From: Mortierella sp. BCC40632
Lineage: Eukaryota; Mortierellomycota; Mortierellomycetes; Mortierellales; Mortierellaceae
DNA: 64,000 nucleotides
NCBI GenBank assembly: GCA_011634665.1
Contig: WAEK01000002.1
Location: 1,633,001-1,697,000, forward strand
Reading direction: 5' to 3'
Shown: one piece after another, positions 1 through 64,000 of the stretch
Layout of the letters: each line of letters starts with the position of its first letter
Position numbering within the stretch: position 1 is the first letter of the stretch
Notes under the pieces: model-generated
What the model saw: the letters and a program-made list of their open reading frames with translations, nothing else
Told to the model about the DNA's origin: nothing
Databases searched by the model: none
Program-made: the position numbers and the translations under genes

Positions 1-447
1 GACGGCGGGGTCATTGATTGTGCTATCGTCAACAGGATCGTTGGTTGAATTATTGGTAGCGAGATTGTCGATGGTGTTATTGTCGGTGGGAATATTGGTG
101 GCGATACTACTAGCGGGATTGTTGGTATTGGTATCGCTGCTATTATGGCTTTCAAGGATGTCATATTCAGTGGCCTTTTGCTTTCCTTTCCCTCGACTGA
201 TCGCTGCTTGCTTAGATCCTTTAGGCCGTCCTCTCTTTTTGGCTGCCACTGGTGCTGTAGTTGACGACTCTCTGGGGTGAAATGAGGGTGATGGTACGAA
301 CACAAATGTCTTTGCTCTTGCTCTTGCCGATGCTGCTTTTGATGACTCTCCGCGACAAGGCGTGGACACAAACACGAAAGGATTAGGATGAGAGCTAGTT
401 TCTTGCCCCATTTCCAACTCCTCAGAAATGGAGGCCTCCAAGGTCAT
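1..447 (-). CDS. AT-hook protein, N-terminal part, runs off the left edge
   Basis: Read on the minus strand from an ATG at 447, the frame stays open to the first base of the window, about 149 codons, so the 3' part is missing. Around residues 78-84 there is a basic KKRGRPK stretch, which matches an AT-hook (RGRP core) that binds the minor groove of AT-rich DNA. It is followed by more Lys/Arg, then an Asn/Thr/Ser/Asp-rich low-complexity tail. It lies just downstream of the truncated MULE transposase on the same strand, with no visible homology to the C-terminal part of the second MULE transposase, so it may be a separate gene or a tail acquired by the element. The function beyond DNA binding is unknown. 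Confidence 0.5.
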   Translation of the reverse strand, partial: MTLEASISEELEMGQETSSHPNPFVFVSTPCRGESSKAASARARAKTFVFVPSPSFHPRESSTTAPVAAKKRGRPKGSKQAAISRGKGKQKATEYDILESHNSSDTNTNNPASSIATNIPTDNNTIDNLATNNSTNDPVDDSTINDPAV

Positions 448-665
448 GATGAGATGAGGAAATGGCTAAAAATGGCAGTGGTGTTATTTTTCCTCCAAAG
501 GGCTGTTTTCAGCTTTCCCCTGGAGATAGGAGATGAGCTGGCGAAAACTTTTTAAGCCACGGCTGGATCATTTCTCCTATTCAATCGGTATATAACTGTA
601 CTCAATCGGTACTGCTCTCTGCTAATAAAATGTACTACCAATGGTGAAAAGCGACTCACTCTTAC

Positions 666-1235
666 CGCTTGAAGGCTCTGCTCATCAGGGATGAGCCTGC
701 TCGACAGAGAATACCAATCATAACCCTTTTCCGCCAGACGCCGAACCCAGCTGCGTTCATTTTGACCAAGAGGCAGTTGTGCGCGATCATCATCATGATT
801 GTGCCTCCATGTGTACCTGACCACAACCTTGTCCTCCTCTCCAACAGGTTGTGCCATGAAGACCTGTGCCCTGCAACGTTGACCCACTGATTCACGTGGG
901 AGAGAGATATCTTTTTTCTTGCGGTGGCGACGGCAGGCAAACGTGAGTCTCCAAGAGTACATGGTCCTTGTGCCTGCAACTTGTTCAGATGTTTTAAATG
1001 GAAGTGGAGTGCTCGGATCGTCCTTTTGATTATAGAAGGTTGAGTACTGATTGGGTCTATGAACCCACATACCAGTTTGCCGCTCTTCCGCCCACCATCT
1101 ACGAAATTCGTCGCATGTAAAAGTGAATTCCTTGGTGCTAGTGTCGTTTGATGAGAATTGTTGAGGTTTGATGTTGTTTCTGGGGTCGTAGTTGTGAGCA
1201 ATGATAAGTACATCCTCCAATTTGAGACCAGACAT
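666..1235 (-). pseudogene. MULE-type transposase copy 1, only the N-terminal DNA-binding exon remains
   Basis: The frame opens at an ATG at 1235 and holds a Cys/His domain with CRRH, CRAQ and a YTWRHNHD end, which resembles the WRKY/GCM1-FLYWCH zinc fingers that precede the catalytic core of Mutator-like (MULE) transposases. It aligns with the start of the second transposase in this window: both share RESVG, a C-x-A, the [W/K]HNH end, then RA[Q/R]LPLG. A GTAAGAG donor follows at 665, at nearly the same place as the donor in copy 2. Downstream of it I find none of the DDE core or SWIM finger that copy 2 has. The copy therefore looks truncated at its 3' end; the alternative is a domesticated DNA-binding protein. 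Confidence 0.6.
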
Positions 1236-1735
1236 TTTTGGAGCAGCCGATTGTGGGGAGTTGTTGCAGTAGGCTCACAGAAACGTGACAGAGGGCCAGG
1301 GATGAGGGGAAAGGCCATGCAAAACCAAGTAATGCTGGCGATGGTATTGACAGGCAAGCGGATAGGAGTGAGTGTAGATGTGTATGTGGAGTGGCGCGTG
1401 TGTATGTGTCTGTTTGAGGGAGATAAGACTGCGGAAGAGAAGGGGAGGATGAGAGGGAGCAAAAAGCGGAAAAGAGGAAAAATATTGCACGTACCACCTC
1501 AACCCACATGTTCATAGAATCCACTGCCCTTTCTCTGCCGAACTGATGCAGGGAAGAGATGCCGGTATTGCATTCCTCTCCTCCGCATTTCCTTTCTTTC
1601 CATGACAGCCCAATGCCGGCTGCAGGTCGCACCAGTATAGAACCTCCTCTTCCCGCTTCAATCTAAGCCACATATTCTTTAAGAACGCGTTCTGTTTCGC
1701 GTTTGATTTTGATTGCTTCACCTCATCTCCCCGCC
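1236..1735. promoter_or_regulatory. Divergent intergenic region of element 1
   Basis: This 500-bp stretch separates the start of the truncated MULE transposase (minus strand) from the start of the XPG-Fanzor gene (plus strand). I see no gene in it. It should hold both promoters. The second element has the same head-to-head arrangement with only about 100 bp between starts. Confidence 0.4.
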
Positions 1736-2862
1736 ATGGGCGTGAAACGCGCGTGGCAACTACCAGGCAAGAAGGGGTTTTTTCCAAACCCACAACACAC
1801 AATCTCGTCAACCGGCGTCATCCGCGTTGATGTCTGCTCGACCCACAACGTCCTGATAAAAATCATTTATGAGAACGCCACAGACTTAAATGCTGCACAT
1901 GCCAAGCTCGAATGGTGGCTCACAAGACTGGGGAGCAAGGATCAGCTGCGTTTCTATGTTGATGGTGAACCGGCACAAGAAAAGATGGATGTTCATGCCA
2001 GTCGCCGTCGACACCGTCAACAATCTCTATCGAGGGCTGCCGCTGCCATTTCAATCCTCGAATCACGTCTCATTAAAAAGGCTCGGATTCGCAAGCACCA
2101 TATAAGCAACGCACGCAAATTCCTGCGTCAGTCATTCTATTGGCCATTGGAGCAGCGCCGGAGTTTTGTAGAGTACATGAGCAATAAGGGCCATAACATC
2201 GTGTTGTGCGTAACCGAGGCAGACACGCTCATCGCAGCAGAATGCCAACCACAAGATGCAGTTGTATCCTGCGATAGTGATCTCCTGTTTTACAAGACCA
2301 TTCGCGTTGTTTGGCGTCCTATCGGGTCATACAAAGCACGCCGCTTTGTCCCGTACGAGAAAGGTGCCCTTCTCGAGGCACTCGAATTGTCTCCAAGCCA
2401 GATGACCGCTCTTGCTGTATTAAGCGGCAATGATTACGTCCCAAATATTCCCTACCTTGGACTTATGACCAATTACAAGATAATCAAGTCTTTGGAAGGT
2501 GGTAAGAAGGCAGGCGATTTTGATATTGACCTACTTGTTCTTAGTGCTCTGACAGCTAATATTGTCTCTACCGTCCGTCTTTAGATGAGAGAAGTATTGT
2601 CCAGCAGTACCTTACTCGCCCAGAAGTAAAGCGACGCACGGACAAAGGGTGCGGAGATTGGACTGTTGAGACTTATAACAATGCTCTCAAAGTCTTCGTG
2701 GAGATGAAACAGGACAGAGTATCAGACACAGCCTTTCCGTCCTCTTCGGCTACGAACAGCCCATCACCTTCGTATGCTACTCTATGCCAGCGGTTGGATC
2801 GATTCCTGGTTGAGTTTATGGCGTCCAAGAAAAAAGCGTATGAAGAACGCGTGGCCAAAGAG
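1736..2862 (+). CDS. XPG/FEN1-like nuclease module of XPG-Fanzor copy 1
   Basis: The start at 1736 gives MGVKRAW, close to the MGVxGLW opening of XPG/FEN1 family structure-specific nucleases. The metal-binding acidic positions of the family are recognisable in order: RVDV (N-region Asp), FYVDGE, the XPG-I stretch CVTEAD then SCDSD, and GNDYVPNIPYLG (last Asp with the helix-turn-helix glycines). An intron interrupts the frame after the SLEG region, with a GTGGTA or GTAAGA donor near 2499-2502 and a TTTAG acceptor ending at 2584. The frame then resumes in phase and ends at a GTATCA donor at 2863. The nuclease core is intact here. The downstream Fanzor-like part is on the same strand and appears to belong to the same transcription unit. 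Confidence 0.72.
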
Positions 2863-2972
2863 GTATCAGGCGCCCGTCCTCGCATTTAACAGGCCTTGGC
2901 TACAAATCAAAACGATTACTAGTGAACACTAACCGTCTCAATGTTTCTACACCTTACGTATTTGCTGTCAAC

Positions 2973-5900
2973 AGAGCGGTGCGTGATAAACAGTCGAGAA
3001 CCGGAGGAGCAGAACCCGAGCAAGCTAACATCTTTTTACGACTGACCAGCCGAATCCTGCCAAAAACCATCAATTTCGACCAAGATTCAGCCCCAAGGTC
3101 CGGTATGAACCTATGAAAGAACATCCTGCCCCTGCGATCTCCAAAGAATACCAACTAAAGCCATGGAAGCAGGCACCTGAGAAGCCGTCGGTGGGGACAC
3201 ATACGCCAAAACCCAACAAAACGAAGCCTGCGGACATCAAAGCCGAGATCAAAGAGAATGACAGCTTTGGGCGTAAGCAAATTTTAAACGCCCTATCGTT
3301 CGAGCACCCAATCGTATGTCTGGATCTTGGCCGCCTGGCCCCTAGTATTCATGCCGCCGTCAATGACGATGGGGCCGCCAAGGAAGTCATCGAGTGCATC
3401 CGTGGAGCTGTCCGCGCTGCGTGGAGTTGTAAACGGCGCTGTCAGATTTTGATTGGTCTATATCTGGAGTCTGTTTTCTATCCTCGGCCACACCCTGGCG
3501 CCCCTCGACCTGCGGCACCAGTGACAAGCATCACTCCACAAGATCGTGAGATCCTTGAAAACTTGTGCCCTTCTCTAACATCCAAGGAGATAGCTGACGA
3601 CGACCCCGTCAGCTCTATAGGGGGGATGGTGAAGACGATCCATCTAATGTGCGCTTTCTCCATTCTTTCATCAGCTTTCTGTACTCCGGCAACCCGCCTC
3701 GTGAAAGGAAAATCTTAGTATCCGGCAATCCGCCAGATACTAAGAAAAAAATTGGAACAGTCGTCAACTCCTTCATTAATCGACTGGAAGAGTTGGGCCA
3801 TTTAGACACATCGAACCTCACCAACGCAGTCATGATCCAGAATGTCAAGGAGTACACACCAACGCTGTTGGTCCGTTCGGTAGCTTCACAGCTTTCGGTA
3901 GAGCTCATGCGACACTATAGGCAAGGAACGAAAAAGCTGTTGGAAATGGTAATACGCCCGTCAATGTTAGTTATTTCCAATTTTGTCAAAATGGAGACAA
4001 ACAATTCAAAGTTAAATAATCGTTTTTCTGTATATGTCACAATAGATCCGAAAGATGATCAGAAAGGGCCGATTGCCAAACAATCAAGCAATCGATTTGT
4101 CCTCTAACGAGCCAGCGATCCAGATCTTTGTACGAGCAAATGCTACGGCTGGCCGGCCTTGGCGACTCTCACCGCTGTCGCCAGAAGAGCATGGATACAT
4201 GACGTTTACCGAGCTAGAGCTGGCCGCATTTCTACACAAGAGGAAAACATTGCATCCCATCCTGGCGAGGATTATTGGATCTGAGGACCGACAGAGATCT
4301 AACTCAGACAGAGCTGACTCGTGACTGGATCCCACACCAGACGCCAGGCCTGTTCATCCAGCACATCATAGCTCCTGTGGACCCCAAGACTTTGACTGGT
4401 GATCGTGTTCGCGGTCGTGAGAAGAAGGAAGCCGGTGTCTCTGCCGCAGTCAAGATTGTTGATCCAGATGACATCCGGGACCACATCAATGATCTTCGCC
4501 GAGACGGATTTGACCCAACAGCTTACGAAAAAGGGGATATTTCCTGCGTGGCTCCATAAAAACTGATGGATACAGCCTCCAGTTGCTGGCATATAAATTA
4601 CGTGAGCTCAACTCGGTCAAGTTCAAGCGTTACAAGACCGAGGTTCTACCCGACCGTCTCCTCTCAACTACAGCCGGCACAAGCGACCATCTCACCGAGG
4701 TGCATAATGTCTTCAAGTCGACTGCTGATGTCGAGCGTTTGCTTGGGTGCACTCCAGGCGAAACAGATAGTGTGTCGTACCTAGGAATAGATCTGGGCCA
4801 GGCCTTTGTGGTAGGGGCGAGTGCGATTCTCCCGGAGGGTATGACCATCCGAGTCGGTAAGCGACGGCGACACCGGCAAAAAAAGAAACGAGGCAGCCGG
4901 GGCCGGCGCCCGAGAGGTAGCGGCAAGGGAAGGAAGATAGCCAGCCGGGAGGGCCGTGAGCGGTACATCAATCTCGCAGCCAATCAAAAGGCCGTTGCGC
5001 GACCAACTCTCGCTCACAGAACCTGGCTTGAAAATCAAAAGTCGGCCGGCCTGACGCGCCCCCCTCAAACCCGAGTCATTGGTTGTACCGACCGTCAGCA
5101 CAGACGCAACGACTTCATTGACACTTCAGTCTTCCACCTCTTGTGTCAGTCCAACGGTGTCTGACCTCCTTTCGATTAGCTTGATCGAATCATCGCTTAC
5201 TCCTCTGTGTGGTCCAGATGCCGCGACTTTTCCACACATGTGCAGCAGCGACAAGCGAACAAAGACCACCTGGACACGTTTTACAATGGCCGTCAATTCA
5301 AAGTCAAGAAGTACACGCAGATGGCAAAAGGGCAAGGAAGAAGGAGTTTTGTCAGCTTGCAGACTCGCTACTGCGCATGGTTGGCGGTTCTTTGGGCGAA
5401 AGGAGGAAAGAGAATGCCAAGGTTGTCATTGGCATTGGCATGGGCCAATTCACCTCTACTTCCCGACTGACATCCTTACATGGATCATTCGAGGCATTTT
5501 TCGTTCAGAAGGTAACATTTTATTGTAAGTTGCAGTGATTTCTTTCCAATCCTGCTACTGATAGCTGTTGGATTGACTCTCTCTCCCCTCTTTCAATGGT
5601 ATAGGTTCGAGCGCTCGGCTATGTCTTGGTTGGAATTAACGAGTTTTATACCTCAAAAAAGTGCCCAACATGCGAACAATTTGTCGGTGAGGCGGGCAGT
5701 ATGAGACGCCTGTACTGTTATCGATGCCATAAGTTCCTCCACAGGGACATAATGGCAGCACACAATATGTGCACCGTCCTCAAGAGGCATGTGGAACAAC
5801 AAAAACGACCACTGTATTTGCAACCTGTAGATGCTGAAGGCAATTATCCATGGCTTGATAAATCCAGCGACTCTGACCCAACTCCAGACAGTCGTGGAGG

Positions 5901-6048
5901 TGGTGGTAGCAAGCGCCAGGCAAAGGAGATCGGCGAAGCCGATCAGGAGAAGAGTAGCAAGCGGAACAAGGCAACCAATGTCAAGAAAAAGTCGTCCAAC
6001 ACCACGAGTTCCAAGACAACAGCAACTGAGCAAGGGTTGGCAACGTAA
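2973..6048 (+). pseudogene. Fanzor/TnpB-like RNA-guided nuclease module, copy 1 (frame-broken)
   Basis: The segment aligns block by block with copy 2 (10174-12995). The RuvC signs are SYLGIDLG near 4780 (first Asp), IGIGMGQF near 5440 in place of the usual Glu motif, GINEFYTSKKCPTC near 5630 (candidate alternative Glu plus the first CxxC), and CYRC with HRDIMAAHN (second CxxC and last Asp). A Lys/Arg-rich insert follows the first motif, as in nuclear Fanzors. An intron at 5512-5604 joins two exons in phase just before the zinc finger and matches one in copy 2. The frame changes near the six-G run at 3620, near 4270, and several times between 5040 and 5340. The middle is therefore damaged, although some breaks could be small unrecognised introns. 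The stop is at 6046-6048. Confidence 0.62.
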
Positions 6049-6101
6049 CAAGCAGTATGCAGATTGATAGCTAGATAGCATTTATTTTTTTTTTACCTTG
6101 G

Positions 6102-6213
6102 GGTGTTCGTCAACACCTTTGTCTACTATTGAGTAGATCTTGATTGCTGCGCAGGCCGAGCGCGTCTCCATCCGGTGACGTAATCGTAGTCCGATGCGCG
6201 GCCGTCAAAAAAA
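6102..6213 (+). ncRNA. Candidate omega-like guide RNA scaffold / right end, copy 1
   Basis: It lies 54 nt after the Fanzor-like stop. Hairpin A pairs 6102-6107 with 6112-6117 (6 bp, CGTC loop). Hairpin B pairs 6122-6126 with 6133-6137 (5 bp). After a 35-nt spacer comes CGGTGACGTAAT (6173-6184), then CCGATGCG, then TCAAAAAAA ending at 6213. The same order and almost the same spacing recur behind copy 2 with different stem sequences. TnpB and Fanzor guide RNAs come from the region at and beyond the 3' end of the protein gene, which is the reason for this call. The strong third hairpin seen in copy 2 is not clear here. A DNA-level transposon end is an equally possible role. Confidence 0.4.
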
Positions 6214-6235
6214 GGGATATATGCCAGAGGACTGT

Positions 6236-8876
6236 TTATTTGAGTTCTTGGGCTAAGTTCACAGTCTCCTCTAGCTTGGCAACGGTGCCTTGGAGATCCT
6301 TCCATGCACAATGGCGCTTTCTGGGACTGTCAATAATAACGCTCAGTTCACTCCAGAGTCTCTTCAACTTGGCGTAGCTATCTTTCATCTCTGCTGCTCT
6401 AGCTTCTTCCCTTTTCATTTTCTCATCTCTTTGTCTAACTTTCCTTTGTACCTCCAGCTGGTAGATCAGGTCTGGTGAGATAATGCTCTCTCGAGGGAAT
6501 CCTGAAGCCTTTTCAGAAAGTTTTGACTCCTGTATCCGAGTTTCTCTGGCTCGCTCAAAGTAGGCGATTTTATGCCTACCGTAGATCCTTGCAATTAGGT
6601 ACATGTGCTTGCAGGGTATCCGATGTCTCGTGTAGTCGGGACACGAACATGAGCAAAGGGCATCCTTCTCGTGATCCAAAGCTACCGAATACTCTACTCC
6701 AGGAACGCTAAAAGGATTTGACAATGAACTGCAATAGTGTACAGCGGTCAGGATTAATCCCACACAGTATTAATAGAGTAGGTACCTGTTGATACATACC
6801 GCATGGGCTGCTACGTTCTCTGCAACCATTGCTTTGGCGGTACCAACATCCAATGCCATGGCTTCCTTTTTTCTCTCTCACCATCATACTCAGAGTGCTT
6901 CACTGGTTGAACGCCATGATCAACCTTGAGAAGTTGAGCCTTGAAGTCTCTTTCTATCTCTCCTTGCAGCAAGAACATGACAACATCAGCCCTGTATCCA
7001 GTCTTGCCATCGAGGTAATGAGATTTGAGGGTATGGAACCATGATTCCAATAGATTGTTTGTGTCGACATGTTGATAATTCTATTGGCGACAAAAAGAGA
7101 TTTGAGTGGAGAAGTCCATATCTCACCCATCATAGCAAATCATTCCGCATACCTCTCGGACGAAAAGTACCCACTTCATTCTCTTTTCGCAACTAAGCCA
7201 ATTTCGCTCAAGGAAAGTAAAGCGTTCAGTCCCTGGAAAGGCGACTTTAAACTTTTTGCCACAATCCATCCAGCTCCTCATTTGATCTAGCACCGCGTAT
7301 GGCTTTAAGTGCAGGCTCCATTTGGCCCCAGTGTCTCTTCTATCGGAGAGCAAGACCCGTTAATTTAATGAATGTCAATGGCTTTTGATATCATTCACGA
7401 TAACTCTCGCGTACATTGCAATCTTTTCTCATGCGCCTCTCCCATATCTGGGCCACATGGAAGAGGCAATAATAGATGGCAGTTTGAGGGAAGATGGCTT
7501 GAACAGCCTCCGTCTCTATTGGCGAGCAATCCATCATGAACTTTGACACTTTAAACTGGCATGTATCCTTGAGCCAGCTTAGCCACTTCTTGAGCAGAAA
7601 CCTACAGACCTTAGTTAGGGACGATGCCATGGTTCAAGCTACTAGTTTTACTGGAACAGAGCCAATTTCTTACGTGGATTCGGTACTGCAAATCAAGTAT
7701 GCAATGGGAAAGCCTTTCTGTAACACGACATCCTTGACGAGGATGGTAAACAAAAGCCGAAGCTTCTCTGATCTTTTGACATTAGGCATCAACGGTCTGA
7801 ACACTTTATGTGTGGAGTCCATGCAAGCTATGAGGAGGCAGTTGCGATGCATAATCTAACGGGGCACGCATACAATGAAGTAGATTAGAGTCGACTATGA
7901 ATGCACTAGCATAGTGATACTAACGTAAATTCATACTTAACCCTACCCCTAACTGGAATTTTGTGCACCATGCAATCATGTACGACTTCTCTTTGCCTTC
8001 CGTCTCGATCTGGAACATGCCTTCTCCTCCTCTCATCTTGATGTCCTTGATCCAGAGGTGAACGCTTTTTGAAGATATCCTGGTCTTTAGTGGCCTCTTT
8101 CATCTGCCGACGATAAAACACGCCATGCACATCCTTGTAGTTGATCAATAGACTAGAGGAGAGAGCACTGTTGTGTTCAAGCTTGTTGGAAAGGTTCTTA
8201 GTATTTGTAGACTCATCACTGTTGCATTGAGTGGCAATGACTTACCAAGCAGAGGTTGTCTTCGCTGGGTATGAGTCGTTTTGGATTCCCTTCCAGTCAA
8301 GTCCTTGGTCGACGTTCGACTTGATCCAATTTAACTCATTCGCACCCAAGGGCAAACGTGCCCTGTCTGACATAGAAGTTCCGTGGTTGTGTTTCCAATA
8401 ATACTCGACAACGACACAGTCGTTCCCCATGGGCTTCTGGATTCTGATATGCGCCTTGCATCCTGTACCAACTGATTCCCTTTGTAGATGTGTTTTACTC
8501 GAGGGGGCCGCCGCCTGCAATCATATCGTACTGTCCAGTCGAAGCTCCTTGGTCGGCCTGGCCCTATGTGCAATTCCTTATGAGTTGGAAGGGGGTTGTC
8601 CAAGCTTCCATTGTCAAAGACAATACTGCGAGAGTTTTCTTCGCTGCAGCGTAGCCATTGGAAGGCATCTCGTTCTTGGTTCCAGAACTGTTTAAATCCA
8701 TCGACTGAGAAGACCATTCGAAGAGGAATAGGTGAATCAACAGGGATAGGATGAGGGCTGACAATGGCATGAATGTCATAGTCAGGCGAGTAGGGCAAGA
8801 TGTCTCTGGCTGTCAAGGGATGCATTGCTGATGTGGTTGATGAGAACGATGCAATCATGCAAGCACCTGATATCAT
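6236..8876 (-). pseudogene. MULE-type transposase copy 2, full length with frame breaks
   Basis: Read from an ATG at 8876 down to a stop at 6236, the order of domains is that of a Mutator-like transposase. First comes an N-terminal Cys/His domain ending YYWKHNHG. Then the DDE core: MDSTHK near 7815 (first Asp) and FMMDCSPIE near 7530 (second Asp), with the region NNLLESWFHTLK near 7040 that follows the Glu. A SWIM zinc finger follows at about 6660 (CSCPDYTRHRIPCKH). A basic coiled-coil-like tail ends the protein. Introns and at least two frame changes interrupt it; one is in a five-C run near 8507 and one in a five-A run near 8060. It ends tail to tail with XPG-Fanzor copy 1, 22 bp from that copy's conserved end. 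Confidence 0.7.
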
Positions 8877-8975
8877 TTCTGGGTCGCTTAAGCCACATTT
8901 CTCACAAGCAATAAAAAGGCTTCTGTCTTCCAACCTTGTCCTCTGACCCCCATCGCCATCGCAATCAGTTTCTTG
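8877..8975. promoter_or_regulatory. Short divergent promoter of element 2
   Basis: About 100 bp separate the first plausible ATG of the MULE transposase (8876, minus strand) from the ATG of XPG-Fanzor copy 2 (8976, plus strand). The two genes must share regulatory DNA if both are transcribed. No TATA box is evident. Confidence 0.4.
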
Positions 8976-10095
8976 ATGGGAGTCATCGGACTATGGGGAT
9001 TCATTCGAAGAAAGGGGTACCACCCAAAAAATCACTCACAGCCACCGCATCCACCATCGTCCGGAACTAAGATCAGAGTTGATCTTTTATCATCCTTTTA
9101 TCCGACAATTAACTATGCTTATTCCCATCATTACGATAATCCAGCCATTGCTCACAAGATCCTCGAAGAGACCATCACTCGGCTTGGTGGCAAGGACGAT
9201 ATTGTGGTTTACATCGACGGCGGACAAGCAAAGGAAAAAGAGGCTACTCAACTTTACCGAGCAGGGTTACGCCAAAAATCTCTTGATCGAGCTAACCATG
9301 CCCTTGATAACATCGAACAACGAGTATCAAGCAGAAAAACAGTTAAAAAGCATCACATAAACAATGTCAGCAAATATTTGCGGAAGGCGTTCCATTGGCA
9401 AGAAAGTGATCGAAGAGGATTCTTTGACTACATGTTTGAGAACGGATGGGATGTAAGATGGTGTATCACGGAAGCTGATATCGAGATCGCCACAGATTGT
9501 CAACCTCAAGATATCGTCGTTTCAAAAGACAGCGATCTTCTTGTTTACCGTGCAGTTCGACAGCTTTGGCGACCAATGGGCTGTTGGAAAGAGTATGGTA
9601 CCAAGTTTACGACAAGTCGGCTGTCCTTGACTCGCTGGACTTTGATGACAATCAGCTTCTCGCTCTTGCAATTGTCAGTCATAACGATTACAGCAAAAAT
9701 GTATTTTCACTTGGACTCGAATCCAATTACACAATTATCAGAGAACTTTTGGGCGAAGGTACTGTAATGGTTGCGATGAAATGAACGACTGCAACGGTAT
9801 GTTCTTCCGATTGTTTTTTTTTTATCTAACTTTCTTTTTTCCTCACAGACGTTGAGAAAATAGTACGGGAGTACTTGTTACACGATCGCGTTCAGTCCAA
9901 GAATATCAGCAAAGAAGATTTTGCAATTTCAACCCGGGTTTTCGCAACCCTCAAGCAGACGTCCGTTACCGCTACCAGTCCATTCAGCGAATGCGACAAG
10001 GATGTCGGTGTCCTCCGCAAACGCCTGTCAGACATCATCAAGAACCAGAGAGAGCAGCGGAGAGCAGACTATTTGGCTCGGAAAGAGAGAAGAAG
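8976..10095 (+). CDS. XPG/FEN1-like nuclease module of XPG-Fanzor copy 2
   Basis: The ATG at 8976 opens MGVIGLWGFIRRKG, a typical XPG N-terminus. The acidic positions follow: IRVDLL, VYIDGGQAKEK, CITEADIEIA, SKDSDLL and HNDYSKN. The first four blocks are in one frame. A one-base frame change near 9585 puts the last Asp block in another frame, so this copy is damaged. An intron (9759-9848) follows the HhH-like region at the same place as in copy 1. The exon then ends AG at 10095 before a GTGGGG donor, and the next exon starts at 10174 in the phase that continues the protein. This supports one joined gene with the Fanzor part. It shares order and motifs with copy 1 but is strongly diverged from it. 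Confidence 0.7.
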
Positions 10096-10173
10096 GTGGG
10101 GTTAACACCTATTCCTTTTTGGTTTTTGCAAAAGCATGTTAATCAATCTCTTGTACATACGATACATCGATAG

Positions 10174-12995
10174 GAGTTTGCTCGAAAATCAAGAGCCAGT
10201 GGCTACGATTAAGCATCGACCCTTCTTTACCAATGACAGACAAGGTCGAAAGAGATATTCTTACAAACAACGAAATGAAGCGACTAAGAGGTACGATCCA
10301 CCAGACAAGCTGCTTCAATACCAGTGGAAACCTCACAGGGAAAATGCCGGTGCAGCCACGCAACTGGAGGGTAATACCAGTTCAACCATGCAACCGGGGG
10401 GGGATGCCAGTTCGAACACGCAACCGGGAGGAAATGTCAGTTCAACCACGCAACCGGTACCTGCGAAGAAGATACCAAAGATCCGAAACAAGATAAAAAC
10501 GCTAGTAAAAAAAAAACTGTTGCAGGAGATGGAATGGGAGCACCCCACGGTTTCCCTCGATATGGGCTCCCTCAAGACCAATGTTGAAAAGGCTGTCCCA
10601 GATCAAACACTTGCGAGCCAAGTTGTTTCATGTATCCAGAAAGCCGTCCGGGAAGCTTCTCGTGTCAAACGCCGATGCGAAGAACTCCTTGGCCGGCCGA
10701 TATCTCGATGTGATAGTGTTAGCTGATGGTGACATCTGTAATGAAGACCAAGCGTTCTTAGACTATCTTTGTCCTCACGAGGATGAAGACGAAAGCACCG
10801 GCGCAAGCGACGCGATTTGTGTGGAAGACTGCCCCGCAGACAAGGACAAAACAGGCGCGTTTATCCACTCACTTATGACTTATCTGTACAGCGGGAATCT
10901 CTCGACCAAGAAAAGCGGAACCGGTGCAGTAGTCAACAAGTTTATCAAGCGTCTACAAACTCTAGGCTTGTTACCTGAACCAGACGCGAAGGACTTTCTC
11001 AATCCACCAAACAAAAAAGACTTTACTCCGTCGTCACTTGTGAGATCGGTAGCCAAGCAACTCGCAACTGCATTGAAAGAAACACTGGCGGCAAGGCTGC
11101 CGAAAGCTCTCAGAAGAGGTTAGTAATCTTCGATATGACATCAATAATCAATAACTAGCCTGCCGAACCACTGACTCATACTTTTGTCATCAAAAATTAG
11201 CTATGCCGGCAAAGAGGACAAGGACGATGGCCCATCGTGTTTAATTTCGATATGGGAATGCGGAAGCACGTCCCGGTCTTCGAGTCATTCGCGTGGTTTA
11301 ACAGCCTCGTCGCCCGCCCGTGGCAGACAATCCCATTGTCACCTTTCGCAGATGGCTTTATGAATTTTACGGAGTACGAGGTGGGACAGTTTCTATCAAA
11401 GGTACCCGAGTTACAAGCACACCTAAAAAGGGGATAATGGATGGTACCGAGGAGAGCGAGTTTACACAAATAGCACTTGTCCGCGATTGGCTACCTGGAC
11501 AGGAACCCGGCAGCCTAATTAAGCACCTTATCTTGGATACCTCAGTGGAGGGACTCACCTCAAGACAGAAGGGAAAGGCAGGGTTAAAGGCATTGGTCCG
11601 GCACTTCACATTTCAACAGACCGAAGACCATATCAACGAACTCAGGGATCCCTCGTTTGACCCACGAGAGTACAATGAGAAAGGATACGTGTTACGAGGC
11701 TCCATTCAGACGAATGGGAGCTTGCTTCGGCTGCTTGCTTTCAAGATACGAGAGCTCAATTCAGTTCGCTTCAAGAGATACAGTGCAGCTCGCATGCCCA
11801 GTCGTATCACGTCGGATACCGGAGGAACTGACGGATTCTTGAAAGAAATACGAAATGTCGCAAGCTCTGTTCAGGATGTTCGTGAACTTTGGGATTGTTC
11901 GCAAGACGAAACCAAGGACGTTTCATATCTCGGTATCGACCTAGGCGTGACCTGCGTTGTTGGGGCATGTGCCATTCTACCCGACGGCAATAACCCCAAA
12001 AGCAGAAAAAGGAAGAATCGAGGCAAGAGAAAACGAGGAGGAAAAAGAAAACGAGGATGTAGAGGTGGCAAAAACAGACACGGCAAAACGATCAATATGG
12101 ATGTAGAAGAAAACGGACAAGAGATGGATAAGGATCGAGCTAGGTTTATCAACCTGGTTGTCAAACAAAAGGCAACTTACCAACCATTATTCAAATTCAG
12201 GCGATGGCTTGAAAAAAAAAAAACAACGCAAAACAATACCGGACCAGGATGGGCATGGCCCCAGGTCCATCAAAGATGTGGAATCTTTACTTCCGGCGCG
12301 ACGTGGCAAGGACTGTAGCATGTCTTCCTATTTCGATCAAGTAGCCAATTATTGGCAATACCTCGACAGTTTCTATAATGGTCACGACCAAACATTCAAT
12401 CGAATGAGGCGCTGTCTAAAACGAGAAATGGATACCGAGTACAGACTGATCACGGACAGCTTACTACGTATGGTCGGCGGTAACATTGGCGCGAGGCGCG
12501 ACAAATCCGACAAAGTGATAATTGGAATCGGTCTCGGGAATTTTCCTCAACATCTGGACTATCCTCGAGACACAGTTCATTCCTTGACTACTTCACTCGG
12601 AAGGTATGCACCAATCACGTTTACAATCAACTGGCCTGTCTCCTACACTGTACTGACAGTCTTCATTGGTACTTTGTGCATAGGCAAGGTCTCTCGGTTA
12701 TGTAGTTGTCGGAGTGAATGAATTTTATTCATCAAAAAAATGTCCAAGGTGCCAAAACTTTTTGGCACAAACAATCTCTATCCGGAGACTTTACTGCCAG
12801 AAGTGTCAATGGTTCCAGCACCGAGACCTGATTGCAGGCGAGAACATTGCAAGAGTCCTCAAAGGGTTTATCGAAACTCAAGAAAGGCCCGAATATCTCC
12901 AACCGACGGATATCAACGGCGTTGCTTTATGGAAGCGGCCAAGTCAGCCGCCGTGTCACAAGCGGAAGTGGCAAGAGATAGAAGGGGAACATTAG
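10174..12995 (+). pseudogene. Fanzor/TnpB-like RNA-guided nuclease module, copy 2 (frame-broken)
   Basis: The blocks are in order: a linker with imperfect repeats (10360-10450), a helical N-terminal region with LVRSVAKQL (11040), RDWLPGQEPG (11490), SYLGIDLG (11930, first RuvC Asp), a Lys/Arg-rich insert (12000-12080), IGIGLGNF (12530), GVNEFYSSKKCPRC (12714, candidate alternative Glu and CxxC), then CQKC and HRDLIAGEN (last Asp). An intron near 12613-12690 precedes the zinc finger, as in copy 1. Frame changes occur at a tandem GGCC GGCC near 10693, near 11400, and at the A12 run near 12215. In Fanzor1 proteins the canonical RuvC-II Glu is, from memory, replaced by a relocated one, and the IGIGLGNF / NEFY pattern fits that. 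Confidence 0.65.
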
Positions 12996-13019
12996 CTTAG
13001 GTCTCATAGGATTTTTTTG

Positions 13020-13128
13020 GTGTGTTGCACACACACAGAAGCATTTCGCTTCACTCAGATCGGCATGCAATCGCGGCTGAAAATACGGTGACGTAATTTC
13101 AGCCGCCGATGCGTGGCTTTCAAAAAAA
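13020..13128 (+). ncRNA. Candidate omega-like guide RNA scaffold / right end, copy 2
   Basis: It starts 24 nt after the Fanzor-like stop. Hairpin A pairs 13020-13024 with 13028-13032. Hairpin B pairs 13038-13042 with 13048-13052. Hairpin C pairs 13073-13082 with 13097-13106 (10 perfect bp, extendable outward with one bulge per side) and presents CGGTGACGTAA in its loop region. CCGATGCG and TCAAAAAAA follow, ending at 13128. The spacing from hairpin B to the CGGTGACGTAAT motif is 33 nt, against 35 nt in copy 1. Stem sequences of A and B differ between the copies while pairing is kept, which is what a selected RNA would show, although two sequences are few. Confidence 0.45.
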
Positions 13129-14050
13129 GAAAAAAAAATCCTCCCATACAATGAATTGAATATCTAAGATTTCTATCTACCTAGTTCAAATAGATCATAA
13201 ACGATGTCCAGCGCTTCTTTGGTAGATGACTTGAGGAGCCTCTTTTCCCCAACAACTGTGATAGAGAATATGCGGAGTGGGCATGGTAATTACAAAGCAT
13301 TGCCAGTGGATATCCCAGGCAAATAAACACTCATTTGTATAGAGCAACTAGGCGTTGCGTGCTTCAAGACTCTCGCACAGTCTTATTGACAGCTTTCCTA
13401 GAGCTTATGTCTTTTGCAAGCTCTTGAGTGTGCAAAAAGCCGGCGTTAACATCCTCCTATGGATCTAACACCAACTGTTACCTCCTGGGCGCGTTTCTTA
13501 AGCACTACCGACCTTTTCTACGCTTCGAGAAACTTTAATTTATTTGATCCCTCCTCCCATGCTCGGCTAAGCAGCCAGTCCTACTTTGGGTCTATTCGAT
13601 TCTTTGACCAGCTTAATCCGGAACCGAGCAAGTATGAACTGCAAGACTCTCTCCTTCGTGTCCTCTTTGATACTCCCAAGAACCGAATCTAATGAGCGTG
13701 AAGGCGGAGTGAGATAGCCACGAAATCGTGAACGAAAATTTTACACTTGGAGCTCGGTTGGCAGGAAGAGACAACACCTTTGGACTCCATGGTAAGAGAC
13801 TGGTGGCGACACTGAGGAATACTCTTTGGGAATTACAATCAGTATTGGTATCTTGAATACAAGAGGTAATGGATAGCTGTGTTGGCACTATTCCTTGGAA
13901 GTTAGAGCGAACCAAACTTTATAATGCAGTCACTCAGGTAAACAAAGGCTTTTTTTTTTTTTTTTTTTTTTTTTGTATTCCCTTACACTTTTCTTGTCCC
14001 CCGCCTTTCACTCTCTTACAAACCCATTACCATACCACCAGTAAAGGACA
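13129..14050. other. Intergenic, no supported gene
   Basis: Between the end of element 2 and Nsa1 there are only short frames without recognisable motifs, for example a 77-codon frame at 13459-13692, and a poly-T run at 13950-13974. I cannot support a gene here. Confidence 0.5.
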
Positions 14051-15732
14051 ATGTCATCTCGGCGGTTTTACACAGCAGATGAACAAGGGCTTGTCAAAGG
14101 TATAGCTCTTGGCATCAGCAAATGGCAACCTGTCATGAGAATTTAAACAAGCTTTGTCCTCCCCTCTCTTTCGAGTCCCAGACATCGACTTGGGAATGGA
14201 TGGCCTCAAGAAAGCATTCACTTATTAACCCTATTCCTGCTCTGGTTCCTAGTCGTCACCATCACAGAGCTACCACCAAAAAAGAGATATCGCAGGACGA
14301 GGGAGACACCAGAACCACCAAAGAAGTCCGAGCCAACCGTCGAGACATGGGGCACTCCTGATCGTGAGAAGGCTATTCAATTGATGTGCTGGGATCACCA
14401 AAAGAAGCATCTTGTTGTGGCCCGGAAGAACGGATCCCTGCAGCTAATTGACCCAAAGGACGGCTCAGTCACTCTGGAGCGTAAGCAAATTCTGACTAAA
14501 GTCGACAAGACAGAGACCACTTTTGTTGGACTTTTTGCCAACTCTGAGTAAGTAGCTTGACTAGGAGGATCAGGAGTGCAAGAATCGTATCCAACAGAGT
14601 ATAGCAGGAGACTAGAGGTACTGACACTCTGAGCACTACGCTTTTAAATTGTGTCTAGGTCTATCATTACTTGCACGAACACTGGACTTGTCTCTATCCA
14701 CTCGATCCAGGATGCGTCCTCAAAGCCAACAACCCTCGAAGTTGGCAAAGATATCTGCCGTATGAGGGTACACCCAAGAGACCATCACATCATTGCCACT
14801 GGAGGAAAAGAACAGGAGATGACGATTTGGGATCTCAATGCTCTTACCAACGGGGATTCGAAGGAAGGCGCTAAAAAGGGAAAGGCCGGCAAAGCTACAA
14901 AGGGAAAGGGCTCGTCGTCCACTGCAGCACAAAGCAACCCCAAGGAAGAAAATGGATCAGCGCGTTATAAATCCAAAGAGATTCTTTCCAAGGGACAGAT
15001 CTTTAAAGCCAAGAACGTAAAGAACGACAACCTTGATCTTCGAGTTCCTGTGTGGAATGTGGATTTCCAGTTCTTGAGCACATTTGAACACACACGGATT
15101 GCTGTTGGCACACGGAACCACCAGATTCGTGTGTATGATACAAAGACAGCAAGGCGACCTGTTGTAGACGCTGAAGTTGGAACCATGCCTGTTATTGCTC
15201 TAGCGAATGGCAAGGATGCGAGCGAAGTTGTCTTTTCGGATACAGTGACGAACGTTTACTCTGTTGATACCCTCTCAGGATCCGTTCTCGGCCAATATAA
15301 AGGTATGAACAATAGAAGGATCATCCAGGTCAAGACTAGACCTCACGCTCCCAGCCAGACCGGTGACTCACCATTGAACGCTGACTTTTATTTGATCTAA
15401 TAGGATTTACAGGTGTAGCGACAGCATTGGCAACTTTCCAACCTTTTGAAGACTCAGAGGCAATGCATTTGGTCACAGTGTCGATGGACCGATTCATGCG
15501 TGTACACGAGATGGACAAGACGCGGAAATTGCTTCACAAGGTCTATCTGAAGCAGAGGCTGACTGCTATCGTCGTTGGAGAATTTACACCTTATGAGCCA
15601 TCAAACGAGGACGAGGATGAGGCCGATAACAACGGCAATGATGACGATGATGGTATGAATGATGACGAGATCTGGCGCTCGATGAGCAAACTTGGATCGA
15701 AGAACAAAAAGCGTAAAGTCAGTAAAGAATAG
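14051..15732 (+). CDS. NSA1: Nsa1/WDR74-like WD40 ribosome biogenesis factor
   Basis: Four exons join in phase: 14051-14099, 14268-14547, 14659-15302 and 15404-15732, giving 433 aa. The start MSSRRFYTADEQGLVK and blocks such as WGTPDREKAIQLMCW, TGGKEQEMTIWDL, VGTRNHQIRVYDTKTARRPV and VSMDRFMRVHEMD are those of Nsa1 (human WDR74), a seven-blade WD40 protein of nucleolar pre-60S particles that works with the AAA-ATPase Rix7 in S. cerevisiae. A low-complexity Lys/Gly/Ser insert sits between blades near residues 195-230. The C-terminus is acidic and then basic (KNKKRKVSKE), suited to a nucleolar protein. Introns begin GTATAG, GTAAGT and GTATGA and end in AG. The gene is intact. Confidence 0.85.
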
Positions 15733-17062
15733 ATACCGCATGCTTCAACCACAGATCCAAAGTCAAGAAGTGCTTAAAAAATGCAGTACACCAGTACGGA
15801 GTGCTGTGCCACCCATTTAATTCTATTTTTCGCTTGTTCATCAGTGCAATTCACTGGACCACAGAGGGGGAGCTCGGAAAATCTAGGCATTATTTGTCAT
15901 CATACCTCTATGCTTGTTGTTGTTGTTGGGAAGGGGGGTGTGTGTGTGTGATAATAGGTGCTCAATGCGAAACGAGATGGAGAGTGATCCCTATGTCAAC
16001 GCTCGAGCTAGCTCTAGCTTAATCAATTGAGGACAGACAAGAAGTGTGGTCGCTAAGAGACTTGCTCTTCACACCAACTGTGGATACAAGAATTCTATTC
16101 CCGTCTTTCCGTCACAAATGCCGGTGAGCGCTAACCACAGACATATTGGCGAGTGATCAGCGGATACCCGAATCAGGGGTTGCCCAGTGGATGCTATAGC
16201 TGGTGAAGCTAGTCGTATCAGCAGCGCAACCAAAGTGGCCCGCCGGATCAGTAGAGAAAGCTCGACGGCGGACACGAGGGGGAGGAGAGAGTGAGCAACC
16301 CCATGGAAGATAAACGTTTATTAGACTTGGGTGGAACTTCTGCAGCTGAACCTGGCAAGGTTAGGGTTGGTGTAAATCCAAGGACAGATGTCTTTGACAT
16401 CGTCAGAGAGGGAGGAAGTCGTTGGAGGAGAGAAAAGATGCTGGATAATTGGAACTGGGTAAAAACTTGTCCTTCAGGTACACAACCGAATCCACACTAC
16501 GTCTCATCGCAAACTATTACACTGTCAGTGGGCAAAGCACAAAGCAGCACGGGCCATGTCAAGGGCTCACCCAACAAGTCCATAAAATCGCCAGTATTGA
16601 TCCGTCTCGGAGTGAAACCATAGCTCATGGCAACTTACTTTAGAGAGCGCACTTTTTCAACTGTATTCCAGAGACACGATATAGTTCGTCCTTGGAATTT
16701 TCAATGGCACAACAGAGATATCCCCTGTCGCTCGGCTCTATTAGTTTTTTTTGAAAAAAAAAAATTGTTAGGAGTTTAATCATCACGTGCATAAATGGTA
16801 AAAGAACCAAGATCCTCGTCTTTCAACCGAATGCACGAGTTGGCAAAGCACACGCCATGAATCTAGACGAATGCATCACAGCATTACCAAGATGTGAACG
16901 AGGCCTCCCTCGAGACAGTAATGCTTCCGTACTAAAGGATCTATAGTATTATGGGAATTGGGAGGGGATTATCAGTGACTTTGGACATTGAGTTCCTTAT
17001 ACTTTTCCTTTTTCTTTCTTTAAAAAAAAAAAAAAAAAAAAAAAGTCTTTAGTCCGCTGCAG
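15733..17062. other. Intergenic, no supported gene (may hold the first exon of the next gene)
   Basis: The region has a GT-rich stretch near 15935-15950, short homopolymers and a poly-A run at 17022-17044. A 110-codon frame opens at 16291 but shows no family motif. The missing 5' exon of the C2H2 gene that follows should be in this stretch, but I could not place it. Confidence 0.4.
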
Positions 17063-19254
17063 CCGCTTCCTGATCCATACTCGCTAGAACTTGTCTCGGA
17101 ATATTCCCGCTTCAGCACCTCTTCAGATGACCCATTGCCTAGTGCAGTACGGATAAATGACAACAAGAGTAGCAATAATGGAAGAGCGTCTACTCCCTCC
17201 AACTCTAGCTCAACTCCTTCATCGAATGCTTCACGCAATACGACCAACCCTTCCGTCCCCCCATCCTCGAACGATGGCCGCCTTTACTGCTCCGCCTGCA
17301 AAAAGTCGTTTGGAACGGAAGCGACCTGGAACAGTCACCAAATGAGCGCCAAGCACTTGGCTGCTGTCAAGGAAGCTGACAAAAAGAGTAAAGGCTCCTC
17401 TGCCAAAGCAACTGGAGGCCGCGGAGGCACCAAGGGGAATTCTGGAGGCAACTCCTCATCAAAACCCAATGCTGCTACCACTTCTACTAGTGCTAGAACG
17501 GAGAAGGATGAGCACCCAGAGGTCAAGGAGGCTTTAGCAACATTCCGCAAGATTGAAAAGGTTGTCAACGAGAACCCATCTATGTCTGCCACACTCCTCT
17601 GGAAGATTGCCAAAGGTATCGCTATTTAATCCTATATCTGGCCAGTCCCCAGAGAAGGCATAGGTTCAGGCTGGAAGAAAAGGTCTATAATTGAATCGTT
17701 CAATGATTTCAAATTCTTATGCGTCTCTTTCTGCTTCCCCATAGCGCTGTGGTCACATCGTCAGAGTCAGGAGACAGCAAGGGTTCTCCAGCTTTTGATC
17801 CGCACCCTGACAACCCTTCAACAAACAGCAAGTACTTCAAACGCGACACCCGCAATCCCAGGGGCTCTGACGCCAACACAAATCAGCATGACGCTCTATC
17901 TTTCAAGACTGTCCCTCGCGCGACTGATCGTGTATACTTCACCATTGTTGGCTTCTCAGTACTTTCAGGAGGCGATCCAAGGACGCTGGCAAATCGGATC
18001 GGATGACTTTCAGACAATGCGCGAGGTAGGGGCTGATTGTATTTATTCATTTGGTAAAACTGTAGTACCCAAAAAAAAAAAAAAAAAAAAAAAAAAACTC
18101 ATTCTCTATTGTTTTTCGACCTCTTGATGGACTCTACTTGACCCGGATACTCTTCACTGGCCCCGATGGTTCCACACTGAATTACATTGAACCTCTTCAA
18201 AAAAAAAATTCGTCCGCTGCCGTAAAAGATGGTTGCAACCAGCTCTGTCGCTCACTTGATCGCCCACTGTAGAACACTTCTCTCTACTAATAGCAAAACC
18301 GAAAAGCTTATGCACCCAACAACCCCTATTTCATCACAAGAAACTCCCAATACTGCAGCCAAAAAGCCAACTGATCCAAACCTCAAACTTATCACCATCC
18401 TCCTAGAAGGAGCTAGTCTTGCGGCTCAATCACCCTCTGTGGTTCGGGACAACCGGGACTCTAAAACGACCACGACAACAATTACGGAGCGACTCTTAAC
18501 TTTGACACCGATCGACCGAGAGTTGGCTGAAACAGCCATTGTTTTGTTCACAATGGCGCTATGTTTGTCAGAAGCTCAAGGAGAAGGATCTGGTGGTACT
18601 TCTTCCACAGCAAACGCTGGCTTGGAATCGTCTCAGGTTTTGACTATAACCAGGGATGAGACAGCAGCAGTGATTATCCTACGCAAATTGGCAACTCTCT
18701 TTCGACAACTTCGGATGGGCTATTCTGCCTCGGCTTGCATGATCCGAGCAAGTGAAATGAGTGAGTCGGACCAAAAAGAGGTGGATCAGACGAGTCAAGA
18801 TAGGGGCCTCTGGGATTTGATGCAGGCTCTTGTGTGGGCGATGGAATCGGCCGACTTTGTGAGGATGCAGCGGGTGGTTGACCTGCTGCGTAATCAAGAT
18901 CTTACAAGATCCTTGGATGTCCAGGTAATTGGAACGCCAGGATTTATAGAGAATAGAGAAGCATTATTTTTATCCATGAAGCTAACCTTTTTTTTTTAAA
19001 AAAAAAATGATAACTAGACAATGGTCAAGGTTGCGAATGCAGTCATTTCTCAAGATAACGAATATCTAACCAACGAAGCTCAGCGAGCAATTGAGCACTT
19101 AATACTGCTCATCCAGGAGAGCAGTATAGTGGAGGCGAGAGCCGATTTAGACGCGTCTCAAGAGACACCACTGGCAGTCTTGCTGATCTGTCGTCATAAC
19201 AGTCCTTCGAGTTGTATCTCTATCCTTCAACGAGTCCAACGACTCGTTCGATAA
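17063..19254 (+). CDS. C2H2 zinc-finger protein of unknown function, 5' end not placed
   Basis: Exons join in phase: about 17063-17615, 17745-18025, 18230-18924 and 19018-19254. The first has one C2H2 finger (LYCSACKKSFGTEATWNSH, then a second His in AKH), of the widely spaced type that often binds RNA or double-stranded RNA, flanked by Ser/Asn-rich linkers. The rest is helical, with segments such as ALWSHRQSQETARVLQLLIRTL and KLATLFRQLRMGYSASACMIRA that look like an alpha-solenoid. The initiator ATG is not seen; the frame enters after a likely acceptor at 17062, just 3' of a poly-A run. The ATG at 18230 sits at an exon start and is probably internal. The gene ends 160 bp from the 3' end of the RhoGEF gene, tail to tail. 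I do not recognise the family. Confidence 0.6.
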
Positions 19255-19413
19255 ACTTAATAATTGATCATAAGTTGTGGCTCCAGATTGCTCAATGGCT
19301 TTCATTTTCTTTTTTCTTTTTTTTTTATCATGTCTTCAAAAAGTAGAAGCATAGATGCAAATTAGACTACGTATTATGTGTAATTGATTTGGAAAGGGGT
19401 CGTCCTTGATCTT

Positions 19414-19461
19414 TTAAGGGAATGCTCCTGATCCCCAAGGAGCAGAATATTGCCCTCCGTA

Positions 19462-19497
<36 letters not shown>

Positions 19498-22400
19498 TTG
19501 CTGTTGCTGGTATTGGGTATGGTTCAAGCTCTGATTCGAGCCATTGTGATGAACGCCTAAACCTTGGTCGGCAACTGTTGGGTAGGGATGGTATGTTGCA
19601 GAGTATGGATGCGGAGATTGTGGTTGAGGTTGGTCATGTCCAGTATAAATTGGCTGAGGATACATTCGAGGAGAAGGTCGAGGACCCATCGAAGGACTCT
19701 GTTGTCCCATTCCATGACCCAGGTTCGTGTTCGAGTGGTTAAACTGATACTGCTGCTGTTGATATACTTGATGCTGAGTAAAGCTCGTGTTCTGCTGATA
19801 GTGCTCATGACCGTTTGTGGAGTGGACATGCGAGGTCAGGACTGCGGGGGTAGAGATTCCAGCAGATAGGACCGGTGCCAAAGGGGCCGACATGAGATGA
19901 GCTGATGCGCGTTTAGCCTGCATCTGTAGTTGTTGCTGATATTGATTCTGAATTCCAGAGGGACCAAAGGGACTGCCAGGATGACGGTCAAGCGTGTCAA
20001 ATGCGGCCTTGGCCGGTGGAGGCGAAGGAACCAATTTGACCACATGTCGTACTTCAGGGTTGTTGGGATCAGACATGACTAACTGGATCACTACATTCCC
20101 GTTCGCATCCTGGTTAGAGTACAATCGACGGATGTGGTCACCGAGGATGAGTTGTTCCAATGCGCCTGTCTCAACATGTCGAACCTCAACAAAGTCGTCT
20201 TCAAACGCCAAGATGTATGGGTAAGAAAGAGCAAAGGATTCGGGTTTTCCTTCCCATTCGATCAGCTCATTCTTTGCCAGCTGTCCCTTTTTGGTCATCT
20301 TAAATGCAAATTCTAAAGTTCAAAACAACAGAGATGAAGAAAGAGAGTTAATAAATGGAAAAAAAATGAGGCCATACTGATGCATTAGCTTGACAGACTC
20401 AAGAAATAGTCAGAGAACATACCACTATAGCACATCAAGAACTCCTCAGAGTTGAGCTTGAACATGCTGATAGGTACAGCATTTGGTCTGGCCTCCAAGA
20501 ACCCATAGCCGGGCTCCTTGCGTGAAGGGAAAACCTGAGTGTTGCCTAGATTATCCAACATCAGGATCTCAAAGCCCTTTGGACAGACCACACAAACCAT
20601 CTTGGCCAACATCAACAACTGAGAAGAATCCGAGCCCACATAAAATTCGCGGTAGAGCTTGAACCAGTCCGACTTGTTCGACTTTCCAAACGAAAGACTG
20701 AAAGTGCCTCGATGTTGACCTGCATTTTCTACGGGCTCATATGCTGAGAAATGGGACTCTCCTGCATTCTTCTTTTTCATTGTGATCACCAGAGTCTTGC
20801 CTGCGCAGACTCCTGCCGTGAAAAACTGGACACTCTTGCCCAATTGGTGACCAATCTGGAGCGACTTTTCCGAGTTGGGATCAAGACAGCTCAAATTAAA
20901 GACCTTGAGGACCTTGCCTGCAAGGACCAACAAGATGTGGTGCGCCTCTAGGACACTGATCTGGCTGATAGACTGCAGACCACGAATGGCCAACCTAAAG
21001 CTGTAGGGATCGCCCTCCATTCCCACAAAGACTCCTTCATCGGTTCCCAAAACAACACGCATCTTTCCGTCCAGAACGTTCAGATAAGGTGCAGAGCAGG
21101 TCACACGTCGGCCATCCAAGGGGTTATGAACCAGGTGGTCCGAGGGAATTGGAGGAGCCGCATTCATATGAGTAATGATCATTGTCTTAAAGATGTTGGT
21201 CGTGGCCACGGCTTCTTGTCGACGGGCCTGTGCAATTGCAAACTGCTCCAAGAATTGGTCCTTGTCTGCTGGCATCATAAACAAAGTGAAGCTGCGACCG
21301 CGCCGACCTCGGTGTTCCAAATTCACAGAGGCCGTAAACCGAGTCTCCTGGAATCCGACACGGTAGACGAGCGAATTGTCATGAGGAGACATGAATGTGG
21401 AGTGACGATTTCCAGAGGAAGTTGATCGAGTGCTATTGTTAAGCTTCCTGCCTTGTGTCTGGTCACGAACGTTCGGGCTCACATATGCTTTGCCGTCGTC
21501 AGTCGTGACCCTTACGAGTTCCAGTGGGATGGGCTATTATTAATGCAAGGAGAATAGATTGGTCAGCACGCTTTCAAACACTCTGGGCTGAATCAATACG
21601 TATCTACTCATGATAACAACTTACGTTCTTGGAGATTTGGTACACAACGCCCTCCTTCTCGCCAAGTCGATCACGCTTCTCCTTGGTCATCAAGATGACA
21701 TGGTCAAAGAGGAAGAGTCGTAACTCGATGGTTTGCACTTCCAGATGGGATCGTCGTCGGACAACACACTCAAAGTGTAGCTTTCGAGATCTCTCAGTCA
21801 ACTTAAGATCCTGAGGTGGCGTACCCGACTTCCACACAAACTTATCACCGACCTTGAGTAATCGAAGTCTTTGGTTGCCATCAGCCATGCGGGCATCAAC
21901 TTTCTTGCCCAAATCAGTGCAGACCCTGATGACCTCCTCAACCACAGCACGGTCAGGCACACCTTCATCAGTCCTCTTGACAACTTCCCTGAGCAAGAGT
22001 GGGTATCGAGGAATGCGCTGATAGGGCTGACCAATAAAATGTCGAAGATTCAACCGACGCGCCTCTGGGTGACGCGTACATTCCTTAAGGAACTGCGCAA
22101 ACCGAGGGTTCTGCTCCTCTTCCCTCTTATAAGCATATTCTGCAAGTGCAATCCGGGGAATGTAATTGGCATACTCCTGTTCAAATCCTGTGATATGCGC
22201 CAACAAGATATCACCAATCGATTCTACCAATGGCTGCTGCTCCTGTCGAGCACGGAGATCCTCGAGCAGACGCTTGTTCAACGCAAGGATTCCCTTAAAG
22301 TTGAGGAAGACGTCTTCGATCAAAGTCTCTCTCTTTACGGGATCGACAATGTCTCTGGTTCGCAAAGGAATGATAAAGATCTAGTAGATAATAGTCAGAG

Positions 22401-22722
22401 AATATCGCGTCCGGGGGAGCAAAAACTCTCGACGATGAGTATCCATGAGGAGTGTAATTGGTGGGGTCATTGGGGGAAGGTTAAATGAATCAAGAGGCCC
22501 TGGCTAGGTTTCTAAAATAAGAGTCAACATACCTCCTCCATAAGTTCCAGGTCGCGACAATAGTTGTGTTCAGTGTGAATGACCTCAAAGATAGCCTCCT
22601 GTCTGTTTCGTTCCTGCTTGGAAGCATTGGCGACGATACTTGCGGGGACAGAGTTGGCCCAGACCTTCTCCTGCGAACTCAACATTGACACATCGCTGTG
22701 GTGCCTCTCTAGCTCAGTCGCC

Positions 22723-22759
<37 letters not shown>

Positions 22760-24495
22760 AGTGAGCCAACGGGTTTCTTTCATTCAGTCACTCTGAAACC
22801 ATTTTCCTTAATCATTTGATAAAAACGAAAAGTCAGACATTGTGCGCTTTTTCAACATACGATTCTCTGGCGATTAGGGCAAAGGTAAGAGTAACAGGGT
22901 GCGCCTCCAGGCTGACAATCATAGGTATAACATGGTGAGCTTTGAGGAAACACGCCTACAGGCGCTGTCGGGAATTCAGACCGACCAGGAACATACGCCA
23001 AGGTTGCCTCTGAAAAGAAATATTGATCGTTATTCGAATCGAAAAGCACAGTATTGATACCGCCTCCAAAGAAGAGCAGCTGCTGCTCCAATGAACGTGC
23101 GATTGCCAATGCATGTCGTCTATCGTCCAATTTGGTCAGCTCAATAATCACATCCTAATGAGAGAGAGAGGGAGAGAAAAGACATGTCTTCATTAGGACG
23201 CCATAATTGGTAAGAAATAATAAAGAGCAGCAAAAGGAGTTCGATTCACATACCACTGACTCTTTTCCTGTAAAAGTTACTGGAAACTCGAGGCCGTAGT
23301 TGACCGACTCGAGTCGTTTGGACTCGTTCAGCAACATCTTTTCGCGAAAGGCGACAGCAATGGTCGAGAGGATACCAGGATGAAAGTCGACGAGAAGACG
23401 CGCAAACTCTGAGAGATAAGCAGGTTCCATAAAAGCCTCAACTGCCCTTGGCAAGTTTGCGTTACTGGTGTATGGCGAAGGTGGGAACCCAGGCGAAGGT
23501 GGCTGACTCCATGATGTATGAGTTGTAGAGGATCCTGTGGAGGTTCGATGGAGCTGGCTCGCCGAGCTAGGAGACGACGACTGCTGTACATGCGAGTGGC
23601 CCTCTGCGTATGGATAAGGATGACGCTGTGAAGCGAGAGGCTCATAAGGATGAGGACTGCTTGGCTGATATGGCTGTGAGCCTTGAGTTAGATGTTGCTG
23701 TTGCTGCTGCTGTTGCTGGTACGACTGTTGTGTGGCAAGATTAGTGTTGGATGAGTTGCCTTCCTGATATCGCGTCCGTGGAGGTGAGGAGATGATGAGG
23801 TTCGAGACTTCGTTCTGGATATCGCCAAGGATCCCATCCTGATGCCGGACACTGTACTGGAAGGACTGACGCGGCTCGCCGATATTCTCTTCGTTCACCT
23901 GCGAGAGCTTGGCCGTGGAAGAATGATAACCAGACTGGGACTGCTGATGCTGCATTGGGCGATACGATAAAGTCTCTCGAATAGATCCATTCGAGCTGAG
24001 CCCCGAAGCCTGTTCAGATGAGCGTCTTGGTGAGTATTGATGCTGAGGCTGGTATGGATACGACTGCTGAGCCGACGAATGCTGCCGATACTCCTGTTGG
24101 TATTCCTGTTGGTACTCCTGCTGGTAGTGGGCTGCAGAAGAGAGTGGAGCTGCGGAAGGAGATGGAGGCGCTGGGTATGTGACATTGGTGAAGTATGGGT
24201 TCGACCCAGCCATGGCTGTCGTCCCCGCGGAAGATGATCCGTTCGATGACAGTGGCACGCCATGCACAGGCGAGTCGTCTAGGGTCATGCTTGTACTAGT
24301 ACTTGCCGTGCTAAGGCTCGTCTGATGCCGGAAGGGTGAGCCGTTACTGTGGGTTGGTCGCTGGCGGTCTTTCTTGGAAGCTGAGGGTACATAGGGGTGC
24401 GCTGGTGTGTAGCTGACAGGCGCCAATGGGTTTGGCCTAGGCGAGGAGCCGGCTCCGTTGCCTTGGTTGCTGGGAGGAGTTGAGTACGAACCCAT
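19414..24495 (-). CDS. ROM2: Rom2-like RhoGEF (DEP-like, DH, PH, CNH)
   Basis: Six exons join in phase to 1496 aa: 24495-23254, 23154-22861, 22721-22533, 22380-21625, 21533-20423 and 20312-19414. The first about 380 residues are Ser/Pro/Gln/Tyr-rich and probably disordered. Next is the DEP-like block of fungal Rom1/Rom2 (FTGKESV, then ARSLEQQLLF) with the Cys-rich GVFPQSSPCYTYDC...CYSYLC signature. A DH domain follows (RQEAIFEVIHTEHNYCRDL to PYQRIPRYPLLL), then a PH domain (LFLFDHVILMTKEK), a CNH domain ending LMCYSEFAF, and a tail with a Gln run coded by CAG/CAA repeats (19457-19512). Rom2 activates Rho1 in the cell-wall integrity pathway in yeast. A poly-T run on the plus strand (22724-22758) lies directly at the acceptor of exon 3. 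Residue ranges are estimates. Confidence 0.88.
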
Positions 24496-24724
24496 GGTGT
24501 AGAATGGTGGGTATGAAAGGTGTGAAGCTTTTTGCTTTGTATGCGTGTCTCCTGTACGCCCTCCTGGGATGTCCAGTTACAGTCTGCAGTTGGCTTTCCT
24601 GGAGTTGGTCGGCAGACAAGTCAGGCTTGGGGTCAGTCCGTGGTCAGGGAGAAGAAAGGTCAGGTTTGCGATGACAGCTACGAAGATTCGGTCTTGTGGA
24701 TGATTCCGTGCGGAGCGCAAATGT

Positions 24725-24759
<35 letters not shown>

Positions 24760-25003
24760 TCGTCAGCACAGGTTTCGGTGCTTTGTTGTTGATGTCGGTG
24801 ATGAATGGGAAGGAGGAGGAGGAGAATAATGATGTCTTGAGTACGTGAATGGAATTGCGCAGAGGACAGAGGAAAGACACGCAGGAAACGATGGAGTACA
24901 GTGATGGAGAGTGGCCGATGGGCAGGATGAAGTAGGGTCTTCTCTGTGGATGGGAATGGTGATGATCGGAGAAGTGAGAAAAGCAGAGGAGTGGGAGACA
25001 AAT

Positions 25004-25005
25004 GG

Positions 25006-25036
<31 letters not shown>

Positions 25037-25260
25037 GACAGAGAAAGAGAGAGAAAGAGAGAGAGCGTGCGGAGAAAGGATGAGAGAGATAAATGAGAGT
25101 GAGGTGGGTGAGTGTGAGTGTGAGTGTGAGTGTGAGTGTGAGTGTGAGTGTGAGTAAGAGAGCGTGAGTGATAGTAAGAATAAGAGAGGAGAGAGGAGAG
25201 AGGGGAGAAAAGAAGAGAAGAGAGGAGAGAGGGGAGAGGAGAAAAAGAGGAAAAAAGAGA
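25004..25260. repeat. GA-rich microsatellite with GAGTGT minisatellite
   Basis: GAGA and GAAAGA units run from 25004, GTGTGA hexamers repeat seven or so times at 25110-25153, and purine-only sequence continues to about 25260. It lies in the upstream region of the RhoGEF gene. Confidence 0.9.
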
Positions 25261-26949
25261 GCGAGAGCAGAAAGACGAGAAGACAATAGCACCATGGTCT
25301 ACAAGTTCCGGGAGCTAATCTCACTGAAGTGTGGTGACAAATCTAGACAGACACAGAGTAGTGCACCAGCACTCGCCACTCGCCCATCCCAACAGAGGGG
25401 TTCTTTTTTTTTTTTTTTTGCCACGACACGCAACGGAGCATGGCTGCAGGGAAACATGCAATGGACTACAAAGCTAGATCGAGCGCCTCAGCCAACCCCT
25501 TCCCATCTCTGTGGAGTGGAGACAGAACGAACAATGTCCCCGCGGGAATGCCCCTGGCAGGAAAATCGAGCGCCCGCGCCGCCCGCACCCTGTCCATCAT
25601 CCGCTTCATACTCCTCCTTTCATTTCTCCCTGTTCCGCACTCACGCAAAGCTCTCACGCGTGCAGCCTCGAAAAAAAGTGTGGTCGTTCCTCCTCTCTCT
25701 CTCTATCTTTTCGTTCCCTCAATCTCAAACGTCCTCCCCTCGCTGAGAGATTAGGCCCCGCTCCTCGGGCTGGGCTGCACTGGGTAGGACGAGCACGCTC
25801 TCGCAGGAGCCCCACGAGGGCAGTAACGGGCGTTCACGCGGCCGAACATGTCGACAGACAGACGGACAGAGAAACGCCCAGAGGCGCATCAACAGGGATA
25901 AAAAATAACCCAGGCGTCTCACTTGCACACTCACAGCACATTCATCCCTGTGAAGGCGGTCCTGGGCTGTTCCGCCCCGCCACTCCGCCCGCTCTCTTCT
26001 TGCTCGCTCTCCACCATGCCCATTCGCCTCCATCGCTGCCGATGCCGGGGGTGCGTTGAACAATCGAATGCGAATGGTTCATGAAAAGATCAAGCGCGGA
26101 TGTGTATTCATTCGACAGACTGATCCGCGTGTCTCGCTCACCCTACTCTTGCCTCTCCTTCGCCCCTCTTTTTCTTTTTCTATTTTGAGGCTTCTGTGGT
26201 GGTAGTAAAAGTAAAAAGAGTCGGTGTGTTCAAAACTCCGAGGGGAAAAAAAAAGCCAATGGTCCATACAACTCAAGTTAGGGCACGAACACAAAGACTG
26301 GGACACAGGGACACCCTGCGCTTCTCTCGGACTAGTGCAGGGCGAGCACTGGTGCAGCAAGGCGTACAATTGCCTGTCTGGGTCAAGTCAGACTAAGTCT
26401 GATGGATTGGAGTATCGATAGTGACGACGTGGGGAGGAGAGGAGGGAGGGAGTGGAGAAGGTCAATCAGTACCAGGTCTGGCGCAAAGGATTGGGTCGAA
26501 CCCCTCTTGCAAAGGGTTGGGATCTCGTGTATGAGCAAGAGAGAGGAGAAAGGAGAGGAAAGAAAGGATGCGGATGAAGGGATGGGAAGGGTGGAAATGG
26601 CCTTTGGAGGAGTAAGGATGAGGATGCGAGCAATGGTGGGGGATGAGATGGACGAGAGGATGTGAGAGCAAGAGAGAAGGAGAGTGGGCGGCGAGAGTGA
26701 GAGTGAGAGGAAACAAAAAGCGAGAGAGAGAGAGGGAGAGAGGGAGAGTGAGAAAGAGAGACAGAGAGTGAGAAACGATCAAGCAAATAACGAATAAAAA
26801 AAGGATCAGCATGAAAAGAAGGGAAAAAAAGGCTAAACTGCTGCCACAGCCTCTGCGCCCCTCTCACACACATACACACACACATCCGCCACCCGTCTCT
26901 GTTGCGTCTCTGCGCGACACAGCCCACTCTCTGTCACTGCCCTCCTCTC

Positions 26950-26951
<2 letters not shown>

Positions 26952-26989
<38 letters not shown>
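26952..26989. repeat. (CT)n microsatellite
   Basis: About 19 CT units without interruption. It is about 970 bp upstream of the Yippee start codon and on its sense strand. Confidence 0.9.
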
Positions 26990-26996
<7 letters not shown>

Positions 26997-27961
26997 CTTC
27001 ATTACAAACTTACACACGCCACCCACACTCACATATTCATACACACAACACACAAACATATATAACCTTCATGCCCACATCTACGAATAGACCCCGCCGC
27101 TTGGCCCCACTACACCCTCCATCTCTCGCGATCAGTAGGATACGCCCAGGCGCATACCGCTCAATACTATGAAGGAGATTCTCTATCTCAGTGATTAAGA
27201 AAGAGAAAAGACAGCCCAGTCCAGCCCATCCAACTCTGTCTGTTTGGCCAAAACTCCAGCCTCTAGTGAGCCCCGATGAGATCCGTACTCGTCTCTCTAG
27301 ATCCGGCACTATAAGTCTTGACGCTCTCCTGTGGTACTGTTGATGCCACTCCAATCCAAGAATGAGTGGAGTGGTGCTGCACAGACTCGAGCCAAAAAGC
27401 CCAGCAAGTCGCCAGACATTCGTGACCGGCTTCGTACTTTGAGGCTGGAAGAAAGAAGAGTCACACTCGCGACTTTTTTTTTGCCTTTGCCCCTCGCTCC
27501 CTCTCTTCGTCCTTTACCCCGAACCCACTACATACCCACGCCAACAGGCCTCTTCCAAACACCTCAAGGCTTCGCGAGGTAGAGGAGTAACAGGTCGCCG
27601 ACCCCATCCACTCAACCGGCTATCCAGTGAAGCACTCCTCTTGCTTCTCTTTTCAGGAGCGACAGCAACTCTCAGCACCGTAACCAGTCATCAGGACACT
27701 GAACACACCTTTGGGTCCACCCTACAGAAATATATTGGAAAGCATCCACCACCCCCACACATCAAGTCTCCTCCTATTGTCTCCTCCTTCTCACACAAAC
27801 ACAATCACATCTAATACAGACGGACCAGCACAAGCTCACTAAACTCGACTCAGCGTTTGGACTTTTGCCAGCGGCCTCGGTTTAGTAACTGGAAGGCACC
27901 CCCCCCCCCACCACCACCACCACCACCGACCCTGTACCACATCTGCTTTCTGCCCTCTTCG

Positions 27962-29040
27962 ATGGGAATCGTTTACAAAACTTATCTGAACGGGGACAAG
28001 GTCCTGTGTTGCAACAAATGCAAGACTCATTTTGCCACGACGGAGCACATCATTTCCAAGGTAAATTTGTGAAAAAGGACTCCAACCAGTAGCCCTGAGA
28101 GTCTGCTGTCAGCCAAGGCGCAGAAGAGAGTGCGTGGGAGTGGGTGTATGGATGTGTGGGAGTGAGATGTTGAGCCCTTTCCTTTACCCAGTGTCTCTTG
28201 CCCAGTCTGGATAGCGCAGACACCAAAAATAGGTCTCTCATTGCACTTTTCTCTCCCCCAGTACAAAAGAGAGAGTGAATCGGCTGCCCCTCTTTCTCTC
28301 CGGTCTGATTTGAGCGCTTCCTATTAGACCGGGACAGGCTGGCCTTGGTGGGTTGTCACGCGCCCTGAAGAATGGCGAGCTTATTCCACATGTCTTTTCT
28401 GCAAAAGAAAGAGAGTGAGCGAGAGAGAGAAAGATAAGAGATGATGAAGATGACTGATTGACAAAATGACTGACCGACTGACTGACACGGTGGCCCTGAC
28501 TCTTTCTGCTTGCGCTCGCTTGTCTACCTGTGCACTGGCTTTTTTTTTTTTTTTTTTTATGCTCTGGTTCGGATACGTCCCTTCATATTGTTTTTCCTCC
28601 TTTTCCTTTTGGCACAACCGAAATGACTCGGATGGCTTGGGTGCTTTTTGAATGGCTCGTTTGGCCTGCATGGCTTGTGTAGCACTTCCAAGGACGGTTT
28701 GGTCGAGCCTTCTTGTTCTCTTCAGTGTAAGTCTGGTTGACACCCAACTGTCACCAAGGATACCCTTGCCATTCTTTCTGTCAACCCTTGGCTCAATCTA
28801 AACTGCTCATTGAACCCTTTCATTCTTTTATCTATCCTCTTTAGAATCAATGTGTACACAGGCGAAGCTGAGGAAAGAGACATGAGGACAGGACGTCATA
28901 CCGTCCAGGATATCCACTGCGCCGAGTGTTCAACTATTGTTGGCTGGAAATATGTAAGCTAAAGAAGCTCGTTGTCTTGGATGCATTAACTGCCAACTAA
29001 AATCCATCCACTGTCAAAGAACAAAAAAAAAAAAAAAAAA

Positions 29041-29103
<63 letters not shown>

Positions 29104-29274
29104 AAAGAAGATAACTAATGCATAGCTGCCTCTTACTACCTCGCTATTGTCTACTTATATCCCCCTTCTGCTGTGGTCATTTGAACTCAGCTTGTTGCCT
29201 ATGAGAAACGGGAGCAATACAAGGAGGGCCAGTTCATCTTGGAGAGGACTCTACTTCAGTACGCAGGAGCATAG
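27962..29274 (+). CDS. Yippee-like zinc-binding protein
   Basis: Four exons join in phase to 111 aa: 27962-28060, 28683-28726, 28845-28953 and 29191-29274. The protein opens MGIVYKTYLNGDKVLCCNKCKTHFA (first CxxC), continues ISK | HFQGRFGRAFLF | VINVYTG and DIHCAECSTIVGWKY (second CxxC), and ends EQYKEGQFILE. This is the complete Yippee/YPEL fold, a small beta-barrel with one zinc held by two CxxC knuckles, related to the Mis18 and cereblon domains. Exon 2 is only 44 nt and easily missed. The usual family length is about 110-130 aa. Fungal roles are poorly known. The intron after exon 3 contains a poly-A run followed by a 50-nt GA tract. Confidence 0.9.
29023..29099. repeat. Poly-A plus (GA)n inside a Yippee intron
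   Basis: A run of about 27 A is followed directly by about 25 GA units, all within the third intron of the Yippee gene. The intron is otherwise short. Confidence 0.9.
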
Positions 29275-29719
29275 AGCGGCAAAACCTGTTATTACTGAGA
29301 CCACTGTCCTTCCAGGACCCACCTTCAAACAGGAAGCTATTATCCCGAGGAACCCCTTCTCCTATGATCTGCATGGACCCGACCCCTTTGTCAGAAGCCT
29401 CGTCTGTTGAAAAAGAGTCTACCCTATCATTCGCTCGTCATTCACCCCATTGACCACCCGTTGCAAGATTTAATAGATGAGGAGCGAGTAAGGATACTCG
29501 CTCTTATGGAGCAAATGTAGTTGCATCGGATAGCTGTCATTGAAACAAAGCTCGCAAGTCTAGACTGGCAAAAGTTATGCCCTAGGTTGAATGGACGCGT
29601 TGCGATTTTTTTTTTTTTTTAAATGTGGCTTGCTATTTGGGGACTTTGACCCAGCAAGCATTCGAGAGTGTGAAGAAAGAACTTTCATTCGACCAGCACA
29701 TTCAGGAGCACCGATCCTC

Positions 29720-31629
29720 ATGGACTACATCAATGCCATTTGTCAAGAGCAGGGCTACCCTCTAGTGGTCGAGAATAGTGCCACCATGGGAAACCATGCT
29801 CTTGCAGTCAGTGATATTGCGCAAGGAATGCCAGTATTGAAGGTAAAAAAAAAGAAAAGAAAAGAAAAGAAGAAAGAAACCAGATCGCTTTCCTTTTCTT
29901 GTGAGTCAACCCAGGGAAAGCTCCCAGACCGAGTCCTCATACACCTCCCTTTAGCTACAATGAACTAGGGATATTTATTCTACCCCCCTCTAACAAAGGC
30001 TCGCCTTCCTACCCTCACCTCGGCCTTGTAATTGCAAAAAGGCAATCCCCTATGCAGCCGAGGTGTTTGATAATTTTAAAAAGCGAATGTGCCACACTTG
30101 TCTGCTTTATCACAATCGCAGCTCATTCAAGTACCGATGCCAGGATTGCGATCAGGTTTATTACTGCTCTGAAGATTGTAAGCAGATCGCCATGACCGAG
30201 AATTTGGGCGCCCATGGAAAGATCTGCAAGGCACTTCGGAGACTCGCCACCTGGAACTCAGATCGACATACCAAGAGCATTATCAAGCTGTTGCTTCAGG
30301 TTTTGATGAATCATTGGAAGGAGCGACATGGATACCCGACCGCATTCAAGACTAAAACCTCGAATCGGCTTGCACAGATTGAAAAGGAAGAAAGGTCGTG
30401 CCCCTCTGACGACTCAATATTAGCAACAGCAATGGAAAACGCCATACTGAACCCTCCAGAAGAGTCAGCAGCATCGACACAATGCCCAAAGACAACCACA
30501 ACAAATGCTCCTAGGGAAGAAGAGCCAATAATAGACTACAACCTCCCGGAGCCAATTGAAAATGACTTTTACGACGTTCTTCGACTCCAATCTCATTTTG
30601 AAGACTGGGATGAAGAAGATAACAAGGATTGGAGTCGCCAATCCACAGTTGTGCTTTCGCTCCTGGAGATGGCCGGGCTGACAGAGATAGCTTTTGAGAA
30701 AGGAGGACCACTTCACACTCTAACAGCCGTGGACATCAAGAGACTGATCAGCGCTCTCGAGAGCAATGCCTTTGGAATGTTTGACCGGTCAAAGAAGAAG
30801 TCTGTGTGTTTTGGAAGGGGTATGGAATAGTATTTACTGTCCTAATGATTGAAAGGAAGCAGGATGTGAAAGTTATCCTGAGCTAATGGTCCATTTGTCT
30901 GACTTCCCCCCATTTGAACAGCAATATACCCTGTGGCGTCCTTCTTTAACCATTCGTGCGAATGCAATGTCACGGCTATCCAGGCTGATGGGTCAGATGA
31001 AAAAGTGGAGGGGATGGATGTAGTTGATGTGTTGAATGCGGAGGAAATTGCTCGTCAGGAAGCTGCTTCCGTCTCTACCACAGTCTCTTCCCCTGACCTG
31101 GGGACCAGTACCCCACTATCGACCGTATCAAGCTCCACAGATGATCTCTTAGAGTCAGAGAAAGGACCGAGCAACTGTGGAGATGAGGAACTTCAGGAAG
31201 AACCGGTTGTAGACCCATACGATTCGCGGGTTGGAGAATTCAGGATGATGACATTTTATGCTATTCAAGATATTCCTAAAGGTAACATTCATTCCTATTG
31301 TGGCACCACCAGTTCCTTGTCTACTATCCTTCTTTGGATCAAATAACTCAAGGATGCTTTTAACCCTTCTTTGCTCATCCGTGGTGATAGGACATGACGT
31401 AACCATTTCGTATATCGATACAGAGCTACCGTTGCATGCACGACGGTTAGCTCTGCTGAGCGACTATCACTTTCATTGCTGTTGCGAGAGGTGCTTGAGA
31501 GAAGAAAAAATGACAGGGGCTAAACCCAAGAGCTTCACTACGGATGTGGGAGGCAAGGGCAAAGGCAAGGGCAAAGGCAAAGATAAAAAGGACAAGACAA
31601 AGGCCCATGGCAAAAAGTCAAAGACCTAG
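29720..31629 (+). CDS. SET and MYND domain protein (SMYD-like lysine methyltransferase)
   Basis: Exons 29720-29842, 30042-30819, 30922-31281 and 31391-31629 join in phase to 499 aa. Blocks in order: MGNHALAVSDIAQGMPVL (SET N-part), a MYND zinc finger starting CHTCLLYHN with CQDCDQVYYCSEDCK and HGKIC, a long helical I-SET insert, AIYPVASFFNHSCECN (catalytic NHSC), ISYIDTELPLHARR, and a CCCERC post-SET cluster. The tail is a GK-repeat, Lys-rich segment. SMYD enzymes methylate histones or other proteins. An acidic Ser/Thr-rich insert of about 75 residues follows NHSC and is unusual in position. The start is uncertain: the frame is open upstream to a poly-T run at 29606, so an earlier exon is possible. 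Confidence 0.8.
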
Positions 31630-32100
31630 CATGTCTTGGACGGTCACAAAAAGATGTGGATCCGAAGACCATTCCTTCTCCCTAATGTCTCTTTTGACTA
31701 CTTTCCTCTCCATCACTACTGCCATCGCCGTCACTAAAAGATGGCTGTTATGGAACTATTCACGATGTCGCATTGAGGCTGTAATCTACTCTTGCATCCT
31801 AACAGAACCGTTAGATAGAGGCACCCATAAGTATGGATGGGCGACTATTAAAGAGTTTTGAAAGCTTGGAAATAATGTCCAAGCTGATGCCTTTTCTCTT
31901 TGCTCTTGGCATTGCATCAAGATACCTTAAACTCCCCACCAATACCATAGACTCACACTCCTGTCTATGATCTGTCAAGATTTGGTAAACGTCTGAAAAA
32001 GACGGCGACGGGAGCAAAGTGCTAATGAGACAACATCGAAAATAGCATATATATTAGGAGAAAATGAGTGTATTCTAATATCCACATCGACCCAATTTGT
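31630..32100. other. Tail-to-tail intergenic region
   Basis: This 470-bp stretch lies between the 3' ends of the SET-MYND and fucosyltransferase genes. I see nothing beyond AT-rich sequence that may hold both polyadenylation sites. Confidence 0.5.
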
Positions 32101-33666
32101 CTATAGTGCCTTGTTCGACAAAGGAATAAGCGAGTCCCTGGAATCGTCTCGTTCTTCCCTCCCGTTCTTTCGTCGTCTCAAAAACTTGTTCAAACAAGGT
32201 GCCACAAATCGTGTGTACCACACAAGACCTGTTGCAAGAAGTAACCGACGATTCCTTAGCACTAGAGTGCCCACCAAACTGACTGACACAAGAGTGATCA
32301 CAATGTGCCAAAAGTAAAACTCAATACCCCACGAGACCTTGCCCCACTTGTTGAAATCGCAGGTCCGGTCAATTGCAGGGAGTCGATGGTTCGGGTCCAA
32401 GGTGACCAATCCCTCTGCCAGATTATGGGTCATCTCGCAGATACGGCACTCAGCACCGAGTCCGTCATAACCCCACTGGTTAGGAGCATCGCCTGTGTCA
32501 TACCACTTGAGCAACGTTGGACTGAGATGGCTCAAGGTTGTCCGTTCAGCCTCGGTAGGATTTTTGTATTCAAGGTAGCGCATGTACAAGCCGTCGTCTT
32601 TGTCTACTTTATGAATATGTTGAGCCAAACGTTCAGGGGTTCCAAAGTCGTTGATCATGATCACTGAGTTGTTGGTGGGAATGTAGGGTGTATAATTCTC
32701 TGGGCCGTCAATAATGGGCACCACACCCACAGCAATAGGTCGCTCCAGCTTTTCAGTCACATAGTCATCACAGTTGTTGTTTTCGATCGCCAGATAGAAC
32801 TTGTATGGAGCCACCACGCCATAAGTGTCCATGTCGCTGCCATCTAGACAGGAGAAAGAGAAAATGGGAAAAAAGGGTGAGATCAGAGAATGAATATCAA
32901 GTCCAAGGAAGAGGAAGATACTCGAGTATAATGAGTCTTACCAGGATTCTTGGGCCAGTCCTTGTTCCTCATGCACCTTCCATAGATATCGACATCGATA
33001 TACTTCAAGAGCTGTTTAACAAAGAAGTGTCGGAAGCTATGAGCCTCGCAATTGCTTACGATCCATGCAATGGGTGCAAGACCTTCTCTTCGCTTTTGAT
33101 TCTTCTCTTCAAGGCTGAATACTGGTTTCTTGAGGATGCTTGCAATGAAGCTATTGGGGTCCCGTCCACCGTTGAAGTAAGTTTCCACAAAGTCGGCATG
33201 GCGGTAATAGGACCACAGGTGGGTGAAGATGCTTGTAATGTAGGGATCTCTTTGAATTGGCAATGGAGCCTCCACTGCAAAAGAAAAGAAGGAAAGAAAG
33301 AAAGAAAGGAAAAGAAAAAGAATGAAGGGTTTAGACCTCACTGTTGTTCGGAAAGACTCGTGCACCAAGCCGAAAGAGAGAAAGAGGAGAGAATGTCATT
33401 GTCGTACGGGTTTTTAAAATCCAGGCCTTTTTGGGTCGAAGAGAGTCCTTCAGAGGTGGAGTATCGCGGGTAGCGAGTTCGAACATGGAGGCATGGAAAA
33501 TGACGGTGCTCGTCTCATGATATATGGCTCGGTCGTGGGTCATCCGGCAGGTATAAGGAAGTCCACAAAAATCGATGATTCTACCCTCAAACTCCTTTCT
33601 CCAGAACCAGTCTGTCCACCAGAGGATGGGGTATTCCTTTCCTGATTGTCCTGTAGATGGGTCCAT
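32101..33666 (-). CDS. GT10 family alpha-fucosyltransferase with a C-terminal membrane segment
   Basis: Three exons join in phase to 444 aa: 33666-33408, 33274-32942 and 32843-32101. The region YKFYLAIENNNCDDYVTEKL through GVVPIIDGPENYTPYIP is the GDP-fucose-binding signature of GT10 alpha-1,3-type fucosyltransferases. The upstream part gives ILWWTDWFW, then AWIVSNCEAHSFR with YIDVDIYGRC, also typical. GT10 enzymes usually are type II Golgi proteins with an N-terminal anchor. This model shows none before MDPSTGQSG, but has a hydrophobic stretch FYFWHIVITLVSVSLVGTLVL about 80 residues from the C-terminus and a basic tail. An upstream exon beyond the poly-T run at 33741 could still add an N-terminal anchor. 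Fucose occurs in the walls of Mucoromycota and Mortierella, which fits such an enzyme. Confidence 0.82.
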
Positions 33667-33865
33667 GATTGAGATTTGAAATGAGGAGAGATGAAGATGC
33701 AAGATGAGAACGATGATTGAACAAAAGAAGGGGAGCCCTCTTTTTTTTTTTTTTTTTTTTTTTTTCTTTTTTTTCCGTACGCAGTAAGCTGGGTTCCTCC
33801 CTGCTGGACCTTCATTGGATTACATTTTTAGTGGGTCTTCTTGGCAGCGTGCTAGTCTTAGTCTC

Positions 33866-33918
<53 letters not shown>

Positions 33919-36128
33919 CTCCTTTGTTTGATCGTGTGTACATACTACACTGTGGCAGTGTGCAGCAGACACTTGTCTCCCTTTGACTGAGTAGGGAATG
34001 TTGGATCTCCGAGGGAGACAAGTACTGTAGACCTTTTTTTTTTAAAAAAAAAAAAAAAAAAAAAAGGGGGAGACAGGTAGACTCCATCATACCTTCATCT
34101 TAACGAGCCTGACAAACGAACGAGCAAGCATCCCGTCCCCAAGAGGGAAATTCTGCCAAATCAAGCAACAACCTAAAAAAAAAACCTTACTGGAATTATA
34201 CTTCTTTTTTTTTCGACCCATGTTCCGACGCCCTCGGCGGCAGAGAGATATTTGCACGTACGTACAGTACACAATCTTTTATCATTCAAACTACGCTGAA
34301 ATCAGAGAGTCGCGGTAAGGATGCCCTCTGGCAATTGGTTACACAAAGACTCTTTCTCGCTTCTTTTGAACAGGGGAGCGATGTTTGGACCCATAGGAGG
34401 AGTCAGTAGTGAGCTCTCACCTGGATCAAGATTGAGGAACCGGGCTAACACTAGTCCATGTGGAGCAATCAACACTTTTCTGTCCTCCTGGCAAGGTGCC
34501 AGTGAAGACCTTATAAGTGATCTACATCAACAATACAGACTCAGCCCCTCGCCTTAGCAAAAAAAAAAAAAAAAAAAAAAAGACAAGGACAAGGACAAGG
34601 ACAAGGCGACTACAACCCTGAGGAAGGAAGATCTTTAGGAGGCTGTTCCTCAACCTTATTTGGTGAAAAGGTTCTCTATGACAGAAATGATGCTCGCGCC
34701 AGGCGAAATGTTGGAGACTGATCGCGAGGTTCAAAAAGATACCTTTTTTGCCTCTCGGCTCATCACGCAGTATTCAATTGCTTCTGGAGTCGTCGTTTTT
34801 TTTTGGACCGCTCCGGTTGGCATTTTTCTTTTCCCAAAAGGATATCCAAAGTAGTGGATTGAGTCTGCTGGATATCCATCTTTTTTCGGATATTGAGTAT
34901 GGACCAACGAATCCAACCCATTTATTTCCCAACCCACTCGAAATCTAGTCCAAGTCAATTCAATCCAGACTGCTCATACTCCCATCCAAACCCATCCAAA
35001 CTACTCACAATCCAACACTGCCCGATCCTATCCAAATTGCTATGTGTGATACTGCGTCTCTATGGTCCCGAGTCTCTCAACCTCGTACTGGGTTACCGTG
35101 ATCTACTCCTCAAAATCATCCAGAATCGTGTCTTGGTGTCCACTTTGCCAAACTCAGAGCTATTTGTCATCTATCCACTCATCTTTTCTCCTTAGAGTGC
35201 ACTTGACACATTTGACACTAGGCGATGGTGAAGGTAGTCCTTGGCAGTGAGTTGGAGGCCAATCGTATGAACTGTGTGTCTGTCTACAAACGTTAAACTA
35301 CATCCAAGGAAGCACTGTACAAAAGAAAAGAAAAAAAAGAAAAGAAAAAAAAAAAAAAAGCTTTGCCCATGATGAGTGAGGCAATGTAAAGACCTTTCAC
35401 AATCGACCTCTACTACATGCCAGTTACCTCACCAAAAGAAGGGCAGAGGAAAAGCTTTGCCCATGATGAGTGAGGCAATGTAAAGACCTTTTCACAATCG
35501 ACCTCTACTACATGCCAGTTACCCTCACCAAAAGAAGGGCAGAAAAAAAAAAAAAGAAAAGGCAGAACCGCTAATACCTCACCCTCTCATACCGTCCTCA
35601 CCTGTATTCCTGGGTTATAAGACCGACAAGCTACGGCGGTGCCTGGTGAAGCCTAGTTTGGATATGATAAGCTTGACGGACTAGAAAGGCACTCCACTCT
35701 CTGTTAACCTAAAAGCGTCGTAGAAGATATCCACTTTTTTTGTAACCATCCCCAACGACCTTTGGATATATTTTTTTTTGTTCTCTTTAATGATGCCTCA
35801 GACTTAGGTGCACTTTGTAGATTTTCTCTAGTGACTCGAATAACCATTTCTATTTCTCGGCCGGACAAAAATTACTATGACTGAGTTAAAGAATTCTGAA
35901 ATCCCTTGCCAACTTGAGCTCTGTCCCTCTTTCCAAAGTTATACCAAGTTAGTGGGGGAATATTGCAAGTGGACAGTGCAAAGCTGTAGAAGAAGAATTT
36001 TACGTGGGAGGAAGGGGAGGCTAGTGCTGTCAAGGTTTTGTGCTCTTCCACCCCTACCTTAGGCCTCCATCTCTCAAAATGTTGGTGTTGTAATTCTGGC
36101 GCGAAGCAGCTATCTTGATCGATAGAGA

Positions 36129-36170
<42 letters not shown>

Positions 36171-36500
36171 AAGAAAGAAAGAAATGCTGCTGCTGCTTTG
36201 TTACCTAAAATCCCACAAGAGGGAAGAGGAGAGAGGGAAGGAGGATATCGCAGAGTTCTCCCTACTATGGCCAATTGAAATTGAAGCATGCCCCAAACCT
36301 CGATCTAATACAATATGACCGAGTCCGGTGAGATGAACCGACGATCGGTTGGATCAACAGACTTTTAAACGGTCCACCATTTTCCTTCAAATCCAACCAG
36401 CAGTTACTCAAGTTAACCAGCTAATGACTGGATGACATTGAAAATAAGCATTTAATAAAAGCCTTTGAGTTGCTAATATCTCTTTCTAAGAGTATGGTGC
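33667..36500. other. Intergenic, no supported gene
   Basis: It holds a poly-T run (33741-33772), a CT tract (33871-33914), poly-A runs (34045-34064, 34560-34580, 36139-36168), an AAGGAC hexamer repeat (34582-34606), a GGATATCC-containing pyrimidine-rich stretch (34840-35040) and the 94-bp tandem duplication described separately. Short frames at 34321 and 35877 show no family motif. Confidence 0.45.
35360..35547. repeat. 94-bp unit, two tandem copies
   Basis: The unit beginning GCTTTGCCCATGATGAGTGA starts at 35360 and again at 35454. The copies differ only by one extra T, one extra C and the end of the purine tail. It lies in non-coding DNA next to a poly-A run. The near identity suggests a recent duplication. 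Confidence 0.92.
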
Positions 36501-36938
36501 TTAGCAGCGGCCGGTCCACTTGGGAACGATGGCATTCAAGTGCTGATCAATCTCACCCTCGCTAGGACCATTGTTCAATCCGTTCTGGACAATGATCGAT
36601 CCAACCCTGCCACTGACTTGTCCAAGTTTACCCCAGTTATAGAACACAGTGTTTTCCATGACTCCGGAAGCTCTGGAGAATTTACCACCGCAGTTGCCCG
36701 ACTGGAAGAAAATAACGGTAATCTTGTGGTTCGCAGTATCGGCATTGAGGAAGGAAGCAGACTTGAGCGCGCTAAAGTTGGAGACGGTGTAGCACTGTCC
36801 GTAGGAAAGGACGGGGAAAGAGTTGCAGGCACCCTTGTTGAACTCTTTGTTGTAGGCCCTGAGGATCGAGTTGGCAGCATCCGAGGTGGTGGCCAAGGCG
36901 AAGGCAGCAACGGTAACGGCAATGGAGGAGAACTTCAT
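36501..36938 (-). CDS. Small secreted Cys-containing protein
   Basis: A single-exon gene of 145 aa. Residues 1-21 form a signal peptide (MKFSSIAVTVAAFALATTSDA). The mature part has four Cys in GACNSF, GQCYTV, GNCGGK and the terminal GRC, fitting two disulfides. Its length and beta-rich pattern (KITVIFFQSGNC, VGSIIVQNG) are those of many small secreted fungal proteins. A TATA-like GTATTTAAAG (37031-37040 on the minus strand) lies about 95 bp upstream, with a GAAG tetranucleotide tract beyond it. I do not recognise a family; an effector, wall or defence-inhibitor role cannot be told from sequence. Confidence 0.72.
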   Translation of the reverse strand: MKFSSIAVTVAAFALATTSDAANSILRAYNKEFNKGACNSFPVLSYGQCYTVSNFSALKSASFLNADTANHKITVIFFQSGNCGGKFSRASGVMENTVFYNWGKLGQVSGRVGSIIVQNGLNNGPSEGEIDQHLNAIVPKWTGRC

Positions 36939-37030
36939 TTTTTTCTTTCTTTTCCTTGGGGAAGGGTGGAGAGTTGTTGAGATGTGAAAGATTGGTGTAG
37001 GATGTGGTCAAAAAGTTTTTTTTGTAGCGC

Positions 37031-37040
37031 CTTTAAATAC
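37031..37040 (-). promoter_or_regulatory. TATA-like element of the small secreted protein gene
   Basis: GTATTTAAAG on the minus strand is 93 bp upstream of the ATG at 36938, a usual distance for a fungal TATA box with a short 5' UTR. Confidence 0.45.
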
Positions 37041-37398
37041 TGTTTCCTTCCTTCCTTCCTTCCTTCCTTTCTTCTTCACCTTCACCTTCACCTCTCTATC
37101 TTGAAAGGCTCAGGTAGATGAACCACAGGCTGGTTTGATTGTCTTTTTTTTTTTTATGCCTCAGCAGGAAATCGTTTGGCAACCGCGAGAAGCGTTTTGG
37201 TAACCGCAAAAATCGTTATAGCAACCATGAAAGTCTACAATTGGCTGGGCAAAGGAAAAGTTAGGAGCCTGATTTAGATCGTTTGCATGCAGTGTACACG
37301 ATAAACTGACCAAAGAGTCTAGAGTCCCAAACGGCCAAACTTCTTTCTCTCTTCTCCTTCTCCATCGGGTATGATAGAGTCGGGAGAAGCTCTCTTCC

Positions 37399-37432
37399 GA
37401 CATTGGAAAGAAAGAGAGAAAGAGAGAAAGAG

Positions 37433-37495
<63 letters not shown>
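37399..37495. repeat. (GA)n tract
   Basis: GAAAGA units pass into about 24 uninterrupted GA repeats. It lies in non-coding DNA upstream of the small secreted protein gene. Confidence 0.9.
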
Positions 37496-37497
<2 letters not shown>

Positions 37498-37695
37498 AAA
37501 GGAAAGGAGGATAAGGTTTCCAGCTGTGGGGACCAGAACCAATATGGCCTTCCGCTCTAGATGGAGCCCCATTTTAGATAGCGCCATCAAAGAAAAAAAA
37601 TCAACTATAATAATAATAAAAAAGGATCTTCCCAATGTTGAATATGTAATCCAGAGGAGCACGGACAAGATTTGTAAACACCTATCAGAGGCCAC

Positions 37696-37740
<45 letters not shown>

Positions 37741-40437
37741 TATATTTTGTTCACACACTTGCCGTAGTTTCTTCAATGGCATGGAAAGAAATCGTGCGAT
37801 GGAGATCAAGAGTTTTGTAACGGGATCCCTTCAAAAGAGAAAAAAGAACCACAGAAAGCATCGTCCGCCTAAAGAGACGAACCAGGCAGGCAGTGAGTGT
37901 AGTATCCAGTCAAAGAGGCCACCTAAATTTTGGGGAAGAAAGAGGGGAGGGGGAATGCTTGGATCAAATCGTTTTTGGGGGTCTTTCTTCTTGACTGTAG
38001 AACAAAAATTTTTCATAACGTATGCACTGCTGTGTCAACGGTCCGTCAGCATCATTTTTAATTGGCTAGATTTTTACTCTCTTTTTTTTTTTTTTTCAAG
38101 GCAACGGGAAAACGTATTGAAAAAGGAAAGATGGTACGTAGTACAACACAGCAGTTTATTTCTCTCACCTTTTTTTTTTTTTCCTCCCCTTTGTTCTACA
38201 TTTAGACAAAATGGCGAGGGGATCCGAGAAATTATTGACCCAGTCCGCACCACATTATCCTTTGAACAGAAAGAGAGAGCCTGTGGTGATCTGCTTGATG
38301 TCCAACGGAATTGCCGTAAAAGTAGGGATGGGGGGTGGGAGAAAACCTTGATTTGAGAAAAAGGAATTTTGAACCAAGGACTTGGTCATTTTTTCCACCT
38401 TTTAGGCCAAGAGACGTGAAAAGGCACAAGGGATCGGAGAAGGGATGAGAAGAGAGAAAGAGAGGAAGCGCAGAGGTCAGAATGTGAACATCCCTCATTC
38501 TCCATCAACTAACATTTGATTCTTCACAAGATTGTACTCGCGCTCTCTCTCGCTCTCTTTCTTTCTTTCTTTCTGTCCCTCCTTCAAACGAATCCCCAAC
38601 GTTTGTCCCGATTACAGCGCATACAGTTGATTCTCTATATCTCTATCTCTTTCTCTCTCTCTAAAATGAAGCCTTCCTTGGTTTCCGCACGTTCAATCAA
38701 ATATATACAAAAAAAAAAAAATTGAAAAGGAAAGAGAGATCGGAACGGAGCAAGTTATTCCTTGTCTTCTCGGCATTGGAATCTCAATGTCGGGTTGGAG
38801 TAAATCAGTTCTTTTTTTACCCCCCTTTGCTATCATCCAATCAACAATGTGTTTCTATCGGACCAAAATGTTTTTTTTTTTCTTTTTTTTTTGCCTTCTT
38901 TAGATACATGGATAACTCCAAGCTTTTATTGATTCATGTCGCCAGTACATTGGGCGAAATGGTGGCAAAGAGATACCATACAATATCTCAAACGAAATTG
39001 TGCTGTCCTCCCTCTTCCCCCTTCTCTAGAATAGCTCTAATCCTTAAGGCCCCTCTCCCCTATCGGACACGTATCTTTCCTCTGAGGGAAGGTAGTACTC
39101 TCCTGTCCTACTCAGCGCTACTGGTAAACGTGAGTTGAGAGAGGAGTACCTCCGTATCTATGAACTTTTGACAAGACATTCGATGCTTCTGCCCTTTGTG
39201 ATAAGAAAGGCTAGCAAGGGGCTTTGTTTTTCTTTCTTCCTTCCTCTAAATTCTGTCCTGACTGCAGATGGTCCAAGTGAGAGTGCTTCAATGAGAGTGA
39301 GGTGGGATTCGTTTTCTTTTCTTTCTTTTCTTTTCTTTTCTTTTCTTTTCTTTTCGTCCGCCACATTTGTGTTTGAACTGCAACGGCTAGGAATGGCATT
39401 TGTACTCGCGTGGTTGGCGGGAAGAGGGAGGGAGAAGAAGAGAGGGGGGAGGGGGAAACTATGGTGGCTATGTTGGAACATTAGGAGAGAAGGGGCTGAG
39501 AAAGCAGACGTAATTGCTGGTAGAGGATCTTTGCTAAACCAGATACATCCAAAAAAATAAGAAACTAAGGGTATCATAGCAAACAAACGCCGTTGAGATA
39601 GGAGATATGTTTAATTGTAGACAGAAAGACATTTTATTCATTTTTGAAAAATGAAAGGATCCATACAATGTGTTCTTCAGATATCCTGGTTTGCCAGGCA
39701 GTCAAGTCTTCATAGCAGTATTGCTTTTTGTTTTGTTTTGTTTTATTTTGTTTGTTTGTTTGTTTTTGTAGCCTTTGGCGTTGGTATTTCCCTTTAACCT
39801 GCATGCTGGAACATATCTTTGCGCGATAGGTGCTCGATTCGTGCTTTTTAGGCAAATACGGCTGAAATAGCTGGTCAAACTTGAGAGAGAGGGGGAGGGA
39901 GAGCCATTTTAGCTAAAGGTGATGACCTAAACCTCAATCATCTGTTGGACGAGAGACTAGATCACTTCCAAGCTGGAATCCGTACTAGAAGTATGATGAG
40001 TGGATTCTTATGAACCTCAACTCTTGGAGTCATCCAATGCTTTTGATACCGAGAAGTTCAAGGAGCAATTGTTGAGAAGGGAAGGGAGGAGAGGACAAAC
40101 ACCAAGTCAGGTGAGTAGTTTCTCGTTACACCCCGTTGTCATAAAACCGTCACGGCCTCTTTTGGAAAGGACCAAGTAGGCTTCTGCACTCTTAATAAAG
40201 GTATTATTTTTCTTCTTCCTTTCAGTCTAGCAAAAAGAACTGGATTCAGGCAATAAGAATTAGCTTTTTATTGTAGATGGTAAAAATGTAGTTGGGTAGA
40301 GTGATATGATACAAGTGAGGGGAGAACACTAGAGTAGGGAAAAAAAAAAAGACTTTTTCATCTTTTTTTTTTGTCTCTCAGATGGTGCTGACTCTAGCTA
40401 CCCCTCCGGGATTTTGTCTTTCCTCTCTTTTTTTTTC

Positions 40438-41259
40438 TTAAAGAGTCATGGTGACAAGACCGGCAATGGCGGCAAGGACCGAGGTCATGACCAAGGAACC
40501 AGCCATGGCATTGGCAGCGCTCTTGCCCTTGTCCTTATCGCCAGGGGTTGTCTGGTTGCCGCTTCCGTGACCACCGTGACCACCGTGACCGCCCGAAGAG
40601 TTGCTGCTGCAGAATGGAGCAAACTTGGTGGTGTTGCACATCTTGTTGTAGGAGGGGCACTGGGTCATTTCAGGCATGTCGAGGCAAAGGTCCTTGAGGG
40701 CGGCCATCTCGTCGCAGACACTGTAACCAGTGGCATCAGGGGTGGGGCAGATCTTGCAGCCCTTCATGCCAGGCATCTCCTGGCAGATAGAGTAGACGAG
40801 ACCAGTCGCAATCTTGCCCGAGGGCAATTCTGGGAAGGCTGCCTGAGCCTTACAGGCGGGAATAATCGAGCTGTTGGAGCAGAAGGTCTGGTAAGACTTG
40901 GAGCAGACGGCGCTGGTCAATGCAGTGTCCTCCTTAGCAGTGCACAGGGTAGCCAGGACAGCAAGGGGGGCGCAGTAGGCCTGGTTCAAGGAGTGGTCCG
41001 CAGCGCAGGCAGTGTTGAGCGAGCATCCAGGAAGGAAAGAAGAAGCCTTGCAAATATCCGAGACAGCGGCCGAGATCGTGGACGCAGGGATGGTGTAGTT
41101 AGAGCAAGTGCTATCCGTGGGTGTGGTCAAGCAAACCGAAGGAGGACCGGTAGGTTCAGGCGCAGGGGTGCCCGTGGGTGGGTCGTGAGGACCTTCATGA
41201 GCAGAGACCGAGGCGGCAAGGATAGCAGAGGCAATGGCGAGAAGGAAAGAGGAGCGCAT
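40438..41259 (-). CDS. GPI-anchored Cys/Met-rich surface protein, probably copper-binding
   Basis: A single-exon gene with ATG at 41259 (an in-frame start upstream would precede the TATA box). Residues 1-20 are a signal peptide ending VSAHEG. The C-terminus is a hydrophobic GPI-type tail (SLVMTSVLAAIAGLVTMTL) after a GGHGGHGGHG and Ser/Asn spacer. In between are about 18 Cys in two related halves, with MPGM-KGCKIC and MPEM-TQC motifs and FLPGCSL. The same pattern forms the ectodomain of the divergent Ctr copper transporter 1 kb away (MPFMPGCSL, MPNMRDC, MPDMHQC). MPxM next to Cys suggests Cu(I) binding, and the His-rich spacer suggests Cu(II) binding. This is inference from motif and context. 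A likely role is catching copper in the wall for the transporter. Confidence 0.75.
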   Translation of the reverse strand: MRSSFLLAIASAILAASVSAHEGPHDPPTGTPAPEPTGPPSVCLTTPTDSTCSNYTIPASTISAAVSDICKASSFLPGCSLNTACAADHSLNQAYCAPLAVLATLCTAKEDTALTSAVCSKSYQTFCSNSSIIPACKAQAAFPELPSGKIATGLVYSICQEMPGMKGCKICPTPDATGYSVCDEMAALKDLCLDMPEMTQCPSYNKMCNTTKFAPFCSSNSSGGHGGHGGHGSGNQTTPGDKDKGKSAANAMAGSLVMTSVLAAIAGLVTMTL

Positions 41260-41360
41260 TTTGGTGAGATGTGATTTTGTCGAGAGGTGTGTCCTGGGAA
41301 TATGAGTGGGCGAGGATAAGGAGAGAAGAGACAGGATCTGGGCCGAGGCCCGGGGCCACG

Positions 41361-41368
41361 CTTTTATA
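41361..41368 (-). promoter_or_regulatory. TATA box of the Cys/Met GPI protein gene
   Basis: TATAAAAG on the minus strand, about 100 bp upstream of the ATG at 41259. A TGACAG hexamer (41388-41393) lies 20 bp further upstream. Confidence 0.65.
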
Positions 41369-41387
41369 TGAGCCGAAGACAAAAGCA

Positions 41388-41962
41388 TGACAGGGCCATG
41401 GCTGTCAACGAGCTGTCATCGCACGACTGACAGTGGAGGAACAGGGTAGTCGGGAAGATGGTTGGTTGGCGCAAGTGGGTCGCTGCGGGGCGAGGCAAAC
41501 AGGAACAAAGTAAACATACACGGCTCACGTACAAGGTGCGAATGAGTTGGATTGCATAGGCCCCTATATGAAAAAAAAATCAGAGACCGCAGGTCAGATT
41601 TGACATCCGAAGTGACAATCCCGGAGGGTACTCGCATGTGCTCTCAAGAGAGGGAAGGGAAGAGAAGACATGGCGGATAGAAAGATCTCTTCCACTCTAT
41701 CTCTGTCTGCCCCTGGACTGCTGGATTGGGCTGGGACGCCCACCGATTCGACAAGGTTGGATGACAGGTGGCCCCCTGTTTGTTTTTGACAGCTTTGCTC
41801 TTAGTCTCTTTCTCTCTTCTTTTTTCCTTCTTCCTCTCTCTCACACACTCCTCTCTCTCCTCTCTTGGTCTACTTGATCATCCTCCTTCCTTGCCCCTGC
41901 TCTTGGCACCCTGTCCGGTACGCCCTCTTCGCTAGAGTTTGACAGGTTGACAGTTTTGACAG
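41388..41962. promoter_or_regulatory. Cluster of nine TGACAG hexamers in a shared promoter, candidate copper-response element
   Basis: TGACAG or its complement CTGTCA starts at 41388, 41402, 41413, 41428, 41762, 41787, 41940, 41948 and 41957, between the divergent GPI protein and Ctr transporter genes. The chance expectation is below one in this length. The site at 41787 is followed at once by TTTGCTC (41794-41800), the core of the yeast Mac1 copper-starvation site. Two more copies (46550, 46681) lie upstream of the DUF1775 gene. The binding factor is unknown. Confidence 0.55.
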
Positions 41963-42261
41963 CTCATGTCGGCGTGTCTGCGGATCTGATTCCGAACGCC
42001 TCATCTCGATTCCCGATCCGTAATCTTGCTCATCTCCCCCCGCGTCCACAGCCTCGCTTAAAAGCCCTGCTCCTCTCGCCTCTTCCCCCCCTTTTTTCTT
42101 TCTTTTTGTCCTATTGCTCCCCAGGAGCTTCAGCTTTTCAATTCCTCATTCGCATTCTTCAGTACCTCAATACCTACACCTTCTTTTCTCCTCTTTTTTC
42201 TTTATTTTTTGTTTTTCTTTTCCCTTTTGGCACAGGCGTCTGAGACACCACTTGGCCCCAG

Positions 42262-43476
42262 ATGATGTTACCATCCATCCCCCGCACTGGGCCCCGTGCC
42301 CTACTAGCGCTCATGTCAATCTCGGCACTGGGCCTACTTCACAAAGCTCATGCCCAGGCCGTGGACTGCTTGGTCACACCCTCAGACCCGACCTGCGTCA
42401 ACTTTGAGCTTCCTGCAGCGACGATCAAGGCTGATATTGATGGGCTCTGCGAACAGATGCCCTTCATGCCCGGATGCTCACTCTACAAGTCATGTCAGAC
42501 TGCCTCCAAGACCGACCAATGGTGCACGCCCTTCTCTGTTCTCGCCGACATTTGTGCAGTTGATATGCCCAATATGCGTGATTGCAAGAACTATGTTTCC
42601 CTCTGCGGTGCTGCCAATGTAGCCCAGAACCAGACCGCGGGCAGTCGACCTGCCATCTGTACCAAGGCTCCTGTCATTGCTAGTTTCCCTACCACCAAGA
42701 ACGCCTCGGCACTCGTCATTGACATTTGTACTGAGATGGACATGGCTGGCTGCGAACGCTGCCCCAAGCCCAAGCCAGGCGCCTACGCCGCCGACTGCGA
42801 TACCCTGGGCACGTATGCAATCCTTTGCAAGGCTATGCCTGATATGCACCAGTGTGCGACTTGGAAGGACATGTGTTCTGCTAGCTCCCCCACAGCCGCC
42901 CTTGGCTTCCAAGGTTCGGAATATTGCGCGATGGGAGTGGGCGACCCAGAGATGAACCCACCAGCGATGCGCATGTACTTCCATCTTGGTTTTTCGGATT
43001 ATGTCCTCTTTGAAAAGTGGGTCCCAAGGAACCAAAGCCAGTATGTTGGTACTTGGTTTGCGCTCTTCTTCTTGACGCTCTTCTTCCAGACCATCTCGAC
43101 CTATCGTACGAGTTTGGACATCCGCTGGGCTGAGGAGTTGGCTGCGGAACAGGATTCGGTTGCCAAGTCGGACTCGTCTGTTCCTCTGACGGGTCCAAAG
43201 TCCAGCTCTATTCTCCTCACATGGTTCCATCTCTGGAGTCAACCATGGACATTGAAGGAGGTCTGGCAGAACGTGATCCGAGCCATCTTGACCTTTATCG
43301 AGACGACGTTGGGATATGCGTTGATGTTGGTCACAATGACCTTTAACGTGCCCTTGTTCTTTGCTGTCGTCTTGGGATTGACGGTGGGTTCTGTCGTGTT
43401 CTCAAGACAGCGCATGGCTGCTTCAGTCAAGTCGAACGAAAAGTCGGGTGGCACCGGCTGCGCAGGCTGTGGATAA
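42262..43476 (+). CDS. Ctr-family copper transporter with a Cys/Met-rich ectodomain
   Basis: A single-exon gene of 404 aa. A signal peptide (residues 1-30, ending KAHAQA) is followed by about 200 residues with many Cys and MPFM, MPNM and MPDM motifs, paralogous to the neighbouring GPI protein. MRMYFHLGFSDYVLFEKW (about 230-250) is the Ctr entry motif. Three membrane segments follow: WFALFFLTLFFQTIS, a second with the selectivity motif MLVTM (MxxxM), and VPLFFAVVLGLTVGSVVF. A cytosolic loop of about 70 residues separates the first two. The C-terminus ends GCAGCG, a Cys pair that could pass copper to a chaperone. The usual Ctr length is 150-250 aa, so the ectodomain is an addition. Ctr proteins take up Cu(I) as trimers. 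The gene is intact and shares its promoter with the GPI protein gene. Confidence 0.9.
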   Translation: MMLPSIPRTGPRALLALMSISALGLLHKAHAQAVDCLVTPSDPTCVNFELPAATIKADIDGLCEQMPFMPGCSLYKSCQTASKTDQWCTPFSVLADICAVDMPNMRDCKNYVSLCGAANVAQNQTAGSRPAICTKAPVIASFPTTKNASALVIDICTEMDMAGCERCPKPKPGAYAADCDTLGTYAILCKAMPDMHQCATWKDMCSASSPTAALGFQGSEYCAMGVGDPEMNPPAMRMYFHLGFSDYVLFEKWVPRNQSQYVGTWFALFFLTLFFQTISTYRTSLDIRWAEELAAEQDSVAKSDSSVPLTGPKSSSILLTWFHLWSQPWTLKEVWQNVIRAILTFIETTLGYALMLVTMTFNVPLFFAVVLGLTVGSVVFSRQRMAASVKSNEKSGGTGCAGCG

Positions 43477-43731
43477 GCAGCAACTCGAGCTCCAGTGAAC
43501 CCACTAGCACGATTTTTTTTCTTTACTTTTTCCATCCCCTTCCACCCCTCCAACTGGAGAGAAAAGAGTAGTCATTTATTTCTATTGTAGTCGTTACCTC
43601 TCATATTAGTATTCCTTTCTTAAGCTCCTTTCAATATATCCTAGTCGCCGCTTTTCATAAATGGCGACATAAAGCGAGGGTTGCGCTATATATTTCTTCA
43701 TTTTCTTGATGAATATTCTCGACTATGCGTG

Positions 43732-43763
<32 letters not shown>

Positions 43764-43939
43764 CTATCTCTTTCGCACGATGGTTGCACGAAAGATGCTC
43801 GGAGATAGCCACATGGTGATCCGCCCGAGAGCTGTAGGCGGACTAAATTCAATCAGCTAGTAGAGTCATACCTGTGCAGAAAGAGGCGTGTAGAAACGAC
43901 CCGTGGCTCTCTTCTAAGAAGAACCGGAGTTGAACGCGC

Positions 43940-43977
<38 letters not shown>

Positions 43978-46900
43978 TGCACCACATTCGCACCAAGAGA
44001 GAGAGAGGTTTGTTTTAACATGCTGTACAACACTGCTTGTCTCGCTGACTAGCCTATTCTTCCAGAACGCCAAAAAGAGAGCTCAGCGCCCAAAAAAACT
44101 CGTGGAAGAAATGCGTCCTCTTCCATGTTCATAGACCAACAAAAAAGACCTGACGCCTTTTCAAGTGAAAGACGGGTGCAATGGGAAGGAGCCCTGCTCT
44201 TCTAGCTTGTACAAAGATTGTGTGCTTGTCTTGGTGTGAAGGATACTGGTCTATCTCTTTCTCTCTTTTGCTCTCTCTCTCTCGCCTTCTTCTTCTTCGC
44301 CTTTGTTCGTTTCTATCGATAGGCTGGATCTCTTTGCGAAAAAAAAAACAAAAAAAAAAAAAAAAAAAAACCACAAATGCACAAGCGATAGCAGTTGCGA
44401 TGACAACATCATCATCAAGCCAATAAAGACAATGGTTAGATCTTCAAAAATAAAGTGATATGAGAAAGAGGCAAGGTTGTGGAAGATTAGAGTTGTAACC
44501 AAGAGAGGGGAGAGAGAGAGAGAGATGAGTAGATGGCCACGAGGGCAAAGACGTTGGTGGTGTTGCCCCCTTCTTTCGATCTTTTGCACAGTCCTCTATC
44601 TCCTAGTTCATCCATCTTTTTTCTTTTTCTTTTTTTTTGTGAAGAGCCAACGCAACAACAATGGCCTCGATTCTCTCCCAATCTTTGATTCTGTTCATAG
44701 GCTCAGCAGGCCTCTTCTTTCCTCCTTCTCCCTGGACCTAGCTAGACTAGAAATGGGCAGCCAGAGTAAAGGGGGGGGGGGAAGGGAGGCCAAGAGAGTA
44801 AGAAGGAGGAATACTTGAGTTTTTCTGTAAACTGAGCACCTCACTGCCCCTCCAGACATGTCAAACCTAAAATGCTTTGTTTTTTTTTCTGACAGGCCAG
44901 AGTGGCTCCTTTTTTTCCCACTAAAAGTCCAAGCGCCATCTGTGTCCAGTACACACACGCATGCTCACCCAGACGAAAGAGAGAAGAAGAAATGGGAAAA
45001 CAAACGGGAAGGGCAATAATACCGAGCTGTCAACTAAGAAAGAAAGAGAGAGAGAGGCGGAGTAGTCTAACAAGGCCACTTTGCATCAGACCCAAAGAAA
45101 CATAGCCTTTCAACAGAGAGGAAAACACAGGCCTGGGTCCGATTTTTTTTTCTTTGTACCTTGCATGTCATACACAAAGCAGACACAAGGCCCAGTACCA
45201 CAGACACATACTACACGACACGCCTACCCCGAGTCAGGAAATGTCAGAATTGACAGCTTTCCCATGGAACCTTCCATTGAATAAAAAGAAAAAAAAAAGG
45301 ACGACAATAAGCCGAGAGTTGTCTCTTCCTTTCTCCTCTTGGGTGTGCGTTGTGTAATGTGGTCGGGGTTCTTCAAACTCTCTTGATTCGGTTGCTTTGA
45401 CAGGTGAAGGTAGAAGAAGACTATTCGTCGGCCTTGCCTGTGTCCCACTTGTTCGCCGTTTTTTTTTTTTTTTTTTTTTTTCCTGTGCAGAGACGGGCAT
45501 CGCCTTCGCTCCTAACCCAGTCAGAAAAAAAAAAAAAAAAAAAAAAGGTGTGTGGATGACCCAATTATCATTGGCAGCCATGAGAAAGTAGGAGACTCTA
45601 TTGTTGCATTAGACTGAATGCTTTTTGTACTCTCACAAGCCAAGTCTTGCTTGTCTCAACTCGGGGACGTATTGTACACTTGCAGCTGTACTCGCTACTC
45701 TCATTCTCTCTCTCTCTTGCTTATGCTTTCAAGTTTGCACATTTTTCGCTTCCTAAATCATTGTCAACTTCGTTGATCGTCTCCTCTCGCTCAGAACGTG
45801 TCTCAACGGGGGGACTATCGACCATCTTGTCATGTACTGTACTACTAATGAGTGGGTCATGGCTATCCCTTTTGGTAAAAAAAAAAAAAAAAAAAAATAG
45901 AAATAGAAAGGTGACCAAAGAAGTGGTGAGAGTAATATTGGTCCATCATCCAAAGCGGTATCACAGTCCTACCCAATTGACTCGGTTTTCCTCTTCCCCT
46001 TTCATCCTTATAGGACGGTTCATCACAACGTTCATATCCATAGACCCTTTCTTTGTGCCCCCTTGGAAAACGGTGTTCTGGTCGGGTTACACCTCTGTCT
46101 CCTTTTGCTTCCTTTGTCTTTCATTCTTTCTCGTTCTCTCTCTCTCTCTCCCTTGAATATGCTGAACCAATGGATCGTTTAATTGTGCTCCATCTACAGC
46201 AGGTCCATCCCTGAGAGAATGGGGTGCATTATCGCGGAATTGCCAGGTAACTCAATAAGCATGCAAGCCAGCCGTTTCCTTCTCCTGTCCCTTCTCATTG
46301 TCAACGGTTAGGCATGGAGAGGAACGACATAAATCCGGAAGCTTTTATTATTATAGCCTATTATTTAACACACACAGCATGCAAGAGGATCGACAGGCGT
46401 AGTCAAGAAGACCCGGGACATGAAGAAGAGCGACTAAGACTAGGATCGAACGGGTAGGGGAGGGGACCTCCATGACTGAGCTTTACCGATAGATCGATAA
46501 GTCAGATTACTCGACCACATTTCTTTTTTTTTTTTTTTTTTTTTGAGTTTGACAGTGGACAGGCCGAGAGATTTGGCAGGGCCGCGACCGCGTCTCCCTT
46601 GGGCCAGAGAGGTACTCAATCCACCTGCATGTCAGAATTGGCTTCTTCCGTCCCTCTTGTTTGTTGGCTACCATTCCACCCTGTCAAAACAAAGTGTACA
46701 GTACAGAGGAGACCTCACGCCCAATGCTGAGTTCGTACCGGTGAGGGCAATCGTGTCCTCCGCTTGGTTGACTGGGCCCTGCCCGCCCATCGATGGAGTG
46801 TGCGCCATATTGTCCAGTGGTAAGGACCAGTGAGCATGTTGAGATGTTGTACCCCTCCCCCTGAGGAGGAGGAGGAGGAGGCGCACTCGCCCCTTCTTCT

Positions 46901-47111
46901 CCGATAGCCCTTGCCCCGTTCAGCTCCACTCGTTAAGCGAATCCTTGGTGTTTGCTATAAAAGAGCTGGCCCCCCTGCCCTCTATCCACTTCTACCCCTT
47001 GTCTTCTGCACCCTTCCTCCTTTTTACTCTTACTCCTCATCCTTGCCTTGTTCCTCGGCTCCGCTGTACATACAACTCCTTTATCCAGACCACATACAAG
47101 AAAACCAAAGA
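43477..47111. other. Intergenic, no supported gene
   Basis: About 3.6 kb with poly-T (43733-43763, 45460-45481, 46523-46544), poly-A (44341-44370, 45525-45546, 45877-45897) and a CT tract (43941-43972). The last 600 bp hold the DUF1775 promoter, with TGACAG at 46550 and 46681 and a TATA box. Short frames elsewhere lack motifs. Confidence 0.45.
46956..46963 (+). promoter_or_regulatory. TATA box of the DUF1775 gene
   Basis: TATAAAAG, 149 bp upstream of the ATG at 47112, followed by a pyrimidine-rich stretch that is probably the 5' UTR. Confidence 0.65.
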
Positions 47112-47756
47112 ATGAAGTTCGCCACTACCTTCTCGGCCATTGTTGCCTCGGCTGTCCTCCTTGCCACCTCCGTGGTCGAGGCTCACGTCACCGCCAACCC
47201 TTCCGCTGCCATCTCGGGATCCTACTTCCAGACTAACTTCCGTGTCCCCCACGGTTGTGGTAGCAACGCGACCGACTTGGTCATGGTCGAGATCCCCAAG
47301 GGTGTTTCCTCTGTCAAGCCCCGTGGTCTCTATCCCTGGAAGATTGATATTCAAATGGTTGCACTCGAGACCCCCATCACGACTCCCACCGGCACGATCA
47401 ACACGACCGTTGGCTCCGTCACCTGGTCCGGTGGTCAGATCCCTGATTCGACTTATGAGGACTTTGGTCTTCAGTTCAAGTTGCCTCAGATGATTGGTAA
47501 CCTTTACTGGAGCGTCAACCAGCGTTGCGTCAATGGTGAATGGCAAAACTGGACTGGTGTCCCCGATGCTGCTGGCAAGACCAATGGATTCCCAGCTGCC
47601 GTCATTGCCATCTCCAACACGACCACCCCCAGCAACAATGCCGGTAGCGGCAGTGGCAGTGGCAAGGGTAGTGCTGCTCAGGGCGCTTTCCAGGCCATGA
47701 ACCTTGGCCACGTTGTTATTGCTGGAGCTGGAGCTCTTTTGGCTGCCATGCTCTAA
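47112..47756 (+). CDS. DUF1775/YcnI-like GPI-anchored protein, probable copper-binding
   Basis: A single-exon gene of 214 aa. The signal peptide (MKFATTFSAIVASAVLLATSVVEA) should be cut just before HVTANPSAA, leaving His as the first mature residue. FRVPHGC, VEIPKGVSSVKPR and YPWKI are the hallmarks of the DUF1775/YcnI domain, known mostly from bacteria next to CopC/CopD copper genes. In B. subtilis YcnI the N-terminal His is, from memory, part of a single-His copper site with a conserved acidic residue and Trp nearby. The C-terminus is a Ser/Gly spacer and a hydrophobic GPI-type tail (VVIAGAGALLAAML). N-glycosylation sequons are present. It completes a likely extracellular copper set with the two genes at 40-43 kb. 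An LPMO-like role cannot be inferred from one His alone. Confidence 0.82.
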   Translation: MKFATTFSAIVASAVLLATSVVEAHVTANPSAAISGSYFQTNFRVPHGCGSNATDLVMVEIPKGVSSVKPRGLYPWKIDIQMVALETPITTPTGTINTTVGSVTWSGGQIPDSTYEDFGLQFKLPQMIGNLYWSVNQRCVNGEWQNWTGVPDAAGKTNGFPAAVIAISNTTTPSNNAGSGSGSGKGSAAQGAFQAMNLGHVVIAGAGALLAAML

Positions 47757-48340
47757 AGGGAAAAAAAAAAATCGATTCGCCAAAATACCACGTGTGTGAT
47801 CTCACGTACAGGGATATCCCTACCTCGTTTTTTTTTTCCTCTTCCGCAATCCTCTCCACCTCCCTCCCCCCCTACTCTTGTACTTAGACATGTCTACGTC
47901 TTGCTATTTGTTAGACATCGCGCGACCTCTTCCTCACTTTCCTTTTTGCAATTATACGCGGGGCAACAACAAATGCCTCTAATCGCATATCCTAATAATA
48001 TTAGTAAAAAAAAAAAAAAAAAAAACCAGCTTTTTTTTATTATTATTCAAATGTCTTTTCCTCGTCATCAAAGCTCTGCGGATCAATCTATTTGTGGTAG
48101 TGGGAATGGCCGTTAGGTGGTTAGTCCAATGTTCTCTTTCAGGTCCTAGTTATCGTTGAAATTTTAATGCTTTGCAGCGTGTAAGGATGTGCGGGTCAAA
48201 ATATGGAGGAGAAAAGGAAAGGAAACTAGCGCCAAAAAAAAGGAGAAGAGACGACTTGACATCTGTTCTGAAATTCGTTTTTACGCTCGGTCCCTGTGAC
48301 GAGTTTTCCATAGGGGACAGGGCAGGATAGGAAAACAAAG

Positions 48341-48342
48341 GG

Positions 48343-48414
<72 letters not shown>

Positions 48415-48428
48415 AAGAGAAAAGAGAG
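48341..48428. repeat. (GA)n microsatellite
   Basis: About 30 GA units flanked by GAAAGA variants, in the non-coding stretch between the DUF1775 and G-alpha genes. Confidence 0.9.
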
Positions 48429-48740
48429 AGAAAGAGTGTTGGACGAAAAAAGACAAGTTGGCTTTTGGGAGGGATGACAGAACACCTGGCGAGAGACTAT
48501 TTTTTTTTAGTTAAAGGTATGCGGGATAGAGGGAACAGGATCGCGAGGTTTAAAAAAAAAAAAAAAAGAGATGGCCAGGGCCAGAGTACCTGTCTCTCTC
48601 TCTCTCGCCCTTGTGAATAGCACTTGCCGTTTTCGGGCAGAGGTCGTTGGCCCTGAGATGATAAATTAGGTTGCTCTTTTATGCACGCTATTTTTTTTTA
48701 TTCCTGCAGGTTTGCATGCTTTCCCATCACCACTGCCACC

Positions 48741-48853
48741 GCTACCACCACACCACAATCACAATCACCACCACCACCACCCACCACCACCACCACACAC
48801 CACCACACACCACACCACAAGCACCACCACCACCACCACCACCACCACCACAC
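48741..48853. repeat. CAC/ACC trinucleotide block
   Basis: Imperfect CCA/CAC repeats with interspersed CACACC, over about 110 bp, in non-coding DNA. Confidence 0.9.
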
Positions 48854-49143
48854 ACCAGAGAGAACCATTGGACTATATAAAGAAATCTATTCAGAGCTGC
48901 ATAGTTTATAGATCGTGCGTGTGGCTCGTTTCCTTTTCTTCTCTCATTCCAACGGCCTTTCTTCTTTTTCTACGAGTGGTTCTCCTCAGACACTGGCTTG
49001 GTTTTTTTTTCCTTTTTTTTCTTCTTTTACAGTCTACTCTCCGTCCCTTTTTTTTTTTTTTTTTTTTTTTTTTCAACTTTCTAGGATCGTTCTCGAAATG
49101 ACCTCCTTCAATGAAAAAGGGCTCATTAGGTCGATGGATAGGG

Positions 49144-49174
<31 letters not shown>

Positions 49175-49702
49175 AATGAAAGAATAGTAGACCAGATTTT
49201 TTTTTTTTTTTTTTTGGGCTTTCTAAAAGAGAATGAGAGAGCCTTCTCGGTCCGTGTTGCCGTGTCCTCTCTGTAGTTTCCCTTAACCTCCCCCCTCTTC
49301 CTTCCCTCCGCTCCCCTTCTCTCTCACCCCCTCCTTACTTCTACTCCCATTCCATCTATCACATCCCATCCTATCCAAGTCCCAGGCACAGGCACCAGCC
49401 CACAAAGAGCCCAAAATGAGACAGAGTGAGAGAGTGAGAGAGAATAGATAAATATATATGAATCTGTCCAAGTGCACAGTTGTCAAGAGGATAAAGAGGA
49501 GAGAGAAAGAGAGAGAGAGAGAGAGTCGTCTTTTTGCTGTTTAAGAACGAAAGGACTATATTACAGATCACAAAATAGTGGAGACCAAAATCGGAGAAAA
49601 GAGAGAAAGGAAGAGGGGGGGGGGGGGAGGAAGAGAAGGAGGAGGGGGAGGAGGGGAGGAGAAGGAGGAGGGAGGAAAAGCGGATCGGATATGCTTGTAG
49701 GT

Positions 49703-49749
<47 letters not shown>

Positions 49750-49793
49750 AAAAAGAAAAAAAAAGTCGGTCTGTTCAAAGGAGAGGAGAGAAG

Positions 49794-49839
<46 letters not shown>

Positions 49840-50234
49840 GACTACAACATCAGCCATTGGATTGCGGTAGAGACCTCCTGTCGGATGGAACTCTTGCTCG
49901 CCTTCCTCCCTCTCTCCTTCCTCGTCTTCCTCTCCACACACCTCCTCTTCCTTCTCCTTCTTCCAAGAACAAGAACAAAGAGAGAAAAAAGAAAAAAAAA
50001 GAGAATAGAATAAAATAAGATTGTTGATTAATCCTCTTTGATATGTCGTTCACCCGTCTCCGATAAAGAGGCTGAGGACATGGACAAAGCCATGTTTGTT
50101 GCCCTTGACCGGTTACTCACAGAGACGAGAGATGAGAGACAAGAGAGGAACAGGAAAGAAAGAAAGAAGAAAAGCAGGAAGGTTGCCGCTCCAGTGTTGA
50201 ATTAGGTTGCTAAAGGTAGTTAATATAAAAAAGG

Positions 50235-50266
<32 letters not shown>

Positions 50267-50308
50267 GAGATAAAAAGAAAAAGTCGTCGTCCCCACTTGG
50301 CCCAAAGG

Positions 50309-50830
50309 TTACAGGATTCCACTGTCCTTAAGAGCGTTCTGCAAAATGGTTTCCTTGACTGCTGCAAAGACAAGCCTAATCGACAAATGGAAGGACAGGG
50401 GTAAAAGAAAGATGGTAAGGATACTTTTTCACACAACACAGGGGGTTTTTTTTTTTTTTTGTTGGCTGAACAGATGGTTGTTGTATCCCTAGATTTCATC
50501 CCGAAAATGTTACTTACTTGATCTGGTGTCGAGGAAAAAAGAAAAAAGAAAAAAAAAAAAAAGATAGAGTCGGGACCCCATGAGGAGACAGCAAATGCAG
50601 CCGTAGCAGGGAGCAAAAGAACAGGGCAAGCGCAAACATGAAACGGTGAGTAGGAGGGAAGACACGAGGAAAACACATACTCATGCCACACACGCAACAC
50701 ACGCAACACACAGCGCTGCAAGGATGCACATTTTTTTTTTCCAACTTACATTTGTCGTATCCGTTGCTTGTGTCATGCTATGTAGACGAAAAAGGGGGGG
50801 AGAGAGTAGCAGCAAAAGAGTAAAAAAAAA

Positions 50831-50876
<46 letters not shown>

Positions 50877-51625
50877 CTGGATGCATTAGTCGACCTGTCT
50901 GGACCTGGACGCAAAAGGGAGAGAAGTGAGAGATGTGAGCCTGTCATGCAACCCCAGGCAGGCGACTTGGGTCATTGACCGGTTCTTACTGAGGGTATAT
51001 GTGGAGACGGGCACGATTTGTCTGTGTGAAACGCCACAGAATGTATTTGGCTGCCTTGGCAATATCTGGTCCGCCTATTATCGACAAGTGAATGATGTGT
51101 TGTTGTGCGTAGATGTAGATGTGTGTATGTGTGTGCGTGTGTTGTGTATTTGTGTAATTGTGAATATTGTGTATTGGATGCGATGTGCGGTTGTGTGTGT
51201 CAGCAGGGAAGTTGGAGGCAAACAGGAAAGCAGGGGGGAGGGGGAGAGGAAAAGAGAAGAAAGAGCATCGGAGCATCGACCCATTCGGGCGACAACAAGG
51301 TTCAGGTTAGTTCACACTCGTCCAGCATGGAAGGAAAAAAAAATAAAATAAAATAAAAAGAGGAGCCAGCTAGTCCATCCTGTCTACGTAACAGACAAGT
51401 GAGAGAGCAAATTGCGCGATGCAATACAACAACAGAAAAAAAAAACGTGGGCCATGTTGTTTACCTGTGTAGTCTGCAAAGTACTTTTCCAGCGGTACTT
51501 TTGGTAGTTTTGTCGAGAACAGGTCGATTTTGTTCATGAACAGAATAATGGACGTCCGTAGGAACCAACGGCTGTTGATCACCGACTCGAATAGCACCAG
51601 ACTCTCCGCCATCCGGTTCTAGTTA

Positions 51626-51679
<54 letters not shown>

Positions 51680-53155
51680 GGGGGAGAAAAGTTAGGCATA
51701 AAGAGAACGCGACATGCTGCACAGTTGGGCGGGGTATAAGAGGCCCTTGCAGTCAAAACAACGGCGTGCTCGCATCCATCCATCCATCTCTTTTACCTGT
51801 CCCGATTCCTCGAGGAGGACCTGGTCATACTCGCTAAGGGCTACACAAAAGATGATGGACGTGACCGCCTCAAAACAGTGGATCCACTTCTTGCGCTCCG
51901 ACCGCTGTCCGCCCACGTCAAACATGCTGTAGCCGATGGAAGCACAAGCGAGAGCAAGAGCAAGAAACGAAGAAGAAAAAAGGGAATAAAAAAAAAAAAA
52001 AAAGAATAAGGAAGTTTAGAAGACCGGGTCGATGACGCATTGTATCTCAGCAAAGGTTGCATATTGCAGAAGAAAAGTATATAAATATCGTCTCGGGTTT
52101 ACCCCAAGGATCCGCAAGAAAGAAAGAAAAGAAAAAAAAAAATAACAAAGACAGAAAAACATACTGGATGCTAAGCTGGCCCATATTGAATCTTGTTTCC
52201 GAGATGCCGGTTGTTTTGGATCGAGCCCTGAGGACATCCTGAACGTTGGGTGTATAATCTTTGGCACCCAGTCGCCGAACATGACTGAAGAAGCTGTTGG
52301 GCAAAAAAGAGCGCAGACGGATGGTGAGTTTCTGGATGGTGATACACGCAAGAGTTTCGAAAGTTGTCCATTATTCCTTGTGTCCACGCCCTTTTTTTAA
52401 AAAAAAGAGAGAGGAAAGAGAGAGAGAGAGAGAGAAAAAAAAAACAACAGCCAAATGAGAGTGAGCAACAGCTACTTACTAGGGTGCAGAATCCATAATG
52501 TAAAACTCGCTTGAACGCTCCATGCAGAGAGTGGTGACAGGGTCGTGATAGAGAGAGTCGATCGCGTTGACGATATCAGAGCTGAGGATGAAGTAAGGAT
52601 CGGCGTCGACGCGATAGTCAAGAATGTGGTCCGCATATGCTCTGTTCTCTGGCAGTTCTGGTTCCAGCCTCAACTTTTCCATGGCAAGCACCAGTGCCTG
52701 CGCAGAGTCGACCAGGTTCTTGTAGACTGTCAGTTTGAACGTGGCTAGCTCATCTGGACTGTATCCACCTTGGTGAATGACTTTCATCTGCTTAACAATC
52801 GTTGACTTGCCCGACTCTCCACTCCCTATTAGGGGTTGTTCACGGAAAGGATAGAGAAAGAGAACATGAGGAGACTGATCTGTCCACACAGGGCCACATG
52901 GACAAGGCCTGACATGCGCTAGCAAGATTGGCGTGGACTGGTATAGGCGTGTCTAGGACAAGTGGAAGCGGGACGCCTGCGACCTTTTTTTTTTTTTTTT
53001 TTTTTTTTGTTGGCTTGGACAGGCTAAAAGTACTTACCGAGTAGGAGAATCTTGCATTCCTTCTTTAGGCGGCGGTTATCCTCCTCTAGCCCCCGGTCAA
53101 TGTTCTGACTGATCTCCTTCTGTTCCTTTTCCTCGACAGAAAGACATAAACCCAT
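50309..53155 (-). CDS. Heterotrimeric G protein alpha subunit, nine exons including a 5-nt micro-exon
   Basis: Exons 53155-53038, 52825-52480, 52293-52165, 51926-51797, 51618-51465, 51074-50990, 50777-50750, 50522-50518 and 50375-50309 total 1062 nt, exactly 353 aa plus stop, the standard G-alpha length. MGLCLS carries the N-myristoylation Gly and a palmitoylation Cys. The P-loop is GSGESGKST; next come the switch I region, [12 protein letters not shown] (switch II), FMNKIDLF (NKxD), and ATDTTN | IK | [21 protein letters not shown] at the C-terminus. The C-terminal Cys used by pertussis toxin in other classes is absent (SGIL). Exon 8 is ATCAA, required to keep NIKLVF in frame; all borders are GT/AG. 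It probably transmits nutrient or pheromone receptor signals; the subclass is not assigned. Confidence 0.92.
51630..51674. repeat. (GA)n tract inside a G-alpha intron
   Basis: About 22 GA units in the intron between exons 4 and 5 of the G-alpha gene, so pyrimidine-rich on the coding strand just before the AG acceptor. Confidence 0.9.
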
Positions 53156-54252
53156 GGCGTGGACTGATGGCCTTGCGGCTGGGTAAAGGCGAGAGCTGGA
53201 AAAGATACAGGGTCTTTTTTTTTTTTTTTTTATGTTGTTGGTTTTTTTATAGAGCCGTTAGCGTGGTGCAGAAAATACGGCAAACGACTTTTGGACACAC
53301 GGTGAAGGAGAGAGGAGAGAGAGAGAGAATGAGAGAGAATGAGAGAGGAGAAAAGAAGGAAGAAAGGAAGGAAAGAGGCTGGAAAGTGAATGGAGAGAGA
53401 AGAATGCAGACACAGATGCGGACCTGCCCTGGCCAGGCGAATAAGGAACGGCAAGGGAACGGGCGGGTGCTCTGTGCTTCAAATAATGAATGTGGCCCGA
53501 GTGCTCGTTTTCGATGGATGGGCGGGACAAGGATGGGCGTTAAGGAATGAAAGGTCGGATGAGAGAATCGCTGATAGGTTGGACGGATGAAAGGGAAAAA
53601 GAGCGAAAGAGGTAGGTCGGGCAAGGTTGTAAACTGGAACTGGCTAGTAGGACAGCAAGGAAGCGGGAGAAACGAGAAAGCAAGACGGAGAGCAAGGGCA
53701 GCAGACGGGTGGACGGGCGAGTGAGAAAAAAAAAAGCAAGACGCAGAGCAGAGAGGGCTGCGGCGCTCTTTTTGCAACCGGGCTCTTTTCTCTTTCTCTT
53801 TGATTTGTTGCTGTTGGCCAATCTCTCATTCTTTTCTCTCTTCTCTTCTCTTTTTCACTCGCTCTCTTCCATATCATCTTCACAACATTCACTCATCCAC
53901 ACACTCTTGCAACCCTCGCCCCTTCAGGACTGGACTCTTTTGTCTCCTCTCCTCTTTCTCTTTCTCTCTCTCTCTTTCTCTTTCTCTTTCTCTTTCTCTC
54001 TCTCTCCCCACACAGTACGGAAGGAAAGGAAGGAAAGGAAGAGAATAGGCTTATCCTGATCTTGAATGATGGATATATCTTCCTCCTCTTCCTCCTCGTC
54101 CTCCTCCCCCTCCTCCGCTCTGTTGCGACAGGCCCTGTTTGACTCGCGTCCGATGATGCCCCGTTGAACTGGCTGGAAGAGAGATCCGCCCACCCGTCCC
54201 GCGATGTTATCACCGTTTCACTCTTTGTCTCCTTGTGGGGCTCTCTCTTCTT

Positions 54253-54462
<210 letters not shown>

Positions 54463-55282
54463 CTTTATGCTCCTGTCTTTCTTTCTTTTTTTTTCTCTCT
54501 CTCCCTCGCGTGCCCAGACGTGTTCTAAACTGCAATCAGGGCAGCGTAACCGCTCGGCCCATCGTCTGTCTGCTCCAGAGCCTGCCCCCTTACATCGTCA
54601 CAGAAAGAAGATGTAAAGGTGAAATGTGCTCCATCGCAGCAACAGGAGAAGGAGGAGTCGTGGTTCCACATGGTGTTCTCCATCCATGGGAGTGGGAGAA
54701 GGGGGCATCGAGGTATAGGGGTGGCGGAGACAAAGAGGAAGAAGGGGTGGGGGGAGGGTATTGGGGGGAGGTAAATGTCGACGACGTTGCGAACGTGCAG
54801 CTGGGCTTAGCAAACTATCACAATGTGGTTGATTCCCAGGCGGTTCAGAAAAAACGAATGGCGGGAAGGGTGTGGGTGTATGTGTGCATGTGTGTGGGGG
54901 AGAGAGAGGTTTGAGACGACCCACAGGTCTGGCGCAACACCATGTGTGGCCATGCTCCACATTCCCTCCCTGCCTGTTGGGCTGAAATGCAACAGAATGA
55001 GATCGAGATCATGCATTTCTAGTGCTTTGCTCGATTCAAACTGAATACGACAGCCATTGGTCCAGCGAGGGAGAGGAGAGAGGAGTGTTGTCGCCTGGAA
55101 TAGTGTGAACAGTATGTGCGTGGGTAGAGTATGTGTAAAGGTGGGTACTGAGAGTAAAGACTTACAGTGCTGAGTGGTGTGAGCTTCGTGGTTAGGGAAA
55201 TGGAGGACTGGATTGTCGGATAGGGATCTTTGGAAAAGAGAGAAAGGCGGACGTGATCGGGGCTGATCCGATGGCGAGATTG

Positions 55283-55445
55283 GAGAGAGAGAGAGAGAAA
55301 GAAAGAGAAAGAGAGAGAGAGAGAAAGAGAGAGAGAGAGGAAAAGAGAAGAGAAGAGAGAATGAGAGAAAGAGAGAAAGAGAGAAAGAGAGAAAGAGAGA
55401 AAGAGAGAAAGAGAGAATGAGAGAATGAGAGAATGAGAGAAAGAA
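55283..55445. repeat. GAGAAA-type purine tract
   Basis: A run of GAGAGAAA units with a few T interruptions, purine-only over most of its 160 bp, about 900 bp upstream of the XPA start. Confidence 0.9.
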
Positions 55446-56332
55446 AGAGTGGAGACAAAAAAAAAAAACGACAAAAGGAGAACGGAGCGGTCTAGATGTG
55501 CAGAAGGACAAGAAGGATCGGCCGACTGTGCGAGAGCAGCAGCGAAGGGGAAAGCGAGGAGAGACGACGCACAGAGAGGAGAACCAAGGAGTGATGAGAG
55601 TATCGGATGAAAATGCATGAATGAGAGAAAGAAAGAATGAAAGAGAATGTCTGAGTGAGAGAGAAAGAACGGAAAAAAAGAGTAATTCTCCACCTGGGGA
55701 ACAGGGTGTCCGACGTGAGCAATTCCGGTCTCCCCTTCTCTCTCTTTCTCTCTCTCTCCACACACACACACACTCTCTCTCTCTACTCTCTACTCTTTCT
55801 CTCTCCCTCTTTCGTTTTGCCTAACTCTGCCTAACTCTGCCTAACTCTGCCTTGCTCTATCGCACCTTGTTCCCCGCAGCTCACTGCTCGCTGGCGGAGA
55901 TGATGCAATGACGCCGCGGAGGCAGAAGATCATGATGAATGTTGCTTGCAGCACCCATACCCCTCCCCCCTTACTCTCCACTCGGTTTCCAGGAATGGCC
56001 CAAGCCCACTCATGGCACGTGAGCGTGACTTGATCTTTGATCGATTTCGCCACCAAACTTCCACTCTCTTTCACTCCATCTATCCAACTATCCATCCATC
56101 CATCCATCCGTCCATCCATCCCTTCTCTTCCTTTCTAACATTCAGTCTAAAAATTGACAGCCTGCCTTTTTTCTTGTCGTCCATTGGCGTTCATTGTCGC
56201 CCGTTTCTGCTCACTGCTGCTCATTAACGCTCATCAGCAATCAACGCTCTTGAGACAAACGATCTGCCACCCATCCTCGGCTCAATCGAAACAACGCCAC
56301 CAAATCCACTTGTTCTGGAAACAGAGATCCGC

Positions 56333-57570
56333 ATGAGCAACCAAGCATCCATTCAATACACGTCGGCTCTTTCAGGCCAAGAGATCTCCTCTGAGGCCAC
56401 GAGCACAACTGAAGCTACTACGGCGAGCTCCAGCACAGACCTCCAAGAGGCCACCCCACCCTCTCCCAGTTCCAGTGCAACAGCTCACTTGGAAACAGTC
56501 GGTCGACCTGTTGCTCGGAAAGAGATCTCGCCCGAGTTGCAGGCCAAGATCGAAAGAAATCGTCTTGCGGCCCTTGAACGGAGAGCACAGCATCAAAAGA
56601 AACTAAAGTTGATGGAGGCGCTGGCCGCCTCGGGTTATGGTGAACCAGAGTCGTCCGATGACCGTGCTTTTTTTGAGACGAATGCAAAGGCGATCCACAA
56701 GGCCATGGAGGAGGTTGAGCCGTTACCCAAGAACAATTGGACAAAATTCTATGATTATGATCTTTCCAAGATGAAGGATACTCGTGCAGGATTTATTCGA
56801 GAGATTGACAGTACCGATCCTTCTCATACGGACTCTACAGAAGAAAATGAGAGAAAGAGAAAGTGGCAGCCAACCTTGGTCGAGGAGGATCCATGTAAGC
56901 CTAATACCTAATTTTCTTTTTTCGAGCTTTTGAGAAAACAACAAGTAGTTTTGTCCACTTTACTAACCGATGGCTGAGATCCTCATGAATCTTTTTACTC
57001 TGATCGATAGCCATCTTTTATGGAGCAGAGGACAATTACGAATGTCAGGACTGCACCTCGGTCGACATAGATGTTCAAATTCTTCGTAATTTCCAGGTCT
57101 GTGTCTGCATTGGATGTCGAGACGCACAACCCGAAAAATATTCTCTTTTAACAAAGACAGAATGTCGTCAGGATTATCTGCTCACGGATCCAGAGTTGAG
57201 AGACACAGAGTTGTTTCCACATTGGGAAAGGCCCAATCCAAAGAAGGCCACCTGGAACAACATGCTTCTCTACCTTCGGTGTCAGGTAGAAGAGTTTGCA
57301 TTCAAGAAATGGGGTGGAGCAGAGGGATTAGACCGAGAGTTTGAAAGGAGAGAACGGGATAAAGAGTCGAGAAAGGAGATGAAATTCAAAAAGGAATTGA
57401 GAGATTTACGAAACAAGACCAGAACCTCGGTCTGGCAGGATAAGAAAATGAAGTCTCGACCCAAAGCCCACCAGCATGATTTTGGTGCTGCTGTGATAGA
57501 TCCAAAGACTGGCTCCTCAGTTCAGACCTGTATAGAGTGTGGTATCCAGGTAGAATGTGAAGAGTTTTAG
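56333..57570 (+). CDS. RAD14: XPA/Rad14 nucleotide excision repair protein
   Basis: Two exons (56333-56894 and 57011-57570) join in phase to 373 aa. After a Ser/Thr-rich N-terminus, KIERNRLAALERRAQ is the basic helix typical of the family. NYECQDC...CIGC forms the C4 zinc finger (about 203-225). The DNA-binding block YSLLTKTECRQDYLLTDPEL RD and LFPHWERPNPKKATWNNMLLYLRCQVEEFAFKKWGG follow, then a long basic helix. The C-terminal part has an additional CIEC and CEEF. XPA verifies damage and places ERCC1-XPF in nucleotide excision repair. The gene is intact. Its 3' end is 135 bp from that of FES1, tail to tail. Confidence 0.92.
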
Positions 57571-57705
57571 ATGATTCCAAAAAAAAAAAAAAAAAAAAAC
57601 TGCTATAACTATGAATGAGAAATGCATTGATATCTCTATTTTTATTTTTATTTTTGAGTGTATTGTATGCATGGAGTGAACAAAAGAGTGTTGGGGGTGG
57701 GGGGT

Positions 57706-58877
57706 TTAGGCGGTATACTTTTCGAGTTCTGCCCAAGAAGAAGAATCTAAAATATGATCACCATACTTTTGCTTGGCCTCCAGAATCTTTGGACGAATCA
57801 ATGCATGAGTCGAAGGAGGGACTGGACTGGAAGCCACCTCAAAGAATGTCCTCAAAGTCACCAGAGTCTTTTCAACCATATCTTCGTCCTCCATATGCTT
57901 CTCCAAGATCGAACTGAACACATGAACAATTTCCTGACGAGCCAAATCAACGTTGCATTCTGGATCCTGGATAAGAAGATTGTTGATCAAGAAGACAACC
58001 TTGCGGAGCAAGGACAAATCTAAGGTATTAGCAAAAGAGTGGAAGGAAAAGGAAAAGGAAGACAGAGGTTAGTTAACATCTAGGTTCAAGTACTCGTTCT
58101 TGATCATCTCTTGTTTTCCCCTTCCTAGTCTGCTTATCCTGGAAAGGTAGTTGAAAAGAATGTCATTTGACAGCGTACCAGTCTCATTTTTCAAGAGTGT
58201 CACTAGAATCTTGTAGCCGTCCTTGTTTTTAAACTCTGTTAAAGCAGGGTCGTAGTGCTTAATAGCACCGTTCAAAGCATAGATGGCCTTGGCACGGACA
58301 AAGGGCACGGGGTCCGACAAGAGCTCAATGACCGGAGTAAGACCGTTCTCTTTCAAAAACTAAGTTTGGTATCAAACATTGCATCAACGACTGAGAGTTA
58401 GTTTCTTTTCCATCATTGGAGCTTGTTTGTTTCTCTCTCTCTCTCTCCTTCCCACAACTCTGAAATCAACAGTGACATACTGCAGCCTGAGCCTTGGGAT
58501 TGTTGTTGGTGGCTGTACCGCAGACCCAAGCCGCCTGCTCTCTGAACTTTGGGTTCTCGTTCTTCAGCTCCTCCAGAATAGGTGGCCAGAGTTTCATATT
58601 TTCGATATCTAGAATCCAGAGAGTAGACAAGAAACGAAAGAGTCGAGTGTTAGATTCAAGCGATTCCTGGACAATTTCTTCTTCTATTTCATGGACCATC
58701 CAATGGGAATCCCTCTTACTTGAAGCGTTATCGATCTGTTCGACAAGCATCTCAAAGTCCTCCCAGGCAATTTCTTTCTGTTCTTCGGTCGCGTTAGGGC
58801 TCTTAATGGCAGCCATGGCTTCAATCATTTGCTGCCCTTCGCTTTTTCCAAGGATAGCATCGACAATACCAGGGTCC

Positions 58878-58913
<36 letters not shown>

Positions 58914-59153
58914 TATTTAGATAGGATGAAAAAGGCAAAAGAGAAGACCTGTGTGAGCAGGGTGCTGTTCATTCCAAATGAGGGTTCCTCGAGTCCTTTC
59001 ATTCCCCTTGAGACTTGGCCCATTCCTTCCCCGAGTCCATACCAACTGTTCGATTGGTGTCTTGGTTGCTCCTTCTGCCGATGCATCTTCCTTCTCAGTG
59101 GCCTGGTTGATGATGGACCACTTGAGTAGCTCATTCAAGGATCTTTGGGACAT
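57706..59153 (-). CDS. FES1: Fes1/HspBP1-like Hsp70 nucleotide exchange factor
   Basis: The start is at 59153 (MSQRSLNELLKWSIINQ, the Fes1 opening). Exons 58876-58481, 58359-58179 and 58019-57706 join in phase and give DPGIVDAILGKSEGQQMIEAM, the Armadillo repeats (LDIENMKLWPPILEELKN, REQAAWVCGTATNNNPKAQ, LKENGLTPVIELLSDPVPFVRAKAIYALNGAIKH, LRKVVFLINNLLIQDP) and a C-terminal helix. The first exon ends at 58949 in LLTQ, but its two halves are one base out of frame. A 55-nt intron starting at GTATGG just after TPIEQL would restore the frame; a real frameshift is the alternative. Fes1 releases ADP from cytosolic Hsp70 and promotes degradation of misfolded proteins. A 30-nt poly-T run on the coding strand precedes the exon 2 acceptor. 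Confidence 0.85.
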
Positions 59154-59988
59154 TGCTGGTCTTTTGTGCTGGTGAAACGGAGAGAAGAGATAGAGGTGTG
59201 TCCCACAACAACCGTTTATTTTTCTATTTTTTTTTATGTTGCTTGAAAGCTAGATCTGCACGTGACGGATCTGAAGAACTTTCTTGAAAGTTCTCCCTCT
59301 CTCTTTCTCTTTCTCAATGAAAGAGTAAAAGGGGACGACCATAGTTTTACCTAAACCTGCCGCTGGATGTGCAGCCTAAAGATAGTCCTATTTATCAAAG
59401 CGCATCGCTTCTCCATCTGTCTATCTACCACGCCCCACACAGACAGCTCTACCTTCTGTTTTTGGCACCAAAGAGTCACATTTTCTTTTGGAAAAAAAAA
59501 AAAAAAAAAAAAAAGTGTTTCGAAGAATAAAGGCAAAAGGACAAAGGGTGAAGCTAAGGAGTGTAGTGGCGCCACAGCAAAGCTTAGGTCGAATCTCTTG
59601 GTCAAAACAGAAAAAAATAATGAAAAGAGAAAAAAATGAAGACTGGCGAGGACAGAAATGGATGGATATACGAGGCGACCAGAGCATAATATGTTCTGAT
59701 CTGCTCTGCTACATAACCTGCAACGGTGCAGAGTGACATGGTCAGGCGCATGGATTGGGATCACTCGTCCGTTGACGCTGAACGTACAGGAGGCCGGCAG
59801 TCTATGCGTTCCTACAAGCCTTTTCACTCTTTTTTATTCTTCTTCTTCTTCCACTTGCACCGCCATCCTATGTATCATCCCTTCTAAGTGCGCCTCTTGA
59901 CGACAAAACTCATACTCCATCTCATTGGACTCGAAGGTCATCCAAGGCTTTCGTGCTTGTTGGCTTGCCTCATTTCACCCCTCACAAT
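59154..59988. promoter_or_regulatory. Divergent intergenic region, FES1 and kinase promoters
   Basis: This 835-bp stretch has a poly-A run at 59490-59513 and a CT-rich segment at 59297-59315 (plus strand). No gene is supported. It should contain the promoters of both flanking genes. Confidence 0.45.
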
Positions 59989-62900
59989 ATGATCACGACA
60001 GACTTTAAACCAGCTTTATCGGACTCGACGTCGCCTTTGCGACTACGAAAGACTAATAGCCCATTTCTCAGACGCAGCCCCACGTCCGCTAAGGCGTCCT
60101 CACCAGATGCCATTTTCCCTACCATTACTCACGACAGCCCCATTGATACACCCTCGCCTAGAGAAAATGGAATCACCGAGACCCCTACTCCAGCCCCACC
60201 CCTGGCTCAATCTCCAGCTCCAGCTCCAGCTTCAGCTCCAGCTCCAGCTCCGGCTCCGGCTCTAGTCTCAACTCCAGTTCTCTCACCAGCTCCAGCTCCA
60301 GCCCTTTCGCCAGCCCTCGCCCGATCACCAGCTTTAGCCCTATCACCAACTCTAGTTCCTATTGCCGCTTCTATTGTCGCAAACAGCACAATGGCTGCAG
60401 GAACAGCTTCGGGCGCGTCTCCTTCATCTCTTGCAATGACTCGATTATTCAGCAGCAGCGGCCCACGAAATAAGCATTCCCCTTGCAGCAGTGGCAACAA
60501 TAACAGTAATCACAGTGGCAACAATGGCAATACTAGGACACCATTCACAGACGTGTTGATGCGATCCAAGACCCTCAGGGTTGGCAGAGTGAGTCGACTG
60601 GTCATGTCCTTTTCGAATCCATCACTCGCTCAGTTTAGAGCCAACCATTCAGCCAATGCGATTGACAACCATGGCGACGAACTCTCTAGCGGCGATAGCA
60701 ATGATGGCAACGATATCAACCCTATTAGTCATCATCGAGACTGTGTTCTTGGCTCTGAGAGTGGGTTTGAATCGACTATGGCACAGATGGATCGTGCTGG
60801 AGAGAAATTCAGTCCACCGTTTGGACAAATGGCCATTGATTCTCCGTCTTCTGTCTCTGTCTCACTCAAGTCGCCCACATCCGTATATTCTGCGGATTCC
60901 TGGGGTGATCAGCATCCAACATGCCACGGTATTGGGATTCACGGCACTAACAGAACTCACTGTGACAATACCAACAACAACGACAACAGCAACGACAACG
61001 ACAGCAATAACAACAATAGTACTGGTGTGACGAAACCTGATGCGAAAGAAACTGATGGCAACAGTATTCACAACGATCACTATGACAATGTCAACCAAAT
61101 AGATGGAAACGACGCGAATGACAGTACAGGCGACAATCAAGTCAAAGTTCAAATCACCACCACAGTGACACCCATCATTCTCGAGGAAGTCAATGGATCT
61201 TCACCAAAGCCTTTGGCGATCCCTTCATTGCTGACGCCGCCTCTTTTGGGTTCACCTCAGAGTACTCGACTACATATTGGGCCTATTGCTCGTATGAATT
61301 GTCGAGACCAGAATAGTTGGACCCTAAGTGAATGTTCAACAGGTCTAAATCAATTGTTGGTGGTCCCGGTCAAGGAACGTGTACGAACAAGCATCAGCTC
61401 GGAAAAGGATGCACCCCCGACGTTGGATCTTCAGCCATTCTCTCCTTATTCTCCTGGAATCTTTGGCGCCGACATTTCTCTCTCGCCCACAAACATTCTA
61501 GTCGGTGGCACCCTCACCAACAAGGAGGTTGGTATGGATGAGGACGGTACAACAGTTCAAGTCACGAGCTTCAACCTGGAAGCGATCACTAGTCCCGAAT
61601 CTGAAGGAGAGGGTATTACCCGGATCCCCATTGAACCACTGCAGTGCATTCAGAAGGAAGTTTTTAGACAAGAGGAGCTGGATCCAGACTTGATTGAATA
61701 TCATGTCCTCTTCCAGCAGGCTGACCTCCGACCAAAGGACGATGATGAAGAAGATTCGGAGGAAGAGTCTGGATTTGTAGACAGGGTTCGAGTGGCCAAG
61801 GTCGCTCCCAGGCTAGCAGACCCACTTTTGGATGACAATGGTCAAGGACTTGCTCCTGCTTCTGTGATAGATGGTCCTGTAGAAGATGCACCCCTTACGA
61901 TCCCCACGACAGGTAGTCAATCGCAATTGAGAGCACTCCTTGGCAAGCCCAGTATTTCAAAGACTTCACTTATGAACTCGATTGCTGCCTGTCTACCTGC
62001 AAAGAAACTGAGGGCAAGCACGGGATCGATTGTTTCTCCTAGTTCGGCCAAGGAACGTGAGCCTACGGAGCTGACGATACCCACGACGGAATCACAAATG
62101 ATTGCAAGACAATGGCGACGAGATCAATCGACAAGTCTTTTGATTCAACGACCCGATGGATCCATGGTCGAACATGTTGTCCGCCACGAGACCTTTGACA
62201 GTTCCTCATTTTTTGAAAAACGTCAACGAAGGGCAGGATGTCAAAGTCAAGGAAGACTTGTATCGACCACTTCTTTGGATTTTTTTGGTCCTAGTCGAGG
62301 GAATACCAGTCCACTCTTGAGCGGTAACAGTGAGTCGAATCTACCTTCAGTTTCGATCAAAACACCGATCACAGCCACGGATCCCGATACTCAAGTGACA
62401 ACAGCGCCGGATATTTCAGTAGCAACCGTTGTTGAGGGCACGACCACAACAACAGAGTCTGGGACCCGGCATGGGATTCCTTCAAGAGCAAGCAATGGGT
62501 CGTCCTTGTCGTCTTTGTCATCGTTGTCCCGTTCGAGGAGTCGTACTTCAGTGTCTGAGCCATGTGCTACTATGATGGTTTCGCCACCTTTGAAGGACGA
62601 GGATTCGCCTATCTCTAGAGAGGTTCTGAGTGCTGGGGAGGTCGAACCGACAGAGGAATCGATCAAAGTGGCTTCTATCAAGGATAATGCGACTAGTGAA
62701 AGCGACAACAGCAGCAAAAACGAGAATCCTAGCAGCGACAGCAACAATAGCAGCAACAATAGTAGCAGTAGCAGCAACATTCTTAGTCCAGGACCTGCCA
62801 TTGCAGAACCTCGAGTTGAGATGGGGATAAGACGATTGACTCGATTGCCGACATCGTTGCATATCCGAACCAGTGCATCGACGATTCTTTCAGGCGAACA

Positions 62901-64000
62901 AGAGGCGCTCCATGATTTGGTGGTATCCTCCAAAGTCTCTCGAAAGGGAAGATTGTTTGCAAAGAAATTCAAGGCGATTGCTAATTTTGAGTACAACACG
63001 GCCAAGAAATTGGGCAAAGGAAACTTTGGGATTGTTTATTTGGGGACACGGATTTCGGAAACAAAGGACAAGGACAAGGAACTGGATGTGTTGGCCAAGG
63101 AGACTGAGGTGGCGATCAAAAAAATTAATCGAAAATTGCCAGCAGAGATTGAAAAGCTAGGTCTTGTTCAGAGAGAGATGAAAGTCTGTCGTCTCTTCCA
63201 GGGCAAGGTAAGCAGCCTTCGACTAGGAGGAAGGAGAAAAAAAAAAGAAGAAAGAAACGTTGGAAAGCTATCCAAGGATCCCTCCTTCCTTTTTTTTTTT
63301 TTTGGAAGGAAGGATTCTTATATTTTCACTTTGCTAACGCTTTTATTATATTTTTATATTTCTATGTTTTTTTTTTTTTTTTTACATATTCCTAGACAGG
63401 AATTGTTCCATTGCTCGATATCATTACTACAGCCAAACACCATTACCTTGTCTTTAGAAAGGCAGATGGCGATTTGGCCGAGATGATTCGAGATCGGTGC
63501 CACCGTCTTCAAGGAGGTAAAACGACCAAAGATACCCAGCAACCACCACAACCACCACCGCATCATCCATCACAACAACAACAACAACAGCAGCAGCAGC
63601 AACACCAACACCAACACCAGCCCCTCTCACCCACTTGTACCGTCGGCTCCATCTTTAGCATTGGAGAAATCCGATCAGTGATGCGAACGGTTGTGCTGGG
63701 CGTTCAATCTCTGCATCGGGAAGGATACAGTCACAAGGACATCAAACCAGCCAACATCCTTCATCACCGAGGTCAGGGTCTCCTCTGTGATTTTGGACTC
63801 TGCAGTCGAAGTGATGACCTCCCACAGAATCAATTCTTTGGAACTCAAGAATATGCCAGTCCTGAGGCTCGACGTGTGATGGCACATCGTTCGTGCGATT
63901 ATATCCGAAGTGACATTTACAGTCTGGGAGCTGTTTTGTATGAACTCTCTACGGGTGCGGTCCTATCCAAAGTGATTTCTCAGGGTGTGAATTGGAGACG
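59989..64000 (+). CDS. Large serine/threonine protein kinase, 3' end beyond the window
   Basis: Exon 1 (59989-63207, 1073 codons) starts at MITTDFKPALS. An intron with a poly-T run lies at 63208-63395, and exon 2 reaches the window edge. The first about 1000 residues are low complexity: Pro/Ala repeats (60190-60360), Asn/Asp/Ser runs (60480-61140 and 62690-62790). The kinase domain begins LGKGNFGIVYLG (Gly loop) and VAIKKI (Lys), continues in exon 2 with YLVFRKADGDLAEMI, a Gln/His run coded by CAA/CAG near 63570-63615, YSHKDIKPANIL (HKD where HRD is usual), CDFGLCS (DFG) and GTQEYASPEA (APE-like). The kinase family is not clear; the C-terminal lobe is cut by the window. The ATG at 59989 is the first in frame. 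Confidence 0.85.

Follow-up and report, generated by a model that had tools for sequence, protein, structure and literature searches.

The window analysed here is a stretch of 64,000 nucleotides of the Mortierella sp. BCC40632 genome (C2:1633001-1697000; genome size 49.9 Mb). As the original prediction held, it contains a pair of plus-strand units, copy 1 at ~1736-6048 and copy 2 at ~8976-12995. In each unit, sequences of an XPG-type nuclease are followed by those of a Fanzor1-like nuclease. A divergent transposase sequence on the minus strand adjoins each unit, present beside copy 1 as a fragment. Both units are considered to be copies of Mutator-like DNA transposons with two divergent genes; as clear long terminal inverted repeats were not found, the label Mutator-like is taken from the transposase and the length of target duplications only.

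Organization of elements 1 and 2

Element 1, as present, is left-truncated and extends on the plus strand from 647, where its homology begins, to the right terminus at 6206, an end base common to four other copies in the genome; the copies on C7 and C11 reach further left. Its divergent transposase is represented by an N-terminal fragment on the minus strand (669..1217, or C2:1633669-1634217), which matches the N-terminal part of the L070 transposase (E 2.1e-21) and has no Pfam match of its own. On the plus strand, the XPG half of copy 1 starts with the ATG at 1736 in exon 1 (1736..2501), 62% identical to residues 1-258 of protein P0011. It ends with exon 2 (2584..2850, approximate ends), assigned by P0011 residues 259-285 and a splice scan. 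The linker and the first part of the Fanzor-like half (3038..3951) correspond to P0011 residues 313-600, and the WED/RuvC part (4034..5521, approximate end) to residues 596-1034 and following. The last exon (5605..6048) carries the alternative glutamate, the zinc finger and the HRD motif. A candidate omega RNA scaffold, a series of hairpins continuing to the right terminus, occupies 6094..6206 on the same strand.

Element 2 follows without a gap. Its left target duplication AAAAAAAG (6207..6214) adjoins the right terminus of element 1, and the same octamer is found on the other side of the element (13122..13129). Between them is a whole transposon (6215..13121, plus strand) that lacks ~20 bases close to its left terminus, delimited by comparison with the C25 copy (98.7% identity over 6949 columns), by the duplications and by a right end common to four other genome copies. 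Its divergent MULE/SWIM-type transposase is interrupted and occupies 6236..8816 on the minus strand. The remaining modules are on the plus strand. Exon 1 of the XPG half (8976..9784, approximate end) begins with the ATG at 8976 and is colinear from residue 1 with the L070 fusion and with P0008; its counterpart in L067 is a single open frame. The last XPG-side exon (9848..10095, approximate start) ends at a phase-2 donor at 10096. The linker with the first part of the Fanzor-like half (10174..11078) and the WED/RuvC part (11249..12600) were placed by colinearity with intact relatives, and the last exon (12684..12995) contains the alternative glutamate, zinc finger, HRD motif and stop codon. The candidate omega RNA scaffold, comprised of three hairpins, covers 13012..13121 to the right terminus.

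Copies 1 and 2 are colinear with intact relatives across almost the entire protein. Relative to them, frame changes inside exons occur in copy 1 near 3600 in the linker segment and near 4295, 4520 and 5330 in the WED/RuvC part, and in copy 2 near 9600-9650 in XPG exon 1, near 10700 in the linker segment, and near 11440 and 12230-12260 in the WED/RuvC part. With about four such changes per copy, both copies in the window are either broken or affected by small assembly errors. Neither this state nor the neighbouring transposase was mentioned in the original prediction.

Fusion of XPG and Fanzor1-like halves

The junction between the two halves is exact in copy 2, as originally predicted: the exon ending at 10095 and the exon starting at 10174 are joined in frame across a phase-2 intron (10096..10173) identified by the splice scan. 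The further claim that both copies share this border intron did not hold, because copy 1 offers in-frame joins only in phase 0 in the same kind of scan. An in-frame join over a phase-2 border intron was also found in L067, L068, L069 and L070. The last of these, located in the same genome (C9:2239000-2247300), can be read as six exons and five GT-AG introns that form one frame of 1346 aa.

Relatives beyond the window were recovered by a database search with the L070 protein. It matched 53 proteins, every one of which is named as coming from a Mortierella-type fungus (Mortierella, Dissophora, Linnemannia, Podila, Entomortierella, Benniella and others), with a top match of 1315 aa (54% identity over 99%). 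A profile search in which at most 8000 candidates were scored returned at least 16 proteins, four of them new (P0162-P0165, covering 86-96% of the query). Database proteins predicted by others span both halves. Nearly all public members of this family are annotated as hypothetical, apart from one putative transposase and one Rad2 nuclease. Scans of viral_contigs and genome_contigs, reaching close relatives only, gave no confirmed relative.

In alignment A1, comprised of 46 of the 53 proteins, 21 proteins cover tested positions in both halves, and 25, several of which are marked partial, lack those of one half. The halves have diverged together (distance correlation 0.67, n = 24 proteins, reached in 0 of 2000 permutations). 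In the genome, at least 30 of 48 XPG-type places are followed within 4 kb, on the same strand, by a RuvC-type place; among the places scored, the order is reversed in two pairs, and no pair has its members on opposite strands. Chance neighbourhood of XPG and RuvC sequences was rejected on the absence of opposite-strand pairs. The XPG half stands alone at 18 of 48 places, and no XPG place precedes 44 of the 74 RuvC places, which counts against a universal fusion. Many of the latter appear to be fragments, and three with long open frames (C11:1387k, C6:2605k and C6:2147k) may be XPG-less relatives. The pairing used 74 of 112 RuvC rows, one per place, and, for XPG, all 56 rows of one search together with 11 of 54 rows of another that marked uncovered places. 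Since only the best candidates were scored (39 of 271 in one search), all these counts are lower bounds. Taken from the sequences, the conclusion that the XPG and Fanzor-like halves are fused in one protein is a highly confident one.

The opposing view, that the transposon holds an XPG-like gene directly followed by a separate Fanzor-like gene and that gene predictors merged the two, draws on the lone halves in the genome and on the aligned proteins in which one half's tested positions are absent, several of them partial. Against it are the border intron of the same phase, joined in frame in four subfamilies, the whole L070 frame, and the single proteins predicted in many assemblies. We regard two separate genes as very improbable.

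Both halves agree with the assignments in the original prediction, which thus withstood the structure search named there as a possible refutation. In copy 1, the N-terminal portion gives a match to XPG_I (E 1.7e-4, below the Pfam cut-off), and the N-terminal part of a 46-sequence family profile matches Rad2 (2e-13) and FEN1 (2.9e-12). When Pfam XPG_I was compared with the whole genome, six matches were obtained, none within the window, which indicates that the XPG branch in the window is divergent; one of the six is a related fusion place (C7:2785175). Structure searches on predicted models likewise point to EXO1/FEN1/XPG for this half, the VIA-align test covering mainly residues 2-297, since a single domain takes up its list. 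In alignment A1, the seven metal-binding acids of XPG are kept in 20/21, 31/31, 34/34, 35/35, 34/36, 37/37 and 37/38 proteins, and equivalents of FEN1 K93 and R100 in 31/31 and 30/31. The labels of these acids (D34, D86 etc.) follow the FEN1 numbering. For the XPG half, dN/dS was 0.9-1.0 in eight rows, an unusable value: the rows trace to just two different pairings of element-2 copies, and a frame change may have spoiled them. A host FEN1, RAD2 or EXO1 gene was rejected as an explanation: the family is repeated and resides in transposons, and the best XPG_I matches in the genome are elsewhere.

In the C-terminal half, Cas12f1-like_TNB (PF07282) is found above the cut-off in the final exon of each copy (E 2e-10 in copy 1, 2.4e-11 in copy 2). 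Searches with the predicted structure assign this half to Fanzor1, with a fold match spanning ~480 residues. The guided_TnpB profile matches 5 of 5 proteins with E between 2.6e-10 and 5.8e-8, below the NCBI cut-off. The first RuvC aspartate is kept in 45/45 proteins of alignment A1, the alternative glutamate in 35/38 and the last aspartate in 35/36, and the position taken as the canonical glutamate is E in 3/35. A glutamate in this alternative position, six residues before the finger, is described as a trait of Fanzor1 (PMC10711439). The published Fanzor1 motif, D-X(125,275)-[TS][TS]-XX-C4 finger-X(5,50)-RD (PMC3627910), fits 49 of 50 finger-holding proteins when applied with X(2,50) before RD.

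The DPG motif in RuvC-I, given as near exclusive to Fanzors (PMC10711439), is absent from most proteins: the middle residue is L in 24, P in 6 and M in 1 of 31, and its P occurs in 3 of 44 proteins of alignment A1. We therefore use the name Fanzor1-like instead of treating the family as a plain member. No solved Fanzor was among the matches of sequence searches up to E 1 and E 10, and protein searches (best 120 of 180 matches in one of them, at most 8000 candidates scored in two) listed no Fanzor from outside this fusion family. Patterns re-rendered from the description in PMC10711439 fit 0 of 50 proteins in the DPG version and 5 of 50 in the non-DPG version, spacing limits contributing to these numbers. 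A Fanzor-like lineage in Mortierella-type fungi would thus mostly escape a pattern search.

Transposon ends and right-end structure

The transposase sequence matches SWIM above the cut-off in the window (3e-7), as well as in L068 and L070. Matches to MULE (3.9e-4 in the window, 1.3e-5 in L068) and FAR1 (7.5e-4 in the window) are below the cut-off. Its N-terminal part was located at at least 17 genome places, and 13 of them are divergent from an XPG match within 3 kb, according to positions compared by hand. MULEs typically produce target duplications of 8-11 bp. Duplications of 8 bp flank three of five element-2 copies (AAAAAAAG in the window, TAGTCCGA on C15 and CCACTACC on C3) and were not found at the C25 and C4 copies. 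Among element-1 copies, none was found on C7 or C11, and the window and C15 copies are left-truncated. Clear terminal inverted repeats were not found; by eye, ~11 of 22 terminal bases of element 2 match. MULEs without terminal inverted repeats are known. Element-2 copies are ~98.3-99.0% identical to the one in the window, and element-1 copies are 98.2-99.5% identical, except the truncated C15 copy (85-94%). Identities of 98-99% between copies indicate that movement was recent.

Past the stop codon, element 1 continues for 158 bases and element 2 for 126 bases before the right terminus is reached. This region folds into a hairpin series in both elements and in relatives, and the folds of six sequences gave z values of -3.1 (element 1), -6.0 (element 2, 0 of 200 shuffles as good), -5.4, -3.0, -1.65 and -3.0. 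The first hairpin, H1, is positioned just after the stop codon and was recovered unaided by RNAalifold on 12 right ends, with compensatory changes in three of six pairs. In shuffled alignments, the covariation score for the H1 pair count was reached in 0 of 500, the number of pairs with both sides changed in 7 of 500, and that of further pair types in 104 of 500. Sliding H1 by +2 lowers pairing from 87% to 69% and covariation from 0.318 to 0.247; the slid stem retains much of its pairing because it alternates GT/AC. These alignments hold 12 of 14 segments, leaving out L091, a near copy of L084, and L090, the best fold of which is without H1; L084 and L085, both included, belong to one subfamily. 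By eye, H1 is absent in 5 of 18 right ends (L071, L073, L078, L088 and L090). The motif CGGTGACGTAAT in the right-end hairpins is common to several subfamilies. At the gathering threshold, Rfam gave no match in positions 1-14000 of the window.

Fanzor and TnpB elements carry omega RNA at the right end. As the location is the same, the hairpins described here are the best candidate for an omega RNA scaffold, short of proof.

Proposed mechanism and relation to known systems

The features of the elements can be combined in the following scheme. The minus-strand gene would code for a MULE/FAR1/SWIM-type transposase that cuts and pastes the element and leaves 8-bp duplications. The divergent gene would give a single protein in which a 5' flap nuclease/exonuclease of the XPG family comes first and is connected, through a linker that is disordered in part, to an RNA-guided nuclease of Fanzor1-like type. 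A transcript of the right end would become omega RNA, with the hairpins before the terminus as the scaffold and flanking DNA as the guide, and the Fanzor-like half would cut either the resealed site or one that is free of the element. Being tethered to it, the XPG half could then process the R-loop or the ends by flap trimming or 5' resection, as FEN1/EXO1 do, and so favour repair that copies the element back. We infer that one transcript spans both halves, that RNA guides the cut, that both nucleases would be active and that copying back would follow. The self-copying or homing device of the original prediction would be in keeping with element 2 being a transposon flanked by target duplications, and with right ends that are structured at the place expected for a guide RNA. 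As a whole explanation, we find the scheme somewhat favoured. The broader proposal is that a natural two-nuclease RNA-guided machine, which drives homologous copying, arose within a Mutator-like transposon and then became widespread among Mortierella-type fungi; we consider it evenly balanced.

The same components could also work without RNA guidance, the Fanzor-like half binding element ends, XPG trimming transposition intermediates, and the hairpins serving as DNA sites for the transposase. The hairpins extend to the terminus and carry CGGTGACGTAAT across several subfamilies, and could indeed function as DNA. The catalytic D-E-D is, however, conserved, members of the Fanzor1 fold have been solved with bound omega RNA, and H1 lies just past the stop codon with compensatory changes, so that we hold this alternative to be unlikely, if worth keeping in mind. 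It is rather improbable that the XPG half is inactive as a nuclease and acts solely as a DNA-binding or anchoring module: many genome copies show no XPG half and characterised Fanzors are reported to cut without such a domain (PMC10432273), but all seven acids and the K93/R100 equivalents are conserved. Finally, the elements might be functionless relics of an old fusion, as the broken state of both window copies and the truncated, diverged C15 copy of element 1 would suggest. Recent movement, the L070 frame that looks intact, and active sites conserved among proteins 34-52% identical to P0008 make this highly improbable.

A Fanzor joined to a nuclease that processes ends would point directly to its job, namely turning a guided cut into homologous copying, and would make this role testable half by half. 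Fusions of exonucleases with Cas nucleases have been engineered to bias repair, and the protein described here would be a natural, evolved counterpart of such constructs. Why eukaryotic transposons retain Fanzors is raised as an open question in the discussion of PMC10711439. Among the papers listed in literature searches, no title or abstract opening describes an XPG nuclease fused to a Fanzor or a TnpB.

Fanzor1 nucleases (SpuFz1, GtFz1, PpFz1) are alike in the fold over ~480 residues, the C4 finger and RD motif, the alternative catalytic glutamate placed six residues ahead of this finger, and residence in DNA transposons; here, in contrast, an XPG nuclease is in front and RuvC-I is mostly DLG, not DPG. 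TnpBs of IS200/IS605 and IS607 share the zinc-finger end and the RuvC core, and differ in host, size, the extra domain and glutamate spacing, their glutamate typically being ~50 residues before the finger (PMC10711439). Compared with the XPG/Rad2 family (FEN1, EXO1, Rad2/XPG, GEN1), the XPG half differs in belonging to a protein that a transposon encodes and that continues into a Fanzor-like nuclease. In early fungi, Fanzor1 is already known to reside in Mutator-type elements, the MuDr elements ROr-4, PBl-3 and MCi-4 of Rhizopus, Phycomyces and Mucor (PMC3627910); the word XPG has 0 occurrences in the main text of that paper. By their description there, those elements have terminal inverted repeats, 9-bp duplications and no MuDR transposase, whereas the fusion elements possess a transposase and the XPG half, with duplications of 8 bp and terminal inverted repeats that are at best weak. 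PpFz1 contains an inserted FRI domain (PMC11423790), and the XPG fusion would further widen the range of Fanzor architectures.

Junctions of element 2 with element 1

The right terminus of element 1, the Mutator-like transposon holding copy 1 of the fusion, is directly abutted by element 2, which holds copy 2, at two places: window 6206-6215 and C15:126079 on another contig (segments L018 and L015). Element 2 adjoins this terminus in two of its five copies, and element 1 is truncated on the left at both junction places. Because the junction is the same while the 8-bp duplications of element 2 differ between the two places (AAAAAAAG; TAGTCCGA), two independent, targeted insertions of element 2 are suggested.

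Fusion copies and copies without the XPG half

The linker between the two halves of copy 2 contains 30-base tandem repeats (window 10344-10457). On the right side of L068, a related fusion copy (C6:2622k), the sequence is eukaryotic large-subunit rRNA (RF02543, 395 bits; L016 2900-3576), and this copy is therefore joined to rDNA. In the genome, no XPG half was detected upstream of the well-preserved Fanzor-like copies at C11:1387k, C6:2605k, C6:2147k, and C5:641k, which may represent losses or an XPG-less branch.

Right-end motif

Several subfamilies share a CGGTGACGTAAT motif at element right ends, near window positions 6172-6190 and 13084-13100. In some of them it folds with a GUGA loop; the motif might work at the RNA level or be a site for the transposase.
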